64,000 nucleotides of DNA from Allostella sp. ATCC 35155. Its GTDB lineage: Bacteria; Pseudomonadota; Alphaproteobacteria; ATCC43930; Allostellaceae. Below, piece by piece: positions 1 through 64,000 of this stretch. The stretch lies in contig AP019701.1 in the NCBI GenBank assembly GCA_006738865.1, positions 2,352,001-2,416,000 on the forward strand. The letters are read 5' to 3'. The position numbers were made by a program, and so were the translations under genes. Numbering within the stretch: position 1 is the stretch's first letter; every line of letters begins with the position of its first letter. The notes beneath the pieces are model-generated. The model was not told where the DNA came from and searched no databases. It saw only the letters and a program-made list of their open reading frames with translations.

Positions 1-873
1 GCCAATCAGCTTTCGTCCAGGCGTGTCGCGCTCGTCGCCGGCCACTTCTGTTCGTCGTCCTCGATCCCGGCATCGGCCGTCTACAACGAGAACGGCATCC
101 TGCAGATCACGCCGGCCTCGACCAATCCGGCGCTGACCGAAGACGCGGCCAAGAAGGGCTGGAAGAACGTGTTCCGCACCTGCGGACGTGACGATGCGCA
201 GGGGCTGGTCGCCGGCAAGTATCTCGCCACGAAGTACAAGGGAAAGCCGGTCGCGATCCTCCACGACAAGTCGGCCTATGGTAAGGGGCTGGCCGACGAG
301 ACCAAGAAAGCGATGAACGGCGCCGGTCTCAAGGAAGTGATGTACGAGGCGATCACCCAGGGCGACAAGGACTTCACCGCGCTCATCAGCAAGATGAAGG
401 CGGCCAAGGTCGAGGCGATCTACCTCGGCGGGTACCATACCGAAGCCGGCCTGCTGGTCCGCCAGGCGCGCGAGCAGGGCTTCGGCGCCCAGCTCATCTC
501 GGGCGACGCGCTGGTCACCGACGAGTTCTGGCGCATCACCGGCAAGCCGGGCGAGGGCACGCGGATGACCTTCGCACCCGATCCGCGCCGGGCGCCCGAA
601 GCCAAGGACGTCGTCGCCCAGTTCAAGGCGAAGAACTACGATCCCGAGGGCTACACCCTCTACACCTATGCCGCGATCCAGGTCTGGGCGGAGGCCGCGA
701 ACAAGGCGAAGTCGATCAAGACGGCGGACGTCGCCAAGCAGCTCCGCGGCGGCAAGTACAAGTCCGTGATCGGCACGCTCGATTTCGACGCCAAGGGCGA
801 CGTCGTCAATCCGCTCTACGTCTTTTACGAGTGGAAGGACGGCAAGTACGCCGAAGTCGCGTCCGGCAGCTGA
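1..873 (+). CDS. Branched-chain amino-acid ABC transporter substrate-binding protein (5' end outside window)
   Basis: The reading frame is open from base 1, so the N-terminus and signal peptide lie upstream; 290 residues remain. The visible part has the type I periplasmic binding fold of the LivJ/LivK family (Peripla_BP_6). It includes the VAGHFCSSSSIPAS segment near the start (ligand-contact loop), a STNPALTE stretch, then hinge and second-lobe motifs such as LGGYHTEAGLLVRQAR. LivK proteins bind branched-chain amino acids or related amides in the periplasm and pass them to LivHMGF; those genes are not in view. A strong hairpin follows the stop. The exact ligand is not deducible. Confidence 0.9.
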   Translation, partial: ANQLSSRRVALVAGHFCSSSSIPASAVYNENGILQITPASTNPALTEDAAKKGWKNVFRTCGRDDAQGLVAGKYLATKYKGKPVAILHDKSAYGKGLADETKKAMNGAGLKEVMYEAITQGDKDFTALISKMKAAKVEAIYLGGYHTEAGLLVRQAREQGFGAQLISGDALVTDEFWRITGKPGEGTRMTFAPDPRRAPEAKDVVAQFKAKNYDPEGYTLYTYAAIQVWAEAANKAKSIKTADVAKQLRGGKYKSVIGTLDFDAKGDVVNPLYVFYEWKDGKYAEVASGS

Positions 874-903
874 TCGCGGCCGCGATCCCGGACCCCTCGT
901 GAA

Positions 904-933
904 GACGGCCCGGCGGGAAACCGCCGGGCCGTC
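904..933. terminator. GC-rich hairpin, probable shared terminator
   Basis: A perfect 13-bp stem (904-916 with 921-933) closes on a GAAA tetraloop. It lies 31 bp after the stop of the binding-protein gene and before the end of the convergent mucR-like gene, so it could end transcription from both sides. There is no T-run after it, which lowers certainty for a classical intrinsic terminator. Confidence 0.65.
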
Positions 934-980
934 GTCGTCTGTGCCGCAATGCGGCCGGCCACCGGCCGGCCGTCGGGGTG

Positions 981-1412
981 CTACTTCTTGCCGCGCTTAT
1001 TGGCGGTCCGGCCGCCGGTCCGGCCGAGCCCGATCTTCTTGGCGAAGTCCGAACGCTGGGCCGCATAGTTCGGCGCGACCATCGGATAGTCGGGCGCCAG
1101 GCCCCACTTCGCCCGATAGTCCTCCGGGGTCATGTTGTAGGTCGTGCGGAGGTGGCGCTTCAGCATCTTCAGCTTCTTGCCATCCTCGAGGCAGATCAGG
1201 TAGTCGGGATTGACCGACCGCTTGATCGGCACCGCCGGCTTGAGCGGCTCGGCCTTCACTTCGGGAGTGCCGCCTTCCAGCGCCTTCAGCGACGTGTAGA
1301 CCGCGCCGATGACATCGGAAATCTGCGTCGCCGGCAGTTCGTTGTTGCTGACATAGGCGGCGACAACCTCGGTCGTCATCCGCAGCAGTTCGTCATGCTG
1401 GTCGCTGTTCAT
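981..1412 (-). CDS. mucR: MucR/Ros-family transcriptional regulator with degenerate zinc-finger residues
   Basis: This 143-residue protein matches the MucR/Ros family along its length: N-terminal LLRMTTEVVAAYVSNN (oligomerisation region), a basic linker, then KMLKRHLRTTYNMTPEDYRAKWGL and the C-terminal DYPMVAPNYAAQRS. MucR proteins bind AT-rich promoters and act as global regulators in alphaproteobacteria. In the finger only C74 and H87 are canonical: the second Cys position is D77, and the second His position (91/92) reads Thr-Tyr. I chose ATG at 1412, preceded by GAAGAG; an ATG at 1427 is the alternative and adds five residues. It is convergent with the binding-protein gene. Confidence 0.88.
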   Translation of the reverse strand: MNSDQHDELLRMTTEVVAAYVSNNELPATQISDVIGAVYTSLKALEGGTPEVKAEPLKPAVPIKRSVNPDYLICLEDGKKLKMLKRHLRTTYNMTPEDYRAKWGLAPDYPMVAPNYAAQRSDFAKKIGLGRTGGRTANKRGKK

Positions 1413-1693
1413 GCGCTCTTCATCCATGGAGTAAAGCCCCGGTAGATCTGAATAAGATGAGCGGAAACTGGCACCGTCGATATTCGAAGTCAACGATGGA
1501 CCGGTCAGAAGATCGGGAACGGGCCGCGAATGTGCGGCCCATAGTCGATTTCATCTCTTGCCCACACGGCAGATTTCCCGTTGTCGGTGCCACAATCGCG
1601 GACGACTCGCGCCGGCGACCACGGCTTGGGGGCAGTTGGTAGAGGCCGTCGACATATGGTAATGGAACCCGCCACCATTCGGGAATTGCAACG

Positions 1694-2143
1694 ATGAGCG
1701 CCGCGTCGGAGACGCCGGAAGTGATCGGTCTCGCTTCGGATCACGCCGGAGCGCAACTGAAGGCCGTCCTGATCGGCGAACTCGAACGTCTTGGTTACCA
1801 TCCGCTCGATCTCGGCACCGCGCCGGGCGCGGCGGTCGACTATCCCGACATGGCCGACCGGCTGGCCACCGCGCTCGCCGATGGCCGGTGCCGGCGCGGC
1901 GTCCTGGTCTGCGGGACCGGCATCGGCATCTCGATCGCGGCCAATCGCCACAGGCACGTCCGGGCGGGGCTGTGTCACGACGTGACCGGCGCGCGGCTCT
2001 GCCGCGAGCACAATGATGCGAACGTGCTGGCGCTCGGCGAGCGCCTCACGGGTGCCGAGGTCGCGAAGGATTGCCTGGCCGCATTCCTGTCGACCGGGTT
2101 CGCCGGCGGGCGGCATGCGCCGCGCGTCGCGAAGCTCGGCTGA
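1694..2143 (+). CDS. rpiB: Ribose-5-phosphate isomerase B
   Basis: A 149-residue RpiB/LacA-family protein that interconverts ribose 5-phosphate and ribulose 5-phosphate in the cytoplasm. SDHAG (15-19) and VCGTGIGIS with the catalytic Cys at about residue 73 are typical of RpiB, as is the REHNDANVLALGER segment near 111-124. Length matches the family. It is 36 bp upstream of glyA in the same direction, a frequent pairing in alphaproteobacteria, and probably heads the operon. The 200-odd bp upstream separate it from the divergent mucR-like gene; no convincing promoter was found there. Confidence 0.95.
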   Translation: MSAASETPEVIGLASDHAGAQLKAVLIGELERLGYHPLDLGTAPGAAVDYPDMADRLATALADGRCRRGVLVCGTGIGISIAANRHRHVRAGLCHDVTGARLCREHNDANVLALGERLTGAEVAKDCLAAFLSTGFAGGRHAPRVAKLG

Positions 2144-2179
2144 GCATTCGAGTCTGAATTTCCAGCGGAAGCGATCGAG

Positions 2180-3487
2180 ATGGATTCCACCCAGCCCGCC
2201 ACGGGCCTGAGCGACGACTTCTTCACCGCCGGCCTGGCTGCGGCCGATCCCGAACTGCTGGCGGGCATCCGGGGCGAACTGCGCCGTCAGCGCAACGAGA
2301 TCGAGCTGATCGCGTCGGAGAACATCGTCTCGCGCGCCGTCCTGGAAGCGCAGGGGTCGGTGCTGACGAACAAGTATGCCGAGGGCTATCCCGGCCGCCG
2401 CTACTATGGCGGGTGCGAGTATGTCGATATCGCCGAGGAGCTGGCGATCGCCCGTGCCAAGTCGCTGTTCGGCTGCGCCTTCGCCAATGTGCAGCCCCAC
2501 TCCGGGGCACAGGCCAATCAGGCCGTGTTCCTGGCGCTGCTGAAGCCGGGCGACACGATCCTGGGCATGACCCTCGCCGCCGGCGGCCATCTCACCCATG
2601 GCGCGCCGCCCAACCTCTCGGGCAAGTGGTTCAACGCCGTCGGCTACGGCGTGCGCCAGGAGGATGCCCGCATCGACTATGACGAAGTGGAGCGACTTGC
2701 CCGCGAGCATCGTCCGAAGCTGATCGTCGCCGGCGGATCGGCCTATCCGCGGGTCATCGACTTCGCCCGCTTCCGCGCGATCGCCGATCAGGTCGGTGCC
2801 TACCTGATGGTCGACATGGCGCATTTCGCGGGGCTCGTCGCCGGCGGTGCGCATCCCAGCCCGCTGCCGCACGCGCATGTCGTCACGACGACGACGCACA
2901 AGACCCTGCGCGGCCCGCGCGGCGGCATGGTCCTCTCGATGGACGAGGAGATCGGCAAGAAGATCAACAGCGCCGTCTTCCCGGGCCTGCAGGGCGGACC
3001 GCTGATGCATGTGATCGCCGCCAAGGCGGTCGCCTTCGGCGAGGCCTTGCGCCCGTCCTTCGCCGCCTACGCGCGGGCGGTGGTCGAGAACGCCCAGGCG
3101 CTCGCCGACCGCCTGACCAAGCGGGGGCTCGCCATCGTCTCCGGCGGCACCGACACGCATTTGATGCTGGTCGACCTGCGGCCGAAGGGGACGACGGGCC
3201 GCGATGCGGAAAAGGCGCTGGAGCGCGCCTGGATCACCTGCAACAAGAACGGCATCCCGTTCGACCCGGAGAAGCCGATGGTGACCTCCGGCGTGCGGCT
3301 CGGCACGCCGGCCTGCACGACGCGCGGCTTCGGCCGGGCGGAATTCGAACGGGTCGGCGACTTGATCGGCGACGTGCTGGAGGAGCTTTCCAAGGGGCGC
3401 GAGGCCAACGGCGCCGCCGAGGCCGCGGTCCGGGCCGAGGTCGAGGCGCTGACGGCCCGGTTCCCGATCTATCAAGGGCTCGCCTGA
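2180..3487 (+). CDS. glyA: Serine hydroxymethyltransferase
   Basis: A 435-residue SHMT of usual length. It converts serine and tetrahydrofolate to glycine and 5,10-methylene-THF in the cytoplasm. Seen are the N-terminal [10 protein letters not shown] motif, the [19 protein letters not shown] active-site region, and the PLP lysine at about residue 241 in [19 protein letters not shown] is chosen because the N-terminus aligns with family members. It lies between rpiB and nrdR in the same direction and likely belongs to one operon supplying one-carbon units and nucleotide precursors. Confidence 0.97.
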
Positions 3488-3522
3488 CGACGGGCCGGGC
3501 TTTCCACGGGGGGGAACAAGCG

Positions 3523-3981
3523 ATGCGATGCCCGTTCTGCGGGTCGGACGACACGCAGGTCAAGGACAGCCGGCCGACCGAGGACAAGGCGGCGATCCGG
3601 CGCCGGCGATCCTGCCCGAACTGCGGCGCCCGGTTCACCACCTTCGAGCGGGTCCAGCTCCGCGAGCTGACGATCGTCAAGAAGACGGGCGGACGCCAGC
3701 CCTTCGACCGCGACAAGCTCGCGCGCTCGATCTACATCGCGCTGCGCAAGCGCCCGGTCGAGCCGGAGCGCATCGAACGGGTGATCAACGGGATCGTCCG
3801 CCGCCTGGAAAGCGCCGGCGAGAGCGAGATTCCCTCGGATCTGGTCGGCCAGTACGTCATGGAGGCCCTGTCGCAGCTCGACCCGGTCGCCTATGTCCGC
3901 TTCGCTTCGGTCTACCGGAACTTCCGCGAGGCAAAGGATTTCGAGGATTTCGTTGGCCGTCTCGGCGCCGACCCGGACTAG
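3523..3981 (+). CDS. nrdR: Transcriptional repressor NrdR
   Basis: A 152-residue NrdR. An N-terminal zinc ribbon with C3, C6, C31 and C34 is followed by an ATP-cone domain (about 49-139) containing REAKDFEDF at its end. NrdR senses ATP/dATP and represses ribonucleotide reductase genes by binding NrdR boxes. Length and the [18 protein letters not shown] start are classical. Its 3' end overlaps the start of ribD by 29 nt if the TTG start for ribD is right, giving tight coupling. The glyA-nrdR-rib order is common in alphaproteobacteria. Confidence 0.97.
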
Positions 3982-5101
3982 GGCGGCGCCGCTGCTTCCC
4001 GACGACATCCGCCATATGCGTGCCGCCCTCGCCCTGGCGGAGCGCAATCTCGGACGGGTCTGGCCCAATCCGTCGGCCGGCTGCGTCGTCGTCCACGGCG
4101 GCGAGGTCGTGGGCCGCGGCTGGACGCAGCCGGGCGGGCGGCCGCATGCGGAGGTCGAGGCGCTGGCGCGGGCGGGCGAGGCGGCCCGCGGCGCCACCGT
4201 CTATGTCTCGCTGGAGCCCTGCTGCCACTGGGGGCGGACCCCGCCCTGCACCGACGCGCTGACGGCGGTCGGTGTCGCGCGCGTCGTCTATGCGGTCGAC
4301 GATCCCGACCCGCGGGTGCAGGGCAAGGGGGCGGCACGGCTGCGGGCCGCGGGAGTGGCCGTGACCGCGGGCGTGCTCGCCGAGGAGGCGGCGGCCCTGA
4401 ACGAGGGGTTCTTCCGCCGCATGCGGGACGGCCGCCCGATGGTCACGCTGAAGCTCGCGACGAGCCTCGACGGGCGCATCGCGACGCATACCGGAGCCAG
4501 CCGCTGGATCACCGGCCCGCTCGCGCGGGAGCGCGCCCATCTGATGCGAGCGCGCCACGACGCGGTGATGATCGGGATCGGCACCGCGATCGCCGACGAC
4601 CCGCTGCTGACCTGCCGCCTGCCGGGCCTGGAGGATCGCCAGCCGGTCCGGATCGTCGTCGACAGCCGGCTGCGCCTGCCGCTGACCTCGAAGCTGGTGC
4701 GCGGCGCAGCGCGCGCGCCGGTCTGGCTGGTGACGCTGCCCGACGCCGATGCGACCCGCGCGGCCGCGTACGAGGATTGCGGTGTGACCGTCATCCGCGT
4801 CGACCCGCGCGAACCCGGTACCATCGATCTCGACGACGCGCTGGCCGAACTCGCCACGCGCGGCCTGACCCGGGTGCTGGTGGAGGGCGGCGGCCGGCTT
4901 GCGGCCGCCCTTCTGCGCGACGACCTCGTCGACCACCTCGCATGGTTCCGCGCGCCCGCGGTGATCGGCGGCGACGGCATCCCGGCCGCGGTCGCCTTCG
5001 GGATCGACGCGCCGGACGCGGCGCCGCGCTTCGAGCGGACCGGGCAGCTCGATCTCGCCCCCGATCTCCTGGAGCTTTATCGTCGCCGCGAGCCCGATTG
5101 A
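3953..5101 (+). CDS. ribD: Bifunctional riboflavin biosynthesis deaminase/reductase RibD
   Basis: RibD deaminates and then reduces the pyrimidine intermediate of riboflavin synthesis. The deaminase half has HAE (65-67) with zinc ligands H65, C90 and C99 in [11 protein letters not shown]. The reductase half begins near [14 protein letters not shown] and contains GASRWITG. I place the start at TTG 3953, which has GAGGA five bases upstream and lies inside the end of nrdR; this gives 382 residues. An internal ATG at 4016 would cut into the first deaminase helix. The nearest rib gene, ribE, starts 100 bp downstream. Confidence 0.93.
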
Positions 5102-5201
5102 CGGGCGGGGCTCGAAAGGCTTAGACCGCGGGCCGCCGGGCGTTTCGGCGCGTGGCCGCGGCAGGCGCTTCGGGGCCGGCGATAGACCAGGAAACCAGAC
5201 C

Positions 5202-5795
5202 ATGTTCACCGGCATCACCGTCGATCGCGGGCGGGTCGCGACCGTCGAGGCGCGGGGCGACACCTACCTGACCATCGAGACCCGGCTCGACCCGCGCGAC
5301 CTCGCGGACGGCGCCTCGGTCGCGTGCAGCGGGTGCTGTCTCACCGTGATCGCCTCCGGTCCGGGCTGGTTCCGCGTCTCCGCGTCGGCGGAGACCCTGG
5401 CCTGCACGACGCTGGCGCGGTGGCAGCCGGGAACGGAAGTCAACCTCGAGCCCGCCCTGCGCCTCGGCGACACGCTGGGCGGGCATATCGTGTCGGGCCA
5501 TGTCGACGGCCTGGCGACGCTGCGCTCGGCGGTGCCGGAGGGCGACAGCGTGCGCATGCGCTTCGCGGTACCGCAGGAACTGGCCCGTTTCGTCGCGCCG
5601 AAGGGGTCGGTTGCGCTCGACGGCGTCTCCCTGACGGTCAACCGGGTTGACGGTGCCGAGTTCGAGGTGAACATCATCCCCCATACCCTGGCCGTGACCA
5701 CGCTCGGGCGGGCGCATTCCGGCGACCCGCTGAACTTCGAGATCGACACGATCGCGCGGTACGTCGCACGCCTTCTGGGAAAGGACGCAGCGTGA
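5202..5795 (+). CDS. ribE: Riboflavin synthase, alpha subunit
   Basis: A 197-residue riboflavin synthase that dismutates two 6,7-dimethyl-8-ribityllumazine molecules to riboflavin. It shows the invariant MFTGI start and two lumazine-binding barrels (about 1-96 and 97-190). Landmarks are ACSGCCLTV in the first and [11 protein letters not shown] and [12 protein letters not shown] in the second. The stop overlaps the GTG start of ribB by four bases. The 100-bp gap after ribD carries no recognisable FMN riboswitch core, so there is no visible feedback control here. Confidence 0.96.
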
Positions 5796-6913
5796 GCTTC
5801 ACCGAGGTCCAGTCGCCGATCGAGCAGATCATCGAGGAGGCGCGCAACGGGCGCATGTTCATCCTCGTCGACGACGAGGATCGGGAGAACGAGGGCGACC
5901 TCGTCATTCCGGCGCAGATGGCGACGCCCGAGGCGATCAACTTCATGGCGCGTTACGGCCGCGGCCTGATCTGCCTCGCCATGACCCGCCGCCGCGTCGG
6001 CGAACTCGGCCTGCCGCTGATGCCGCAGCAGAACGCCTCGCGCCTGTCGACCGCCTTCACGGTCTCGATCGAGGCCAAGGAAGGGGTGACGACCGGCATC
6101 TCGGCGCCGGACCGGGCACGGACCATCGCCGTCGCGATCGACCCCTCGCGCGGCCCGGGCGACGTCGTGACGCCGGGGCACATCTTCCCGCTGGTCGCCC
6201 GCGACGGCGGCGTCCTGGTGCGGACCGGACATACCGAGGCGGCGGTCGACATCGCACGGCTGGCGGGCCTCAACCCGTCCGGCGTCATCTGCGAGATCAT
6301 GAACGACGACGGCACGATGGCGCGCCGTGCCGACCTCATCGCCTTCGCACAGCTGCATGGCCTGAAGATCGCGACCATCGCCGACCTGATCGCCTATCGT
6401 CGTCGCCACGACCGCATCGTCGAGCGCGCCGTCGAGACCACCCTGGAAACGCGCTTCGGCGGGGCGTTCCGGATGTGCGTCTACGTCAACAAGGTCGCCT
6501 ATGCAGAGCATATCGCCCTGGTGAGGGGCGACCTGTCCGCACCCGGGCCGGTGCTGGTCCGCATGCACGCGCTGAACGTCCTCGACGACGTGCTCGGCGA
6601 CGTCGCCGGCGGCCGCGGCGGCGAACTCGAAGCGGCGATGCGGGAAATTGCCCGGGAGGGCCGCGGTGTCGTCGTGCTGATCCGCGATCCCTTGCCGACC
6701 AGCCTGTCCGACCGGGTGCGCGCGCGCGTGCGCGGCGAGCCGCAGAACGGCGGAGAGCTGCGGGACTACGGCGTCGGCGCCCAGATCCTCCTCGATCTCG
6801 GCGTGCGCGAGATGATCCTGCTCTCCAACCGCCGCAAGACCCTGATCGGCGGCGAGGGGTACGGCCTGACGGTCGTCGAGCAGCGCGCGATTCCCTGCGG
6901 AACGGAAGACTGA
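5792..6913 (+). CDS. ribB: 3,4-dihydroxy-2-butanone-4-phosphate synthase with degenerate GTP cyclohydrolase II-like domain (RibBX type)
   Basis: Residues 1-205 are a complete DHBP synthase: [10 protein letters not shown] at 27-36 carries the metal/substrate acidic residues, and HTEAAVD lies at 147-153. It makes the four-carbon unit for lumazine from ribulose 5-phosphate. Residues 206-373 have a GTP cyclohydrolase II-like fold, but the zinc site (normally three Cys shortly after a conserved His) reads H259[18 protein letters not shown] with no Cys, and the usual GIG-K-R-AY catalytic segment is absent. Functional RibA must therefore be encoded elsewhere. GTG start overlaps ribE by 4 nt; ribH follows after 1 nt. 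Confidence 0.93.
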
Positions 6914-6914
6914 C

Positions 6915-7373
6915 ATGAGAGCACCGCACGTCCTGATCGTGGAGGCGCGCTTCTACGAGGATCTGGCCGACGAGCTGGTCCGCGGCGCCTCCGAGCGCTT
7001 GGCGGCGGCGGCATGCACCTTCGAGCGCGTCTCGGTGCCGGGCGCGTTCGAGATCCCGGCGGCGATCGCGATGTTCGACCGTGCCGCCCGGACGGTTCAG
7101 GGGGCAACGCGCTTCGACGGCTATGTCGCGCTCGGCTGCGTCATCCGGGGCGAGACGACGCACTACGACTATGTCTGCGGGGAGAGCGCGCGCGGACTCC
7201 AGGATCTGGCCGTCCGCGAGGGGCTCGCCATCGGCTACGGCATTCTCACCGTCGAGAACGGCCAGCAGGCCTGGGCACGGGCGCGGGTGACGGAGAAGAA
7301 CAAGGGCGGCGATGCGGCCGCAGCCTGTCTGGCGATGATCGACCTGAAGCACAAGCTGGGCCTGGCATCGTGA
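6915..7373 (+). CDS. ribH: 6,7-dimethyl-8-ribityllumazine synthase
   Basis: A 152-residue lumazine synthase that condenses the RibD product (after dephosphorylation) with DHBP. It has VPGAFEIPAA (41-50) and GCVIRGETTHYDYV with the catalytic His at residue 83, as in the icosahedral enzymes. ATG is one base after the ribB stop, and its own stop overlaps the GTG of nusB. This ribH-nusB overlap is common in proteobacteria and links riboflavin synthesis with antitermination factor supply. Confidence 0.96.
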   Translation: MRAPHVLIVEARFYEDLADELVRGASERLAAAACTFERVSVPGAFEIPAAIAMFDRAARTVQGATRFDGYVALGCVIRGETTHYDYVCGESARGLQDLAVREGLAIGYGILTVENGQQAWARARVTEKNKGGDAAAACLAMIDLKHKLGLAS

Positions 7374-7900
7374 CCGAAGCCCCAGGACCATCTGCGGGGA
7401 CGACCATCGCGGGCCGCCGGGCGGCGCGGCTTGCCGCCGTCCAGGCGCTCTATCAGATGGAGTTCACCGGCGTCTCGGCCCGGCAGGCGATCGGCGAGTT
7501 CGTGCGGCACCGCCTCTCCCAGGGCGATGCACCCGACGGCGAGCCGGACGAGGCGCCGCTCGAGGCACCCGACCGTCTGCTGTTCGCCGCGATCGTCGAG
7601 GGGGTGCGGTCACGGACCGACGATCTCGACACGATGATCGCCTCGGCCCTGTCCGCCGAATGGAAGGTCGAGCGGATGGAGGTCATCCTGCGGTCGATCC
7701 TGCGGGCGGGCGCGTTCGAACTCTATGCGCGGCCCGAGACGGCGCCGGCAATCATCATCAACGACTATGTCGACGTCGCCCACGCCTTCTTCACCCAGAA
7801 GGAGCCGGGCCTCGTCAATGCCGTGCTGGACCGGTTGGGGCGCGGCCTGCGCCCGGAGATGGGGGAGGGGCGGCGTGCCGGAGACGGCGCCGCTGGGTGA
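7370..7900 (+). CDS. nusB: Transcription antitermination factor NusB
   Basis: A 176-residue all-helical NusB. It starts at GTG 7370, overlapping the ribH stop by four bases. RRAARLAAVQALYQMEFTG is the typical first helix; the C-terminal half has WKVERMEVILRSILRAGAFEL and IIINDYVDVAHAFF. NusB with NusE (S10) binds boxA RNA in rRNA leaders. It is longer than E. coli NusB, mainly through an acidic insert near residues 45-65, as in other alphaproteobacteria. thiL starts inside its 3' end (26-nt overlap). Confidence 0.95.
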   Translation: MTEAPGPSAGTTIAGRRAARLAAVQALYQMEFTGVSARQAIGEFVRHRLSQGDAPDGEPDEAPLEAPDRLLFAAIVEGVRSRTDDLDTMIASALSAEWKVERMEVILRSILRAGAFELYARPETAPAIIINDYVDVAHAFFTQKEPGLVNAVLDRLGRGLRPEMGEGRRAGDGAAG

Positions 7901-8843
7901 GTTCGAGCGGATCGGCCGCTTCTTCCGTCCGCTCGCCGCGCCCGGTGCCCTCGCGCTGACCGACGACGCCGCGCTGCTGGCGCCGGCGCCAGGGCATGTG
8001 CTGGTGGTGACGGCGGATGCGCTGGTCGAGGGCGTGCATTTCCGGGCGGCCGATCCGCCCGATCTCGTCGCCCGCAAGATGCTCCGGGTCAACCTCTCCG
8101 ACGTGGCGGCGATGGGCGCGCGGCCGCTCGGTTACGTCATGACGACGGCGCTGCCGCAACGCTGCGGGGAGGACTGGCTGGCCGCCTTCGCGGCCGGGCT
8201 GGCCGCCGACCAGCGGGAATTCGGGGTGGGCCTGCTCGGGGGCGATTCGGTCGCGACACCCGGCCCGGTCACCCTGTCGCTCACGGCGTTCGGCGAGGTG
8301 CCACTCGGCCAGGCCGTCCGTCGCGGCGGCGCCCGGCCCGGCGACGGCATCTACGTCACCGGCACCATCGGCGACGGCGCTCTCGGACTGCTGGCGCTGG
8401 AGGGGCGGCTGCCGTCCGGCGTGGCGGCGGCGAGCCTCACCTTCCTCGGCGACCGCTATCATCTGCCGCGACCCAGGGTCGCGGCCGGCCCGGCACTGCG
8501 CGGCATCGCCGCCGCCATGCTCGACGTCTCCGACGGGCTGGTCGCCGACCTCGGCCACATCGCCGAGACCTCCGGCGTCGCGGCGGAGGTCGAGCGCGAT
8601 CGGATTCCGCTTTCGCCCGCCGCGCGCGACGCGCTCGGCCACGATCCCGGTCTCTGGGCGGCGGTGGTGGGCGGCGGCGACGACTACGAACTGCTGTTCA
8701 CCGCGCCGGGGCCGGTGCCGGACGTGGTCGCGGGCGTCCCCGTGCGGCGGATCGGCCGGGTGGTGGCGGGACGCGGCGTCAGCGTGCTAGACGAAGGCGG
8801 TCGATCGTTGCCGGTGGCCGGAGGAGGCTACCGGCACTTCTGA
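7875..8843 (+). CDS. thiL: Thiamine-monophosphate kinase
   Basis: A 322-residue ThiL (AIR synthase-like fold) that phosphorylates thiamine monophosphate to the cofactor TPP. Visible are the GEFERIG N-terminus, TDDAALL (29-35, metal-binding Asp pair), [20 protein letters not shown] and the C-terminal [11 protein letters not shown] and [10 protein letters not shown] segments. I place the start at GTG 7875, which has a GGGAGGGG ribosome-binding site and overlaps nusB by 26 nt; the more upstream ATG would add residues unlike the family. It ends the rib-nusB-thiL run. Confidence 0.94.
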
Positions 8844-8878
8844 CGCGGTTCCCCACCTCCGCGGAAGACCCGGACGCC

Positions 8879-10069
8879 ATGCCTGCCCCCGTTTCGCTCG
8901 CCGTCAAGGCGAACGTGGCCCTGCTCGCGCTCTGCCAGGCGCTGTCGATGACGGCGACCAACGTCATCATGGTCGTGACCGGGCTGGTCGGCCTGTCGCT
9001 CGCCGACGACAAGTCGCTCGCGACCGTCCCGCTCGGCCTGCAATTCACGGCAATGATGCTGTCGACCCTGCCGTCGGCCTTCGTCATGAAGCGATTCGGG
9101 CGGCGGGCCGGCTTCACCATCGGCTCCGCGACCGGGATGGTCGGCGCCGCCATCGCGGCCTGGGCCATCCTGCACGCATCCTTTTGGGGGTTCGCGGCCG
9201 GCAGCTTCGTCATCGGATTCGCCAACGGCGTCGCCCAGCTCTACCGCTTCGCGGCCGCCGACGCCGCGCCCGAGTCCTTCCGCAGTCGCGCCATCTCGCT
9301 GGTCATGGCCGGCGGCATCGTGTCGGCGTCCTTCGGGCCGGAGTTCGCCAAATGGTCGCGCGACCTGCTGGCCCCGGTCACCTTCGCCGGCTGCTTCGTC
9401 GTCGTCGGCGGGCTGCACTTCGCCGCCATCATCGTGCAGCGTTTCCTTACCATTCCGACGCCGACGCGCGCGGAGCGGCAGGACCAGGGCAGGCCGCTCT
9501 CGGTGATCGCCCGTCAGCCGACCTTCGTGGTCGCCGTCCTCGGCGGCATGGTCGGCTATGCGGTGATGTCGCTGGTCATGACCTCGACGCCCATCGCCAT
9601 GGCGGCCTGCAACCTGCCGTTCGAGGATTCCGCGCTCGTCATCCAGTGGCATGCGCTCGGCATGTATGTGCCGGCCTTCTTCACCGGGCACCTGATCCAC
9701 CGATTCGGCGTCATCAACGTCATGCTGGCGGGCATCGCCCTCAACGTCGCCTGCGTTGCCATCAATCTCAGCGGGATCGATCTCTTCCACTTCTGGACGG
9801 GCCTGCTGCTGCTCGGAGTCGGCTGGAACTTCGTCTTCGTCGGCGCCACGACGCTGCTGACGCGGACGCACACGCAGGCCGAGCGCGCCAAGGTGCAGTC
9901 GCTGAACGACTTCCTGGTGTTCGGCCTGGTGACGGTCGCCTCCTTCTCCTCGGGGGCGCTGCTCCAGAACATCGGCTGGGCTGCCGTCAACATCGGGGTC
10001 GCCCCGCTGCTGGTCGCGGTCCTGGCCGCGGTGCTGTGGCTGCGGGCGCGGCAGCCGGCACTCGCCTAG
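8879..10069 (+). CDS. Major facilitator superfamily transporter
   Basis: A 396-residue membrane protein with about 12 hydrophobic segments and the MFS loop 2-3 pattern ([12 protein letters not shown]). A long central loop near residues 195-210 ([12 protein letters not shown]) divides two halves. MFS proteins next to thiL and hppA are common in Rhodospirillales, but the substrate is not known; it resembles drug/metabolite efflux members only at superfamily level. It follows thiL after 35 bp in the same direction and may be co-transcribed. Confidence 0.85.
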
Positions 10070-10093
10070 AAAATGCCGCCGAATCGCCGCTTG

Positions 10094-10122
10094 TTGCGCG
10101 GAATTGGGGCTTCTGGCATAAC
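10094..10122 (+). promoter_or_regulatory. Candidate sigma-70 promoter for hppA
   Basis: TTGCGC (10094-10099) and CATAAC (10117-10122) are separated by 17 bp, in the 152-bp gap between the MFS gene and hppA. It would give a leader of about 95 nt. Seen in sequence only; each hexamer matches the consensus at four positions. Confidence 0.4.
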
Positions 10123-10221
10123 GCGCGCCGCTCTTGGGGGTGCCGATCCCGCGCCGGGAGGCTTGGTGCGCGGCATTCGGCATGCGGACCCGTCCGGGTC
10201 TCACGAAAGAAGGAACGGGCA

Positions 10222-12324
10222 ATGACAGCGGCCTACTGGTTCACGCTCGCCTGCGGCGTGCTGGCGCTTATCTATGGTCTTTATGCCAGCCGTCTGGTTC
10301 TCGCGGCGAGCCCCGGCAACAAGCGGATGCAGGAGATCGCGGCGGCGATCCAGGAGGGCGCTCAGGCCTACCTGAACCGCCAGTATCGCACGATCGGCAT
10401 CGTCGGGATCGCCGTCTGTATCGTTCTCGGCATCTTCCTCGGCCTGCACGTCGCGATCGGCTTCATCATCGGCGCTGTCCTGTCCGGGGCGGCCGGCTAT
10501 ATCGGCATGAACGTGTCGGTGCGCGCCAACGTGCGGACCGCCGAGGCGGCGCGCCAGGGCCTGCAGCCCGCGCTCGACGTCGCCTTCCGGGCCGGCGCGA
10601 TCACGGGCCTCCTGGTCGTCGGCCTCGGCCTGATCGGCGTCGCCGGCTACTACGGCATCCTCATCGCCTGGAAGGGCGCGGCGGACGACGCCAGCCTGCG
10701 CGCGGTGCTGGAGGCGCTGGTCGCCCTCAGCTTCGGCGCCTCGCTGATCTCGATCTTCGCGCGGCTCGGCGGCGGCATCTTCACCAAGGGCGCCGACGTC
10801 GGCGCCGACTTGGTCGGCAAGGTCGAGGCCGGCATTCCCGAGGACGACCCCCGTAACCCCGCCGTCATCGCCGACAATGTCGGTGACAATGTCGGCGACT
10901 GCGCCGGCATGGCCGCCGACCTGTTCGAGACCTATGCGGTCACGATCGTCGCCACCATGCTGCTCGGTGCCATCTTCTTCGCCGACGCGGCGCAGAAGGC
11001 GGTGATGATGATGTATCCGCTGGCCATCTGCGGCGCCTGCATCATCGCGTCGGTGGTCGGCACCTTCTTCGCCAAGCTCGGCCCCAGCGGCAACATCATG
11101 GGCGCGCTCTACCGTTCGCTCATCGTCTCGGCCGTGCTCTCGTTCGTGCTGATCGTCGGCGTGACCGCCTGGATGGTCGGGCTCTCGACGCCGCTGGCGC
11201 TGGGTGCCATCAGCATCACCGGGCTCAGCCTCATCTGGTGCGTGCTGATCGGCCTTGCGGTGACCGGCCTGCTGGTCTGGATCACCGAATACTATACCTC
11301 GACGGCCTATCGCCCGGTGCGCAGCGTCGCCAAGGCTTCGGTCACCGGCCACGGCACCAACGTCATCCAGGGCCTCGCCGTGTCGATGGAGTCGACGGCA
11401 CTGCCGGTGCTGGTGATCTGCGGCGGCATCATCGCCGCCTACCTGGTCGCCGGCGTCTTCGGCATCGGCATCGCCGCCACGACCATGCTGGCGCTGGCCG
11501 GCGTCATCGTCGCGCTCGACGCCTACGGCCCGGTCACCGACAATGCCGGCGGCATCGCCGAGATGGCCGACCTGCCCAAGGACGTGCGCAAGACGACCGA
11601 CGCGCTGGACGCGGTCGGTAACACCACCAAGGCGGTGACCAAGGGCTATGCGATCGGCTCGGCGGCGCTCGCCTCGCTGGTGCTGTTCGCGGCCTACATC
11701 GAGGACATCCGGCACTACTTCCCGAACATCAACGTCACCTTCAACCTGCAGGATCCCTACGTCGTCGTCGGCCTCTTCGTCGGCGGGATGCTGCCCTTCC
11801 TGTTCGGCGCCATGGGCATGACCGCCGTCGGCCGCGCCGCCGGCGCGGTGGTGGTCGAGGTCCGTCGCCAGTTCAAGGAAATCCCCGGCATCATGGAAGG
11901 CAAGGCCAAGCCGGACTACGGCGCGGCGGTCGACATGCTGACGAAGGCGGCGATCAAGGAGATGATCATTCCGTCGCTGCTGCCCGTGGCGGCGCCGATC
12001 ATCCTCTTCATCGTCATCGCGGCGATCGGCGGGCAGGTGGCCGGATTCGCGGCGGTGGGCGCGATGCTGCTCGGCACCATCGTCACCGGCCTCTTCGTCG
12101 CCATCTCGATGACGTCGGGCGGCGGCGCCTGGGACAACGCCAAGAAGTTCATCGAGGAGGGCAACTACGGCGGCAAGGGGTCCGACGCTCACAAGGCGGC
12201 GGTCACCGGCGACACCGTTGGCGATCCCTACAAGGACACGGCTGGCCCGGCCATCAATCCGATGATCAAGATCACCAACATCGTGGCGATCCTGCTGCTG
12301 GCGATCCTGGCCAAGATCATCTGA
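10222..12324 (+). CDS. hppA: Membrane-bound proton-translocating pyrophosphatase
   Basis: A 700-residue polytopic membrane protein with about 16 membrane helices that couples PPi hydrolysis to H+ pumping. The PPi-binding signature [16 protein letters not shown] lies near residues 187-202, followed by [26 protein letters not shown]. The second acidic motif is [26 protein letters not shown] (about 465-474) carries Lys rather than Ala in the position that separates K+-independent from K+-dependent enzymes, so this one should not need potassium. The ATG at 10222 has AAGGAA upstream. A strong hairpin terminates the gene. Confidence 0.97.
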
Positions 12325-12350
12325 CGATCGGCGCCATACCGGCAACGGCG

Positions 12351-12380
12351 CGGGCCCCGGAGGGAAACCTCCGGGGCCCG
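12351..12380. terminator. Bidirectional terminator hairpin between hppA and pxpA
   Basis: A perfect 13-bp GC stem (12351-12363 with 12368-12380) closes on a GAAA loop, and TTCCCGTTC follows on the plus strand. It sits between the ends of the convergent genes hppA and pxpA and so can serve both. Confidence 0.75.
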
Positions 12381-12399
12381 TTCCCGTTCGGGTGCAGGG

Positions 12400-13176
12400 C
12401 TATACGATGAACTGGCTGAGCGGGCGCACCGCGATGCCAGCCTCGTCGAGGCGGCGGCGCAGCAGCTGCGCCATGGCGACGGCGCCGGCGGTGTCGCTGT
12501 GGACCGAAACGGTGTCGATGGCGACCGGAATCCGCTTGCCGGAGACGCTGCGCAGCGCGCCATCCGCGATGAAGTCGATCACCCGCTGTGCGCTCTCCTC
12601 GGCATCATGGAGGATCGCGCCCGGCAGCGCCCGTGAGACGAGGTTGGCATCGTCGTCATAGGCGCGGTCGGCGAAGATTTCGCGGGCAACCGGCAGGCCG
12701 GCCTTTTCGCCCGCGCGCTCGAGCTCGGTGTTCGGCATCGCCATCAGGATCAGCCGGCGATCGACGGCGCGCACCGCGCGCGCGATGGCGTCGGCCATGT
12801 CGGCGTCGATGCAGGCCATGTTGGACATCGCGCCGTGCGGCTTGACGTGGCTGACGCGGTGGCCCGCCACCTGCGCCATCGCCTGCAGGGCGCCCAGCTG
12901 ATAAACGACCGTCTTCTCCAGGTCGGCGGGGCGCTCGCCGACGATGCGCCGGCGACCGAACCCCCAGAGATCGAAGAAGCCGGGATGGGCGCCGACATCG
13001 ACGCCGTTGGCCTTGGCCGTCGTCACCGTCTCGTGCATGACCAGCGGGTCGCCGCCATGGAAGCCGCAGGCCACGTTGGCGGAGGTGACGATCGACAGCA
13101 TCGCCGCATCGTCGCCCATGCGGTAGGCACCGAAGCCTTCGCCCATGTCGGAATTGATGTCGATGGTTCTGCTCAT
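12400..13176 (-). CDS. pxpA: 5-oxoprolinase subunit PxpA (LamB/YcsF family)
   Basis: A 258-residue LamB/YcsF protein with the family signature DINSDMGEGFG (residues 6-16), NVACGFHGGDP and GAHPGFFDLWGFGRR. PxpA is the subunit of prokaryotic ATP-dependent 5-oxoprolinase that, with PxpB and PxpC, cleaves 5-oxo-L-proline to glutamate. The ATG at 13176 has GGAGA nine bases upstream. It is divergent from the TRAP transporter whose operon ends in pxpBC, so the three subunits flank a transporter. Annotation as a lactam-utilisation protein is the older name. Confidence 0.93.
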   Translation of the reverse strand: MSRTIDINSDMGEGFGAYRMGDDAAMLSIVTSANVACGFHGGDPLVMHETVTTAKANGVDVGAHPGFFDLWGFGRRRIVGERPADLEKTVVYQLGALQAMAQVAGHRVSHVKPHGAMSNMACIDADMADAIARAVRAVDRRLILMAMPNTELERAGEKAGLPVAREIFADRAYDDDANLVSRALPGAILHDAEESAQRVIDFIADGALRSVSGKRIPVAIDTVSVHSDTAGAVAMAQLLRRRLDEAGIAVRPLSQFIV

Positions 13177-13265
13177 GGCCTGAAATCTCCGGTTGCGGGC
13201 CGCAGACCGTTCGGGATCGGGGGCTTCGCCGTCAAGCCGGTCGTCCCGCACTGCGGCAACGGGCC

Positions 13266-13295
13266 TTGACCATGGCTCGGCACCACGCGAACAAT
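13266..13295 (+). promoter_or_regulatory. Candidate promoter for the TRAP-pxpBC operon
   Basis: TTGACC (13266-13271) is followed after 18 bp by AACAAT (13290-13295), in the 203-bp gap between the divergent pxpA and the TRAP binding-protein gene. The predicted leader is about 78 nt. Hexamers match consensus at five and four positions. Confidence 0.4.
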
Positions 13296-13379
13296 GGATG
13301 CAGCAGGGGCGCGCGGCAACAAGGTCCGCCAGGGACCGGCCCGTCGGCACGCTTCACATCCAGGCGAGGGGAGACAGGA

Positions 13380-14348
13380 ATGAGAAAGATTCTGACGGCG
13401 GCCGCCGTGGTGGTCGTCGCGTCGGCCGGCACGGCGGCGGCGCAGACCAAGTGGAACATGCCGACCGCCTATCCGGACAGCAACTACCACACCCAGAATG
13501 TCCGCTGGTTCGCCGACGAGGTGAAGAAGGCGACGGATGGCAAGCTCGAGATCGTCGTCCATTCGGGCGCCTCGCTGTTCAAGATGCCGGAGATCAAGCG
13601 CGCGGTGCAGACCGGCCAGGTGCCGATCGGCGAAATCCTGCTGTCGGCCTACGGCAACGAGGATCCGGTGCTCGAGGTCGACGGCCTGCCGTTCCTCGCC
13701 GCCGGCTACGACCAGGCCTGGAAGCTGTACCAGGCCCAGCGCGCGACCCTGCAGGGCAACCTCCAGAAGCAGGGCCTGTTGATGCTGTTCTCGGTCGCTT
13801 GGCCGGGGCAGGGCGTCTACTCCAAGAACCCGATCAATTCCCTCTCCGACTTCAAGGGCGTCAAGTTCCGCGCCTACAACGCGGTGACGGCCCGGCTGGC
13901 GGAACTGATCGGCGCGCAGCCGGCAACCGTCCAGCAGGCGGAGGTGCCGCAGGCGTTCTCCGCCGGCGTCATCAGCGCGATGATCACGTCGGGCGCCACC
14001 GGCGTCGACACCAAGGCGTGGGAGTTCTCCAAGTACTTCTACGAGACCGAGGCGATGCATCCGCGCAACGGCGTGCTGGTGAACCAGCGTGCGTTCCGCC
14101 GCCTGCCGGAAGAGCAGCAGCGCATTCTCCTCAACATCGCCGAGCTGGCCGAGAAGCGCGGCTGGGAGCTGATGCAGAAGGTTTCCAACGACACCAAGGC
14201 GACCCTGGCCAAGAACGGGATGACCGTCGCGGCGCCGCCGGCCGCCCTGCAGGCCGAGTACAAGAAGATCGGCTCGGCCATGGTGGCCGAATGGGAGAAG
14301 AAGGCCGGCGCTGCGGGCGCCGCCATCATCAAGGCATACCGCCAATAG
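13380..14348 (+). CDS. TRAP transporter substrate-binding protein, DctP family
   Basis: A 322-residue periplasmic protein with a Sec signal peptide (about 1-22, ending AAA-Q). The mature part has the DctP/SiaP fold: KFRAYNAVTARLAELIGAQPATV includes the conserved ligand-binding Arg, and MITSGATGVDTKAWEFSKYFYETE is the second-lobe motif. ATG 13380 is preceded by GAGGGGAGACAGGA. It feeds the DctQ/DctM membrane partners that follow. Position between the pxp genes suggests 5-oxoproline or a related acid as ligand, which is inference only. A stable hairpin follows the stop. Confidence 0.92.
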   Translation: MRKILTAAAVVVVASAGTAAAQTKWNMPTAYPDSNYHTQNVRWFADEVKKATDGKLEIVVHSGASLFKMPEIKRAVQTGQVPIGEILLSAYGNEDPVLEVDGLPFLAAGYDQAWKLYQAQRATLQGNLQKQGLLMLFSVAWPGQGVYSKNPINSLSDFKGVKFRAYNAVTARLAELIGAQPATVQQAEVPQAFSAGVISAMITSGATGVDTKAWEFSKYFYETEAMHPRNGVLVNQRAFRRLPEEQQRILLNIAELAEKRGWELMQKVSNDTKATLAKNGMTVAAPPAALQAEYKKIGSAMVAEWEKKAGAAGAAIIKAYRQ

Positions 14349-14360
14349 GGCGGCTGTCCG

Positions 14361-14392
14361 AGCGGGCCGGCGCCGAAAGGGGCCGGCCCGCT
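14361..14392 (+). terminator. Intercistronic hairpin after the TRAP binding-protein gene
   Basis: An 11-bp stem (14361-14371 with 14382-14392) with a 10-nt loop lies between the binding-protein and small-permease genes. It may protect or partly terminate the upstream message so that more binding protein than permease is made. Confidence 0.55.
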
Positions 14393-14438
14393 TCGATTCT
14401 GGCTCCGGCCATCCGGCCGGACCCGCGGAGGGGGGCGG

Positions 14439-14987
14439 ATGCGGCGATTTCTCGACGGCCTCTACTGGACCAGCGGCGTGATCGGCTGCGTCTTCATGGT
14501 GGGCATCGCGGCGATGATCACGGCCCAGATCGTCGGCCGCATTGCGGGATTCCAGGTGCCGTCGGCCGATGACATCTCGGGCTACTTCATGGGCGCCTCG
14601 ACCTTCTTCGCACTGGCCTACGCGCTGCGGCGTGGCGGCCATATCCGGGTCGAGCTGCTGCTCCAGCGCCTCGGCGGCGGCATGCGGCGCGTGGCCGAGG
14701 TCTGGTCGCTGGGCGCCGCGACGCTGCTCAGCGGGTACGCGGCCTGGTGGTGCACCTTCCTGACGTGGGAATCCTACGAGCTGGGCGACGTCTCGCCGGG
14801 GATCATCGCCATTCCGCTGTGGCTGCCGCAAATCTCGATGTGCGCCGGGCTGATCCTGCTGACGATCGCGCTGCTCGACGATCTCGTCCGCGTCCTCTGC
14901 GGCGGTGCGGCGTCCTATGCCACCGCCGGTTCTACCCTGCTGGAATCCGATCGACTGGGCGACGCCGTCGCCCGCGACGCGCGCTGA
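14439..14987 (+). CDS. TRAP transporter small permease, DctQ family
   Basis: A 182-residue protein with four predicted membrane helices: the first near residues 11-30, then one each around 50-66, 85-105 and 125-148. This is the size and topology of DctQ. The family motif region ADDISGYFMGASTFFALAYALRRGGHIRVELL is clear. It forms the membrane complex with the large permease encoded 14 bp downstream. The ATG has GGAGGGGG just upstream. Confidence 0.9.
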   Translation: MRRFLDGLYWTSGVIGCVFMVGIAAMITAQIVGRIAGFQVPSADDISGYFMGASTFFALAYALRRGGHIRVELLLQRLGGGMRRVAEVWSLGAATLLSGYAAWWCTFLTWESYELGDVSPGIIAIPLWLPQISMCAGLILLTIALLDDLVRVLCGGAASYATAGSTLLESDRLGDAVARDAR

Positions 14988-15001
14988 AGGGAACGCTCCC
15001 C

Positions 15002-16303
15002 GTGGATCTCGTCGCGGTCGCCATCCTCCTCATCCTCATCCTCTTCGCGCTGCTCGGCAGCGGCATCTGGGTCGCCCTGTCCCTTCTCGGGACGGCGCTG
15101 ATCGCGATGGAGTTCTTCGCCGGAACCGAGACCGGCACCGTCATGGCGACCAAGATCTGGGACTCGACCACCGGCTGGACGCTGACGGCACTGCCGCTCT
15201 TCATCTGGATGGGCGAGATCCTGTTCCGAACCCGGCTGTCGGAGGACATGTTCGAGGGCCTCGCCCCTTGGATGGCGCGCCTGCCGGGGCGCCTGCTGCA
15301 CGTCAACATCATCGGCTGCGGCATCTTCGCGGCGGTGTCGGGTTCCTCGTCCGCCACGGCCGCCACCATCGGCAAGATGTCGCTGCCGGAGCTGACGCGC
15401 CGGGGCTACGACGAGGGCATGGCCATCGGCACCCTGGCCGGATCGGGCACGCTCGGCCTCATGATCCCGCCCTCGATCATCATGATCGTCTATGGCGTCG
15501 CCGCCGACGTCTCGATCGGCAAGCTCTTCATCGCGGGCGTCTTTCCGGGCGTGATGCTCGTCCTGCTCTTCATGGGCTATGTCGGGATCTGGGCGAAGCT
15601 CAACCCGACCCGGGTGCCGCCGGCGGACGCCGACTACGGCTTCATGCAGCGCCTGTGGGCCTCGCGCCGGCTGATCCCGGTCGTCCTGCTCATCGTCGGC
15701 GTCATCGGCTCGATCTATGGCGGCGTCGCGACGCCGACGGAGGCAGCCGCGCTCGGCGTGGTCGGGGCGCTGCTCCTGTCCGCGGCCACCGGAACGCTGA
15801 ACCGCAAGAGCTTCGGCCAGAGCCTGATGGGCGCGACCATCACCTCCTGCATGATCGCCTTCATCTTGGCGGGGGCGGCCGTCCTGACCATCGCGATGGG
15901 CTTCACTGGCATTCCGCGGGCGCTCGCCGGCGCCATCGGCGAGCTGGGGCTGAGCCCCTGGATGCTGCTGTTCGCGCTCACGCTCGTCTACATCGTGCTC
16001 GGATGCTTCCTCGACGGGATCTCGATGGTGGTGCTGACCACTTCCGTCGTCCTGCCGATGGTGCAGGCGGCCAACATCGACCTGCTGTGGTTCGGCATCT
16101 ACATCGTCCTCGTCGTCGAGATGGCGCAGATCACGCCGCCGGTCGGGTTCAACCTATTCGTGCTGCAGGGCCTGACCGGCAAGAACATCTTCCGCATTGC
16201 CGCCGACACGGCGCCCTTCTTCGGCCTGATGGCGGTGGGCGTGGTCCTGCTCTGGTTCTTTCCCGCGATCGCGACGTGGCTGCCGGCCCAGATGATCCAG
16301 TAG
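15002..16303 (+). CDS. TRAP transporter large permease, DctM family
   Basis: A 433-residue DctM protein with about 12 membrane segments. Typical motifs are ALPLFIWMGEIL, AVSGSSSATAATIGKM, LAGSGTLGLMIPPSIIMIVYG and the C-terminal EMAQITPPVGFNLFVLQG. It carries the Na+-coupled transport pathway. I use GTG 15002 with GAAGGGAA upstream; the next gene, pxpB, appears to start inside its last codons. Confidence 0.92.
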   Translation: MDLVAVAILLILILFALLGSGIWVALSLLGTALIAMEFFAGTETGTVMATKIWDSTTGWTLTALPLFIWMGEILFRTRLSEDMFEGLAPWMARLPGRLLHVNIIGCGIFAAVSGSSSATAATIGKMSLPELTRRGYDEGMAIGTLAGSGTLGLMIPPSIIMIVYGVAADVSIGKLFIAGVFPGVMLVLLFMGYVGIWAKLNPTRVPPADADYGFMQRLWASRRLIPVVLLIVGVIGSIYGGVATPTEAAALGVVGALLLSAATGTLNRKSFGQSLMGATITSCMIAFILAGAAVLTIAMGFTGIPRALAGAIGELGLSPWMLLFALTLVYIVLGCFLDGISMVVLTTSVVLPMVQAANIDLLWFGIYIVLVVEMAQITPPVGFNLFVLQGLTGKNIFRIAADTAPFFGLMAVGVVLLWFFPAIATWLPAQMIQ

Positions 16304-17022
16304 CGGCGCCCGGCCACGGCGCGCCGCGGGTTCGCCCGGCCGGCGATGCGGCGCTGACCGTCGAACTGGGCGACACCGTCGATCCGGTGGTGAACCGGCG
16401 CGTGCTGGAGTTCGACCGCCGGGTCCGGGCGAGCGGCCTGCCGGGCCTGCTGGAGAGCGTGCCCACCTATCGCTCGCTGTTCGTGCAGTACGATCCCGGC
16501 GCCGTCGCATTCGACGCGCTCGCCGCCGCCCTGCTGGCGCTGGTTCCGGACGGCGACGTCCCGGCCGAGGGACGGCGATGGGTCTTCCCGGTCTGCTACG
16601 GCGGCGAGCATGGCGAGGATCTCGGCCATGTCGCAGGAACCCACGGGTTGACCGCCGAGCAGGTGGTCGCGGCGCATCTGGCGGCCGAGTATCGCGTCTA
16701 CATGATCGGGTTCGCGCCGGGATTCGCCTACATGGGCGGCCTGCCGGAGCTGCTGCACACCCCGCGGCGGGCCAGCCCGCGGCTGCGCATCCCGGCCAAT
16801 TCGGTGGCGATCGGAGGCGTCCAGGCCGGGATCACCTCGATCCCCGTGCCGAGCGGCTGGCACCTGCTGGGCCGCACTCCGGCAAGGATGTTCGACCTCG
16901 CCCGCGGCGACGACGCATTCCTGCTGGCGGCGGGCGACATTGTCCGGTTCGAGCGGATCGATACCGCGACCTTCGCTGCGCTGGAGGGCGCGGACGGCCC
17001 CGTCGCCCGCCGGGTCGGCTGA
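16276..17022 (+). CDS. pxpB: 5-oxoprolinase subunit PxpB (allophanate hydrolase subunit 1 family)
   Basis: The protein has the KipI/AHS1 fold: PAGDAALTVELGD near the N-terminus, VCYGGEHGEDL in the middle, and the signature IGFAPGFAYMGGL followed by PRLRIPANSVAIGG. With PxpA and PxpC it forms ATP-dependent 5-oxoprolinase. The start is uncertain: GTG 16276, overlapping dctM by 28 nt, is the only plausible start codon before the conserved region (248 residues). No clear Shine-Dalgarno is seen, so translation is probably coupled to dctM. pxpC follows 7 nt after the stop. Confidence 0.88.
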   Translation: MAAGPDDPVAAPGHGAPRVRPAGDAALTVELGDTVDPVVNRRVLEFDRRVRASGLPGLLESVPTYRSLFVQYDPGAVAFDALAAALLALVPDGDVPAEGRRWVFPVCYGGEHGEDLGHVAGTHGLTAEQVVAAHLAAEYRVYMIGFAPGFAYMGGLPELLHTPRRASPRLRIPANSVAIGGVQAGITSIPVPSGWHLLGRTPARMFDLARGDDAFLLAAGDIVRFERIDTATFAALEGADGPVARRVG

Positions 17023-17029
17023 GGTTCGC

Positions 17030-18043
17030 ATGGATGGGCTGCGCGCGATCGACCCCGGTCTGCTGGCGACCGTGCAGGATGCGGGACGCTATGGCTGGCA
17101 GCGGTTCGGCGTCGTCGTCGCCGGCGCGATGGATCTGGCCGCCTATCGCACGGCCAACGCGCTGGTCGGAAACGATGCCGACGCGGCCGCCGTCGAGTTG
17201 ACCCTGACGGGCGGCCGCTGGGAGATCGCGGGTCAGCCGCGACGGGTGGCCGTGACGGGCGCGGAGTTCGCCATTGCCGTCGATGGTCGTCCGGTCCCGG
17301 CATGGTGCTCGTTCGTCCTGCGGGCGGGAGAGAGCCTGACCATCGGCCGCGCGCCGGACGGCGTACGCGGCTATCTCGCGGTCTCCGGCGGGATCGCCGT
17401 GCCGCCCGTGCTCGGCAGCCGGTCGACGCATGTGCGCTCGGGCATCGGCGGCCTCGATGGTCGGGCGCTGCGGGCGGGTGACCGGTTGCCGCTGGGTGAT
17501 GCGGGGGAGGGGCCGGAGCTGGAACTGCCGGCCGAGGCGCGCTGGCCCCGGGCGCCGCGGCTGCGGGTGGTGCTCGGCCCCCAGGACGGGCATTTCGGGC
17601 CGGACGCGATCGCCGCGCTGACCGGAGAGGCCTTCCCGGTGACCGCGGAGGCCGACCGCATGGGCTACCGGCTGGCTGGGCCGCGGCTGCGCCATCGCGG
17701 CAGCGACAACATCGTTTCCGACGGGATCGCGCTCGGCAGCATCCAGGTGCCGGCGAGCGGACATCTCATCCTGCTGCTCGCCGACCGCCAGCCGACGGGC
17801 GGCTACCCGAAGATCGCGACGGTCGTGACGCCGGACATCGGGGCCGTCGCGCAGGCCGCGCCGGGCGCGAACCTGCAGTTCGAGGCGATCGGGCTCGATG
17901 CGGCCCGCGCGCTGCGCCGGGACTGGGACGCCCATCTCGCGAGCCTGTCCGCCCGGATGCGGCCCGCGCAGTCGGGCAATCCCTACGACAGTGCCCGCCT
18001 GCTGGGCCTCAACCTCGTCGGCGGCGTGGTCGCCGGCGAGTAG
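17030..18043 (+). CDS. pxpC: 5-oxoprolinase subunit PxpC (biotin-dependent carboxyltransferase-like, AHS2 family)
   Basis: A 337-residue AHS2/KipA protein with the N-terminal signature TVQDAGRYGWQRFGVVVAGAMD and C-terminal DRQPTGGYPKIATVV. Together with PxpB it forms the carboxyltransferase-like half of 5-oxoprolinase. It ends the TRAP-pxpBC operon and is convergent with a Sel1-repeat gene one base away. Older annotations call this family urea amidolyase-related; the pairing with pxpA and the absence of a urea carboxylase nearby favour the oxoprolinase role. Confidence 0.92.
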   Translation: MDGLRAIDPGLLATVQDAGRYGWQRFGVVVAGAMDLAAYRTANALVGNDADAAAVELTLTGGRWEIAGQPRRVAVTGAEFAIAVDGRPVPAWCSFVLRAGESLTIGRAPDGVRGYLAVSGGIAVPPVLGSRSTHVRSGIGGLDGRALRAGDRLPLGDAGEGPELELPAEARWPRAPRLRVVLGPQDGHFGPDAIAALTGEAFPVTAEADRMGYRLAGPRLRHRGSDNIVSDGIALGSIQVPASGHLILLLADRQPTGGYPKIATVVTPDIGAVAQAAPGANLQFEAIGLDAARALRRDWDAHLASLSARMRPAQSGNPYDSARLLGLNLVGGVVAGE

Positions 18044-18044
18044 G

Positions 18045-18425
18045 TCAGTAGCGGCCGCGCCGCCCGCTGCGGTAGTCGCCGGCCCGTCGCATCCCTTCTT
18101 CGATCTCGGCCTGGCTCATCGTCGGCCCGATCGACTGGATCGCTTCGGCAGCCGTCCGGTCGCCCTTGTTGGCCGCGATCGACAGCCACTTGTAGGCCTC
18201 GGCCCTGTCGACGGGGACGCCGGTGCCCTCGGCATAGAACGCACCGATGCGATATTGGGCGCGGGTCATGCCGCTCTGGGCCAGCGGCATCCAGTGGCTG
18301 AAGGCGCAGGAGAAGTCGTTGATCTCGTAGCACCGCAGGCCCGCCGAATAGCTCTGGGCCGAAGCGGCGGCGGGGGTGGCGAGGGCGATCGCCGAGGCGA
18401 GAAGGGCAACGGAACGCATCCGCAT
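18045..18425 (-). CDS. Secreted Sel1-repeat (SEL1/TPR-like) small protein
   Basis: A 126-residue protein with a signal peptide (about 1-23, ASA-Q) and one to two Sel1-like repeats, seen as RAQYRIGAFYAEGTGVPVDRAEAYKWLSIAA. Sel1 repeats mediate protein contacts in the periplasm, but the partner here is unknown. ATG 18425 has AAGGAG nine bases upstream; a second ATG lies two codons in. Two cysteines (C32, C39) in the mature part could form a disulphide. Confidence 0.8.
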   Translation of the reverse strand: MRMRSVALLASAIALATPAAASAQSYSAGLRCYEINDFSCAFSHWMPLAQSGMTRAQYRIGAFYAEGTGVPVDRAEAYKWLSIAANKGDRTAAEAIQSIGPTMSQAEIEEGMRRAGDYRSGRRGRY

Positions 18426-18443
18426 GGTCGGGGCTCCTTGGGT

Positions 18444-19403
18444 CTATTCAGCGGCCATCGGCGCGGGGCGTCCCATCTCGGCGAGGCGCCGGCGCAGCCG
18501 GGCCAGGAGGTTGTCCAGTTCCGCCCGGTCAATGGCATCGAGCGACGGTCCGGGCGCGCGTGTCCTGGCGGTCGCTATAACGCCGTTGCGCCACAGCAGT
18601 TCCTTGCGGATGGCGAGGCCGAAGCCCGGCTGCTGCTCGTGCCGGACGAGCGGCAGGTAGGCGTCGAACAGATCCTCGGCTGCCTCCATGTCGCCCGCGG
18701 CGGCCAGCCGGCAGACCTCGACCAGCATCTCGGGCACGCCGAACCCGGTCATGCAGCCGTCCGCGCCGCGTCGCAGCTCCTGCATCAGATAGAGGCCGCC
18801 ATTGGCGGTCAGGATGCTGACCCGCCGGCGCAGCCCCTGGGCCTCGTCGCCGCGCAGGCGCGACAGCTTGCGCATGCCGGGGCAGTCCTCGTGCTTGAAG
18901 ACGCAGATGCTCGGGATCTCCCGGATCAGGCGGTCGATCGTGGCAACCGACATCCAGACCTGCGAGGCGGGCGGATAGTCCTGCAGGACGATCGGCACCG
19001 AAGTGCCGACTTCGGCCACGTAGCCCTCGTAGAAGGCGTGGACCTGATCCTCGGTGCGCAGCCCGACGGGCGGCGACAGCATGACACCGCCGGCGCCGAG
19101 ATCCATCGCCGCCCGCGTCAGGTCGCCGGCGAGGCGGTGGCCGGGGGCGCTGACGCCGACCACCACCGGCACCTTGCCCGCGACGCGCTTCACGACCTGC
19201 GCGGTGAAGCGCGTGCTCTCCTCCAGGCTCAGCTTGCTGGCCTCGCCCATGATGCCGAGGATGGTGAGCCCATCGACGCCGCAGCCCAGATAGTAGTCGA
19301 CCATCCGGTCGGTCGATTCGAGATCGAGGTCGCCATTCTCCGCGAAGGGAGTGGCGGAGATGATCCAGACCCCTCGGGCCTTGTCGTCGATGAGCTTGGC
19401 CAT
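18444..19403 (-). CDS. Dihydrodipicolinate synthase (DapA)-family aldolase/dehydratase
   Basis: A 319-residue TIM-barrel class I aldolase of the DapA/NAL family. The Schiff-base Lys lies in CVFKHED and the catalytic Tyr in VLQDYPP, with the phosphate/substrate loop GIMGEASKLS. The usual GTTGE motif reads GIMGE, so it is probably not true DapA but an enzyme for a sugar-acid or keto-acid substrate. It lies 4 bp downstream of another DapA-family gene in the same direction; the two are only distantly alike. Confidence 0.85.
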   Translation of the reverse strand: MAKLIDDKARGVWIISATPFAENGDLDLESTDRMVDYYLGCGVDGLTILGIMGEASKLSLEESTRFTAQVVKRVAGKVPVVVGVSAPGHRLAGDLTRAAMDLGAGGVMLSPPVGLRTEDQVHAFYEGYVAEVGTSVPIVLQDYPPASQVWMSVATIDRLIREIPSICVFKHEDCPGMRKLSRLRGDEAQGLRRRVSILTANGGLYLMQELRRGADGCMTGFGVPEMLVEVCRLAAAGDMEAAEDLFDAYLPLVRHEQQPGFGLAIRKELLWRNGVIATARTRAPGPSLDAIDRAELDNLLARLRRRLAEMGRPAPMAAE

Positions 19404-19407
19404 GGCG

Positions 19408-20352
19408 TCAGGCCGCGATCGGGCGCTGCTTCAGGACCGGCGCGAACTGCGGCAGCGCCTCGAGCTTGCCGAGCAGTTCGGACTCCTGGGCCGCCGACAG
19501 GGCGCGGTTGGGCGGCAGGATGTTGGCCCAGCCCTTGTCGCCGGTGATGCGCTGCATGACGGACTTCAGCCCGGCGATCGGCGGATAGGCCTGGAGCGTC
19601 AGGCGGGTCTGCGTCAGTTCCTCCTGCAGGCGGTCGGCCTCCGGGCTCTGCCAGGCCTGGTAGACCTTCTGGGCGAGCGGGCCGGTGACGTTGGTCGTCG
19701 CCGAGATGCAGCCGACGCTGCCGGCGCGCAGGTTGGGCAGCAGGAACTGCTCGGAGCCCGAGAAGACGCCGAAGCCGGGGAAGGTCTTGATGAAGGCTTC
19801 GGTGTTGTCCCACTTGCCGGAGCTGTCCTTGAGGCCGGCCACCGTTTCGCCGGGATAGGCCTTCTTGAGGCGCTCGACGAGCGAGAGGGTGATCGGGATC
19901 ACCGCCTGCTGCGGGAAGTGATAGAGGTACATGCGCAGCCGCGCGTCCCCGACCCGCTGCGCCACCTCCGAGAAGAAGGCGAAGAGGCCGTCCTCGTCGA
20001 CGTTCTTGTAGTAGAAGGGCGGCAGCAGCAGCACGCCGGCAGCTCCCGAGGAGACCGCGGCGCGGGACAGGCGGACGGCGTCGGCCAGCGAGCAGGAGCC
20101 GGTGCCGAAGATGGTGCGGCCGCCCGGCAGTCCCGCCTCGGCCGAGGCCTCGATCAGCTTCAGACGCTGGTCGACCGACAGCGAGTTCGCCTCGCCCGTG
20201 GTGCCGAGCGGCGCCAGCCCGTCGCAGCCATTGGCGAGGAGCCAGCGCGAATGGGCGATGAACGCCTTCACGTCCGGCTCGAGGTTGGCGTCGAACGGCG
20301 TCAGGACGGCGGCATAGACGCCCTGGGGACGGGTGCTCTCGGACGTGGCCAT
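19408..20352 (-). CDS. Dihydrodipicolinate synthase (DapA)-family protein
   Basis: A 314-residue DapA-family TIM barrel. It has the substrate motif PLGTTGEANSLS, the Tyr-bearing YLYHFPQ and the Schiff-base Lys in AGLKDSSGKWDNT. Members outside lysine synthesis act on 2-keto-3-deoxy acids, trans-o-hydroxybenzylidene pyruvate and similar substrates; the substrate here is unknown. ATG 20352 has AGAGGAAG upstream. It is divergent from the hydantoinase gene, and both DapA-type genes may be regulated together with it. Confidence 0.85.
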   Translation of the reverse strand: MATSESTRPQGVYAAVLTPFDANLEPDVKAFIAHSRWLLANGCDGLAPLGTTGEANSLSVDQRLKLIEASAEAGLPGGRTIFGTGSCSLADAVRLSRAAVSSGAAGVLLLPPFYYKNVDEDGLFAFFSEVAQRVGDARLRMYLYHFPQQAVIPITLSLVERLKKAYPGETVAGLKDSSGKWDNTEAFIKTFPGFGVFSGSEQFLLPNLRAGSVGCISATTNVTGPLAQKVYQAWQSPEADRLQEELTQTRLTLQAYPPIAGLKSVMQRITGDKGWANILPPNRALSAAQESELLGKLEALPQFAPVLKQRPIAA

Positions 20353-20447
20353 GGAGGCTTCCTCTTTTCCGGGGGGAGGCTGGATACTCCTGAGGTACCA
20401 GAATTCGCGGCCTCCGGCAAAAGCCGTGCGGCGCGGGACGTGCCCGG

Positions 20448-20453
20448 TATAAT
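20448..20453 (+). promoter_or_regulatory. Consensus -10 element upstream of the hydantoinase gene
   Basis: A perfect TATAAT lies 52 bp before the hydantoinase ATG in the 153-bp divergent gap. No good -35 hexamer is seen at 16-18 bp upstream, which suggests activator dependence or an extended promoter. The sequence between it and the ATG includes GGGGAG as a ribosome-binding site. Confidence 0.4.
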
Positions 20454-20505
20454 CGCTGCATAATCCAGCCTGTCTGCCGTCAGGCGCCGCCCCGGGGAGC
20501 CCCTC

Positions 20506-21966
20506 ATGTCCGCCTTCGATCTCGTCATCCGCAACGGCCGCGTCGTCACCGCGTCCGACCAGTTCGATGCCGACGTGGGCGTGAAGGACGGCGTCGTGGT
20601 GGCCCTCGGCCGCGAGCTGGAGCGCGGCGTCCGGGACATCGACGCGGCGGGGCGGCTGGTGCTGCCCGGCGGCGTCGACAGCCATTGCCACGTCGAGCAG
20701 CAGTCCTCGAGCGGCGTCATGACAGCCGACGATTTCTACACCGCCACGCGCTCGGCCGCCGGCGGCGGCACGACGACGATCATTCCCTTTGCCGCCCAGC
20801 ATCGCGGCATGTCGCTGCGCCAGGTGGTGCGCGACTACCACGAGTGCGCGACGCCGAAGGCGGTCGTCGACTATGCCTTCCATCTCATCGTCTCCGACCC
20901 GACCGAGACGGTCCTGGGGCAGGAGCTGCCGGCGCTGATCGCCGACGGCTACACCTCGTTCAAGATCTATACGACCTACGACATGCTGAAGCTGAACGAC
21001 CGGCAGGTGCTGGACGTTCTCGCCATCGCCCGGCGCGAGGGTGCGCTGACGATGGTCCATGCCGAGAACCACGACATCATCGCGTGGCTGTCCGACAAGC
21101 TGACCGACGCGGGCCTGACGGAGCCCAAGTTCCATGCCGTCGCCCATGCCCGCACCGCCGAGCGCGAGGCGACGCACCGCGTCATCTCCCTGGCGGAACT
21201 GGTCGACGTGCCGGTGCTGATCGTCCATGTCTCGTCGGCCGAGGCGATCGAGCAGATCCGCATCGCCCAGAGCCGCGGCACCCGCGTCTTCGGCGAGACC
21301 TGCCCGCAATACCTCTATTTGACCGAGGACGACCTGGATAAGCCCGGCTTCGAAGGCGCTAAGTGCATGTGCAGCCCGCCGCCGCGCGACAAGGCCAACC
21401 AGCAGAAGGTCTGGGATGCGATCGCCCAGGGCGTCTTCCAGGTCTTCTCGTCCGACCATGCGCCCTACCGGTTCAACGATCCGGAGGGGAAGATGAAGCA
21501 CGGCACCAACCCGCCCTTCAAGAAGGTGGCCAACGGCGTGCCGGGCCTGGAGGCCCGCCTGCCGCTGCTGTTCCACGGCATCTCCGAGGGGCGGATCGAC
21601 CTGCACCAGTTCGTCGCCCTGGCCTCGACCAACGCCGCCAAGCTCTACGGCCTCTATCCGCGGAAGGGCACGATCGCGATCGGCGGCGACGCCGACATCG
21701 CCATCTGGGACCCCGACAAGGAGGTCACCATCCGCCAGGCCGATTTCCACGACGCCATGGACTACACGCCCTACGAGGGCCTGATGGTGAAGGGCTGGCC
21801 CGTCGTGACGATCTCGCGCGGCGAGGTCGTGGCCGAGGACGGCAAGGTGACGGAGGAGCGCGGCCGCGGCCGCTTCCTGCCCTGCGAGCGCTCGCCGCTC
21901 GCCCGCTCGACGGGCCGGCGCATCACCGGCTTCGATCCCGTCTCCGGCCGCCTGCCGGGCCTCTGA
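20506..21966 (+). CDS. D-hydantoinase / dihydropyrimidinase
   Basis: A 486-residue cyclic amidohydrolase. Metal ligands include H60 and H62 (DSHCH) and the carboxylated Lys at about 153 in SFKIYTTYD. Further ligand regions are [18 protein letters not shown] and SSDHAPY. The enzyme opens 5-substituted hydantoins or dihydropyrimidines to N-carbamoyl amino acids. An N-carbamoyl-D-amino-acid hydrolase is encoded 0.5 kb downstream and a hydantoin-racemase-like gene 4.8 kb downstream, so hydantoin degradation to D-amino acids is the likely job. Dihydropyrimidinase activity remains possible. Confidence 0.92.
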
Positions 21967-21982
21967 TGCTGGCGGCGTCGTG

Positions 21983-22414
21983 ATGCTGGCAGGCCATCTC
22001 GCGCTGGCGGTCGCCGCGGCGTTCGCGGGCGCGGCCGTCTATATCAACGTCGCCGAGCAGCCGGCGCGATTGAAACTCGACGACCGCGGGCTGCTGACGC
22101 AGTGGAAGCCGGCCTATCTGCGCGGCTTCGCCATGCAGGCGTCGATGGCGGTCATCGGGGGCGCGCTGGCGCTGGTCGCCTGGTGGCAGAGCGATGACGC
22201 GGCCTGGCTCGTCGGCGGCCTGCTGTTGCTGGCCAACTGGCCCTACACGATGCTCGGCATCCTGCCGACGAACCGTATCCTGATGGCGACCGACCCGGCT
22301 GCGGCTGGGCCCGCCACCCGCGCCCTCGTCCGTCGATGGGGCGCTCTCCATGCCGTTCGCAGTGCGCTCGGTCTTGCCGCTGTGGCGGCATGCCTGATCG
22401 CACTGTCCCGATGA
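21983..22414 (+). CDS. DUF1772 family integral membrane protein
   Basis: A 143-residue protein with four hydrophobic helices (about 4-22, 45-65, 70-90 and 120-140). The motifs [12 protein letters not shown] and [16 protein letters not shown] are characteristic of DUF1772 (anthrone-oxygenase-like) proteins. Function is unknown in bacteria. It lies between the hydantoinase and carbamoylase genes with short spacers. ATG 21983 was chosen over the adjacent GTG at 21980. Confidence 0.82.
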
Positions 22415-22448
22415 ATCGTCGTTTTCCAGATCGATCGAGGTGACCCGA

Positions 22449-23384
22449 ATGTCTCGCTTGTTGACCGTGGGGGCGGCCCAGCTCGGCCCCATCCAGCGCG
22501 CCGATAGCCGCCCGCAGGTGGTCAAGCGCCTGCTCGACCTGCTGCGCGAGGCGCATTCGCGCGGCGTCCAGCTGGTGGTGTTCCCCGAACTCGCGCTCAC
22601 CACCTTCTTTCCGCGCTGGATGATGGAGGATCCGAACGAGATCGACTCCTTCTTCGAGCGCGAGATGCCGAACGCCGACGTCCAGCCGCTGTTCGACGAG
22701 GCCAAGCGGCTCGGCATCGGCTTCTATCTCGGCTATGCCGAACTGGTGGAGGAGGAGGGGCGGACCTGCCGCTTCAACACCTCGATCCTGGTCGGTCCCG
22801 ACGGCAACCTCGTCGGCAAGTACCGCAAGATCCACCTGCCGGGCCATGCCGAGTACGAGCCGCAGCGTCCGTTCCAGCACCTCGAGAAGCGCTATTTCGA
22901 GATCGGCAATCTCGGCTGGCCGGTGTGGCGTGCGTTCGGCGGCATCATGGGCATGGCGATCTGCAACGACCGCCGCTGGCCGGAGACGTTCCGCGTCATG
23001 GGCCTGCAGGGTGTCGAACTCGTAATGCTCGGCTTCAACACGCCCGAGTTCAACGCGTCGATCGTCGAGCCCGGCTACCACCGCATGATGCACCACTACC
23101 TGACCTGCCAGGCGGGTGCCTACCAGAACGGCACCTGGGTCGTCGCAGTCGCCAAGGCCGGGATCGAGGAAGGCTGCATGCTGATCGGCGGCAGCTGTGT
23201 CGTCGCGCCGTCGGGCGAACTCGTCGCGGTCGCCTCGACCCTGGGGGACGAGCTGCTCGTCTACACCATGGATCTCGACGCCACGGTGCCGATCAAGACC
23301 AGCGTCTTCAACTTCGCCAAGCACCGGCGGCCCGAGCATTACGGGATGATCGTCGAGCGCACCGGCGCCATCCCGCCGCCGTGA
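22449..23384 (+). CDS. N-carbamoyl-D-amino acid hydrolase (nitrilase superfamily)
   Basis: A 311-residue nitrilase-fold enzyme. The catalytic triad is at E47 (FPELALTTFFPRW), K127 (GKYRKIHLPGH) and C172 (MAICNDRRWPE), positions matching Agrobacterium D-carbamoylases. FQHLEKRYFE and the C-terminal HRRPEHYG are also diagnostic. It hydrolyses N-carbamoyl-D-amino acids to D-amino acid, CO2 and ammonia, the step after hydantoinase. ATG 22449 has GAGGTGA seven bases upstream. Confidence 0.95.
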   Translation: MSRLLTVGAAQLGPIQRADSRPQVVKRLLDLLREAHSRGVQLVVFPELALTTFFPRWMMEDPNEIDSFFEREMPNADVQPLFDEAKRLGIGFYLGYAELVEEEGRTCRFNTSILVGPDGNLVGKYRKIHLPGHAEYEPQRPFQHLEKRYFEIGNLGWPVWRAFGGIMGMAICNDRRWPETFRVMGLQGVELVMLGFNTPEFNASIVEPGYHRMMHHYLTCQAGAYQNGTWVVAVAKAGIEEGCMLIGGSCVVAPSGELVAVASTLGDELLVYTMDLDATVPIKTSVFNFAKHRRPEHYGMIVERTGAIPPP

Positions 23385-23391
23385 CCCGGAG

Positions 23392-24027
23392 ATGGAATTC
23401 GATTTCGCGACGCTGCCGGCAGCCGACCGCTACAAGCTGCTGATCCAGGTGGTGGTGCCCCGTCCGATCGCGCTCGTCACCGCGCGCGACCGGGCGGGGC
23501 GCATCAATGCGGCCCCCTTCAGCTTCTTCAACGTCATGAGCCAGACGCCGCCCCTGGTCGTCCTCGGCATCGAGGCGCGCCCCGACGGCTCGCCCAAGGA
23601 CACGGTGCAGTTCCCGCGCGAGAGCGGCGAGTTCGTCGTCAACATGGTCGATTTCGCCATGGCCGACGCGATGAACCTCTGCGCCGCCGATTTCCCGCCG
23701 GGCGAGAACGAGATGGCGGCCGCCGGGCTGACCGCGGTGCCGTCGACCAAGGTCTCGGCGCCGCGCATCGGGGAAGCGCCGGCCAGCCTCGAATGCCGGA
23801 CCTTCACCGCGGTCGACATCGGGCCGAACGGCCGCTGCATCCTGGTGGGAGAGGTCGTCCATCTCCATATCCGGGACGATGCCATCGCCGACCCCGCACG
23901 CCTGCGCCTCGATCCGGCCCGCCTCGACATCATCGGCCGGCTGGGCGGGATCTCCTATGTCCGCACCACCGACCGGTTCGACCTGCGGCGGATCAGCCAT
24001 GCGGAGTGGCTGGCGCGCGAGGAGTAG
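23392..24027 (+). CDS. Flavin reductase-like (flavoredoxin-type) FMN-binding protein
   Basis: A 211-residue split-barrel protein of the flavin reductase-like family: RPIALVTARDRAGRINAAPFSFFNVMSQTPPLVVLGI is the FMN-binding core, followed by RESGEFVVNMV and SLECR. Such proteins bind FMN and reduce flavins or act as flavoredoxins; the electron partner is unknown. It starts seven bases after the carbamoylase stop and is followed by ycjX-like after 15 bp, so it sits in the hydantoin gene run without an evident role there. Confidence 0.85.
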   Translation: MEFDFATLPAADRYKLLIQVVVPRPIALVTARDRAGRINAAPFSFFNVMSQTPPLVVLGIEARPDGSPKDTVQFPRESGEFVVNMVDFAMADAMNLCAADFPPGENEMAAAGLTAVPSTKVSAPRIGEAPASLECRTFTAVDIGPNGRCILVGEVVHLHIRDDAIADPARLRLDPARLDIIGRLGGISYVRTTDRFDLRRISHAEWLAREE

Positions 24028-24042
24028 CCGGCGGAGCCGCGG

Positions 24043-25443
24043 GTGATCCGCATCGGATGGGACGATCTGCGGCTGCCGGGGTTCGCCAGCCGGATGCTGG
24101 CCGGCAGCACGCTGCGGCTCGCCGTCACCGGCCTCAGCCGGGCCGGCAAGTCCGTCTTCATCACGGCCCTCATCCACGACCTGCTGGCCTTCCCGCGCCT
24201 GCCGCAGCGCCTGCCGCTGCTGGGGGCGATGGACGACCTCGCGGGCCGGGTCGTGGGCGTGGACATCGCCCTGCCGGTCGAGCCCGGCGTGCCGACCTTC
24301 CCGTTCGACCGGAACCTCCGCGCCATGGCGGCCGATCCGCCGCGCTGGCCGGAGGGGACGCGCGACGTCGCCGAGATCGCGCTCGACATCCGCTTCCGCC
24401 CCACCGGGTTCCTCCACCGCAGCGATTCCGAGGCGACGCTGCGGCTCGTCATCGTCGACTATCCGGGCGAGTGGCTGCTCGACCTGCCGATGCTGGACCG
24501 CAGCTTCGCCGACTGGTCGGCGGACATGCTGGCGATGGCGCGCCAGGGCGGCCGGGCCGCGGCTGCCGCCGACTGGCTGGCCTTCCTCGACGCGCACCCC
24601 GCGACCGCGGCGCACGACGATCTCGTCGCCGAGCGGGCGGCCGACCTCTACCGCGCCTATCTGGTACGCTGCCGCGACGAGTTCGGCATGGCCTATCTCC
24701 AGCCCGGCCGCTTCCTGCAGCCCGGCGACTGGACGGACGCGACCCTGCTGCATTTCTGCCCGCTGCCCCCGGGCGGTGGCGGCGGCTCGCTGGGCGCGAC
24801 CATGGCGGGGCGGTTCGAGGCCTACAAGCGGGCCGCACGCGAACGGTTCTTCGACCGGTATTTCCGCCGCTTCGACCGCCAGATCGTGCTGGTCGACCTC
24901 CTGCAGGCGCTCCATGCCGGCCAGGCGGCCTTCGCCGACACGACGCGTGCGCTGACCGACATCGCCGGCGCATTCCGCGTCGGCGGCGGCCTGCTGGCGC
25001 GGCTCTTCGGCTCGCGCATCGGCCGCGTTCTCTATGCCGCGACCAAGGCCGACCATGTGCCCGGGATGCAGCGCGACCATCTGCGCCACCTGCTGTCCAC
25101 GATGCTGCGGGCACCCATGCTCGACGCCGACAGCCGCGGCGCCGACACCGCAGCCATGGCGATCGCCTCGGTCCGCTGCACGGAGGATGACGAGGCGGTC
25201 CTCGATGGCCGGCCGACGCCGGTGGTGCGCGGCGTGCCGCTGACCGGCTACCGCCAGGTCAAGTTCTTCCCGGGCACCATCCCGATCCGGCCGCCGGCGG
25301 CCGACGATCGCTTCTGGGGCCGACCCTTCTTCGCCATGCCGCGCTTCCAGCCGCCGCGCCTCGACCCGGACGCGGCCAGCGGCATCGGCCATATCGGCCT
25401 CGACGAGGCCCTCGACTTCCTGCTGGCGGACCGCTTGCGATGA
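24043..25443 (+). CDS. ycjX: YcjX family P-loop ATPase/GTPase (DUF463)
   Basis: A 466-residue YcjX-like protein. It has a Walker A motif GLSRAGKS at residues 30-37 and a Walker B-like IVDYPGEWLLDLPML; later motifs are QIVLVDLLQAL and KADHVP. In E. coli ycjX and ycjF are sigma-32/phage-shock-associated genes of uncertain cellular role. The GTG start is 15 bp after the previous stop. Its stop overlaps the ycjF-like start by four bases, as in many proteobacteria where the two always travel together. Confidence 0.9.
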   Translation: MIRIGWDDLRLPGFASRMLAGSTLRLAVTGLSRAGKSVFITALIHDLLAFPRLPQRLPLLGAMDDLAGRVVGVDIALPVEPGVPTFPFDRNLRAMAADPPRWPEGTRDVAEIALDIRFRPTGFLHRSDSEATLRLVIVDYPGEWLLDLPMLDRSFADWSADMLAMARQGGRAAAAADWLAFLDAHPATAAHDDLVAERAADLYRAYLVRCRDEFGMAYLQPGRFLQPGDWTDATLLHFCPLPPGGGGGSLGATMAGRFEAYKRAARERFFDRYFRRFDRQIVLVDLLQALHAGQAAFADTTRALTDIAGAFRVGGGLLARLFGSRIGRVLYAATKADHVPGMQRDHLRHLLSTMLRAPMLDADSRGADTAAMAIASVRCTEDDEAVLDGRPTPVVRGVPLTGYRQVKFFPGTIPIRPPAADDRFWGRPFFAMPRFQPPRLDPDAASGIGHIGLDEALDFLLADRLR

Positions 25444-26462
25444 CCGGCCAACCACCCTGGCAGCGCGCTGCCGACGAGGACGCCCCGCCGCTCGGGCCGA
25501 TGCTGATCGAGACCGCGGAGGAAGGACGCATCGCCGACCGGCTGCCGGAGGCGATCACCCCGGCCGCGATCGAGCCGGCCCATGGCCGGCGCTCGCCCGT
25601 CCGGATCGGGCTGTGGGGCATCGGGATCCTGGTCGGCGGCCTGCTCGGCCTCGACCTTGCCGGTTTCGTCCACGACCAGTTCACGCGCGGTGCGGCGCTC
25701 GGCTGGGCGACGGCGGGGGTCGCCGCGGCTGGCCTCGGTGCCGTCCTGTGGTGGATCGCGGCCGAACTTCGGCAGTTGCGGCGCCTGCGCCATCTGCCCG
25801 AGGTGCAGGCCCATTTCGCGGCCTCCCACGTCGAGGGGCAGCCGCAGGCGGTGGTGCTGGACGCGCTCGGCGAGGCCGGTGCGGCGCTCGGGCAGGGCCG
25901 TGCGGTCCGGGCGCGGGTCGCAGCCTGGCGCCGGCAGGTGCAGCCGCACCACGGCAACGCCCAGACGATCGATCTGTTCGAGCGCACGGTCCTGCGGCCG
26001 CTCGACGCCGAGGCGGAGCGCGCGACCTGGCGGGCCGTGGGGCAGGTCTTTGCGATCAACGTCGTCAGCCCGTCCGCGCTGATCGATACCGCCGTGTTCG
26101 TCGCCCGCAGCCTCCGCCTCGTGCGGGAGATCGCGACCATCTACGGTCACCGCCCCGGACTGGCGGCGACGCGTCACCTCGTCGGCCGCATCCTCGTCAA
26201 TGCGAGCTTCGCGGGGACCGCCAATGCCGTCGCCCATTTCGGGACGCGGATGGTCGGCCATTGGCTGGCGCGGTTCGCGGGCGATGCCGTGGCGAGCGGG
26301 CTGGCCGCCCAGCGGATGCAGCGCATCGGCCGGCTCGCCATGATCGTCTGCCGGCCGATCCCGCTGAAGGCGGCAGACGAACCGATCACGGCCATTTCCC
26401 CGAATCCATCCAGCGCAGGACGTATTCCCGGTGGGAGAGGCCCAACTCCTCCGCCCGCTTGA
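25440..26462 (+). CDS. ycjF: YcjF family membrane protein (TIGR01620/DUF697)
   Basis: A 340-residue protein with two adjacent membrane helices near residues 56-76 and 85-105 and a C-terminal DUF697-like region (NVVSPSALIDTAVFVARSLRLVREIATIYG). It is the standard partner of YcjX. Family members normally end soon after the CRPIPL motif; here about 26 further low-complexity Pro/Ser-rich residues are read, through the antisense of a small minus-strand gene (26386-26631). The tail may be dispensable. Confidence 0.88.
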   Translation: MTGQPPWQRAADEDAPPLGPMLIETAEEGRIADRLPEAITPAAIEPAHGRRSPVRIGLWGIGILVGGLLGLDLAGFVHDQFTRGAALGWATAGVAAAGLGAVLWWIAAELRQLRRLRHLPEVQAHFAASHVEGQPQAVVLDALGEAGAALGQGRAVRARVAAWRRQVQPHHGNAQTIDLFERTVLRPLDAEAERATWRAVGQVFAINVVSPSALIDTAVFVARSLRLVREIATIYGHRPGLAATRHLVGRILVNASFAGTANAVAHFGTRMVGHWLARFAGDAVASGLAAQRMQRIGRLAMIVCRPIPLKAADEPITAISPNPSSAGRIPGGRGPTPPPA

Positions 26463-26631
26463 GCTGGCGCATCAGCACCTCCCGCGGCGGCGACTTCCAG
26501 GCGCGCCGATAGGCCTTGCGCCAGCAGGTGAGGCGCCAGTCGGGCATCGCATCCATCGGCGGGCCGTTGTTGTGGCCGATTCCGGGCCGTGTGCGGCGGC
26601 TGGGGTCGCGGCTGGTATCGTCGAGCGGCAT
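26386..26631 (-). CDS. Small conserved hypothetical protein with GIGHNNGPP motif
   Basis: An 81-residue basic protein carrying RPGIGHNNGPPMD (about 14-27), a motif that recurs in short uncharacterised alphaproteobacterial proteins. It is followed by a helical KAYRRAWKSPPREVLMRQLKRAEELGLSHREY region. A good GAGGAAA ribosome-binding site precedes the ATG at 26631. Its 3' end overlaps the 3' end of the ycjF-like gene antisense by 77 nt. I take it as real because of the motif and ribosome-binding site; function unknown. Confidence 0.68.
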   Translation of the reverse strand: MPLDDTSRDPSRRTRPGIGHNNGPPMDAMPDWRLTCWRKAYRRAWKSPPREVLMRQLKRAEELGLSHREYVLRWMDSGKWP

Positions 26632-26741
26632 CGGGGTTTCCTCTACTCCCGGGAAAATCCGCAGGCAAATCCCGTTCCCCGAATGGCCGCGCGCGCTATG
26701 ATCGGGCTCGATCTCTCGACAAGGGACGGAGACAGCGGGTC

Positions 26742-27425
26742 ATGGCGCAGCGCATCCTGGTCATCAATCCCAACAGCACCGCGGCGGTGACCCAGGGCAT
26801 CGACGCCGCCATGGCGCCGCTGCGCTTCGCCGACGGCCCGCGCATCGACTGCGCGACGCTGGCCGAGGGGCCGCCCGGCATCCAGAGCCAGCGCGACGTC
26901 GACCATGTCGTGCCGCCGCTCTGCCGGCTGATCGAGCGCGAGCACAATGCGACGGATGCATTTGTCGTCGCCTGCTTCTCCGATCCCGGCCTGCACTCGG
27001 CGCGCGAGACGACCGACCGGCCGGTGCTGGGGATCATGGAATCGGGCCTGACGACCGCGCTCAACCTCGGCAGCGCCATCGGCATCGTCGCCATCCTGCC
27101 GGCCTCCGTCTCGCGCCACATGCGGTTCGTGCGCGCCATGGGCCTGTCGCAGCGGGTGGCCGGCGACCGGGCAGTCGGCCTCAACGTGGTCGAGCTCTCC
27201 GACGAGGGCCGCACCTTCGAGCGGCTGGTCGCCACCGGCCGGGCGCTGCGCGACGAGGACGGCGCCGACGTCGTCGTGCTCGGCTGCGCCGGCATGGCGC
27301 GCTATCGCGAGCGCATGGAGGACGCACTGGGCATCCCGGTCGTCGACCCCAGCCAGGCCGCGGCCTCGATGGCGATCGGCGCCATCCGGCTCGGCTGGCG
27401 GACCGGGCGGCGCCCGTCCGCCTGA
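26742..27425 (+). CDS. Aspartate/glutamate/hydantoin racemase family protein
   Basis: A 227-residue Asp/Glu racemase-fold protein. The two catalytic Cys lie in VVACFSDPGL and VVLGCAGMA, and the N-terminus ILVINPNSTAAVT is typical of hydantoin racemases. Given the hydantoinase and D-carbamoylase genes upstream, racemisation of 5-substituted hydantoins is the likely reaction; maleate isomerase or allantoin racemase are alternatives in the same family. ATG 26742 is preceded by GGGACGGAGA. It is separated from the other hydantoin genes by the ycjXF pair. Confidence 0.87.
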   Translation: MAQRILVINPNSTAAVTQGIDAAMAPLRFADGPRIDCATLAEGPPGIQSQRDVDHVVPPLCRLIEREHNATDAFVVACFSDPGLHSARETTDRPVLGIMESGLTTALNLGSAIGIVAILPASVSRHMRFVRAMGLSQRVAGDRAVGLNVVELSDEGRTFERLVATGRALRDEDGADVVVLGCAGMARYRERMEDALGIPVVDPSQAAASMAIGAIRLGWRTGRRPSA

Positions 27426-27460
27426 ACGATCATCCAGCAAGCAGCCCCCGCGGGAGAAGC

Positions 27461-28213
27461 ATGAACCAGATCGACCTCAAGGGCCGCCGCGCGGCCGTCA
27501 CCGGCGGCGCCCGCGGCATCGGGCTCGCCATCGCCGAACGCCTGATCGCAAGCGGGGCGGCCGTCGCCATCTGGGATCGCGACCTGGAGGCCGCCAACGC
27601 GGCCGCGGCGACGCTGGGGCAGAAGGGCAAGGCCATCGCCGTCGCCGTCGACCAGACGGAGGATGCCGGCGTCGCCGACGCGACGGCCCGCACCGCGGCC
27701 GCCCTCGGCGGGATCGACATCCTGGTCAACAATGCCGGAATCACCGGCGGCAACATGAAGGTCTGGGAGTACTCGCCCGAGGAGTGGCGGCAGGTCGTCG
27801 ACGTTAACCTGGTCGGCCCCTTCCTCTGTTGCCGCAACGTCGTGCCGGAGATGCTGAAGGCGGGCTACGGCCGGATCGTCAACATCGCCTCGGTCGCCGG
27901 CAAGGAAGGCAATCCCAACGCCTCGCACTACAGCGCCTCCAAGGCCGGCCTGATCGCGCTGACCAAGTCGCTCGGCAAGGAACTGGCCGGCACCGGCATC
28001 CGCGTCAACGCGGTCGCCCCGGCCGCGGCCGAGACGGACATCTTCCGACAGATGACCCAGCAGCACATCGACTTCATGCTGTCGAAGATCCCGATGGCCC
28101 GCTTCGCCAAGGTCGATGAAATCGCGGCCATGGTCGCTTGGCTGGCATCGGAAGACTGCTCCTTCACGACCGGCGCGACCTTCGACATCTCCGGTGGTCG
28201 CGCGACCTACTGA
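27461..28213 (+). CDS. SDR family NAD(P)-dependent oxidoreductase
   Basis: A 250-residue classical short-chain dehydrogenase. It has the Rossmann TGGARGIGLAIAERL (about 15-29), NNAGITGGN, the catalytic Ser in NIASVAGK and YSASK with the Tyr/Lys pair. The C-terminus (CSFTTGATFDISGGRATY) matches 3-oxoacyl-ACP-reductase-like members acting on small alcohols or sugars. Substrate unknown. It starts 35 bp after the racemase gene with GGGAGAAG upstream and could be in the same transcript. Confidence 0.88.
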   Translation: MNQIDLKGRRAAVTGGARGIGLAIAERLIASGAAVAIWDRDLEAANAAAATLGQKGKAIAVAVDQTEDAGVADATARTAAALGGIDILVNNAGITGGNMKVWEYSPEEWRQVVDVNLVGPFLCCRNVVPEMLKAGYGRIVNIASVAGKEGNPNASHYSASKAGLIALTKSLGKELAGTGIRVNAVAPAAAETDIFRQMTQQHIDFMLSKIPMARFAKVDEIAAMVAWLASEDCSFTTGATFDISGGRATY

Positions 28214-28230
28214 GCGGGAGGCGCCACGCC

Positions 28231-28473
28231 ATGCTGCAACTGCGACCCGGCTGCGAGTGCTGCGACTGCGACCTGCCGCCGGACAGCCGCGACGCCCGCA
28301 TCTGCTCGTTCGAGTGCACCTTCTGCCGAGACTGCACGGAGACGGTGCTGGGCGGGCGCTGCCCCAACTGCGGCGGCGAACTGGTGCCGCGGCCGGTGCG
28401 CCCGGCCGACAAGCTGGCCAAGTTCCCGGCCTCGACCGAGCGGATCCATCGGCCGGAACGCTGCGGCCGATGA
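28231..28473 (+). CDS. DUF1272 domain zinc-ribbon-like protein
   Basis: An 80-residue Cys-rich protein (CECCDCDLPPDS, ICSFECTFCRDC, RCPNCGGELVPRPVRP) that matches DUF1272, a small family of presumed zinc-binding proteins of unknown role. ATG 28231 is chosen: GGGAGG lies upstream and the family starts with MLxLRPxCE. The stop overlaps the start of the next gene (ATGA). Confidence 0.87.
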   Translation: MLQLRPGCECCDCDLPPDSRDARICSFECTFCRDCTETVLGGRCPNCGGELVPRPVRPADKLAKFPASTERIHRPERCGR

Positions 28474-29234
28474 TCCTGGCAGAGGAGCGCGAGCGCGCCG
28501 GGACGCTGCTCGGACGTGCGCGGGCGGTGCTGATCGATGTCGACGGCGTCCTGGTCGCCGGCGGCCTCGCCCTACCCGGCGCCGGGGAGTTCCTGAGGGC
28601 ATTGCGTGGTCGGGACTTCATCGTCTCCAACAATTCCACCGACACGCCGAAAACGATGGCCGAGAAGTTCCTGCGCCAGGGGCTGCCGGTCGAGCCGCGC
28701 CGGGTTTCGCTGGCGGGCGCGGTCATGGTCGAGACGATCGCCGCGGAGGCGCCGGACGAGGCCACGTTCCTGATCGCGGCTCCCTCGCTCGCGGCCTATG
28801 CCGAGGCGCGGGGGATGCGCCTGACGGACGAGGAACCGGCGCCGATCCTGGCGCTCGCGCGAGACACCGGGCTCAGCTACGAACGCCTCCACCGTGCCGC
28901 GCGGGTGCTGCACGGCGGCGCGCGGTGGTTCGTCGCCAATCCGGACCGCACGCACCCGGATGCCGATGGCGGGCCGGTGCCGGAGACGGGCGCCTTGATG
29001 TCGGCGCTCGCGGCATGTGTTCCGGAAGCCCGGCCGAGGATCATCGGCAAGCCGGAGCCCGGCATCTTCCTGGCGGCGCTCGCCAAGGCCGGCGTTGGCC
29101 CGGGCGAGGCGGTCATGATCGGCGACAATCCGGAGACGGATGGTATGGGCGCAGATGCACTCGGCATTCCCAAGATAATGGTCGGGCCGCGCGGCACGGT
29201 CGGCGGCGTCGCCGACCTCCTGCCCTGCCTGTGA
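28470..29234 (+). CDS. HAD-superfamily phosphatase, NagD/4-nitrophenylphosphatase-like
   Basis: A 254-residue HAD subclass IIA hydrolase. The nucleophile motif is LIDVDGVL (D23, D25), motif II lies in FIVSNNSTDTP, and motif IV is GDNPETDGMGA. IIGKPEPGIF supplies the motif III Lys. These enzymes dephosphorylate small metabolites such as nucleoside monophosphates or glycerol phosphates; the substrate is not deducible. It overlaps the DUF1272 gene by four bases upstream and a GNAT gene by four bases downstream. Confidence 0.88.
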   Translation: MILAEERERAGTLLGRARAVLIDVDGVLVAGGLALPGAGEFLRALRGRDFIVSNNSTDTPKTMAEKFLRQGLPVEPRRVSLAGAVMVETIAAEAPDEATFLIAAPSLAAYAEARGMRLTDEEPAPILALARDTGLSYERLHRAARVLHGGARWFVANPDRTHPDADGGPVPETGALMSALAACVPEARPRIIGKPEPGIFLAALAKAGVGPGEAVMIGDNPETDGMGADALGIPKIMVGPRGTVGGVADLLPCL

Positions 29235-29701
29235 CCGGCATGGGCGAGCCGGTCCTGGCGCGCGAGTCACCTTACCTGTCGGAGGTGGCCGAGCTGCTGC
29301 GCGGGTCGGATGACTATTCCCGGGCGCTCTATCCGCCCGATAGCAGCTATCTTATCGACCCGGACCAGCTCGCCCGGCCGGATGTCCACTTCTTCGTCGC
29401 GCGCATCGACGGCGCCGCCGTCGGCTGCGGCGCTGTCGTCGTCCGGCCCGGCGGCTTCGCCGAGCTGAAGCGCATTTTCGTCGCCGATGCGGCACGCGGG
29501 CGCGGCGTCGGCCAGCGCCTGATCGACGCGCTGGAGGCGGCGGCACGGGCCGAGGGCACCCACACGGTTCAGCTCGAGACGGGCCCGCTGAGCCACCCCG
29601 CGCTCGCGCTCTACCGCCGCAACGGCTATCGCGAGCGCGGACCCTTCGCCGACTATCCTGACGACCCGCTGTCGGTCTTCATGGAGAAGCGAATCAGCTG
29701 A
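29231..29701 (+). CDS. GNAT family N-acetyltransferase
   Basis: A 156-residue GNAT protein with the acetyl-CoA-binding motif A LKRIFVADAARGRGVGQRLI and motif B around LSHPALALYRRNGYRERG. The start is taken at GTG 29231, overlapping the HAD gene stop by four bases; ATG 29240 is the alternative. Acceptor unknown. It ends 11 bp before the end of the convergent GFA gene. Confidence 0.88.
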   Translation: MTGMGEPVLARESPYLSEVAELLRGSDDYSRALYPPDSSYLIDPDQLARPDVHFFVARIDGAAVGCGAVVVRPGGFAELKRIFVADAARGRGVGQRLIDALEAAARAEGTHTVQLETGPLSHPALALYRRNGYRERGPFADYPDDPLSVFMEKRIS

Positions 29702-29712
29702 CCGTGACCGCG

Positions 29713-30120
29713 CTAAGGCTGCGTCGCCGTCGCCGGGATGTCGGCCAGCCCGGGCAGCCAGGCGAGGGACGAACGCGACCAAAGCTGGAGCTTCGGCACC
29801 AGCTCGGCGCGCTGACGGATGGTGCCGGCGCGCAGCGAATACACCTTCGGTTCGTCGCCCTCGCCCGTAGAATAGATTGGGCTGCCGCACTCGGGGCAGA
29901 AGGACTGAAGGCGGATCGTCCCGGCCTCGCTGATCTTGCGGTAGATCCGGGGCTCGCCGGCCAGCAGCCGGAACCCGCCGCTGCGGGTCTGCGCCACAGT
30001 GCGGAACGCGCTGCCGGAGAGGCTCTGGCAGTCGGTGCAGTGGCAGATCATGACCCGCTCGGGGTCGATCTCCGCCTCGTAGCGGACATGGCCGCAGTGA
30101 CACCGGCCGTCGATCTTCAT
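29713..30120 (-). CDS. GFA family (CENP-V/GFA domain) zinc protein
   Basis: A 135-residue protein of the glutathione-dependent formaldehyde-activating fold. The zinc Cys are in CHCGHVRYE (7-15), ICHCTDCQ (about 25-32) and FCPECGSPIY. Most members outside true Gfa are uncharacterised, so a formaldehyde role should not be assumed. The ATG at 30120 is 16 bp after the stop of the upstream cupin gene, so the two form an operon on the minus strand. Confidence 0.88.
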   Translation of the reverse strand: MKIDGRCHCGHVRYEAEIDPERVMICHCTDCQSLSGSAFRTVAQTRSGGFRLLAGEPRIYRKISEAGTIRLQSFCPECGSPIYSTGEGDEPKVYSLRAGTIRQRAELVPKLQLWSRSSLAWLPGLADIPATATQP

Positions 30121-30136
30121 GGGTCGCCTCCTCGGT

Positions 30137-30607
30137 CTAGAAGGGTGAGCCGTCCTTGCGGGTGAAGCGCATCCGGCCGTCCGGGCCGGTGCGGCCGTGC
30201 ATGTCGATGTCGGGATAGGTTGCCACTTCGCTCGGCGTGCGGTCTCCGACGACGAGAAAGACGAGGTCGTGTTCGGCCCGGTTGAGGAAATGGTGGCCGT
30301 TCGCCACGCCGGCTGGAAAGCCGGCGCACATGCCCGGCCGGAGGATCTCCTCGCCGGCGTCGGTGACGAGGACCGCCTCGCCCTCGAGGATGTAGACGAA
30401 TTCGTCCTGCTCCTGGTGCCAATGGCGTTCGGACGAGCGGCCGCCGGGCTCGATGCGGCAGATGTTGACCCCGAAATGGCTGAGGCCGGCATGGTCGCCG
30501 AGGCGGCGGAACCAGCGCTTTCTCGCCTGCTCGGCGTAGGGCATGGGGTAGCTGGTCGAATTGCTCTCGGGCACCGAGAGCGGATCGAAGCCCGCCGGCT
30601 TGGTCAT
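30137..30607 (-). CDS. Cupin domain protein
   Basis: A 156-residue single-domain cupin. Motif 1 is ERHWHQEQDEFVYILEGEAVLVTDAGEEI with metal-type His and Glu residues, and motif 2 is FPAGVANGHHFLNR. The upstream part resembles cupins annotated as auxin-binding or (S)-ureidoglycine-type, but the reaction is unknown. ATG 30607 has GAGGAGGAAG upstream. It is divergent from an SDR gene. Confidence 0.85.
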   Translation of the reverse strand: MTKPAGFDPLSVPESNSTSYPMPYAEQARKRWFRRLGDHAGLSHFGVNICRIEPGGRSSERHWHQEQDEFVYILEGEAVLVTDAGEEILRPGMCAGFPAGVANGHHFLNRAEHDLVFLVVGDRTPSEVATYPDIDMHGRTGPDGRMRFTRKDGSPF

Positions 30608-30688
30608 GGCACTTCCTCCTCTGTTACAGTCTTCTGCGCGGTATCGAAGCCCAACGCCGCGCCACAGTCCATCGGGAGAAACCCCAGC

Positions 30689-31426
30689 ATGTATCGCGAG
30701 CGTTTCCAGCTCGACGGCCGGATCGCCGTCGTCACCGGCGGCGGCCGGGGCATCGGCCGTGCCATCGTCGAGGCGCTGCAGGAAGCCGGCGCCAGGGTCA
30801 TCGTCGGCGACCTCGATCCCCAGCCGGCCCCGGGAGTGGAGACCTTCCGGCTGGACGTGCGCGACCGGAGCCAGGTCGAGGCCGCGGCGGCCGACATCCT
30901 GGCGCGGCACGGGCATGTCGGCGTCATGGTGGCCAATGCCGGCATCGCGCGCGGCTCGAATGCCGAGGCGACGCCGGCCGAGGAATGGCGCGAAGTGATG
31001 GACGTGAACCTCAATGGCGTCTTCTGGTCCTGCCAGGCATTCGGCCGTGCCATGGTGGCGCGTGGGTCGGGCAGCATCGTCGCACTGGGCTCGATGTCCG
31101 GCCTGATCGTGAACAAGCCGCAGCCGCAGGCGGCCTACAACGCGTCCAAGGCCGGGGTGCACGCGCTGGTCCGGTCGCTGGCCGCCGAATGGGCGCCGAG
31201 CGGGGTGCGGGTCAATGCGGTGGCGCCCGGCTATATCGGTACGGAGATGACGAAGGCGGGCCTCGCCAATCCCGACTGGAAGCGCACCTGGCTCGAGATG
31301 ACGCCGATGGGCCGCGTCGGCGAGCCCAAGGAGATCGCCTCGGCGGTCCTTTTCCTCGCCAGTGACGCCGCCAGCTTCGTCACCGGCTCGATCCTCTCCG
31401 TCGACGGCGGCTACACCGCCTGGTGA
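30689..31426 (+). CDS. SDR family oxidoreductase
   Basis: A 245-residue classical SDR with TGGGRGIGRAIVEAL (about 16-30), the cofactor loop GDLDPQP with an acidic residue that favours NAD(H), VANAGIARG, YNASK and GGYTAW at the end. Related proteins act on sugars or polyols. GGGAGAAA precedes ATG 30689. It is convergent with the phosphodiesterase gene 16 bp away and has no obvious operon partner. Confidence 0.88.
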   Translation: MYRERFQLDGRIAVVTGGGRGIGRAIVEALQEAGARVIVGDLDPQPAPGVETFRLDVRDRSQVEAAAADILARHGHVGVMVANAGIARGSNAEATPAEEWREVMDVNLNGVFWSCQAFGRAMVARGSGSIVALGSMSGLIVNKPQPQAAYNASKAGVHALVRSLAAEWAPSGVRVNAVAPGYIGTEMTKAGLANPDWKRTWLEMTPMGRVGEPKEIASAVLFLASDAASFVTGSILSVDGGYTAW

Positions 31427-31442
31427 GCCGCCGGCGGGCCGG

Positions 31443-32225
31443 CTAGAGGAAGTAGGTCGCCGTCTCGTCGAGGAAGTCGTGGAAGTGGACGATCGTCTGC
31501 TCGGCGTCCGCGAACACGACGGCATAGGCCGGGGGCTCGTGGCTGCCGGGCACCTTGCCGCCCGTGACGAAGTCGAGCGCGACCTGGTGGCTGGTGGCCC
31601 GCATGGTCGTGATCGGGATACCGCGCCAGCTGCCGCCGATCGGCCGATGCAGATGGCCGAAGAAGAAGTGCCGGATGTTCGGCCGGCCGGCGACGACGCG
31701 GGCGAAGTTCTCCGGGCGCTGGAGCGCGATCTCGTCCATCCGCTTCAGCTGCACCGGGAAGGGCGGATGATGCTGGAAGAGGTAGACCGGCCGGTCGGCC
31801 GCGGCGTCGAGCGTGCGCTGGAGCCAGGCGAGGCGCTTTTCGCACAGCACGCCCCAGGAGACCCGCGGCTCGTTGGTGTCGGTGCAGACGAAGAGGCCGG
31901 CCTCCGTCTCCAGCGTGTACTGGACGAAGCCGTTCTCGTCCCGTGGTGCCACGGGGAACGCCGCCTGGAAGTTGGCCCGGTCGTCATGGTTGCCGAGCAG
32001 CAGGTGATAGGGCAGGCGCAGTTCGGACAGGCACTCCCGCAGCACGCCGTAGGCCGCCGCCTCGCCGCGGTGGCAGAGGTCGCCCGTGAAGATCGCGAAC
32101 GCCGCGTCACCATGGTTGCGGTTGATGTCGGCGATGCAGAGCCGCAGCCGTTCGGCCGGGTCGAGTTCGTAGAGCCGCTCGCCGGGGGGAACGAGGTGGG
32201 TGTCGGTGACGTGGATGAACTTCAT
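31443..32225 (-). CDS. Calcineurin-like phosphodiesterase (GpdQ/CpdA type)
   Basis: A 260-residue class III metallophosphoesterase. The binuclear metal motifs are DTH (8-10), GDLCHRG (about 48-54), GNHDD, FQHHPPFP and GHLHRP. The order and the N-terminus resemble GpdQ glycerophosphodiesterase and CpdA cAMP phosphodiesterases. It is the last gene of a minus-strand operon encoding a glycerol-3-phosphate-type ABC transporter, which favours a role in cleaving an imported phosphodiester. No signal peptide is visible, so it acts in the cytoplasm. Confidence 0.87.
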   Translation of the reverse strand: MKFIHVTDTHLVPPGERLYELDPAERLRLCIADINRNHGDAAFAIFTGDLCHRGEAAAYGVLRECLSELRLPYHLLLGNHDDRANFQAAFPVAPRDENGFVQYTLETEAGLFVCTDTNEPRVSWGVLCEKRLAWLQRTLDAAADRPVYLFQHHPPFPVQLKRMDEIALQRPENFARVVAGRPNIRHFFFGHLHRPIGGSWRGIPITTMRATSHQVALDFVTGGKVPGSHEPPAYAVVFADAEQTIVHFHDFLDETATYFL

Positions 32226-32257
32226 CGGCGACGGGGTCCGGAGGGTGGGACATGGAA

Positions 32258-32280
32258 GGAGGGGCCCAGGGGGCCCCTCC
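32258..32280 (-). terminator. Hairpin after the UgpB-like binding-protein gene
   Basis: A perfect 10-bp stem (32258-32267 with 32271-32280) with a 3-nt loop lies between the binding-protein stop and the phosphodiesterase start. It may stabilise the binding-protein message or partly terminate before the phosphodiesterase gene. Confidence 0.55.
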
Positions 32281-32313
32281 GGAAAGTCTAGATCATTCGC
32301 CGAGTTCGGGGGA

Positions 32314-33570
32314 TCACTTCGGAAGCAGCGCCTGCACGTCCTTGGTCATCGCGCCGAGCGCGGTCCGCGGCTTGGTGGAACTGTCGACGACGCTCTGCAG
32401 GTGATCCTTGATGACGGCGATGATCTTGAGGCCGTTGTCGCCGGGGAAGGCGTACCACGGCGTCATGTACTTCTGCTGCTTCAGCGACGTCAGGTGGTTG
32501 GGCTTGGTCGCATAGAAGGGCTTCAGCCGGTTCGGATCATCGGCCGGCAGCGAGTTCGGCGGCATGTAGCCCGTGCCCTTGACCATGATCGTCGCGCCGT
32601 CGGCTCCGGAGATGAACTTCATGAATGCCCAGGCGCCCTTCTGCTTCTCGGGCGTCGCGGCGAACATCAGTGCGGCGTTGCCGCCCGTCGGCAGTCGGCC
32701 GTCGGCCGCCGGCACCGGAAAGACGGCCGTGCGCCACTTGAACTTGCCGCCGACACCGTCATCGGCAACGCGCAGCAGCGAGGTCGATTCCGTCCAGATG
32801 CCGACCTTGCCCGCGAAGAAGCTCTGCCGTGCCGCCTCATGGGCGAGATTGGGCATCTTCGCGTCGGTGACCATGCGGCCGAGGAGGTCGATCGCCTGCT
32901 GTCCGCCGGGCCCGTCGAACGCGACCTTCTTCTCATCCGGCGACATCATGGTGCCGCCGTAGGACATGACGAGCGCCTGCCACATCCAGTTCCCGGTGAT
33001 CGTCCAGGAGTGGTAGAGGCCGACCGTGTCGTTGCCCAGCGCCTCGATCTTCTTCGCGAGATCGAAGATGCCTTCCCAGGTGTTCGGGAACTTCCCGGGA
33101 TCGCCGCCGGCCTTGCGGACGAGATCCTCGTTGAAATAGATGATCGGCGTCGAGACCGCGAAGGCGAGGCCATAGGGCTTCCCGCCGAAGGTGCCCAGCG
33201 CCATCATCGAATCCGAATAGCCCTGGCCCTTCCAGTCCTTCTCCGCCGCGATGAACTTGGTAAGGTCCTGGGCGATGCCGCGGTCGACGAAGATGCGCTG
33301 CAGGTTGATCGCCTGGAACGACACGTCCGGAAGCTGCTTGGTGATGGACTGGCGCAGCGCCGTCTGCGCCGCGTCCTCGTATTCCTTGTAGGCCGGCCGG
33401 TAGAAGACCTCGTAGCTGGGGTTGGCCTTCTCGAACTCCGTCTTGATGTCCTTGAAGACGGGATCGAAGATGAAGCCCAGCGGATACTGGACCTCGATCC
33501 GCGTCTTCTGCGCCATGGCGGGTGCCGCCAGTGCGAGGGCCACGGCGGCGGCGATGTATGCGAGTTTCAT
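32314..33570 (-). CDS. ABC transporter substrate-binding protein, UgpB-like
   Basis: A 418-residue type-1 extracellular solute-binding protein with a Sec signal peptide (about 1-20, AMA-Q). The mature start TRIEVQYPLGFIFDPVFKDIKTEFEKANPSY and the later PTGGNAALMFAATPEKQKGAWAFMKF are typical of sn-glycerol-3-phosphate/oligosaccharide binding proteins of the COG1653 class. Ligand inferred from the neighbouring phosphodiesterase: glycerol-3-phosphate or a glycerophosphodiester. It is downstream of both permeases; a hairpin follows its stop. Confidence 0.85.
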   Translation of the reverse strand: MKLAYIAAAVALALAAPAMAQKTRIEVQYPLGFIFDPVFKDIKTEFEKANPSYEVFYRPAYKEYEDAAQTALRQSITKQLPDVSFQAINLQRIFVDRGIAQDLTKFIAAEKDWKGQGYSDSMMALGTFGGKPYGLAFAVSTPIIYFNEDLVRKAGGDPGKFPNTWEGIFDLAKKIEALGNDTVGLYHSWTITGNWMWQALVMSYGGTMMSPDEKKVAFDGPGGQQAIDLLGRMVTDAKMPNLAHEAARQSFFAGKVGIWTESTSLLRVADDGVGGKFKWRTAVFPVPAADGRLPTGGNAALMFAATPEKQKGAWAFMKFISGADGATIMVKGTGYMPPNSLPADDPNRLKPFYATKPNHLTSLKQQKYMTPWYAFPGDNGLKIIAVIKDHLQSVVDSSTKPRTALGAMTKDVQALLPK

Positions 33571-33599
33571 GAGAGTCCTCCCGTTCGTCCGGTTGCGGA

Positions 33600-34439
33600 T
33601 CAGTTCTTCATACCGGTGAATGTTATCCCTTCGATGAACCTGCGCTGCGCCAGCAGGAAGGCGCCGACGAGTGGCAGGATCACGATCGTTGCCGCTGCCA
33701 TCAGCGGCCCGTACTCAGTCCCCTGGTCGTTGAGGCGGAAGAAAGCGACGCCGAGCGGCGGGGTGTAGAGTTCATGGCTGCCGACGACGATCAGCGGCCA
33801 GAAATAGTCGTTCCAGTGGGCAACCACCGAGAAGATGCCGAAGGCGATGAGCGCCGGGATCGCGGTCGGCAGCATGATCCGCCAGACGATGCCGAACTCC
33901 CCGAGCCCGTCGACGCGCGCTGCGTCGATGAGGTCGTTGGGAACCGTCATGAAGAACTGGCGCATCAGGAAGATGCCGAAGACCGAGATGGTGAAGGGCA
34001 GCACCAGGGCCGAATAGGTGTCGAGGATCCCCATCTGGTAGAAGAGGATGTAGATCGGGATCGCGGTCGCGTGGTGCGGGATCAGGAGACAGAGCAGGAT
34101 CACCGCGAACAGCACGCCCCGGCCGCGGAAGCGCAGCTTGGCGAGGGCATAGGCGCAGGGCAGGTTGACCACCACCTGCAGCACGAAGATCGCCGAGGTC
34201 ACGACGACGCCGTTGACGAGGAAGCGCAGCATCGGCACCCGCGTCATCGCCATCGTGTAGTTCTCGACCGCCGCCCAGCGCGTCGGCAGGAAGTGCAGCT
34301 CTGCCACCAGGATCTCGGCCTGCGGCTTCAGCGAGGTCAGGATCATCCAGGCGAACGGCGTCACCATCAGCAGTGCGCCGGTCATCAGCACGGCATGGCG
34401 GAGGAGGGCCCCGACCGGCCCGAGCGGACGGCCCCTCAT
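33600..34439 (-). CDS. ABC transporter permease, UgpE/MalG-like
   Basis: A 279-residue inner-membrane permease with six predicted helices and the EAA-type loop DAARVDGLGEFGIVWRIMLP that docks on the ATPase. The C-terminus AQRRFIEGITFTGMKN is typical of UgpE/MalG proteins. ATG 34439 overlaps the stop of the upstream permease gene (ATGA). It pairs with the UgpA-like permease. Confidence 0.9.
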   Translation of the reverse strand: MRGRPLGPVGALLRHAVLMTGALLMVTPFAWMILTSLKPQAEILVAELHFLPTRWAAVENYTMAMTRVPMLRFLVNGVVVTSAIFVLQVVVNLPCAYALAKLRFRGRGVLFAVILLCLLIPHHATAIPIYILFYQMGILDTYSALVLPFTISVFGIFLMRQFFMTVPNDLIDAARVDGLGEFGIVWRIMLPTAIPALIAFGIFSVVAHWNDYFWPLIVVGSHELYTPPLGVAFFRLNDQGTEYGPLMAAATIVILPLVGAFLLAQRRFIEGITFTGMKN

Positions 34440-35332
34440 GCGTAGTGCACCCGGCGGTTGATCGCCCAGGTCTTGGCGAGGGACAGGGCCAGCACGAAGA
34501 CGAGGAAGACGACCGTGACGGCCGCCGCATAGCCGGTGCGGAAGAACGAGAACCCCTCAGAATACATCGTGTAGAGCAGCACCTCCGTCGCCCGGTTCGG
34601 GCCGCCCTTGGTCAGGATCTGGACCGTGTCGAAGATCTGGAAAGACCGGATGGCGGTGATGACGACGACGAACAGCGTGACCGGCCCCAGCATCGGCCAG
34701 GTCACGGTGCGGAAGCGGTCGATGCTGGTGCGCGCGCCGTCGACGGCCGCGGCCTCGTAGAGATCGCCCGGAATGGCGGTCAGGCCGGCCATGAAGAGGA
34801 CCATGTTGAAGCCGACGCTCTGCCAGATGCCGATGGCACACAGCGTGAACAGCGCCGTGCGTCGGTCCTGGAGCCAGTTGTAGCCCTCGATCCCGAACTC
34901 TCGCAGGGTGAGGTTGATCAGGCCGAGGGTCGGGTGGAGCATGAACTCCCAGACGATGGCCATGGCGATCAGCGTCGCCATCACCGGCAGGAAGTAGACC
35001 GCGCGGTAGAAGGCCCGCAGCGACGCGCCGGCCTCGATCAGGAGCGCGGCCCCGAGACCGAGGCCGACCGAGGCCGGGACCACGACCGCGACATAGACCA
35101 GCGTGTTCTGGATCGACCGCTGAAACACCCGGTCGGCGAACATCTCCACATAGTTCCCGAGCCCGACATAGCGCAGCGAGGCGGCGCCGAGCTGATAGTC
35201 GGTCAGCGACAGCAGCGCGACGACGACCAGCGGACCGATCAGGAAGAGGATCATCAGGAATACGGCCGGCCCCGACAGCGACAGGGCTGCGAGCGCCTCG
35301 GCGAGGCGGCGGCGACGGAGACCCTCAGCCAT
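34436..35332 (-). CDS. ABC transporter permease, UgpA/MalF-like
   Basis: A 298-residue permease with six membrane helices and the EAA loop EAAAVDGARTSIDRFRTVTWP. FLMILFLIGPLVVVALLSLTDYQLG near the N-terminus and the FDTVQILTKGGPNRATEVLLYTMY segment are typical of UgpA. ATG 35332 lies eight bases inside the end of the ATPase gene, showing tight coupling. Confidence 0.9.
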   Translation of the reverse strand: MAEGLRRRRLAEALAALSLSGPAVFLMILFLIGPLVVVALLSLTDYQLGAASLRYVGLGNYVEMFADRVFQRSIQNTLVYVAVVVPASVGLGLGAALLIEAGASLRAFYRAVYFLPVMATLIAMAIVWEFMLHPTLGLINLTLREFGIEGYNWLQDRRTALFTLCAIGIWQSVGFNMVLFMAGLTAIPGDLYEAAAVDGARTSIDRFRTVTWPMLGPVTLFVVVITAIRSFQIFDTVQILTKGGPNRATEVLLYTMYSEGFSFFRTGYAAAVTVVFLVFVLALSLAKTWAINRRVHYA

Positions 35333-36515
35333 GACGGCGCGCGCCTGCGGCGGCCACGAACGGACGGATCCTCCGTCCGGCGGGATCGAAGACGATGATG
35401 CGGGCGTCGGCGAGCCGTACCGTAACCGTCCCGCCGATCGGGAAACGGCCAATCTCCGTCGGCTCCTCGCGGATGACGACCGCCTGGTCGACGCCCGGCA
35501 CGGCGACATGCAGGAAGAGGTCAGAGCCGAGATTTTCACGATAGGCGAGGGTGCCGGCCAGCCCGCTCTCGCCCGCCTGCCGGGAGGCTCCCGTGGCGGC
35601 CGGCCGGATCCCGACCTGGACGGCGCTGCCGGCGGCGAGGTTGGACGCGAAGGGCACCTCGACCCCGAGCACGTCGATGCCGCCGCGGCCGGTGACGCGT
35701 CCGGGCAGGATGTTGATGCGCGGACTGCCGACGAAGCGGGCGACGCGGATGTCCTCGGGGTCTTCGTAGATGACCGACGGCGGTGCCACCTGCAGCAGCC
35801 TGCCCTCCATCATGACCACGACCTGGTCCGACATGGTCATGGCTTCCGCCTGGTCGTGGGTGACGTAGATGAAGGTCGTCCGGAGCTCGCGGTGAAGCTG
35901 GGCGATCTCCGCCCGCATATGGACCCGGAGCTCCGCATCGAGGTTGGAGAGCGGCTCGTCCATCAGGAAGACGCGTGGCTCGCGCACCATGGCCCGGCCG
36001 ACGGCGACACGCTGCTTCTGGCCGCCCGAGAGCTGTCCCGGCTTGCGGGCGAGGAGCGGCTGGATCTGGAGCAGGTCGGCGACCCGGCGCACGGCCGCCG
36101 CGATCTCACGCTCGGTCGCCGATACTCCGGGGAGGAAGCGCCCGACCAGCGGCAGCCGCCGAGCGAAGTTCAGCCGGCGCATGCGCAGCGGCAGCGCGAT
36201 GTTGTCGAAGACGGTCAGGTGCGGGTACAGGGCGTAGGACTGGAAGACCATGGCGATGTCGCGCTGGTCGGGCCGCAGTCCATCGACGCCGCCGCCACCG
36301 ATCGCAACCGTGCCCCCGTCCTGCTGCTCGAGGCCAGCGACGATGCGCATCAGGGTGGACTTGCCGCAGCCCGACGGACCCAGCACCGTCAGGAACGCGC
36401 CGTCCGGAATTTCGAGATCGACTCCGCGCAGGACCGCCGTCTGACCGAAACTCTTGGTCAGGCCGGAGATGACGACCGATCCCCGGCCGTGCGGATCGCG
36501 AGCCGCTGCCATCAT
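35325..36515 (-). CDS. ABC transporter ATP-binding protein, UgpC/MalK-like
   Basis: A 396-residue ATPase: Walker A GPSGCGKST (about 46-54), Q-loop MVFQSYALYPHLTV, signature LSGGQKQR, Walker B VFLMDEPLSNLDA, H-loop VTHDQAEAM. A C-terminal TOBE/OB regulatory domain includes VGIRPAATG and PEDIRVARFVGSPRINILPG upstream of it. A roughly 18-residue insert (LNFARRLPLVGRFLPGVS) after LRMRR lengthens the helical domain. The first gene of the operon; ATG 36515 is chosen (a GTG lies at 36536). The LacI-type operator lies 65 bp upstream. Confidence 0.92.
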   Translation of the reverse strand: MMAAARDPHGRGSVVISGLTKSFGQTAVLRGVDLEIPDGAFLTVLGPSGCGKSTLMRIVAGLEQQDGGTVAIGGGGVDGLRPDQRDIAMVFQSYALYPHLTVFDNIALPLRMRRLNFARRLPLVGRFLPGVSATEREIAAAVRRVADLLQIQPLLARKPGQLSGGQKQRVAVGRAMVREPRVFLMDEPLSNLDAELRVHMRAEIAQLHRELRTTFIYVTHDQAEAMTMSDQVVVMMEGRLLQVAPPSVIYEDPEDIRVARFVGSPRINILPGRVTGRGGIDVLGVEVPFASNLAAGSAVQVGIRPAATGASRQAGESGLAGTLAYRENLGSDLFLHVAVPGVDQAVVIREEPTEIGRFPIGGTVTVRLADARIIVFDPAGRRIRPFVAAAGARRHG

Positions 36516-36556
36516 GCCCAATCCCGTTTCCCCCACCCGACTTTTCTCCGGCCCCG

Positions 36557-36586
36557 TTGACGGGGTCCGTCTTTGTTCCGTAACGA
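36557..36586 (+). promoter_or_regulatory. Candidate promoter of the LacI-family gene
   Basis: TTGACG (36557-36562) and TAACGA (36581-36586) are spaced by 18 bp. The -10 is the left end of the palindromic operator, and the predicted start point is only a few bases before the ATG at 36600, so the message would be nearly leaderless. Confidence 0.45.
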
Positions 36587-36600
36587 TTAGCTAATCGTTA
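36581..36600. promoter_or_regulatory. Perfect 20-bp palindromic operator of the LacI-type regulator
   Basis: TAACGATTAGCTAATCGTTA is self-complementary over all 20 bases. The central pairing and length fit LacI/GalR-family operators. It lies between the divergent ugpC-like and lacI-like genes, overlaps the proposed -10 of the regulator and includes the A of its start codon. Binding should block the regulator's own transcription and probably also the transporter operon. Confidence 0.75.
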
Positions 36601-37676
36601 TGGAGGGTCGGATCGTTTCAAATTCCCCGGTTATTGGCAAGAGCTCGCGTAAGGTCACCATCCGCGACGTGGCACGCGTGGCGGGTGTCTCGACGGCAAC
36701 GGTGTCGGCGACCCTGACGGGGAGCGCCCCCGTCAGCGCGCCGCTGATGGAGCGGGTCCGGGCGGCCGTCGCGGAGGTCGGCTATCGGCCGGACGCGATC
36801 GCCCGCAGCCTGCGCCGCGGCGAGACGCGGATGCTGGGCCTGCTGTTGGCGGACATCACGAACCCGTTCACCACCGCCGTCGTCCACGCGGTCGAGGCCG
36901 CGGCACATGCGTCCGGATACACGCTGATGCTCTGCAACAGCGACGAGGACCCGGCCAAGGAGCGGACCTATCTCGACCTGCTGCGGACGCACCGCGCCGA
37001 TGGCGTGATGCTGATGCCGGTCGGGTTCGGGAGGGACTACGGGCAGCAGATCCGGCGGACGCTCGACGTCCCGGCGGTGCTGGTCGATCGCACCATCCCG
37101 GGACTACCGCTGGATGCGGTGACGGTGGACGGCCGGACCGGCACGCGCGAGGCGGTCGGACATCTGGCCACACTCGGGCATCGGCGCATCGCGATCCTGA
37201 GCGGGCCGGCGGGGGTCTCGGCCAGCGACGAGCGGGTCACCGGCTACCGGGCCGCGCTCGACGAGGCAGGCATCGCCTTCGACCCCTCCCTGGTGCGCGA
37301 CGGCGCGTTCCGCCAGGACCCGGCGCGGGCTGCAACGCTCGAGCTGCTGCGCGCGGCGGAGCCGCCGACGGCGCTTTTCGCCTGCAACAACCTGATGGCG
37401 ATCGGGATGATGCGGGCGGTGGCCGAGATGGGGCTCGACTGCCCGCGCGACCTGTCGGTCGCCTGCTTCGACGATTTCGACTGGGCAGAGGCGTTCCAGC
37501 CGCGGCTGACCACCGTCGCGCAGCCGACCGACGCGATCGGGGGGCAGGCCGTGGCGCTTCTGCTCGGTCGCCTGGGCGAGGCGGCGGCGCCGGGCCTGCG
37601 TCATATCGTGCTGCCGCCGCGGCTGATCGTGCGCGACTCCTGCGCGCCGCCGCCCCGCGCGCGCCGATGCGCGTGA
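36600..37676 (+). CDS. LacI-family transcriptional regulator
   Basis: A 358-residue LacI/GalR protein. The HTH and hinge are KVTIRDVARVAGVSTATVSATLTGSAPVS (about 18-46), and the periplasmic-binding-like effector domain follows (LGLLLADITNPFTTAVVHAVE, then DRTIPGLPLDAVTVDG). It probably represses the divergent UgpBAEC-like operon in response to its substrate. ATG 36600 is the only start before the HTH; no Shine-Dalgarno is present because a palindrome occupies the upstream bases, so leaderless or weak initiation is likely. The 130 bp after it hold the promoter of the next gene. Confidence 0.9.
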   Translation: MEGRIVSNSPVIGKSSRKVTIRDVARVAGVSTATVSATLTGSAPVSAPLMERVRAAVAEVGYRPDAIARSLRRGETRMLGLLLADITNPFTTAVVHAVEAAAHASGYTLMLCNSDEDPAKERTYLDLLRTHRADGVMLMPVGFGRDYGQQIRRTLDVPAVLVDRTIPGLPLDAVTVDGRTGTREAVGHLATLGHRRIAILSGPAGVSASDERVTGYRAALDEAGIAFDPSLVRDGAFRQDPARAATLELLRAAEPPTALFACNNLMAIGMMRAVAEMGLDCPRDLSVACFDDFDWAEAFQPRLTTVAQPTDAIGGQAVALLLGRLGEAAAPGLRHIVLPPRLIVRDSCAPPPRARRCA

Positions 37677-37706
37677 CGGTTCGTCCGGGGGCGGGAATCG
37701 ACCAAT

Positions 37707-37735
37707 TTGCGATCGTGTCGCAATTGCAATATGAT
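37707..37735 (+). promoter_or_regulatory. Sigma-70-like promoter with overlapping inverted repeat, upstream of the nitroreductase gene
   Basis: TTGCGA (37707-37712) and TATGAT (37730-37735) are 17 bp apart. An inverted repeat, TTGCGA-TCGTG-TCGCAA, spans 37707-37723 and covers the -35 and the upstream half of the spacer. This is the layout of a repressor-controlled promoter. The leader would be about 65 nt. Confidence 0.55.
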
Positions 37736-37806
37736 GGCACCACGTACCGCGTCGGCGGGTCGCGTGCGTGCGCCCGCGACCCGGCCCCCACATCCGAAAG
37801 CCGATC

Positions 37807-38400
37807 ATGAATCCCCTCGATCTTCTTCTTTCCCGGCGCTCGATCTCGCCGGCCGCACTCGGAGAGCCCGGGCCGGGCGACGCCGACATCGAGACCATGG
37901 TCGCCGCGGCGCTCCGGGCGCCCGACCATGGCGGCCTGAGGCCCTGGCGGTTCGCCATCATCCGCGGGGAGGCACGGGCCCGGCTGGGCGACGTCTTCGC
38001 TGAGGCGGTGCGGACGCGCGATCCGACCTGGACCGAGGCGCTGCTGGAGCGCGAAAGGGGCCGTCCGCTGCGCTCGCCGCTGGTCATCGCATGCGGCGTG
38101 CGAGTTCGCGCCGAGCACAAAATTCCCGAATTCGAGCAGTTGCTGGCCGCCGGGGCGGGGGCGATGAACCTGCTGAACGCGGCGCACGCGCTGGGCTATG
38201 GCGCGATGTGGGTCACGGGCCCCAACGCCTATGATCCGGCGGTGGCGGCTGCCCTCGGCTTCCACGCGCCGGACCGGCTCGTCGGCTTCGTCTATGTCGG
38301 CACGCCGCCTGAGGACATGGCTGCGGCGGAGCGACCGGTGCCGTCGGCGCACATGGCCGAATGGACCGTCCCCCTGTCCGCCGCCGCAGCTGCGGCCTGA
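37807..38400 (+). CDS. Nitroreductase family protein (YdjA-like)
   Basis: A 197-residue nitroreductase-fold FMN protein. SRRSISPAAL at the N-terminus is the FMN phosphate site, and APDHGGLRPWRFAII, MNLLNAAHALGYGAMWVTG and GFVYVGTPPE follow, matching the short YdjA-like branch. It reduces nitro or quinone-type compounds with NAD(P)H, physiological substrate unknown. ATG 37807 is preceded by GAAAG. The IalB-like gene starts two bases after its stop. Confidence 0.88.
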   Translation: MNPLDLLLSRRSISPAALGEPGPGDADIETMVAAALRAPDHGGLRPWRFAIIRGEARARLGDVFAEAVRTRDPTWTEALLERERGRPLRSPLVIACGVRVRAEHKIPEFEQLLAAGAGAMNLLNAAHALGYGAMWVTGPNAYDPAVAAALGFHAPDRLVGFVYVGTPPEDMAAAERPVPSAHMAEWTVPLSAAAAAA

Positions 38401-38402
38401 CG

Positions 38403-38942
38403 ATGCGGGGCATCGGGACCGCGGCGCTGGCCCTGGCGCTGGTGCTGGCGGCTGGCACGTCCGAGGCGCAGAACCGCCAGCGCCGCGCCAAGCCGGAGGA
38501 GCCGGCGGCTGCCGGCACGACGAGTGCGGAGCGGATCGGCGACTGGATGCTGCGCTGCGATCCGCCGGCCGACGGGCTGCCCAAGCAATGCGAGATGGCG
38601 CAGATCCTCAGCGACAAGGAGGGCAAGCGCGACCTGCTGCTCATCCGGCTGGGCTATCCTCCGGCCGAGAGCGACGCCCTGGCCCTCATCGTGGTGCCGC
38701 TCGACGTGCTGCTGCCCCCCGGGCTCGGCCTCAAGGTCGACGCCCGCGACCCGGCGGTCGTGCCGATCCGGCATTGCGACACCAACGGCTGCCTGGCGCC
38801 CTGGCGACCGACCGCGGCCGAGGTCGACGCGATGAAGGCCGGCCGGGAACTGCTCGTGCTGCTGCGCAACCGTGACGGCAAGCAATTCGGCCTGCCGGTT
38901 TCGCTCAAGGGCTTCCGCGCCGCACACGACCGCTTGCGCTGA
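38403..38942 (+). CDS. Invasion-associated locus B (IalB) family periplasmic protein
   Basis: A 179-residue exported protein with a signal peptide (about 1-22, SEA-Q) and the IalB fold. IGDWMLRCDPPADGLPKQCEMAQIL and HCDTNGCLAPW carry the four conserved Cys that form two disulphides. IalB homologues are common in alphaproteobacteria outside pathogens; the function there is unknown. It is coupled to the nitroreductase gene (2-bp gap) and convergent with the PepSY gene 22 bp away. Confidence 0.85.
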   Translation: MRGIGTAALALALVLAAGTSEAQNRQRRAKPEEPAAAGTTSAERIGDWMLRCDPPADGLPKQCEMAQILSDKEGKRDLLLIRLGYPPAESDALALIVVPLDVLLPPGLGLKVDARDPAVVPIRHCDTNGCLAPWRPTAAEVDAMKAGRELLVLLRNRDGKQFGLPVSLKGFRAAHDRLR

Positions 38943-38964
38943 CCGCACTTCGCGGCCGGCGGGC

Positions 38965-40521
38965 TCAGGTAGCCGCTGGGGGGTCGCGCGAGGGCGCAGT
39001 TGGCGATGGGATTGTGCTGACCGCGGCCCGCGCGCCCTGCCGCAGCGCGAGCCATGCCAGGATCGCGGCCGTCACCAGTGCGGACAGCTGAAATCCGGTG
39101 AACACCCAGTCGCCTTGCAGCAGGGATACCCACGGTCCGCGCCCGGTCGTGAGGGCGTCCAGAACCGGCAGCGCGGCATAGGCGGCGGCACCGGCCCAGA
39201 GTTGCTCGCGCCAGGCCTGAGTCCGGGTTCGCGCCAGCGGATGAAGTGCGGCGGCCGCCCACACGGCGAAGAAGATGTTGCCTTCCCAACCGGCCCGCCC
39301 CGGCATGTCCGCCGGCAGGAGGCGGTTTGCCAAGAAGAACCCGGCGATCGCCAGCGGCAGTCCGGCGATGGTCGCGACGTTGAGATGGTCGACGAGCCGG
39401 TGCCCGAAGCGGCCGCCGCGGCGGCGCCGAGCCGCCGCCCACAGCAGGAGGCCCGTCGCGACCATCGCCGTGCCGGCGACACCGAGACAGAACAGCAGCC
39501 AGCGCAGCGCGGGATCGGCGAAGCGGCCGAGATGCAGCCCGTAGAGGGTGCGCTCGCTCGCCACGACCCAGGAGGCCCGACCACTGTCCGAGAGGAGCCG
39601 GCCGTCGACGCCGTCGAAGACGAGCCGGGGATGGCCGTGGGCGAGGTGGTCGGCATCGCTCGCGGTCAGTTCGATGCGCGCGTTGGCATCGAGCGGCCGG
39701 CGCACGTCGATGCGCCCGACGCGCAGGCCACCCCAGCGGCGTTCGGCCTCTCGCATCAGGGGACGGATCTCGACCAGCGGCGCCGTCCGCCCGGACGCCG
39801 GCGGCGTCGCCTGTCCCTGACCGGCGGCGGCGTAGAACGCGGCGCGGTCGTCCGGAAAGGCGCGCTCGATGCCGCCCGGCAGATAGAGGAACATGAGCGT
39901 GACGAGGCCGCTCCAGGTGATGACCAGGTGGTAGGGCAGGGCCAGCACGCCGGTGGCGTTGTGCGCGTCGAGCCAGGACCGCTGGCCCTTGCCGAGCCGG
40001 AAGGCGAAGAAGTCCGCAAAGATGCGGCGGTGGACGATGACGCCGCTGAGGATCGCGACCAGCATCGCCATGGCGGCGAGGCCGACGAGATAGCGCCCCA
40101 GCCGCCACGGCATGTGCAGGTCGAAGTGGAAGTAATAGAGGAAGTCGCCGCCGTGGGTCGCCCGGGCGGTGCTGGCGCGGCCGGTCGCCGGATCGAAGGC
40201 CTCGCGCTGGAAGCGGGGGCCGGGCCCGGCCTCGCGCCAGACCGCCAGGCGGGCGACCGGGTTGCGCTCGTCCGGCAGGTCGACCAGCCAGCGATAGGCG
40301 CCCCCGCCGATCTCGTGCAGGCGCGCGACCGAGCGTGCGGCGGCGTCGGCCGGCGTCGTCGCGACGGGGGGAATCTCGGGGCACATCCACAGGCTGATCT
40401 CGTCGCGGAAGTAGCTCAGCGTGCCTGTCAGGAACACGGCATAGAGCAGCCATGCGAAGATGAGCCCGCCCCAGATGTGGAGCCCGGCCATCGCTTGCCG
40501 GAGGCCGCCCCCCGGCTTCAT
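38965..40521 (-). CDS. PepSY-associated TM helix protein (iron-regulated membrane protein, PiuB-like)
   Basis: A 518-residue inner-membrane protein with an N-terminal helix (LHIWGGLIFAWLLYAVFLTGTLSYF), a large extracytoplasmic PepSY region, and further helices including HFDLHMPWRLGRYLVG, NATGVLALPYHLVITWSGL and several C-terminal ones. His pairs in the helices could bind haem, and such proteins are proposed to reduce ferric siderophores. ATG 40521 overlaps the DUF3649 stop by four bases. It ends the iron-uptake operon. Confidence 0.88.
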   Translation of the reverse strand: MKPGGGLRQAMAGLHIWGGLIFAWLLYAVFLTGTLSYFRDEISLWMCPEIPPVATTPADAAARSVARLHEIGGGAYRWLVDLPDERNPVARLAVWREAGPGPRFQREAFDPATGRASTARATHGGDFLYYFHFDLHMPWRLGRYLVGLAAMAMLVAILSGVIVHRRIFADFFAFRLGKGQRSWLDAHNATGVLALPYHLVITWSGLVTLMFLYLPGGIERAFPDDRAAFYAAAGQGQATPPASGRTAPLVEIRPLMREAERRWGGLRVGRIDVRRPLDANARIELTASDADHLAHGHPRLVFDGVDGRLLSDSGRASWVVASERTLYGLHLGRFADPALRWLLFCLGVAGTAMVATGLLLWAAARRRRGGRFGHRLVDHLNVATIAGLPLAIAGFFLANRLLPADMPGRAGWEGNIFFAVWAAAALHPLARTRTQAWREQLWAGAAAYAALPVLDALTTGRGPWVSLLQGDWVFTGFQLSALVTAAILAWLALRQGARAAVSTIPSPTAPSRDPPAAT

Positions 40522-40784
40522 GGCGCAAGCCATCCGATCGCGGCCAGAACGAGGATGCCGAGCACCGCGCCCGCGAGTGCCCGCGCCGCGCTGCGGGCGG
40601 CAAAGGCCCACAGCACGGCGGCCGTGGCCACCGGAAACGCGGTCACGGTTCCACCCAGGACCGCGTCGGCCGTCCCTCCCGGCCAGATCGCGACGAAGGC
40701 CGCGACCCAGGCCGCCGCCGCCAGATAGGCGCCGGCCGTCGCCACCGTCAGGCGGACGAGAAGGGCCGGCAGGGACATCCTCAC
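40518..40784 (-). CDS. DUF3649 small membrane protein
   Basis: An 88-residue protein with three hydrophobic helices (RLTVATAGAYLAAAAWVAAFVAIW, then VTAFPVATAAVLWAFAAR and a C-terminal one). This size and position between a TonB receptor and a PepSY protein are characteristic of DUF3649. Start taken at GTG 40784, overlapping the receptor stop by four bases; ATG 40778 is an alternative. Function unknown, likely iron-siderophore handling. Confidence 0.8.
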   Translation of the reverse strand: MRMSLPALLVRLTVATAGAYLAAAAWVAAFVAIWPGGTADAVLGGTVTAFPVATAAVLWAFAARSAARALAGAVLGILVLAAIGWLAP

Positions 40785-43273
40785 CAGCGATAGGTCAGGG
40801 TGGCGTAGACCGTGCGCCCGGCGCCGTAGTAGCAGCGGTTGGCCCCGAAACAGGTCGAGACGTACTCCTTGTCGAACAGGTTGGAAGCGTTCAGCTGGAG
40901 CTGCATGCCGGTCAGCCGGTCGTCGATGTTGTCGAGGTCGTAGCGGACCATGGCGTCGAACAGGGTGAAGCTGGGCACGTCGAAGCTGTTGGCGTCATCC
41001 CCCGCGGCCTCGCCGACATAGCGTGCGCCGCCGCCGACGGCGAACCCGCGCAGCGGCCCGGCGAGGAAGCTGTAGTCGAGCCACAGCGAGGCCGAATGCG
41101 CCGGGGTGCGGGTCGGGCGCCTGCCTTCGAGGGGCACGGTGACGCCGTCGATGCCGGTCGTGGTGTTGTTGCTCTCGGTGACCTCGGCATCGAGGTAGGT
41201 GTAGGCGGCGGTCAGATTGAGACCGGCCGCGAGGCTCGCCTTGGCTTCGAGCTCGATGCCGCGGGCCGTGATCTCGCCGGTCTGGGTGGACAGCGTCGGG
41301 AAGTTCGGATCCCGCGTCACCACGTTCTTGCGCTGCAGATGGAAGGCGGAGGCGGTGACGAAGCTGTTGAGGCCGGGGGGCTGATACTTCAGGCCGACCT
41401 CGTACTGGCGGCCCTCGGTCGGCTTGGCGGCGCTGCCGTCGGACAGGATCGTGCCCCAGGTCGGCTCGAAGGATTCCGTGTAGCTGACATAGGGCGCAAG
41501 GCCGTTGTCGAAGACGTACATCGCCGCACCACGCATGGTGAAGGCATCGTCCTTCTGGCCCGACCGATCGCCGGTGAGCCGGTCCAGATCCTTGCTCTCC
41601 GCCCAGTCCTGCCGGACGCCGAGGACGACGCGCAGGCGGTCGAACGCCATCTGATCCTGGAGGTACAGGCCGTACTGGCGGCCCTCGCTCTCACGGCTCT
41701 GGTAGCGCGTCGCGTCGATCGGCAAACCGTATGCGGGGTTGAACAGGTCGAGCGTCGGCGCCGTCCGGTTGAGCACCCGGTCGGTGTCGTTGTTGAACCA
41801 CTGACCGTCGGCGCCGACGATCAGCGTGTGCTTCACCGGCCCCGTGGTGAACTTGGCCTCGAGCTGGTTGTCGAGCGTGTAGTCGTCGGCGTGCTCCACC
41901 ATGCCGAAGGCCTGCCGGTTGGCGGTCCGGAGGTCCGCCTGGAGGGTGCTCATATAGAGGCCGCGGTGATCGAGCCGGTGGTTCTGCCAGCGGAAGTTCT
42001 GCCGGGCGGTGAGCGATTCCGAGAAGCGGTGCTCCAGCGCATAGCCAAGGCTGGTGCTTTCCCGTCGCCAGCGCTCGAAATTGGGGTCGCCGGTGAAGAG
42101 GTCGCGCGAGATCTTGCCGTTCGGGTTCGGCAGGATCGTGCCGTAGGCCGGCAGCCAGTTGAGCGGCGTGCCGCCGAAATCGTCGTTCTGATAGCGCGCG
42201 ATGAAGGTGATGCTGGTCGCCTCGGTCGGCCGCCAGGTGAGGGACGGCGCCAGTGCGACGCGGCGCTTGTCGCGTGCGACATCGGTCTCGGCATCGGTGC
42301 GGTAGGTGACCCCGGCGAGGCGGTAGAGAACCGTGCCCTCGCGGTCGAGGCGGCCGCCGAGGTCGAAGCTGCCCTGGATCCGTCCGTAGCTGCCGGCCTG
42401 GATTGCCACTTCGCGCAGCGGCGTATCGGTCGGTCGCTTGCCGACCATGTTGACGAGCCCGCCCGGCGTGCTCTCGCCATAGAGGACCGATGCCGGTCCC
42501 TTGATGACCTCGATGCGCTCGAAGAGATGCGGGTCGAAGGCCGAGGACAGGTAGCCGGTGCCGCCCAGCCGCATGCCGTCGATGTACTCGTTGAAGGAGG
42601 GACCGGCAGTGCCGTTGCCGCCGAAGCCCCGAATGGTGGTGCTGTCGCCGCCATAGCCGTTGCCGACGCCCATCGTGCCGGACCGGACGCCGGCCGTGTA
42701 GCTCAGCGCGTCGGCTACGGTGCGGGCGTTCCGCGCCGCCATCTCCTCGCTGCCGACGACCGAGATCGACTGCGGCGTCTCGATCAGCGGCGTCGCCGTC
42801 TTGGTCGCCGTCGTCGCGGCGTTTGCGACGAAACCGTAGATAGGGCCGGTCGCGCCGGAGGATCGCGAGCGCTGGCCCTCGACCGCGACCGTGTCCAGCG
42901 TCACGGCCCCGGACGCGCCCGGCGTGCGCTCCAGCGTGACCGTGGTCGGATTGGTGAAGCGGAACGTCAGCCCGCTGCCGGCCAGGAGGCGGGACAGCGC
43001 CTCGCGCGTGGTGTAGCTGCCGGAGAGGGGTTGGGACACGAGGCCACGGGCGACCGCCGCGTCGAAGAAGACCTCGATACCGGCGTCCCGCGACAGGCGC
43101 AGCAGGGCCTGCGCCAGAGGCTGCGAGGGAATCTCGAACCGGCGTGCCAGTTCCGCCTGGGCGGGCGCCTGTGCCGCGGCGGGGTCGCCCGGCACCGCCG
43201 TCAGGATGGCGAACGCCGTGGCGGCGATGGACGCCTCCGCCCAGCGGCTGCGCTTCGAGTTTCCAACCGACAT
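40781..43273 (-). CDS. TonB-dependent siderophore receptor with N-terminal STN signalling domain
   Basis: An 830-residue outer-membrane receptor. A signal peptide (about 1-35) is followed by the STN domain (FEIPSQPLAQALLRLSRDAGIEV, SYTTREALSRLLAGSGL), a plug domain (TPQSISVVGSEEMAARNARTVADAL, RGFGGNGTAG, VLYGESTPGGLVNMVGKRP) and a 22-strand barrel ending in Trp with VYATLTYRW. Ferrichrome/ferric-siderophore class. The STN domain signals to FecR, encoded immediately upstream with the ECF sigma factor, so expression is likely ligand-induced. Ligand unknown. Confidence 0.94.
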   Translation of the reverse strand: MSVGNSKRSRWAEASIAATAFAILTAVPGDPAAAQAPAQAELARRFEIPSQPLAQALLRLSRDAGIEVFFDAAVARGLVSQPLSGSYTTREALSRLLAGSGLTFRFTNPTTVTLERTPGASGAVTLDTVAVEGQRSRSSGATGPIYGFVANAATTATKTATPLIETPQSISVVGSEEMAARNARTVADALSYTAGVRSGTMGVGNGYGGDSTTIRGFGGNGTAGPSFNEYIDGMRLGGTGYLSSAFDPHLFERIEVIKGPASVLYGESTPGGLVNMVGKRPTDTPLREVAIQAGSYGRIQGSFDLGGRLDREGTVLYRLAGVTYRTDAETDVARDKRRVALAPSLTWRPTEATSITFIARYQNDDFGGTPLNWLPAYGTILPNPNGKISRDLFTGDPNFERWRRESTSLGYALEHRFSESLTARQNFRWQNHRLDHRGLYMSTLQADLRTANRQAFGMVEHADDYTLDNQLEAKFTTGPVKHTLIVGADGQWFNNDTDRVLNRTAPTLDLFNPAYGLPIDATRYQSRESEGRQYGLYLQDQMAFDRLRVVLGVRQDWAESKDLDRLTGDRSGQKDDAFTMRGAAMYVFDNGLAPYVSYTESFEPTWGTILSDGSAAKPTEGRQYEVGLKYQPPGLNSFVTASAFHLQRKNVVTRDPNFPTLSTQTGEITARGIELEAKASLAAGLNLTAAYTYLDAEVTESNNTTTGIDGVTVPLEGRRPTRTPAHSASLWLDYSFLAGPLRGFAVGGGARYVGEAAGDDANSFDVPSFTLFDAMVRYDLDNIDDRLTGMQLQLNASNLFDKEYVSTCFGANRCYYGAGRTVYATLTYRW

Positions 43274-43399
43274 CCTTGCCCCCTCGACGTGCCCGGCCCC
43301 GGGGGCCGCGACATGGTTCGCGAACGGATCGCATTCGCATCTTGTCGGATGGAGACGCACGGCCGGCGGCCGACCATTACAGGGGCGCCGGAAAAAGTT

Positions 43400-44332
43400 T
43401 CAGTCTGCCCGAAGGATCAGGGTCAGGAGGTCGGTGACCCGGACGATGCGGACCGGCAGCGTCGCGGCAATGGTGTCGAGCGCGGCATCGCCGCGTGCCG
43501 CCTGGAAGCTGCCGGTCACCGGCAGCCCGGCCACGGCGTCGTCGAGGACGAGGATGCGGCCCCAGCGATGGCGCTCGAGATCGCGCACCACCTGGCCGAG
43601 CGGACGGTCCTGGAACACCAGCCGGCCGTCGCGCCATGCCGTCGCCTCGTCGAGGTCGATCGGCGACGGCGCGGAGGGGGTGCCGGCCGAAAAGCGTGCG
43701 CCGGTGCCCGCCACCAGCCGGACCGGACCCGCGCGCCCGCCCGACAAGGTGACCACGCCCTCGACGACCGCTACGCGCACCCCGTCCTCGACCTTCACGT
43801 CGAACCGGGTGCCGACGACGGTCACCCGGGCGTCTGCCGCTTCGACCACGAAGGGCCGGGGATCGCCGGAGACCACCGAGAAGAAGGCTTCTCCGCGATG
43901 CAGGACGACGCGCCGTGCCGCAGCGTCGTATCGCACGGAGAGCGCCGACGACGATCCGAGTTCGACGTCCGAGCCGTCGGCGAGACGCATCCGGCTGCGC
44001 TCGCCGATGCCGCTGCGGAGATCGGCGAAGAGACCGACCGGCGCGAGCGCCCAGGCGCCGGCACAGGCGATCGCGATGCTCGCCGCCAGCGCCATCGCGC
44101 GCCAGCGCGGCCCGCGCCGCACCGGCGGCGCGGAGCGCTGCGGCGCCAGCCCGTCGAGGCCGGACCACAGCGCCTCCACCTCCCGCCAGGCGCGGAGATG
44201 CCGCGGGTCGGCGGCGAGCCATTCGCCGTGCTCGCGACGCGCCGCATCATCCGCCGCCGGATCGCGCAGGCGGACGAACCAGGCGACGGCCGCCTCGTCG
44301 GGCGCAGCGGGTGCAGGGCAGGGGCCGGTCAT
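43400..44332 (-). CDS. fecR: FecR-family anti-sigma/sigma regulator
   Basis: A 310-residue FecR protein with a cytoplasmic N-terminus (AVAWFVRLRDPAADDAARREHGEWLAADPRHLRAWREVEALW), one membrane helix (about 80-98) and a periplasmic FecR domain (GERSRMRLADGSDVELGSSSALSVRYD, RGEAFFSV, GTRFDVKVEDGVRVAVVEG). It relays receptor occupancy to the sigma factor encoded just upstream. ATG 44332 was taken; a GTG at 44377, overlapping the sigma gene, is equally possible. Confidence 0.9.
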   Translation of the reverse strand: MTGPCPAPAAPDEAAVAWFVRLRDPAADDAARREHGEWLAADPRHLRAWREVEALWSGLDGLAPQRSAPPVRRGPRWRAMALAASIAIACAGAWALAPVGLFADLRSGIGERSRMRLADGSDVELGSSSALSVRYDAAARRVVLHRGEAFFSVVSGDPRPFVVEAADARVTVVGTRFDVKVEDGVRVAVVEGVVTLSGGRAGPVRLVAGTGARFSAGTPSAPSPIDLDEATAWRDGRLVFQDRPLGQVVRDLERHRWGRILVLDDAVAGLPVTGSFQAARGDAALDTIAATLPVRIVRVTDLLTLILRAD

Positions 44333-44363
44333 GCTGTCATGACGCTGCGGCACGGCGGAACCA

Positions 44364-44894
44364 TTATCTGTCCCCACCCGGTTCGCCGGCCTGCCGATAT
44401 GCGTCGAGGCGCCGTTTGCAGTGCGCGAGGGACCGGACCATGTGGACCATGACCGTGTTCTTGGCGATGCCGAGCCGGTCGGCGATCTCGGCGTAGCTCA
44501 GCCCTTCGAACTTGTGCATCCGGAATATCTCGCGCCCGCGCGGCGGCAATTCGGCGATGGCCCGGCGCAGGACCTCCAGCGCCTCGCGCGACAGCAGCGC
44601 CTCCTCGGCGGCGGGCGCCGGGTCGCGGGTGAGGTCGCCGGCGCCGGGCGAAAGCGGGACCGTTCCGCTGCTCGCTTCGCGGCGATGGCGATCGAGCGAG
44701 AGATTGCCGGCGATGCGGAAGAGATAGGCCTCCTGGTGACGCACGCCCTCGGGCGGCGCCGCCCGCATCAGGCGCAGGAACGCTTCCTGGGTCAGGTCGG
44801 CCGCCACGTCCGACGTTGCGCCGCGGCGAATGAGGAATCGCTGCAGCGTGCCGGAATAGCGGCGGAACAGGCTGTCGAACGTGGGAGCGGTCAA
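44364..44894 (-). CDS. fecI: ECF RNA polymerase sigma factor, FecI-like
   Basis: A 176-residue ECF sigma factor. Region 2 is FDSLFRRYSGTLQRFLIRRGATSDVAADLTQEAFLRLM, and region 4 is LPPRGREIFRMHKFEGLSYAEIADRLGIAKNTVMVHMVRSL. It should transcribe the TonB receptor operon under FecR control. ATG 44894 is the start. It lies upstream of fecR on the minus strand in the normal fecI-fecR-receptor order. An AT-rich GATAAT occurs 38-43 bp upstream. Confidence 0.93.
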   Translation of the reverse strand: MTAPTFDSLFRRYSGTLQRFLIRRGATSDVAADLTQEAFLRLMRAAPPEGVRHQEAYLFRIAGNLSLDRHRREASSGTVPLSPGAGDLTRDPAPAAEEALLSREALEVLRRAIAELPPRGREIFRMHKFEGLSYAEIADRLGIAKNTVMVHMVRSLAHCKRRLDAYRQAGEPGGDR

Positions 44895-44975
44895 GGGTTG
44901 TGGTGACGGGTCGATGTTGCGAACGCGTCACATTATCGATCTTGGCGGAGCGTCGCCACCGGTATCCCGGTCCGG

Positions 44976-45752
44976 TCACTGCATGACGATGCCGCCGTCG
45001 ACGACCAGGGACTGGCCGGTCATGAAGTCGGAGCCCGGAGAGGCGAGGAAGGTCGCTATGCCCACGAGGTCGGCCGGCTGCGACGGCCGGCCGAGCACGG
45101 CGCGGGCGGCCAGCGTGCGAAACGCCTCGCCGGGTTCCTCGGTCAGACCCTGTTCCTGATAGCCGCGGTCGATGATGTCCCACATCCCGGTCTCGACGAC
45201 GCCCGGGCAGATCGCATTGACCGTGATGCCGTGGGTCGCCAGGGCCCTGGCGCCGGACTGGGTCAGCGAGACGACCGCGAACTTGCTGGCGCTGTAGTGG
45301 GCCAGCGCCGGGCTGCCCTGGCGGCCGGCGATCGAGGCGGTGTTGACGATTTTTCCGCCGCCGCCCTGGTCGATCATCCGGCGGGCCGCCTCCTGCATGC
45401 CGATCAGGCAGCCGAGCGCATTGACGTCCAGCATCCGCCGCCAGTCGCTTTCGGAGATTTCCAGGAAGTCCCGCGTCTCCACGATGCCGGCATTGTTGAA
45501 GACGACGTCCAGGCGCCCGAAGGCGGCGACGGTGGTGGCGATCATCGCCCGCACCGTCGCCCGCTCGGTCACCTCGACGGAGAGCGCGATGGCCCGACCC
45601 CCGATCTCGTCGGCGACGGCACGCGCGCCGTCGAGGTCGCGGTCGGCCAGCGCGACGCTGGCACCGGCCGCGGCAAGGCCGCGCGCGAGCGCCGCCCCGA
45701 TGCCGCGCGCGGCACCGGTGACGACGATCGCGCGTCCGTCCAAGTCAGCCAT
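44976..45752 (-). CDS. SDR family oxidoreductase (sugar/polyol dehydrogenase-like)
   Basis: A 258-residue classical SDR with TGAARGIGAALARGL (about 12-26), ADRDLDGA acidic cofactor loop (NAD preference), NNAGIVET, YSASK and the C-terminal DFMTGQSLVVDGGIVMQ. Related enzymes oxidise sorbitol, galactitol or sugar-acid hydroxyls. It follows the FAH-family gene by 12 bp and probably belongs to the same sugar-acid operon as that gene and the SDR at 46662. Confidence 0.87.
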   Translation of the reverse strand: MADLDGRAIVVTGAARGIGAALARGLAAAGASVALADRDLDGARAVADEIGGRAIALSVEVTERATVRAMIATTVAAFGRLDVVFNNAGIVETRDFLEISESDWRRMLDVNALGCLIGMQEAARRMIDQGGGGKIVNTASIAGRQGSPALAHYSASKFAVVSLTQSGARALATHGITVNAICPGVVETGMWDIIDRGYQEQGLTEEPGEAFRTLAARAVLGRPSQPADLVGIATFLASPGSDFMTGQSLVVDGGIVMQ

Positions 45753-45764
45753 CGGCGCGATCGG

Positions 45765-46625
45765 CTACTTGGTCTCGACGCACTTCTGGTGCTGCGAGCC
45801 CAGGCCCTCGATGGCGACGTCCATCGTGTCGCCGACGCGCAGGAAGACGGGCTTCGGCTTGATGCCGGAGCCGACGCCCGGCGGCGTGCCGGTGGAGATG
45901 AGGTCGCCCGGCATCAGCGTCATGAACTCCGAGAGGTGGCTGACCAGGGTCGCCACGTCGAAGATCATGGTCTTGCTGGAGCCGTCCTGCATCCGCTTGC
46001 CGTTGACGTCGAGCGTCATCTTCAGGTTCTGCGGATCGGGGATCTCGTCCTTCGTCACCAGCCAGGGGCCGACGGGGGCGAAGCCGGGGCTGCTCTTGCC
46101 CTTGCTCCACTGGCCGGCCGACCGCTTGATCTGGTAGTGGCGCTCGGACACGTCGTTGCAGATCGTGTAGCCGGCGACGTACTTGAGCGCGTCCTCCTTC
46201 GAGACGTAGCGCGCGGTGCGGCCGATGATGACGGCCAGCTCGCACTCCCAGTCGGTGTGCTCGGACCCGCGCGGAATCGGCACGTTGTCGTTGGGGCCGG
46301 TCAGCGCGCAGGAATGCTTGAAGAAGATGATCGGCTCGGCCGGAATCGGCTGGCCCGCCTCGGCGGCATGGTCGGCGAAGTTGAGGCCGATGCAGATGAG
46401 GTTCGGGATGCGCGCCAGCGGCACGCCGAGGCGCGGCTTGCCGGAGACCAGCGGCAGCGTCTCCAGCTTGGCCTTCACTTCCTTGCCGAGCGCCGCGAGC
46501 GGGGTCGGGCCGAGCAGCTCGGGCGTGAGGTCGTCGATGATCGACGAGATGTCGCGGATGCGGCCGTCGGCATCGACGACGCCGGGCTTCTCCTTGCCCT
46601 TCGGCCCGTAGCGCAGATACTTCAT
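45765..46625 (-). CDS. Fumarylacetoacetate hydrolase family protein (2,4-diketo-3-deoxy-L-fuconate hydrolase-like)
   Basis: A 286-residue FAH-fold enzyme. The N-terminal MKYLRYGPKGKEKPGVVD is typical of the ureidoglycolate-lyase/diketo-acid hydrolase branch. Metal-site residues lie in SEHTDWECELAVIIG and YTICNDVSERHYQ, and the family end STGTPPGVGSGIKP is present. In known L-fucose/L-rhamnose routes this enzyme hydrolyses 2,4-diketo-3-deoxy-acids after an SDR; the SDR gene directly upstream fits. Substrate is inferred from context. Confidence 0.87.
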   Translation of the reverse strand: MKYLRYGPKGKEKPGVVDADGRIRDISSIIDDLTPELLGPTPLAALGKEVKAKLETLPLVSGKPRLGVPLARIPNLICIGLNFADHAAEAGQPIPAEPIIFFKHSCALTGPNDNVPIPRGSEHTDWECELAVIIGRTARYVSKEDALKYVAGYTICNDVSERHYQIKRSAGQWSKGKSSPGFAPVGPWLVTKDEIPDPQNLKMTLDVNGKRMQDGSSKTMIFDVATLVSHLSEFMTLMPGDLISTGTPPGVGSGIKPKPVFLRVGDTMDVAIEGLGSQHQKCVETK

Positions 46626-46661
46626 TGCGGGTTCCCTTTCCCCAGGTCGAGACGTGATTGC

Positions 46662-48432
<1,771 letters not shown>

Positions 48433-48508
48433 GGAATCGGTCCTGGGATTGCCGATCGCGCAGGCGAACCATCCGGTCCTCGATCACACGAGCCGGATGG
48501 GGATGGCA

Positions 48509-49144
48509 ATGGCAGAGGATTTCGAACTCTTCGGCGTGGGCGGCTACGGCTACCGCAAGATCGGATTCGGTCGGAAGATCGGCATCGTCTCGGTCGACTT
48601 CATGAACGGGGTGACCAGTCCCGACGAGCGCATGGGCAAGAGCCCGATGGCGCAGGACGCGGTCGAAAAGACGGCGATCCTGCTGGACGCGGCCCGCGCG
48701 CGCGGCATGCCGGTCGTCCATTGCAACACGGCCTTCCAACCCGATCTCAGCGACATGCCGCCGTGGAAGATCGAGTGCATGAAGGAGTGGATCATCGGCT
48801 CGCCGATCGTCGAGATCGACCGCCGCCTCTGGCGCGATGGCGACGTGCTGGTGTGCAAGAAGACGCCGTCGATCTTCTTCGGCACGCACTGCGCGTCCGT
48901 CCTCAACATGCACGGCGTCGACACCGTCATCGTCACCGGCGCCAACACGAGCGGCTGCATCCGGGCGACCACGATCGACAGCTTCGCGCTGGGTTACCGC
49001 ACCATCCTGCCGCGGCAGTGCGTATTCGACCAGGGATCGGTCGCCCACGAGCAGAACCTGAAGGACGTCGACATCCGCTATGCCGACGTCGAGGAGTTCG
49101 ATTTCGTCCTGGAGCGGGTGCGCGGCGCCAACCACGACGGGTAG
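48509..49144 (+). CDS. Isochorismatase-fold cysteine hydrolase
   Basis: A 211-residue cysteine hydrolase. D30 (VSVDFMNG), a Lys in VCKKTPSIFFGTH and the nucleophilic C150 in GANTSGCIRATT form the catalytic triad. This subgroup includes N-carbamoylsarcosine amidohydrolases and other amidases rather than isochorismatases. ATG 48509 is chosen because GGGG lies six bases upstream; ATG 48497 or an ATG near 48406 would extend it. Substrate unknown. It is convergent with the XylX-like gene. Confidence 0.85.
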   Translation: MAEDFELFGVGGYGYRKIGFGRKIGIVSVDFMNGVTSPDERMGKSPMAQDAVEKTAILLDAARARGMPVVHCNTAFQPDLSDMPPWKIECMKEWIIGSPIVEIDRRLWRDGDVLVCKKTPSIFFGTHCASVLNMHGVDTVIVTGANTSGCIRATTIDSFALGYRTILPRQCVFDQGSVAHEQNLKDVDIRYADVEEFDFVLERVRGANHDG

Positions 49145-49160
49145 CGGCCGCGTCGCCGCA

Positions 49161-50333
49161 TCAGAGGAGCTGGCGCTGCGCCAGCGAACGCATCAGCGCG
49201 GCGATGCCGAAGGTCCAGGGCTCGACCTCGTGCGCGCGGCGCACGCGGTTGACGAGGCGGCCCAGCTTGGGGCTGGCGATGGTGACGATGTCGCCCGAAT
49301 GGTGGGTGAAGCCCTTGCCCGGTCCGCCGCGATCCTTGGTCGGCGCGAACATGGTGCCGGTATAGAGGACGAAGCCGTCGGGATACTGATGGTGCGGCCC
49401 CCAGGTGTGGGCGACGAGTTCGGTCGGGTCGCGGCTGATCAGGCGCATCGAGCTGCTGCCGTCCAGCGTGAAACCGTCGTCGCCCTCGACCCGCAGCGAG
49501 ACTTCCGCCTGGCGGACGTCGTCGAGCGAGAAGCTGTCGTCGAAGAGGCGGATGAAGGGGCCGACCGACGCCGACGCGTTGTTGTCCTTGGCCTTGCCGA
49601 GCAGCAATGCGCTGCGCCCCTCGATGTCGCGCAGGTTGACGTCGTTGCCCAGCGTCGCGCCGACGATCTCGCCCGAAGGGCTCACGACGACGACGATCTC
49701 CGGTTCGGGGTTGTTCCATTCCGAGACGGCGTGGATGCCGACATCGACGCCGGTCCCGACCGCGGCCATCGCCGGGCACTTGGTGAAGACCTCGGCATAG
49801 GGGCCGATGCCGACCTCGAGATAGGGCGACCACAACCCGCGCTCGACCAGCGCCGCCTTCAGCCGCTCGGCCTGCTCGGAACCCGGCTTCACCTTGGAGA
49901 GGTCGCTGCCGATCTCGGTCTGCAGCGTACGGCGAATGCCCTCGGCCGCCGCGGCGTCGCCGCGGGCGGAGGATTCGATCACCCGCTCGAGCATGCTGGA
50001 CGCGAAGGTGACGCCGCACGCCTTGACCGCCTGCAGGTCGCAGGGGGCGAGCAGCCAGGGCCTGGCCGGGTCGCGGCCGTCGAGCGCGGTGTTGGCGACG
50101 ATCTCGTCCACGGCGCCGATTCGCGCGCCCTCCGCGCCGGCGAGCCGCTGCGCCACGTCCGGCAGGGCGAGCAGCGTCGCCATGGTCGGCGACAGGCGCG
50201 AGAGGTCGATCATGTCCTGGCCGCGCAGCAGCGCCGGGCCGGGCCCCGCGTCCGGCAGCCAGACGCGGGCCAGCAGCGTGCCCCTGGTGCCGTCTTCGGG
50301 CAGGGTGGTGGCGGCGTCGAGTGCGATCTTCAT
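49161..50333 (-). CDS. FAH family protein, 2-keto-3-deoxy-D-xylonate dehydratase (XylX)-like
   Basis: A 390-residue protein. Residues about 90-390 form the FAH fold (WLLAPCDLQAVKACGVTFASSMLERVIE, GTGVDVGIHAVSEWNNPEPEIVVVV, GNDVNLRDIEGRSALLLGKAKDNN, LISRDPTELVAHTWGPHH). The length and these segments resemble the 2-keto-3-deoxy-pentonate dehydratases of the xylonate and arabonate Weimberg-type pathways. It is divergent from the UxaA-type dehydratase gene, consistent with acid-sugar breakdown. The dehydrogenase steps of a Weimberg pathway are not in the window. Confidence 0.82.
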   Translation of the reverse strand: MKIALDAATTLPEDGTRGTLLARVWLPDAGPGPALLRGQDMIDLSRLSPTMATLLALPDVAQRLAGAEGARIGAVDEIVANTALDGRDPARPWLLAPCDLQAVKACGVTFASSMLERVIESSARGDAAAAEGIRRTLQTEIGSDLSKVKPGSEQAERLKAALVERGLWSPYLEVGIGPYAEVFTKCPAMAAVGTGVDVGIHAVSEWNNPEPEIVVVVSPSGEIVGATLGNDVNLRDIEGRSALLLGKAKDNNASASVGPFIRLFDDSFSLDDVRQAEVSLRVEGDDGFTLDGSSSMRLISRDPTELVAHTWGPHHQYPDGFVLYTGTMFAPTKDRGGPGKGFTHHSGDIVTIASPKLGRLVNRVRRAHEVEPWTFGIAALMRSLAQRQLL

Positions 50334-50490
50334 GGTCTGGCGGCTCCCCCGGGCGAGCGTTCCTGGCTTCTCTGGCCCCGGAGTGCATCACCGGGGCGGC
50401 CGGGCCGTCAATCGGCGCCTATCCCGACGCGGCGATTTCCGACAGAATTGCCCTCATTCGAGAGCCCCCTGCCGGGAGAGAAACGACAAA

Positions 50491-52008
50491 ATGGCCCCGC
50501 CCATCACCATCCGCCTGAATCCTGCCGACAACGTCGTCGTCGCCCGCACCGACCTCTTGCCCGGCACCAGCCTGCCCGGCGAGGAGGTGACGACCAAGGC
50601 CCACATCCCGCCCGGCCACAAGGTCGCGACCGTCGACATCGCCGAGGGCGAGATGGTGCGCAAGTATGCGCAGATCATCGGCTTCGCCTCGCGGCCGATC
50701 GCCAGGGGCGAGCACGTCCACACCCACAACCTGGTCATGGGCGACTTCGCCCGTGACTACGCCTTCTGCCGGGACGCGACGCCGACCGACTACGTCGCCG
50801 AGCCCGCGACCTTCCAGGGCATCGTGCGGCCCGACGGACGGGTGGCGACGCGCAACTACATCGGCATCCTGACCTCGGTGAACTGTTCGGCCCACGTCGC
50901 CAACATGGTCGCCGACAAGTTCCGCCACGGCGCGCTCGCCGAGTTCCCCAACGTCGACGGCGTCGTCGCGCTGACCCATCAGACCGGCTGCGGCATGGCG
51001 AGCGAAGGCGAGGGGATGGACGTGCTGCGGCGGACCATCGCCGGCTATTCCCGCCATCCGAACTTCTGGGGCGTTCTCGTCATCGGGCTGGGCTGCGAGG
51101 CGAACCAGATCGGCGGCCTGATGAAGGCCGAAGGCCTGACGAACGGCAGCCAGTTCCATGCCATGACCATCCAGGATACGGGCGGCACCCGGAAGACCGT
51201 CGCCGACGCGGTCGAGCGCATCCAGGCGATGCTGCCCGAAGCCAACAAAGTGAAGCGCGAGACGGTGCCCGCCAAGCATCTGACGCTGGCCCTGCAGTGC
51301 GGCGGCTCGGACGGCTATTCCGGTATCACCGCCAATCCGGCGCTGGGTGCCGCAGTCGATCTCCTGGTCCGCCATGGCGGATCGGCGGTGTTGAGCGAGA
51401 CGCCTGAGATCTACGGCGCCGAACACCTGCTGACCCGCCGGGCGGTCAGCCCGGAGGTCGGCGAGAAGTTGGTGCAGCGCATCCGCTGGTGGGAGGAATA
51501 CACGGCCCGCACCGGCAACGAGATGAACAACAACCCCTCGCCGGGCAACAAGGCGGGCGGCCTCACCACCATCCTCGAGAAGTCGCTGGGTGCCGTCGCC
51601 AAGGGCGGCTCGACCAATCTCGTCGACGTCTACAAGTATGCCGAGCCGATCACCGCCCGCGGCTTCGTCTTCATGGACACGCCCGGCTACGACCCGGTCT
51701 CGGCCACCGGGCAGGTGGCGGGCGGCGCCAACATCGTCTGCTTCACGACCGGGCGCGGCTCGGTCTTCGGATGCAAGCCTGCCCCGTCGCTGAAGCTCGC
51801 GACGAACACCGTGCTGTGGAACCGCATGACGGACGACATGGACATCAACTGCGGCACCATCGTCGACGGCAGCCAGACCGTGCAGGAGGTCGGTGAGGCA
51901 ATCTTCCGCCTGATCCTGGCCACGGCTTCCGGCCAGCCGACCAAGAGCGAGGAGATGGGCTTCGGCGAGGAGGAGTTCACGCCCTGGCAGATCGGGGCGG
52001 TGATGTGA
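50491..52008 (+). CDS. UxaA family hydrolyase (altronate/sugar-acid dehydratase)
   Basis: A 505-residue protein with an N-terminal SAF domain (about 8-85, HIPPGHKVATVDIAEGEMVRKYAQ) and a C-terminal UxaA/GarD catalytic domain (FQGIVRPDGRVATRNYIGILTSVNCSAHVA, ALTHQTGCGMASEG, ALQCGGSDGYSGITANPALG, DINCGTIVDGSQTV). UxaA uses iron to dehydrate altronate; the family also covers galactarate and other acid sugars. ATG 50491 has GGGAGAGAAA upstream. An SDR gene overlaps its stop by one base. Confidence 0.9.
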   Translation: MAPPITIRLNPADNVVVARTDLLPGTSLPGEEVTTKAHIPPGHKVATVDIAEGEMVRKYAQIIGFASRPIARGEHVHTHNLVMGDFARDYAFCRDATPTDYVAEPATFQGIVRPDGRVATRNYIGILTSVNCSAHVANMVADKFRHGALAEFPNVDGVVALTHQTGCGMASEGEGMDVLRRTIAGYSRHPNFWGVLVIGLGCEANQIGGLMKAEGLTNGSQFHAMTIQDTGGTRKTVADAVERIQAMLPEANKVKRETVPAKHLTLALQCGGSDGYSGITANPALGAAVDLLVRHGGSAVLSETPEIYGAEHLLTRRAVSPEVGEKLVQRIRWWEEYTARTGNEMNNNPSPGNKAGGLTTILEKSLGAVAKGGSTNLVDVYKYAEPITARGFVFMDTPGYDPVSATGQVAGGANIVCFTTGRGSVFGCKPAPSLKLATNTVLWNRMTDDMDINCGTIVDGSQTVQEVGEAIFRLILATASGQPTKSEEMGFGEEEFTPWQIGAVM

Positions 52009-52787
52009 TGGCGCTGCCGGCCGGACTTTCGATCTTCGACCTGACGGGCCGCGTCGCGCTCGTTACCGGCGGCTCCCGCGGCATCGGCTGGGAGGCGGCG
52101 CGGGCGCTGGCGGGGGCCGGCGCCTCCGTCGCGCTCGTCGGCCGCGACCCGGCGACGCTCGGCGCGCGCGTGGACGAACTGGCGGCCGAGGGCCATAGCG
52201 CCGCCTACTTCGCCGCCGACCTGTCGGACCCGAAGGTGGCCGCCTCGGTCGCGGCGGCCTGCGAGGACCGCTACGGCCACATCGACATCCTCTTCAACAA
52301 TGCCGGAATCAACCACCGGCGGCCGCTGCAGGAGTTCGAGCTCGAGGATTTCGAGCGGGTGATCGCGACCAACCTGACCTCCTGCTTCGCCCTCTCCAAG
52401 GCGGTGGCGAAGGGCATGGCCGCGCGCGGCTTCGGTCGCATCGTCTCGACCTCCTCGATCATGTCGGTGACGGCGCGGCCGACGATCGTCGCCTACATCG
52501 CGGCCAAGGGCGGGTTGTCGGCGATGACCCGGGCACTGGCGACGGAACTGGGCCCCTCCGGCATCACGGTCAACGCCATCGCCCCCGGCTACATCGCGAC
52601 CGAGATGACCCTGCCGCTGCAGCAGAACGCCGAGTTCGACGCCATGATGGGCCAGCGCACGCCGCTGCGCCGCTGGGGCAAGCCCGAGGAGATGGCGGGC
52701 GCCATCGTCTATCTCGCGTCAGACGCCGCCGCCTACCTGACCGGGCAGACCATCGTCATCGACGGCGGCCTGACGATCGCCATCTGA
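52008..52787 (+). CDS. SDR family oxidoreductase (gluconate 5-dehydrogenase-like)
   Basis: A 259-residue SDR: IFDLTGRVALVTGGSRGIGWEAARALAGAGA (9-39), NNAGINHRRPLQEF, STSSIMSVTARPTIVAYIAAKGG and DAAAYLTGQTIVIDGGLTIAI, close to gluconate 5-dehydrogenase-type members. It acts with the UxaA-type dehydratase in sugar-acid catabolism, most likely oxidising or reducing a keto-acid. ATG overlaps the uxaA-like stop (TGATG). A possible terminator follows. Confidence 0.88.
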   Translation: MALPAGLSIFDLTGRVALVTGGSRGIGWEAARALAGAGASVALVGRDPATLGARVDELAAEGHSAAYFAADLSDPKVAASVAAACEDRYGHIDILFNNAGINHRRPLQEFELEDFERVIATNLTSCFALSKAVAKGMAARGFGRIVSTSSIMSVTARPTIVAYIAAKGGLSAMTRALATELGPSGITVNAIAPGYIATEMTLPLQQNAEFDAMMGQRTPLRRWGKPEEMAGAIVYLASDAAAYLTGQTIVIDGGLTIAI

Positions 52788-52805
52788 CGGAGCACGATCC
52801 GCACC

Positions 52806-52832
52806 CGGCCGCCCGTCAGCCGCGGGCGGCCG
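52806..52832. terminator. GC-rich hairpin after the SDR gene
   Basis: A 10-bp stem (52806-52815 with 52823-52832) with a 7-nt loop lies 19 bp after the SDR stop and just before the decayed OsmC gene of opposite strand. It has no T-run. It could terminate both directions. Confidence 0.45.
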
Positions 52833-52850
52833 CCACGGCCCGTCCGCCGA

Positions 52851-53048
52851 TCACATCCCAGCGGCCGGCGTCCCGGCGTCGATGCGGACTGCGAGGCCGA
52901 TGGCGCGGAAGCCGACGGGTGCGTCGTACGCCACGCCCAGGGTGCCGCGGAAATCGAGGTCGCCCTCGGCTTCCAGCGCCGAGCCGGCGTCCTCGCGATA
53001 GCGTTCCTTCAGCGGCGCCTGGATCGTCTTCAGCGTGGCCGCGTCCAT
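52851..53048 (-). pseudogene. OsmC-family gene remnant with internal deletion
   Basis: A 65-codon frame reads as the start of an OsmC-like protein (MDAATLKTIQAPLKERYRED) joined directly to a segment normally found about 70 residues later (AEGDLDFRGTLGVAYDAPVGF). The region with the catalytic Cys and the C-terminal half are missing, and the frame stops soon after. I read it as a decayed gene with an in-frame deletion rather than a functional short protein. It is 18 bp downstream of the denD-like gene. This call rests on my memory of the family and needs an alignment. Confidence 0.6.
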
Positions 53049-53066
53049 GATCCGGGCGCTCCTTCG

Positions 53067-54047
53067 TCAGCGCCGCATGTCGTCGGCGATGAAGTTGGCG
53101 ACGATCTCGTCGATGTCGCGATCGACGGGGAAGCCGAGGCGGCGCGCCCGCTCGGCGTCGATCGCCGTCGGCCAGGACGAGACGATCTTCTGGATGGCCG
53201 GGTCGGCCTTCCATTCGATCCGGCCCGCGGCCTGTTGCCCGCCATGCCGCTCCACGGCCTTCACCATGTCGGCGACCGGCGCGGCGAGGCCGTTGAGCAG
53301 GATGCCGCGGTGGGCGCCCAGCGCGTCGGCGGGCAGGTCGTGGACATGGAGGAATGCCGCCACCGCCTTGCGCGGCGAGAGGATCGGCATCCGCGTCTCG
53401 GGGCTGACGGGGCAGATCGCCGGGTCTCCCTGCAACGGCTCGCGGATGATGCTGGAGGCGAAGGTCGAGGCCGCCTTGTTCGGCTTGCCGGGCCGGACCA
53501 CGATGGTCGGCAGCCGCAACGCGCGGCCGTCGAGGAAGCCCTTCCGGCTGTAGTCGGTGAGGAGGTATTCGCCGATCAGCTTCTGGGCGCCGTAGGAGGT
53601 CTGCGGCGTGATCGGCGTCTCGTCGGTGACCGTCTCCGGCAGGTCGCCGCCATAGACGGCGAGCGAGCTGGTGAAGACCACCTTGGCCGGCTGGGGCAGG
53701 GCGCGGCAGGCATCCAGCACATGGCGCGTGCCGTCGAGGTTGACGCGCATCCCGAGGTCGAAATCCGCCTCTGCACCGGCGCTGACGACGGCCGCCAGAT
53801 GGAACACCGAGGCGACGTCGGCGTCGATCAGGCCGCGCACGGTGGCGGCATCGGAAAGGTCGCCGACCACGGTCTTGATCCGCGGATCGGACGGCAGCGG
53901 CGGATCGAAGGGAACGGCGTCGAAGCAGACGACCTGGGAGGGCTGGAAGGGCCGGCCGCGGGCGTCGATCAGCGCATGATGGTTGAGCAGCGCGGCGGCC
54001 AGCTTGCGGCCGAGGAATCCGCCGCCGCCGGTGATGACGACTTTCAT
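53067..54047 (-). CDS. denD: NAD-dependent epimerase/dehydratase, D-erythronate dehydrogenase (DenD)-like
   Basis: A 326-residue extended SDR. TGGGGFLGRKLAAALL (6-21) is the cofactor motif, with catalytic TSSLAVYGGDLPETV and the Tyr/Lys pair in TSYGAQKLIGEYLL. GRALRLPTIVVRPGKPNKAASTFASSIIREPL is characteristic of DenD-type proteins, which oxidise D-erythronate to 2-oxotetronate. The OtnI-like gene is 34 bp upstream on the same strand, and that pairing supports tetronate catabolism. Confidence 0.87.
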   Translation of the reverse strand: MKVVITGGGGFLGRKLAAALLNHHALIDARGRPFQPSQVVCFDAVPFDPPLPSDPRIKTVVGDLSDAATVRGLIDADVASVFHLAAVVSAGAEADFDLGMRVNLDGTRHVLDACRALPQPAKVVFTSSLAVYGGDLPETVTDETPITPQTSYGAQKLIGEYLLTDYSRKGFLDGRALRLPTIVVRPGKPNKAASTFASSIIREPLQGDPAICPVSPETRMPILSPRKAVAAFLHVHDLPADALGAHRGILLNGLAAPVADMVKAVERHGGQQAAGRIEWKADPAIQKIVSSWPTAIDAERARRLGFPVDRDIDEIVANFIADDMRR

Positions 54048-54081
54048 GGACGAAGCTCCCGTATGCGTGGACGGATGCGGC

Positions 54082-54870
54082 TCAGCCGGCCCGGATGCCC
54101 CAGGGTGCGGCCCAGCCGAGGCCGGCGCTCGTCTCCGCCTTCGGCCGGTACTCGCAGCCGATCCAGCCGCCATAGCCGATCCGGTCAAACGTCTCGAACA
54201 GGAACGGATAGTGGATTTCGCCGACGTCCGGCTCGTTGCGTCCGGGGTTGCCGGCGATCTGGACATGGCCGTACTGCCCGGCCAGCCCCTCCACCTTGCG
54301 CGCCAGGTCGCCCTCCATGATCTGGACATGGTAGAGGTCGAGCTGGAGCTTGAGGGCGGGGCTGCCGACGGCGGCGATGTAGCCGAGGGCATGATCGGTG
54401 CGGTTGTGCAGGTAGCCCGGCACGTCGAGGGTGTTCAGCGGCTCCAGCAGGCCGGTGAGGCCGGCGGCGGCGAGCTTGCCGGCGGCGGCCCTGAGGTTGG
54501 CGACGAACACCGCCTCGCAGGCCTCGCGCGTTGCCGATCCCGGCACCAGGCCGGCCATCAGATGCACGTTCGGGCAACCGAGAACGCGGGCATAGTGGAT
54601 CGCCTGGTCCACCGCCTCGGCGAAGCGCCCTTCGAGGCCGGGCACGCCGCCGAACCCGCGCTCGCCCTTGGCCCAGTCGCCGGCCGCCGTGTTGAACAGC
54701 GCGATCTCGACGCCGGCATCCTTGGCCGCGCGCGCCACTTCCTCGGCCGGCCATTCGTACGGGAAGAGGAACTCCACCCCCCGGAAGCCGCAGCGCGCGG
54801 CGGCGGCGAATCGGTCGAGGAACGGCACCTCGTTGAACATCATCGACAGGTTGGCGGCGAAGCGGGGCAT
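54082..54870 (-). CDS. otnI: Hydroxypyruvate isomerase-like protein, 2-oxo-tetronate isomerase (OtnI)
   Basis: A 262-residue TIM-barrel xylose-isomerase-like protein. The N-terminus RFAANLSMMFNEVPFLDRFAAAARCGFRGVEFLFPYEW and the metal-site segments LLEPLNTLDVPGYL, LQLDLYHVQIMEGDL and GHVQIAGNPGRNEPDVGEIHYPFLF are those of OtnI/Hyi. OtnI isomerises 2-oxotetronate to 3-oxotetronate, upstream of the OtnK kinase and OtnC aldolase. Those two genes are not nearby, so the pathway is incomplete in the window. Confidence 0.9.
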   Translation of the reverse strand: MPRFAANLSMMFNEVPFLDRFAAAARCGFRGVEFLFPYEWPAEEVARAAKDAGVEIALFNTAAGDWAKGERGFGGVPGLEGRFAEAVDQAIHYARVLGCPNVHLMAGLVPGSATREACEAVFVANLRAAAGKLAAAGLTGLLEPLNTLDVPGYLHNRTDHALGYIAAVGSPALKLQLDLYHVQIMEGDLARKVEGLAGQYGHVQIAGNPGRNEPDVGEIHYPFLFETFDRIGYGGWIGCEYRPKAETSAGLGWAAPWGIRAG

Positions 54871-55040
54871 CGGTCCTTGTCCCTCGGCTCTTGATGGGCG
54901 TCCTCGACGGACCGTACCCGACCACCGTCCGCGAGGGAATGCCGTGCGCCGGTCACCACTGCCCGAAAACGCGGCATCGCCGCCGTTGCTGATCTTTTCG
55001 GCAATCCGGGCGATTGTGCGTCTCGCGCCGCGCGTCCGGT

Positions 55041-55060
55041 GCGGATTGTCGACGATCCGC
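55041..55060. promoter_or_regulatory. Near-palindromic operator candidate upstream of the sugar ABC operon
   Basis: GCGGATTGTCGACGATCCGC is symmetric at 18 of 20 bases around a GTCGAC core. It lies 12 bp upstream of a TTGACA hexamer, in the divergent region between the otnI-like and ABC ATPase genes. Length and symmetry fit a GntR, LacI or IclR-type dimer site; no regulator gene is adjacent. Confidence 0.5.
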
Positions 55061-55071
55061 CACCCCGGCTG

Positions 55072-55101
55072 TTGACATCCGGGCGGGAGTTTCGGAGCAA
55101 T
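55072..55101 (+). promoter_or_regulatory. Weak promoter candidate for the sugar ABC operon
   Basis: A perfect TTGACA (55072-55077) is followed 18 bp later by AGCAAT (55096-55101), a poor -10. The operator-like palindrome lies immediately upstream, so activation rather than repression may be involved. Confidence 0.3.
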
Positions 55102-55190
55102 GGGGCACGAATGCGGCGCGGGCGGCGCGGAATGCGCAGCGCCCCCAGTCGAAACCCGGGCAGGACCAACAGCCCGGAACGGGAGGATGA

Positions 55191-56264
<1,074 letters not shown>

Positions 56265-56291
56265 CCAAGAACGACAAGCGGGAGGAAACCA

Positions 56292-57623
56292 ATGGCAAAC
56301 ATCATCACGCGTCGCGACTCGCTGAAGCTGATCGGCGGCGCGGCGGCCGCGAGCACCTTTGCCGCCCAAGCTGCCGCCCAGGCGATTCCCAAGGGCGACG
56401 CGATGGCGCCGAAGATGCCGATCGAGAAGGGCGCGTCGCTGCGCATCCTGCGGCCGGCGCGCTTCGTCGAGCCCGACGAGGTGATCTTCCGGGCCAACAC
56501 CGCCAAGTTCGCCAAGGAGATGGGGATCGACGTCCGCGTCGATTTCGTCGGCTGGGAGGACATCCGCCAGCAGACCGCCGTTTCGTCCAACACCGGCGCC
56601 GGCCCGGACGTCGTGCTCGGCTGGGCCGAGGATCCGCACGTCTACGCCGACAAGGTGATGGAGCTGTCCGACGTTGCCGAATATCTCGGCAAGAAGTACG
56701 GCGGCTGGTCCTTCCTCGGCGAGAAGTACGGCAAGAAGGTCGGCACCAACAACTGGATCGGCATTCCGTTCGGCGGTTCGACCGGTCCGATCGCCTATCG
56801 TAAGTCCGCCGTCAAGGCAGCCGGCTTCGACAAGATCCCGAACGACCTGGGCGAGTTCCTCAAGCTCTGCCAGGCGCTGAAGAAGGCGAACAAGCCCGCC
56901 GGGTTCGCGCTCGGCAACGCGGTCGGTGACGGCAACGGCTTCGCCAACTGGCTCGTCTGGTCGCATGGCGGCTATCTCGTCGACGAGGCCGGCAAGGTCG
57001 CGATCAACAGCAAGGAGACGATCGCGGCGCTGAAGTACCTGAAGGATCTCTATCCGAGCTTCATCCCGGGCACGCTCTCCTGGGGCGACGTCAGCAACAA
57101 CCGGGCCTATGCCGCCCAGGAAATCTGGCTCACCGCCAACGGCGTCTCGCTCTACTTCGCCGTCAAGAAGGATCCGGCGACCGCGGCGATCGCCGAGGAC
57201 ACCGACCATGCCCCGATGCCGTTCGGCGTCGTCGGCAAGGCGCCGCAGTCCTCGCTGATCCTCAACGCCATGGTGTTCAAGCACACCAAGTTCCCGAACG
57301 CGGCCAAGGCCTACATCACCTACATGATGGAAGCCGAACAGTACGATCCGTGGCTCACGGGCTGCCTCGGCTACTGGTCGCACACGCTGCGCGCCTACGG
57401 GAAGAGCAAGGTGTGGGAGTCCGACCCCAAGCTCGCGGTCTACCGCGACGGCACCGAGAACCAGTTCTGGAGCGGCTACAAGGGCCCGATCTCGCACGCG
57501 GCCGGCACGGTCGCGGCGGAATACATCATGGTCCAGATGTGCGCGTCCGTCGCTGCGGGGCAGGCGACCCCCGAAGAGGCGGTCCGCGAAGCCGAACGCC
57601 GCACCCGGCGCTACTACCGCTGA
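56292..57623 (+). CDS. Sugar ABC transporter substrate-binding protein with Tat-type signal
   Basis: A 443-residue solute-binding protein. The N-terminus TRRDSLKLIGGAAAASTFAAQAAAQA has a twin-arginine motif and a cleavage region, so export is probably through Tat, unlike the Sec-type binding proteins elsewhere in the window. The mature fold is of the type-1 family: DVVLGWAEDPHVYADKVMELSDVAEYLG, GIPFGGSTGPIAYRKS, WVWSHGGYLVDEAGK in modified form. Ligand unknown; the downstream enzymes suggest an acid sugar or oligosaccharide. A hairpin follows the stop. Confidence 0.9.
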   Translation: MANIITRRDSLKLIGGAAAASTFAAQAAAQAIPKGDAMAPKMPIEKGASLRILRPARFVEPDEVIFRANTAKFAKEMGIDVRVDFVGWEDIRQQTAVSSNTGAGPDVVLGWAEDPHVYADKVMELSDVAEYLGKKYGGWSFLGEKYGKKVGTNNWIGIPFGGSTGPIAYRKSAVKAAGFDKIPNDLGEFLKLCQALKKANKPAGFALGNAVGDGNGFANWLVWSHGGYLVDEAGKVAINSKETIAALKYLKDLYPSFIPGTLSWGDVSNNRAYAAQEIWLTANGVSLYFAVKKDPATAAIAEDTDHAPMPFGVVGKAPQSSLILNAMVFKHTKFPNAAKAYITYMMEAEQYDPWLTGCLGYWSHTLRAYGKSKVWESDPKLAVYRDGTENQFWSGYKGPISHAAGTVAAEYIMVQMCASVAAGQATPEEAVREAERRTRRYYR

Positions 57624-57636
57624 CCGGCTGAAGGAA

Positions 57637-57665
57637 CCGGCCGCCGGGCGAACCCCGGCGGCCGG
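57637..57665 (+). terminator. Intercistronic hairpin after the Tat-type binding-protein gene
   Basis: A 12-bp perfect stem (57637-57648 with 57654-57665) with a 5-nt loop lies between the binding-protein and permease genes. It probably stabilises or partially terminates the upstream message. Confidence 0.55.
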
Positions 57666-57688
57666 CCCCAGCATTCCCCGGAGGACCG

Positions 57689-58648
57689 ATGGCCGGCACC
57701 GACGTCTCGGCGCACTGGGTGCGTCCGCATATCGAGCCAAGCTGGCTCGCGCGGCTGTTCGACTGGAAGCCGTTTCTCATCTTCATCTGCATGCTCCCGG
57801 CGGCCGGCCTGCTGCTGGTGTTCCTGACCTATCCGCTCGGCCTCGGGATCTGGCTCGCCTTCACCGACACGACCATCGGCCGCTCCGGCGTCTGGATCGG
57901 GCTGGAGAACTTCGAGTACATGATGGGAGACCGGCTGTTCTGGCAGGCGGTCTTCTACAGCGTCTTCTATACGGCGGTCGCGACCATCGGTAAGTTCGCG
58001 CTCGGCCTCTGGCTGGCGCTGCTGCTGAACAATCACCTGCCGTTCAAGAGCATGCTGCGCGCGATCATCCTGCTGCCCTGGATCGTGCCGACGGTGCTAT
58101 CGGCGATCGCCTTCTGGTGGATCTACGACGCCCAGTTCTCGATCATCTCCTACGTCGTCGTCGATGTGCTGGGCTGGCGCGACACCTATTTCGACTTCCT
58201 CGGCTCGGCCTGGCCCGCACGCTGGTCGCTGATCGCCGCCAACATCTGGCGCGGCATCCCGTTCGTCGCGATCACCCTGCTGGCCGGCCTGCAGACGATC
58301 TCGCCTTCGCTCTACGAGGCGGCACTCCTCGACGGCTCCACCGGCTGGCAGCGCTTCCGCTACATCACCTTCCCGCTGCTGCTGCCGATCCTGGCGATCG
58401 TGATGACCTTCTCGATCATCTTCACCTTCACCGACTTCCAGCTCGTCTATGCCATCACCCGCGGCGGGCCGGTGAACTCGACGCACCTTCTGGCGACGCT
58501 GGCCTTCCAGCGCGGCATCCCCGGCGGGAACCTGGGCGAGGGGGCGGCCATCGCCGTCTCCATGATCCCGTTCCTCGTCTTCGCCACGCTCTTCAGCTAC
58601 TTCGCGCTGGCGCGGCGCAAGTGGCAGCAGGGAGAGAGCAATGACTGA
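57689..58648 (+). CDS. Sugar ABC transporter permease (MalF/UgpA-like)
   Basis: A 319-residue permease with six membrane helices. An N-terminal cytoplasmic stretch of about 30 residues precedes PFLIFICMLPAAGLLLVFLTYPLGLGIWLAFTDT. The EAA loop is EAALLDGSTGWQRFRYITFP. It has the FTDFQLVYAITRGGPVNSTHLLATLAFQRGI segment typical of sugar permeases. Its stop overlaps the next permease gene by eight bases. Confidence 0.92.
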   Translation: MAGTDVSAHWVRPHIEPSWLARLFDWKPFLIFICMLPAAGLLLVFLTYPLGLGIWLAFTDTTIGRSGVWIGLENFEYMMGDRLFWQAVFYSVFYTAVATIGKFALGLWLALLLNNHLPFKSMLRAIILLPWIVPTVLSAIAFWWIYDAQFSIISYVVVDVLGWRDTYFDFLGSAWPARWSLIAANIWRGIPFVAITLLAGLQTISPSLYEAALLDGSTGWQRFRYITFPLLLPILAIVMTFSIIFTFTDFQLVYAITRGGPVNSTHLLATLAFQRGIPGGNLGEGAAIAVSMIPFLVFATLFSYFALARRKWQQGESND

Positions 58649-59546
58649 CGCCGCCGTCGCGAACAAGGACACGCCGTCGACCGCGGCGGCTCCGCCGGAG
58701 GCGATGGCCTGGGACAACCGGGCGCGGCGGGTCGTGACGATCTACGTCCCGCTCGCCTGCTTCGTCTTCATCCTGCTGTTCCCGTTCTACTGGATGACGG
58801 TGACGGCGTTCAAACCCAACGCGGAACTCTACGACTACGACACCTACAACCCGTTCTGGATCGCGGAACCGACGCTCGACCACATCTACAAGCTGCTGTT
58901 CGAGACCTCGTATCCGAGCTGGATCGTCACCACCATGTCGGTGGCGATCGCCGCGACCTTCCTGTCGCTGCTCGCCAGCGTGCTGGCGGCCTACGCGATC
59001 CAGCGCCTGCGCTTCCGCGGCAGCCAGTATGTCGGCCTCGCCATCTATCTGGCCTACCTCGTGCCGCCCTCGATCCTGTTCATCCCGCTGGCGACGATGG
59101 TCTTCCAGCTCGGGCTCTTCGACAGTCCGCTCGCGCTGATCCTGACCTATCCGACCTTCCTGGTGCCGTTCTGCACCTGGCTGCTGATCGGCTACTTCAA
59201 GTCGATCCCATACGAGCTGGAGGAGTGCGCGCTGATCGACGGGGCGACGCGGCTGCAGATCCTGCGGCGCATCACCTTGCCGCTGGCGGTGCCGGGTCTC
59301 ATCAGCGCCGGCATCTTCTCCTTCACCCTGTCCTGGAACGAGTTCATCTACGCGCTCGCCTTCATCCAGAGCAGCGAGAACAAGACGGTCCCGGTCGCGA
59401 TCCTGACGGAGCTGATCTCGGGCGACGTCTACCAGTGGGGGGCGCTGATGGCGGGCTCGCTGCTGGGGTCGCTGCCGGTCGCGATCTTCTATTCCTTCTT
59501 CGTCGACTACTACGTCTCGTCGCTGACGGGCGCGGTGAAGGAGTAG
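58641..59546 (+). CDS. Sugar ABC transporter permease (MalG/UgpE-like)
   Basis: A 301-residue permease with six helices; the EAA loop is ECALIDGATRLQILRRITLP. LACFVFILLFPFYWMTVTAFKPNAELYDYDTYNPFW near the N-terminus and SFFVDYYVSSLTGAVKE at the end are typical. GGAGAGA precedes ATG 58641, which lies within the end of the previous gene. Forms the heterodimeric channel with the upstream permease. Confidence 0.92.
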   Translation: MTDAAVANKDTPSTAAAPPEAMAWDNRARRVVTIYVPLACFVFILLFPFYWMTVTAFKPNAELYDYDTYNPFWIAEPTLDHIYKLLFETSYPSWIVTTMSVAIAATFLSLLASVLAAYAIQRLRFRGSQYVGLAIYLAYLVPPSILFIPLATMVFQLGLFDSPLALILTYPTFLVPFCTWLLIGYFKSIPYELEECALIDGATRLQILRRITLPLAVPGLISAGIFSFTLSWNEFIYALAFIQSSENKTVPVAILTELISGDVYQWGALMAGSLLGSLPVAIFYSFFVDYYVSSLTGAVKE

Positions 59547-59572
59547 GGCCCGGTGCAGAGCAGGGTGGGACC

Positions 59573-60748
59573 ATGAAGATCGAGCGCGTCGAGACGCTGA
59601 TCGCGGATGCCGGCTGGCGGACCTTCTCGTTCGTCAAGATCAGCACCGCCTGCGGCATCACCGGATGGTCGGAGTACAACGAGGACTTCGGCAGCAAGGG
59701 CCTGTCGCAGGTGATCGGCGTGCTGGCGCCGCTCGTCGTCGGGATGGACCCGCGCCGCAGCGAGGCGATCCTCGCCCGCCTGCACGTCGCCACCCGGCAG
59801 GCGCGCGGCGGGCTGAACCAGCAGGCCATCGCCGCGATCGAGAACGCGCTGCTCGACGTCCGCGGCAAGGAGGCGGGCAAGTCCGTGGCGGCCCTCTTCG
59901 GAGGGCCGATCCGCGAGCGCATCCCGGTCTACTGGTCGCACTTCGGAACCTACCGGATCGGCCAGCGCGATCGGGGCTTCCTGCCGCCGCTCGAAACCTA
60001 CGACGACCTCGCCCGCCATGCCGAGGAGGTGAAGGCGAAGGGATTCCGCTGCCTCAAGACCAACATCTTCCGCTGGCGCGACGGCAAGCTGCATCCCTAC
60101 GTGCCCGGCTTCGCGCGCACGGCCGGCTGGCCGGAGCTCAACTGGGACAACGCCCTGCTCGAGGATCTGAGGCGCCAGCTCCAGACCATCCGCGATGCCG
60201 TCGGCCCCGAGATGGGGGTGATGCTCGACACCAACTTCAACTTCAAGACCGAGGGTTACAAGCGGGTGGCCGACGTGCTCGCGCCCTTCCGCATGACCTG
60301 GCTCGAGATCGACACCCACGACGCCGCGAGTCTCGCCCTCATCCGGCGCGACGCACCATGCCCGATCGCCTCGTGCGAGACGCTGCACGGCCGGCGCGAC
60401 TTCCTGCCGTACCTCCAGGCCTATGCGATGGATGTCGGCATCGTCGACGTGCCGTGGAACGGGCTGGGCGAGAGCCTCAAGATCGCGGCGATGGCCGAGA
60501 CCTTCGAGGTCAACGTCGCGCCGCACAATTTCTACGGGCATCTCTGCTCGTACCACAGCGCCCATTTCTCGGCGGCGGTGCCGAACTTCCGCATCATGGA
60601 GATCGACATCGATTCCACCCCCTGGCGCGACGAGTTCGTGACCCGCCCCCCGGTGATCGAGGACGGGGAGTTCGTCCTGCCCGACCTGCCGGGCTGGGGC
60701 ACCGACGTCAACGAGGCGGCAATCCGGGCGCGGCCGCCGAAATCCTGA
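59573..60748 (+). CDS. Enolase-superfamily (mandelate racemase/MLE-like) acid-sugar dehydratase
   Basis: A 391-residue enolase-superfamily enzyme. The three metal ligands lie in MLDTNFNF (D219, with N221), WLEID (E245) and SCETLHG (E269). A His on a barrel strand is at 318 in APHNFYG, and the second-strand motif is K162-T-N164 (KxN rather than KxK). This active-site set suggests an acid-sugar dehydratase. It lies 26 bp after the permease gene in the same operon, so it probably acts on the imported substrate. Confidence 0.9.
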   Translation: MKIERVETLIADAGWRTFSFVKISTACGITGWSEYNEDFGSKGLSQVIGVLAPLVVGMDPRRSEAILARLHVATRQARGGLNQQAIAAIENALLDVRGKEAGKSVAALFGGPIRERIPVYWSHFGTYRIGQRDRGFLPPLETYDDLARHAEEVKAKGFRCLKTNIFRWRDGKLHPYVPGFARTAGWPELNWDNALLEDLRRQLQTIRDAVGPEMGVMLDTNFNFKTEGYKRVADVLAPFRMTWLEIDTHDAASLALIRRDAPCPIASCETLHGRRDFLPYLQAYAMDVGIVDVPWNGLGESLKIAAMAETFEVNVAPHNFYGHLCSYHSAHFSAAVPNFRIMEIDIDSTPWRDEFVTRPPVIEDGEFVLPDLPGWGTDVNEAAIRARPPKS

Positions 60749-60770
60749 TCGCGCCCGTCGGAGGAGCAGC

Positions 60771-61814
60771 TTGGCGAAGTTCCGGATCCTGACGCCTGCC
60801 GGGGCGTCCTTCACCGTGGCCGGCGGCGGCTACCAGTACGAAATGGAAGCGCTCGAAGGGCTCGACGCCGAAATCGTCGAGTGCCCGGCGACCGAGGCCG
60901 GCTTCATCGCCGCCGCGGCCGGCGCCGACGCGGTCTATGCCAAGGGCATGAAGTTCACCCGCGCGATGATCGATGCGCTGGACCGCGCGAAGGTCATCAC
61001 GCTCGGCACGGTCGGCGTCGACTATGTCGACGTGGCGGCGGCGACGGCCAAGGGCATTCCCGTCACCAACTGCCCCGACACCTTCATCGAGGAGGTGGCC
61101 GACCACGCCATGATGCTGCTGCTCGCGACCCATCGCCGGGCGATCGAGCAGGACCGCATGGTGCGCGAAGGCCGCTGGACCGAGGGCCGGCCGCAGCTGC
61201 TCCAGGTGCCCCGCCTGATGGGCCAGACGCTGGGCTTCATCGGCTTCGGCCGGGTGGCGCGTGCGACCGCCAAACGTGCCGCCCCGTTCGGCCTGCGCCT
61301 GATGGCCTACGACCCCTTCATCGACGAGTTGGCGATCTCGGCCGAAGGGGTGGAGCCGGCCAGCCTGTCGGAGGTGCTCAGCCGCTCTGACTTCGTGTCG
61401 ATGCACGTTCCGGCGACGCCCGAGGCCGAGGGCATGCTGCAGGCGAAGCATTTCCGGCAGATGAAGAAGAACGCCATCTTCATCAACACCGGCCGCGGTC
61501 CGACCGTGCAGGAGGCAGGACTGATCAAGGCGCTGCAGGAAAACTGGATCGCCGGCGCCGGCCTCGACGTCTTCGAGGTCGAGCCGGTGAAGGCCGACAA
61601 TCCGCTGCTGCAGATGCCGCACGTCATCCTGTCACCGCACAACGCCTCCGCCTCGGCCCGCTTCGACGTCGCCCGCAAGCGCCGTGTCGGCCAGGAACTG
61701 TCGCTGGTGCTGTCCGGCCGCTGGCCGATGTCCTGCGTCAACCCGACCGTCCTGCCGGACGCCGGCCTGCGCCGCTGGCAGCCGGTCTCGATGGAGCGCG
61801 GTCCCAACTCGTGA
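60771..61814 (+). CDS. D-isomer 2-hydroxyacid dehydrogenase
   Basis: A 347-residue D-2-hydroxyacid dehydrogenase. The NAD-binding domain has GQTLGFIGFGRVARATAKRA (about 143-162), and the catalytic Arg, Glu and His lie in NTGRGPTVQEA, DVFEVEP and SPHNASAS. It starts at TTG 60771 with a strong GGAGGAG. Probable role: reducing or oxidising the product of the enolase-superfamily dehydratase; phosphoglycerate dehydrogenase activity is unlikely because no ACT domain is present. A terminator follows. Confidence 0.9.
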   Translation: MAKFRILTPAGASFTVAGGGYQYEMEALEGLDAEIVECPATEAGFIAAAAGADAVYAKGMKFTRAMIDALDRAKVITLGTVGVDYVDVAAATAKGIPVTNCPDTFIEEVADHAMMLLLATHRRAIEQDRMVREGRWTEGRPQLLQVPRLMGQTLGFIGFGRVARATAKRAAPFGLRLMAYDPFIDELAISAEGVEPASLSEVLSRSDFVSMHVPATPEAEGMLQAKHFRQMKKNAIFINTGRGPTVQEAGLIKALQENWIAGAGLDVFEVEPVKADNPLLQMPHVILSPHNASASARFDVARKRRVGQELSLVLSGRWPMSCVNPTVLPDAGLRRWQPVSMERGPNS

Positions 61815-61819
61815 GGCGC

Positions 61820-61846
61820 CGGCAGCCCCCGATCCAGGGGCTGCCG
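61820..61846. terminator. Terminator hairpin between convergent operons
   Basis: A 10-bp stem (61820-61829 with 61837-61846) with a 7-nt loop lies between the hydroxyacid dehydrogenase stop and the end of the convergent beta-propeller gene. Confidence 0.6.
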
Positions 61847-61858
61847 CATCACCCGGCA

Positions 61859-62506
61859 TCAGGCGGCCGCGTCTTCCCGGCGCGGCCGCCGGACCGCCCG
61901 GACCTTCCCGCTGCGGCCGCCGCCGCAGAAGAAGCGATCGCCGCCGTCGGACTCCAGGCCCGAGACGCCGAGGCCGGCCGGCATGGCGAGTTCCTCGAGG
62001 ACGGCGCCGCTGTCGGGATCGACCCGCCGCAGGCTGCTCTCCTCGCCCTCCCAGGTGCCGTGCCAGAGGTCGCCATCGACCCAGGTGACGCCGGTGACGA
62101 GCCGGTCGGAGCGCAGCGAGCGCAGGACGGCGCCCGTCGCCGGGTCGACCTGATGGATCATGCGCCCGCGATGCTGGCCGACCCAGAGCATGCCCTCCGC
62201 CCAGGCGAGGCCGGAATTGCCGCCCTCGGGGGCGGGGATGGAGCCCACCACCGCGCCGGTCTCGGGGTCGATCTTGCGGATCCGGTCCTCGCCGATCTGG
62301 AAGAGGTGGCGGCCGTCGAAGGCGGTGCCGGCATCGGCCGGGACGGCGAGCGACCGGGCGGGCTGTCCGCTCTCCGGGTCGATTGCGGTCACCGCCTCGC
62401 CGGTGGCGATCCAGACGTGCCGGCCGTCGAAGGTCACGCCGGCGACCTGCTCGACGCCGGGAAAGGGGCCATACTCGCGAAGGATGTCGGCCGGTGCGGT
62501 CTTCAT
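61859..62506 (-). CDS. Beta-propeller protein, glutaminyl-cyclase/PQQ-repeat-like
   Basis: A 215-residue protein made of short YVTN/PQQ-like blades (VAGVTFDGRHVWIATGEAVTAIDPESG, GNSGLAWAEGMLWVGQHRGRMIHQVDPATGAV, VTGVTWVDGDLWHGTWEG). The fold resembles glutamine cyclotransferase-like propellers; no catalytic residues are assigned. No signal peptide with ATG 62506. The end GDRFFCGGGRSGKVRAVRRPRRE is characteristic of a family that I have seen next to regulators like the one upstream. Function unknown. Confidence 0.82.
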   Translation of the reverse strand: MKTAPADILREYGPFPGVEQVAGVTFDGRHVWIATGEAVTAIDPESGQPARSLAVPADAGTAFDGRHLFQIGEDRIRKIDPETGAVVGSIPAPEGGNSGLAWAEGMLWVGQHRGRMIHQVDPATGAVLRSLRSDRLVTGVTWVDGDLWHGTWEGEESSLRRVDPDSGAVLEELAMPAGLGVSGLESDGGDRFFCGGGRSGKVRAVRRPRREDAAA

Positions 62507-62540
62507 GGCTGCGTGCTCCTGGTTGGTGGATGCCCCGAAG

Positions 62541-63761
62541 CTAGGCACCCGGCAGCGGACCCGGGAGTAACAAGACCGTCGTGAAGCCGACGGCCGGCGG
62601 CGTCAGCCAGCGCCGCGCGCGTCCCCGGCCGACCGCGTGCACGCGTCCGGCGGCCGCCAGGGCGTCGAGCGCGCGCTGCACCGTGCGCTGGCTCGAGCCG
62701 AGGGCGAGCGCGAGGGCCGAACTCGACCAAGCCTCGCCGTCGACCAGGAGCGCCAGGACGGCGCCATGCGCCTCGTCGACCGGCGGCGCCAGCACGGCGG
62801 CCGGCAGCCCGCCGGCGGGAACCAGCGCGAAGCCGTCGCGGGTGGCGTGGATATCCGCCAGCCCCGCCAGTTCGTCGCGCAACCGGGCGATCTCGACCCG
62901 CAGCCGGACGCGGTGCGATTCGTCGGTCTGCTTCGAGCGGAACGCCTGCGCGATCAGGCGGGAGCGGGCAGCGTCACCGGGCCAGGCCTCGGCGAGCGTG
63001 CGGGCGAGCGCGAACAGCACCGGGCGGCCGGCCAGCACGATCGTTCGGGCCGGGCCGCGGACGACGTGCCGGCAGGCATCGACGACGAGGGTGTCCGACG
63101 CCAGCAGGGTCTCGACCCGTTCCAGCGGGAGGGTGTCCTCCGTCCCGCGCGAGACCAGCCGCGCGGCCGGTGCGTCGAATGCCGCCCGGGCCACTTCGAC
63201 CTCGGCCGACAGGGCGGGGATGTCGGCCGCATGCGCGGCGCGTGCCGCCCGCTCCAGCGCCTCGCGCGCCGGCGCCGCCCGCACGCGTCGCATGGCGATG
63301 CCGGCGGCCATCAGTTCGTGCACCGCGCGGGCAGCCGGCGACAGCGTCGCCGCGTCGAACGCCCGCAGCGCCTGTTCGGCGGCATCGAGCCAGCCCAGCA
63401 GCAGGAGGTAGCGGATCGTGATCTGCCGGGCATGGGCGGCGTTCGCCCGGTCGCCATGCGCTTCGAGGACAGTCGAGGCGCCGGCCAGCGCATCGACAGG
63501 CGCTCCCAGATCGCGCGAGACCAGGGCGATCTCGGCTTCGGCGACCACGCAGCGGGCATGCGCGACCGCCTCGGCCGACCCGAAGGCGCGCGCCGCCCGG
63601 CGCAGGAGACCGCGCGCCCGGTCGAGGTCGCCCAGGCGCGCGACGACGATCCCGCGCAACGCCAGCGCCGGCGGATCGTCCCGGAGGGCGACACGGTTGA
63701 GCGCCCCCATCAGGTCGCCCGCCGCCAGCGCCCGCGCCGCAGCCGCGATCAGCGAATCCAA
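62541..63761 (-). CDS. Regulatory protein with helical TPR-like repeats and C-terminal winged-helix domains
   Basis: A 406-residue protein. Residues about 1-215 are alanine-rich helical repeats (LRGIVVARLGDLDRARGLLRRAARAFG, HARQITIRYLLLLGWLDAAEQALRAF) resembling TPRs. The C-terminal part has two HTH-like regions: DAARSRLIAQAFRSKQTDESHRVRLRVEIARLRDEL (OmpR-like) and WSSSALALALGSSQRTVQRALDALAAAGRVHAVGRGRARRW (winged helix). TTG 63761 is chosen because the family begins MDSLIAAAARALA and GGGG lies upstream. It is 34 bp upstream of the propeller gene in the same operon and divergent from a membrane-protein gene. Confidence 0.8.
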   Translation of the reverse strand: MDSLIAAAARALAAGDLMGALNRVALRDDPPALALRGIVVARLGDLDRARGLLRRAARAFGSAEAVAHARCVVAEAEIALVSRDLGAPVDALAGASTVLEAHGDRANAAHARQITIRYLLLLGWLDAAEQALRAFDAATLSPAARAVHELMAAGIAMRRVRAAPAREALERAARAAHAADIPALSAEVEVARAAFDAPAARLVSRGTEDTLPLERVETLLASDTLVVDACRHVVRGPARTIVLAGRPVLFALARTLAEAWPGDAARSRLIAQAFRSKQTDESHRVRLRVEIARLRDELAGLADIHATRDGFALVPAGGLPAAVLAPPVDEAHGAVLALLVDGEAWSSSALALALGSSQRTVQRALDALAAAGRVHAVGRGRARRWLTPPAVGFTTVLLLPGPLPGA

Positions 63762-63853
63762 CGCAACCCCGCCACGCTTGTCACTCCTGCACCGCGCCTG
63801 CCGCCACCTAGCCTCGTCCGAAGGTACGACAGCGAGGGAAGGGAACACGAGCG

Positions 63854-64000
63854 ATGCGACAAAACCTGGACGGACCCGCCCGCGCCGCCGAGCGCTGGCT
63901 GCAGCTGGCGGCGGCGCCGGTCTTCGGCGTCATGGCGATCCTGGCGGCGATCGACGAGGCGGGCGCGCCGGCGATCATCTGTGCCGGCGCCGGCCTCGCG
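63854..64000 (+). CDS. Small membrane protein, N-terminal part only
   Basis: ATG 63854 opens a frame that runs through the window end (49 codons seen). The N-terminus MRQNLDGPARAAERWLQLAAAP is followed by a hydrophobic helix VFGVMAILAAIDEAGAPAIICAGAGLA. Related short proteins of about 100 residues with this start occur beside the same regulator family in other alphaproteobacteria. A ribosome-binding site AGGGAAGGGAA lies upstream. It is divergent from the regulator, with a 92-bp promoter gap. Confidence 0.65.
   Translation, partial: MRQNLDGPARAAERWLQLAAAPVFGVMAILAAIDEAGAPAIICAGAGLA

Follow-up and report, generated by a model that had tools for sequence, protein, structure and literature searches.

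Gene content of the locus

In the 64,000-nucleotide stretch of Allostella sp. ATCC 35155 DNA analyzed here (the window), the genes for a TRAP transporter stand between pxpA and pxpBC, which specify the subunits of 5-oxoprolinase. This raises the question of whether the transporter imports 5-oxoproline (pyroglutamate), the substrate of that enzyme. A preliminary description had read the locus as pxpA diverging from dctP-dctQ-dctM-pxpB-pxpC, and this reading of the genes is borne out by Pfam and NCBIfam matches (Table 1). The genes and their order are thus directly observed. DctP, DctQ and DctM all score above their Pfam cut-offs and constitute a TRAP transporter of the DctPQM type; DctM is also above the NCBIfam dctM cut-off, and DctQ has no NCBIfam match. 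The GTG start of dctM (15002) was read from the sequence. There are 14 bases between dctQ and dctM and 7 between pxpB and pxpC, and no regulator gene is present between pxpA and pxpC.

We propose that this locus is very likely a scavenging unit for pyroglutamate, in which uptake would be followed by ring opening to glutamate. DctP would bind pyroglutamate in the periplasm, with R164 clasping the carboxylate, DctQM would move it into the cell using a cation gradient, and PxpABC would open the ring with ATP to yield glutamate. Cation-gradient transport by TRAP systems, the mechanism of PxpABC and the role of the arginine are known from these families; the ligand, its transport and its ring opening in this particular organism are what we infer from sequence.

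Table 1. Features of the pxpA/dctPQM-pxpBC locus, in positions of the window
Feature	Position	Strand	Remarks
pxpA, 5-oxoprolinase subunit A, 258 aa	12400..13176	minus	Pfam LamB_YcsF 4.6e-94, 315 bits
Divergent intergenic region pxpA/dctP	13177..13379		203 bases
dctP, TRAP solute-binding protein, 322 aa	13380..14348	plus	Pfam DctP 129 bits
dctP-dctQ gap with predicted hairpin	14349..14438	plus	90 bases
dctQ, TRAP small membrane subunit, 182 aa	14439..14987	plus	Pfam DctQ 4.2e-24, 85 bits
dctM, TRAP large membrane subunit, 433 aa, GTG start	15002..16303	plus	Pfam DctM 1.7e-83, 281 bits
pxpB, 5-oxoprolinase subunit B, probable GTG start	16276..17022	plus	Pfam CT_C_D 2.6e-69, 233 bits
pxpC, 5-oxoprolinase subunit C, 337 aa	17030..18043	plus	Pfam CT_A_B 1.6e-89, 300 bits

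The solute-binding protein

Comparison of DctP with the PDB using phmmer gave 93 sequences at an E-value of 0.001 or better, the best 60 of which were used here. The top three are set well off from the rest, namely 2pfz (DctP6; E-value=1.1e-101, 53% identity), 2pfy (DctP7; 1.1e-97, 50%) and 6wgm (marine; 3.5e-70, 42%), the next match being at 8.6e-21. Pyroglutamate appears in the PDB title of each of the three. An AlphaFold2 model, for which the input was 35 sequences (the window's DctP and its relatives from 34 of the 80 loci described below), had a mean pLDDT of 92.3, with the signal region (residues 1–18) unsure. Its rmsd was 0.9 to both 2pfy and 2pfz and 1.2 to 6wgm, and the structure matches had E-values of 1.4e-35 or better for the top three and 5.3e-24 for the next.

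Residues E85, N93, E94, R164, S204 and T207 are invariant in all 103 family sequences, comprising the window's DctP, 99 relatives from the 80 loci and the three solved chains. Of the 20 other DctP matches in this genome, seven distant paralogues were compared: R164 is found in five of them, N93 and T207 in one each, and E85, E94 and S204 in none. A conserved arginine of TRAP receptors has a role in carboxylate binding, according to the available text of PMC4646407. By its nearest structures, which are well separated from other receptors, and by its shared residues, the carboxylate arginine R164 included, DctP belongs on sequence and model comparison to a group whose closest solved members bind pyroglutamate. 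The genome has 21 DctP matches at an E-value of 1e-5, and since the runner-up is 28% identical to the window's DctP, the latter looks like the genome's sole receptor of this group.

Comparison with known systems

Rucktooa et al. (2007, J Mol Biol 370:93) reportedly described two pyroglutamate-binding receptors of Bordetella pertussis, DctP6 and DctP7. With binding proteins of this type known since that year, the locus is a neat example but a fairly ordinary one. The structures of both receptors were solved with 5-oxoproline (5-OP), as given in the available sections of PMC13274462, and the KD of DctP7 for pyroglutamate is stated there and in the accessible part of PMC11668362 to be 0.3 uM. The window's DctP is similar to DctP6 (BP1887, 2pfz) and DctP7 (BP1891, 2pfy) from end to end and has the six invariant residues in common with them. 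The surroundings differ, since in Bordetella a eukaryotic-type 5-oxoprolinase gene lies near the receptor genes (PMC13274462, same sections) and the TRAP membrane components seem to be mutated (PMC5812351, in the text available), whereas here we find pxpABC together with open dctQ and dctM genes. The same sections of PMC13274462 state that gene neighbourhood supports TRAP-type 5-OP uptake in some bacteria, and that it was not possible to demonstrate utilization of 5-OP in B. pertussis. The preliminary description knew of no characterized 5-oxoproline TRAP system. This is incorrect for receptors, DctP6 and DctP7 being such, but may hold for a whole transporter because of the undemonstrated utilization (PMC13274462) and the seemingly mutated membrane components (PMC5812351) in B. 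pertussis, as far as the available text of both papers goes. Within the accessible portions of the open-licence literature on pyroglutamate/5-oxoproline TRAP systems, we found neither a description of one encoded with pxpABC nor a report of demonstrated transport by one.

The pyroglutamate-specific receptor from a marine metagenome (6wgm) also resembles the window's DctP, but is more distant than DctP6 and DctP7. Its nearest relatives by identity are the receptors of locus L024 (49.0%) and of Tistrella (L057, 48.7%), and the tree places it together with the latter (94/92, branch not starred). Among other transporters, the PxpT-PxpABC system of Corynebacterium glutamicum (PMC13274462, available sections) is like the window in that a dedicated 5-oxoproline importer, in the window a predicted one, is encoded with PxpABC. 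It differs in that PxpT, a secondary carrier from the APC superfamily, consists of one protein, as opposed to a three-part TRAP system, and in that a GntR regulator adjoins it, no regulator gene being present between the window's pxpA and pxpC.

The 5-oxoprolinase subunits

All three subunits of PxpABC are represented, by LamB_YcsF, CT_C_D and CT_A_B domains. PxpA matches the NCBIfam subfamily models NF003814 (360 bits, cut-off 226) and NF003816 (231.5, cut-off 213), and is below the equivalog cut-offs (266 of 392, 246 of 337 and 222 of 378). PxpB scores 178 bits against the equivalog TIGR00370, above its cut-off of 146, and PxpC is above the cut-off of the domain model TIGR00724 and below that of the equivalog NF045499 (236 bits, cut-off 500). 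These equivalog cut-offs are a naming rule, and we did not regard them as defining PxpABC. The window's enzyme would be expected, from its subunit composition, to carry out ATP-dependent opening of 5-oxoproline. The genome yields a single match to LamB_YcsF (pxpA) and a single one to CT_C_D (pxpB); both genes are therefore single-copy, and no second PxpABC set was found there. Hydantoinase_B has 14 matches, so a further oxoprolinase elsewhere in the genome is possible.

Related loci in other genomes

Species genomes were scanned for relatives of DctP. This gave 91 loci, the best 80 of which were retained, with near-copies and short contigs among them. Matches to both dctQ and dctM are present in 76. 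The pxp genes occur in 25, of which 23 have pxpA, pxpB and pxpC, and two have part of the set (L010 with pxpB and pxpC; the short contig L071 with pxpA and pxpB). Nine others contain a Hydantoinase_B-type gene, and in 46 of the 80 neither was found within the stretches examined. For the 53 loci longer than 20 kb, the corresponding numbers are 19 with the full pxp set, one with a partial set, eight with Hydantoinase_B and 25 with neither. By simple arithmetic from one pxpA per 5.3 Mb, pxpA would lie inside a 20-kb window with a chance of about 0.4%, a figure which assumes a single pxpA where some relatives have two. The linkage of pxp genes to the receptor is far above chance, though many rows are close kin.

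Import of 5-oxoproline by the TRAP system, which the preliminary description had suggested, is the best-supported reading, given that the three nearest structures are pyroglutamate receptors and that 25 of the 80 loci have pxp genes and nine others Hydantoinase_B. Against it stand the 46 loci with neither, including the 25 among those longer than 20 kb, and the scores of PxpA and PxpC under the NCBIfam equivalog cut-offs.

In 23 of the 80 loci the pxp genes form a block on the strand opposite to dctPQM. Sixteen of these are from Comamonadaceae, four from Alcaligenaceae and three from others, at least 21 being from Betaproteobacteria, and one is without pxpC in its short contig. They have the same receptor family and pxp genes as the window, but differ in the orientation of the pxp block and in that their PxpA and PxpB form, in the trees, a lineage separate from that of the window's genus. 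In Skermanella, dctPQM-pxpBC are together and the two pxpA genes are elsewhere. The exact order pxpA/dctPQM-pxpBC was found only in the window's genus, among the 80 loci and the pxpA stretches of its whole order.

We also considered independent origins of the pxp link. In a first DctP tree the seven paralogues lay on very long branches, in two places, and only near neighbours were used. A paralogue-free tree needs two changes, but its starred branches force only one, and independent origins were accordingly rejected as a conclusion. An AU test rejecting one clade says little because unlinked Comamonas rows are inside the group; gene order and the separate PxpA and PxpB lineages are the better argument for an independent link.

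In eukaryotic-type oxoprolinases the Hydantoinase A and B domains are in one chain. Six of the nine Hydantoinase_B open reading frames found near DctP relatives are 1194–1215 aa long, the others being of 850, 582 and 582 aa. Two of the proteins were scanned; both combine a Hydantoinase A and a Hydantoinase B domain in a single polypeptide and are below every NCBIfam cut-off. The gene after dctPQM in Tistrella codes for a Hydantoinase A/B protein of 1213 aa, the closest solved relative of which is named N-methylhydantoinase and the second 5-oxoprolinase. We would give even chances to the proposition that an intact pyroglutamate TRAP system between pxpA and pxpBC is the first in which PxpABC-coupled uptake could be shown, with PxpABC and the fused Hydantoinase A/B proteins as interchangeable partners. 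With the membrane-subunit genes open and the genes of the ring-opening enzyme at the same locus, uptake can be tested directly, and its demonstration would supply a probable name for a large set of alpha- and betaproteobacterial TRAP receptors.

An alternative is that the substrate of the transporter is a related compound, such as a proline betaine, hydroxyproline or D-pyroglutamate, and that the adjacent pxpABC repairs or uses a downstream lactam. We think this unlikely, even though a Hwanghaeella receptor 60–61% identical to the window's (L011, 5601–17933) lies within 10 kb of genes for an MTTB-family protein and for FAD oxidoreductases, one of the latter GcvT-linked, in a genome with no LamB_YcsF (pxpA) match. 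These surroundings suggest that close relatives of DctP may carry other ligands, and the receptor group need not be limited to pyroglutamate. However, the three nearest solved receptors are all titled pyroglutamate, and Q77, which is conserved in the pxp-linked set and in the three solved proteins (91 of 103 sequences overall), is replaced by R in the Hwanghaeella-type relatives, this being one among many differing columns. Pyroglutamate is the ligand that we favour for the window's DctP.

As to the Hwanghaeella locus itself, chromate-transporter-type and EamA-type genes lie between dctM and the MTTB gene. The MTTB and FAD oxidoreductase genes, the GcvT-linked one with a GcvT-like domain, hint at a betaine-like ligand there. 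In a different variation, 19 of the 80 loci (L060, L063, L067 and 16 more) have a tandem dctP pair ahead of one dctQ-dctM pair, that is, two receptors per membrane pair. Eleven of these are from Roseomonadaceae, five from Acetobacteraceae and three are unplaced; the short contig L084 has no dctM match.

Distribution within the genus and order

The preliminary description had called for a search for the same gene order in other genomes. Two other genomes from the genus, one of them that of S. vacuolata, share it, with DctP identities of 83–86%, but, as noted above, it was found nowhere outside the genus. The large open reading frame upstream and the Sel1 and DHDPS genes downstream are conserved in both, and the downstream hydantoinase is conserved in S. 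vacuolata, the other stretch ending before that gene. Both have a 520–521-aa gene after pxpC that is absent from the window. Since the surroundings are syntenic too, conserved order within the genus is no evidence of coupling, and we rejected it as such. In one more genome of the genus, no match to pxpA was found.

In the window's order of bacteria, pxpA was found in 16 of 43 genomes, at 20 places. The 19 places besides the window's were examined, two being the genomes of the same genus just described and 17 belonging to a sister family. None of the 17 sister-family stretches (3.3 to 17 kb) contains dctP, dctQ or dctM at an E-value of 1e-5, and nine have a bare divergent pxpA/pxpBC pair. This suggested an insertion of dctPQM into such a pair, but the PxpA tree does not back it: PxpA of the window's genus groups with four lone pxpA and one Skermanella pxpA (SH-aLRT 85, not starred), and not with the PxpA of the divergent pairs.

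That the transporter and oxoprolinase are adjacent by chance, PxpABC only clearing internally formed 5-oxoproline, seems very improbable, for although PxpABC without a TRAP neighbour is common, none of the 17 sister-family pxpA stretches having a TRAP match, and although synteny in the genus extends beyond the locus in all three genomes, pxp genes adjoin the same receptor family in distant genomes, namely as a separate PxpABC lineage in the 23 mainly betaproteobacterial loci and as dctPQM-pxpBC in Skermanella.

Four sister-family stretches (L116, L117, L118 and L120; 3.7 to 13 kb) have a pxpA 58–63% identical to that of the window and no pxpB or pxpC match. Ten chosen proteins near sister-family pxpA genes include one NMT1-type ABC receptor (L130) and no TRAP part. 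Regulators near these pxpA genes are of the LysR (L119) and GntR (L129) types.

Gene junctions, noncoding elements and flanking genes

The preliminary description had dctM and pxpB overlapping. GTG 16276 is the only ATG, GTG or TTG in the pxpB frame that precedes the conserved N-terminus and is no more than 60 bases from the dctM stop, and pxpB probably starts there, which would give an overlap of 28 nt; there is no clear Shine-Dalgarno sequence. In S. vacuolata the dctM stop reads GTGA, a 4-nt overlap, and in the third genome of the genus an ATG follows 4 nt past dctM. It is therefore the tight spacing that is conserved, and not the exact overlap, which in the window is plausible but depends on a putative GTG start.

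A sigma-70-like site, TTGACC-N18-AACAAT, is located at 13266–13295 on the plus strand and is also present in the two other genomes of the genus. One site of this type occurs in 13100–18100, where shuffled sequences predict 0.3. It is promoter-like by consensus match and conservation only, which does not imply function. Upstream of it, the stretch GTCAAGCCG is likewise retained in the genus and could belong to a minus-strand promoter. Between dctP and dctQ, a strong RNA hairpin is predicted at 14346–14440 (MFE -62.4 kcal/mol, z -3.06; 2 of 200 shuffles were as good), which might possibly lower expression of the membrane subunits relative to that of the receptor.

Downstream of the locus (18045–23384) there are a Sel1-repeat gene, a DHDPS-family gene at 18444–19403, a second DHDPS-like stretch at about 19702–20352, a dihydropyrimidinase (20506–21966, by NCBIfam) and an open reading frame which by eye is carbon-nitrogen-hydrolase-like (22440–23384).
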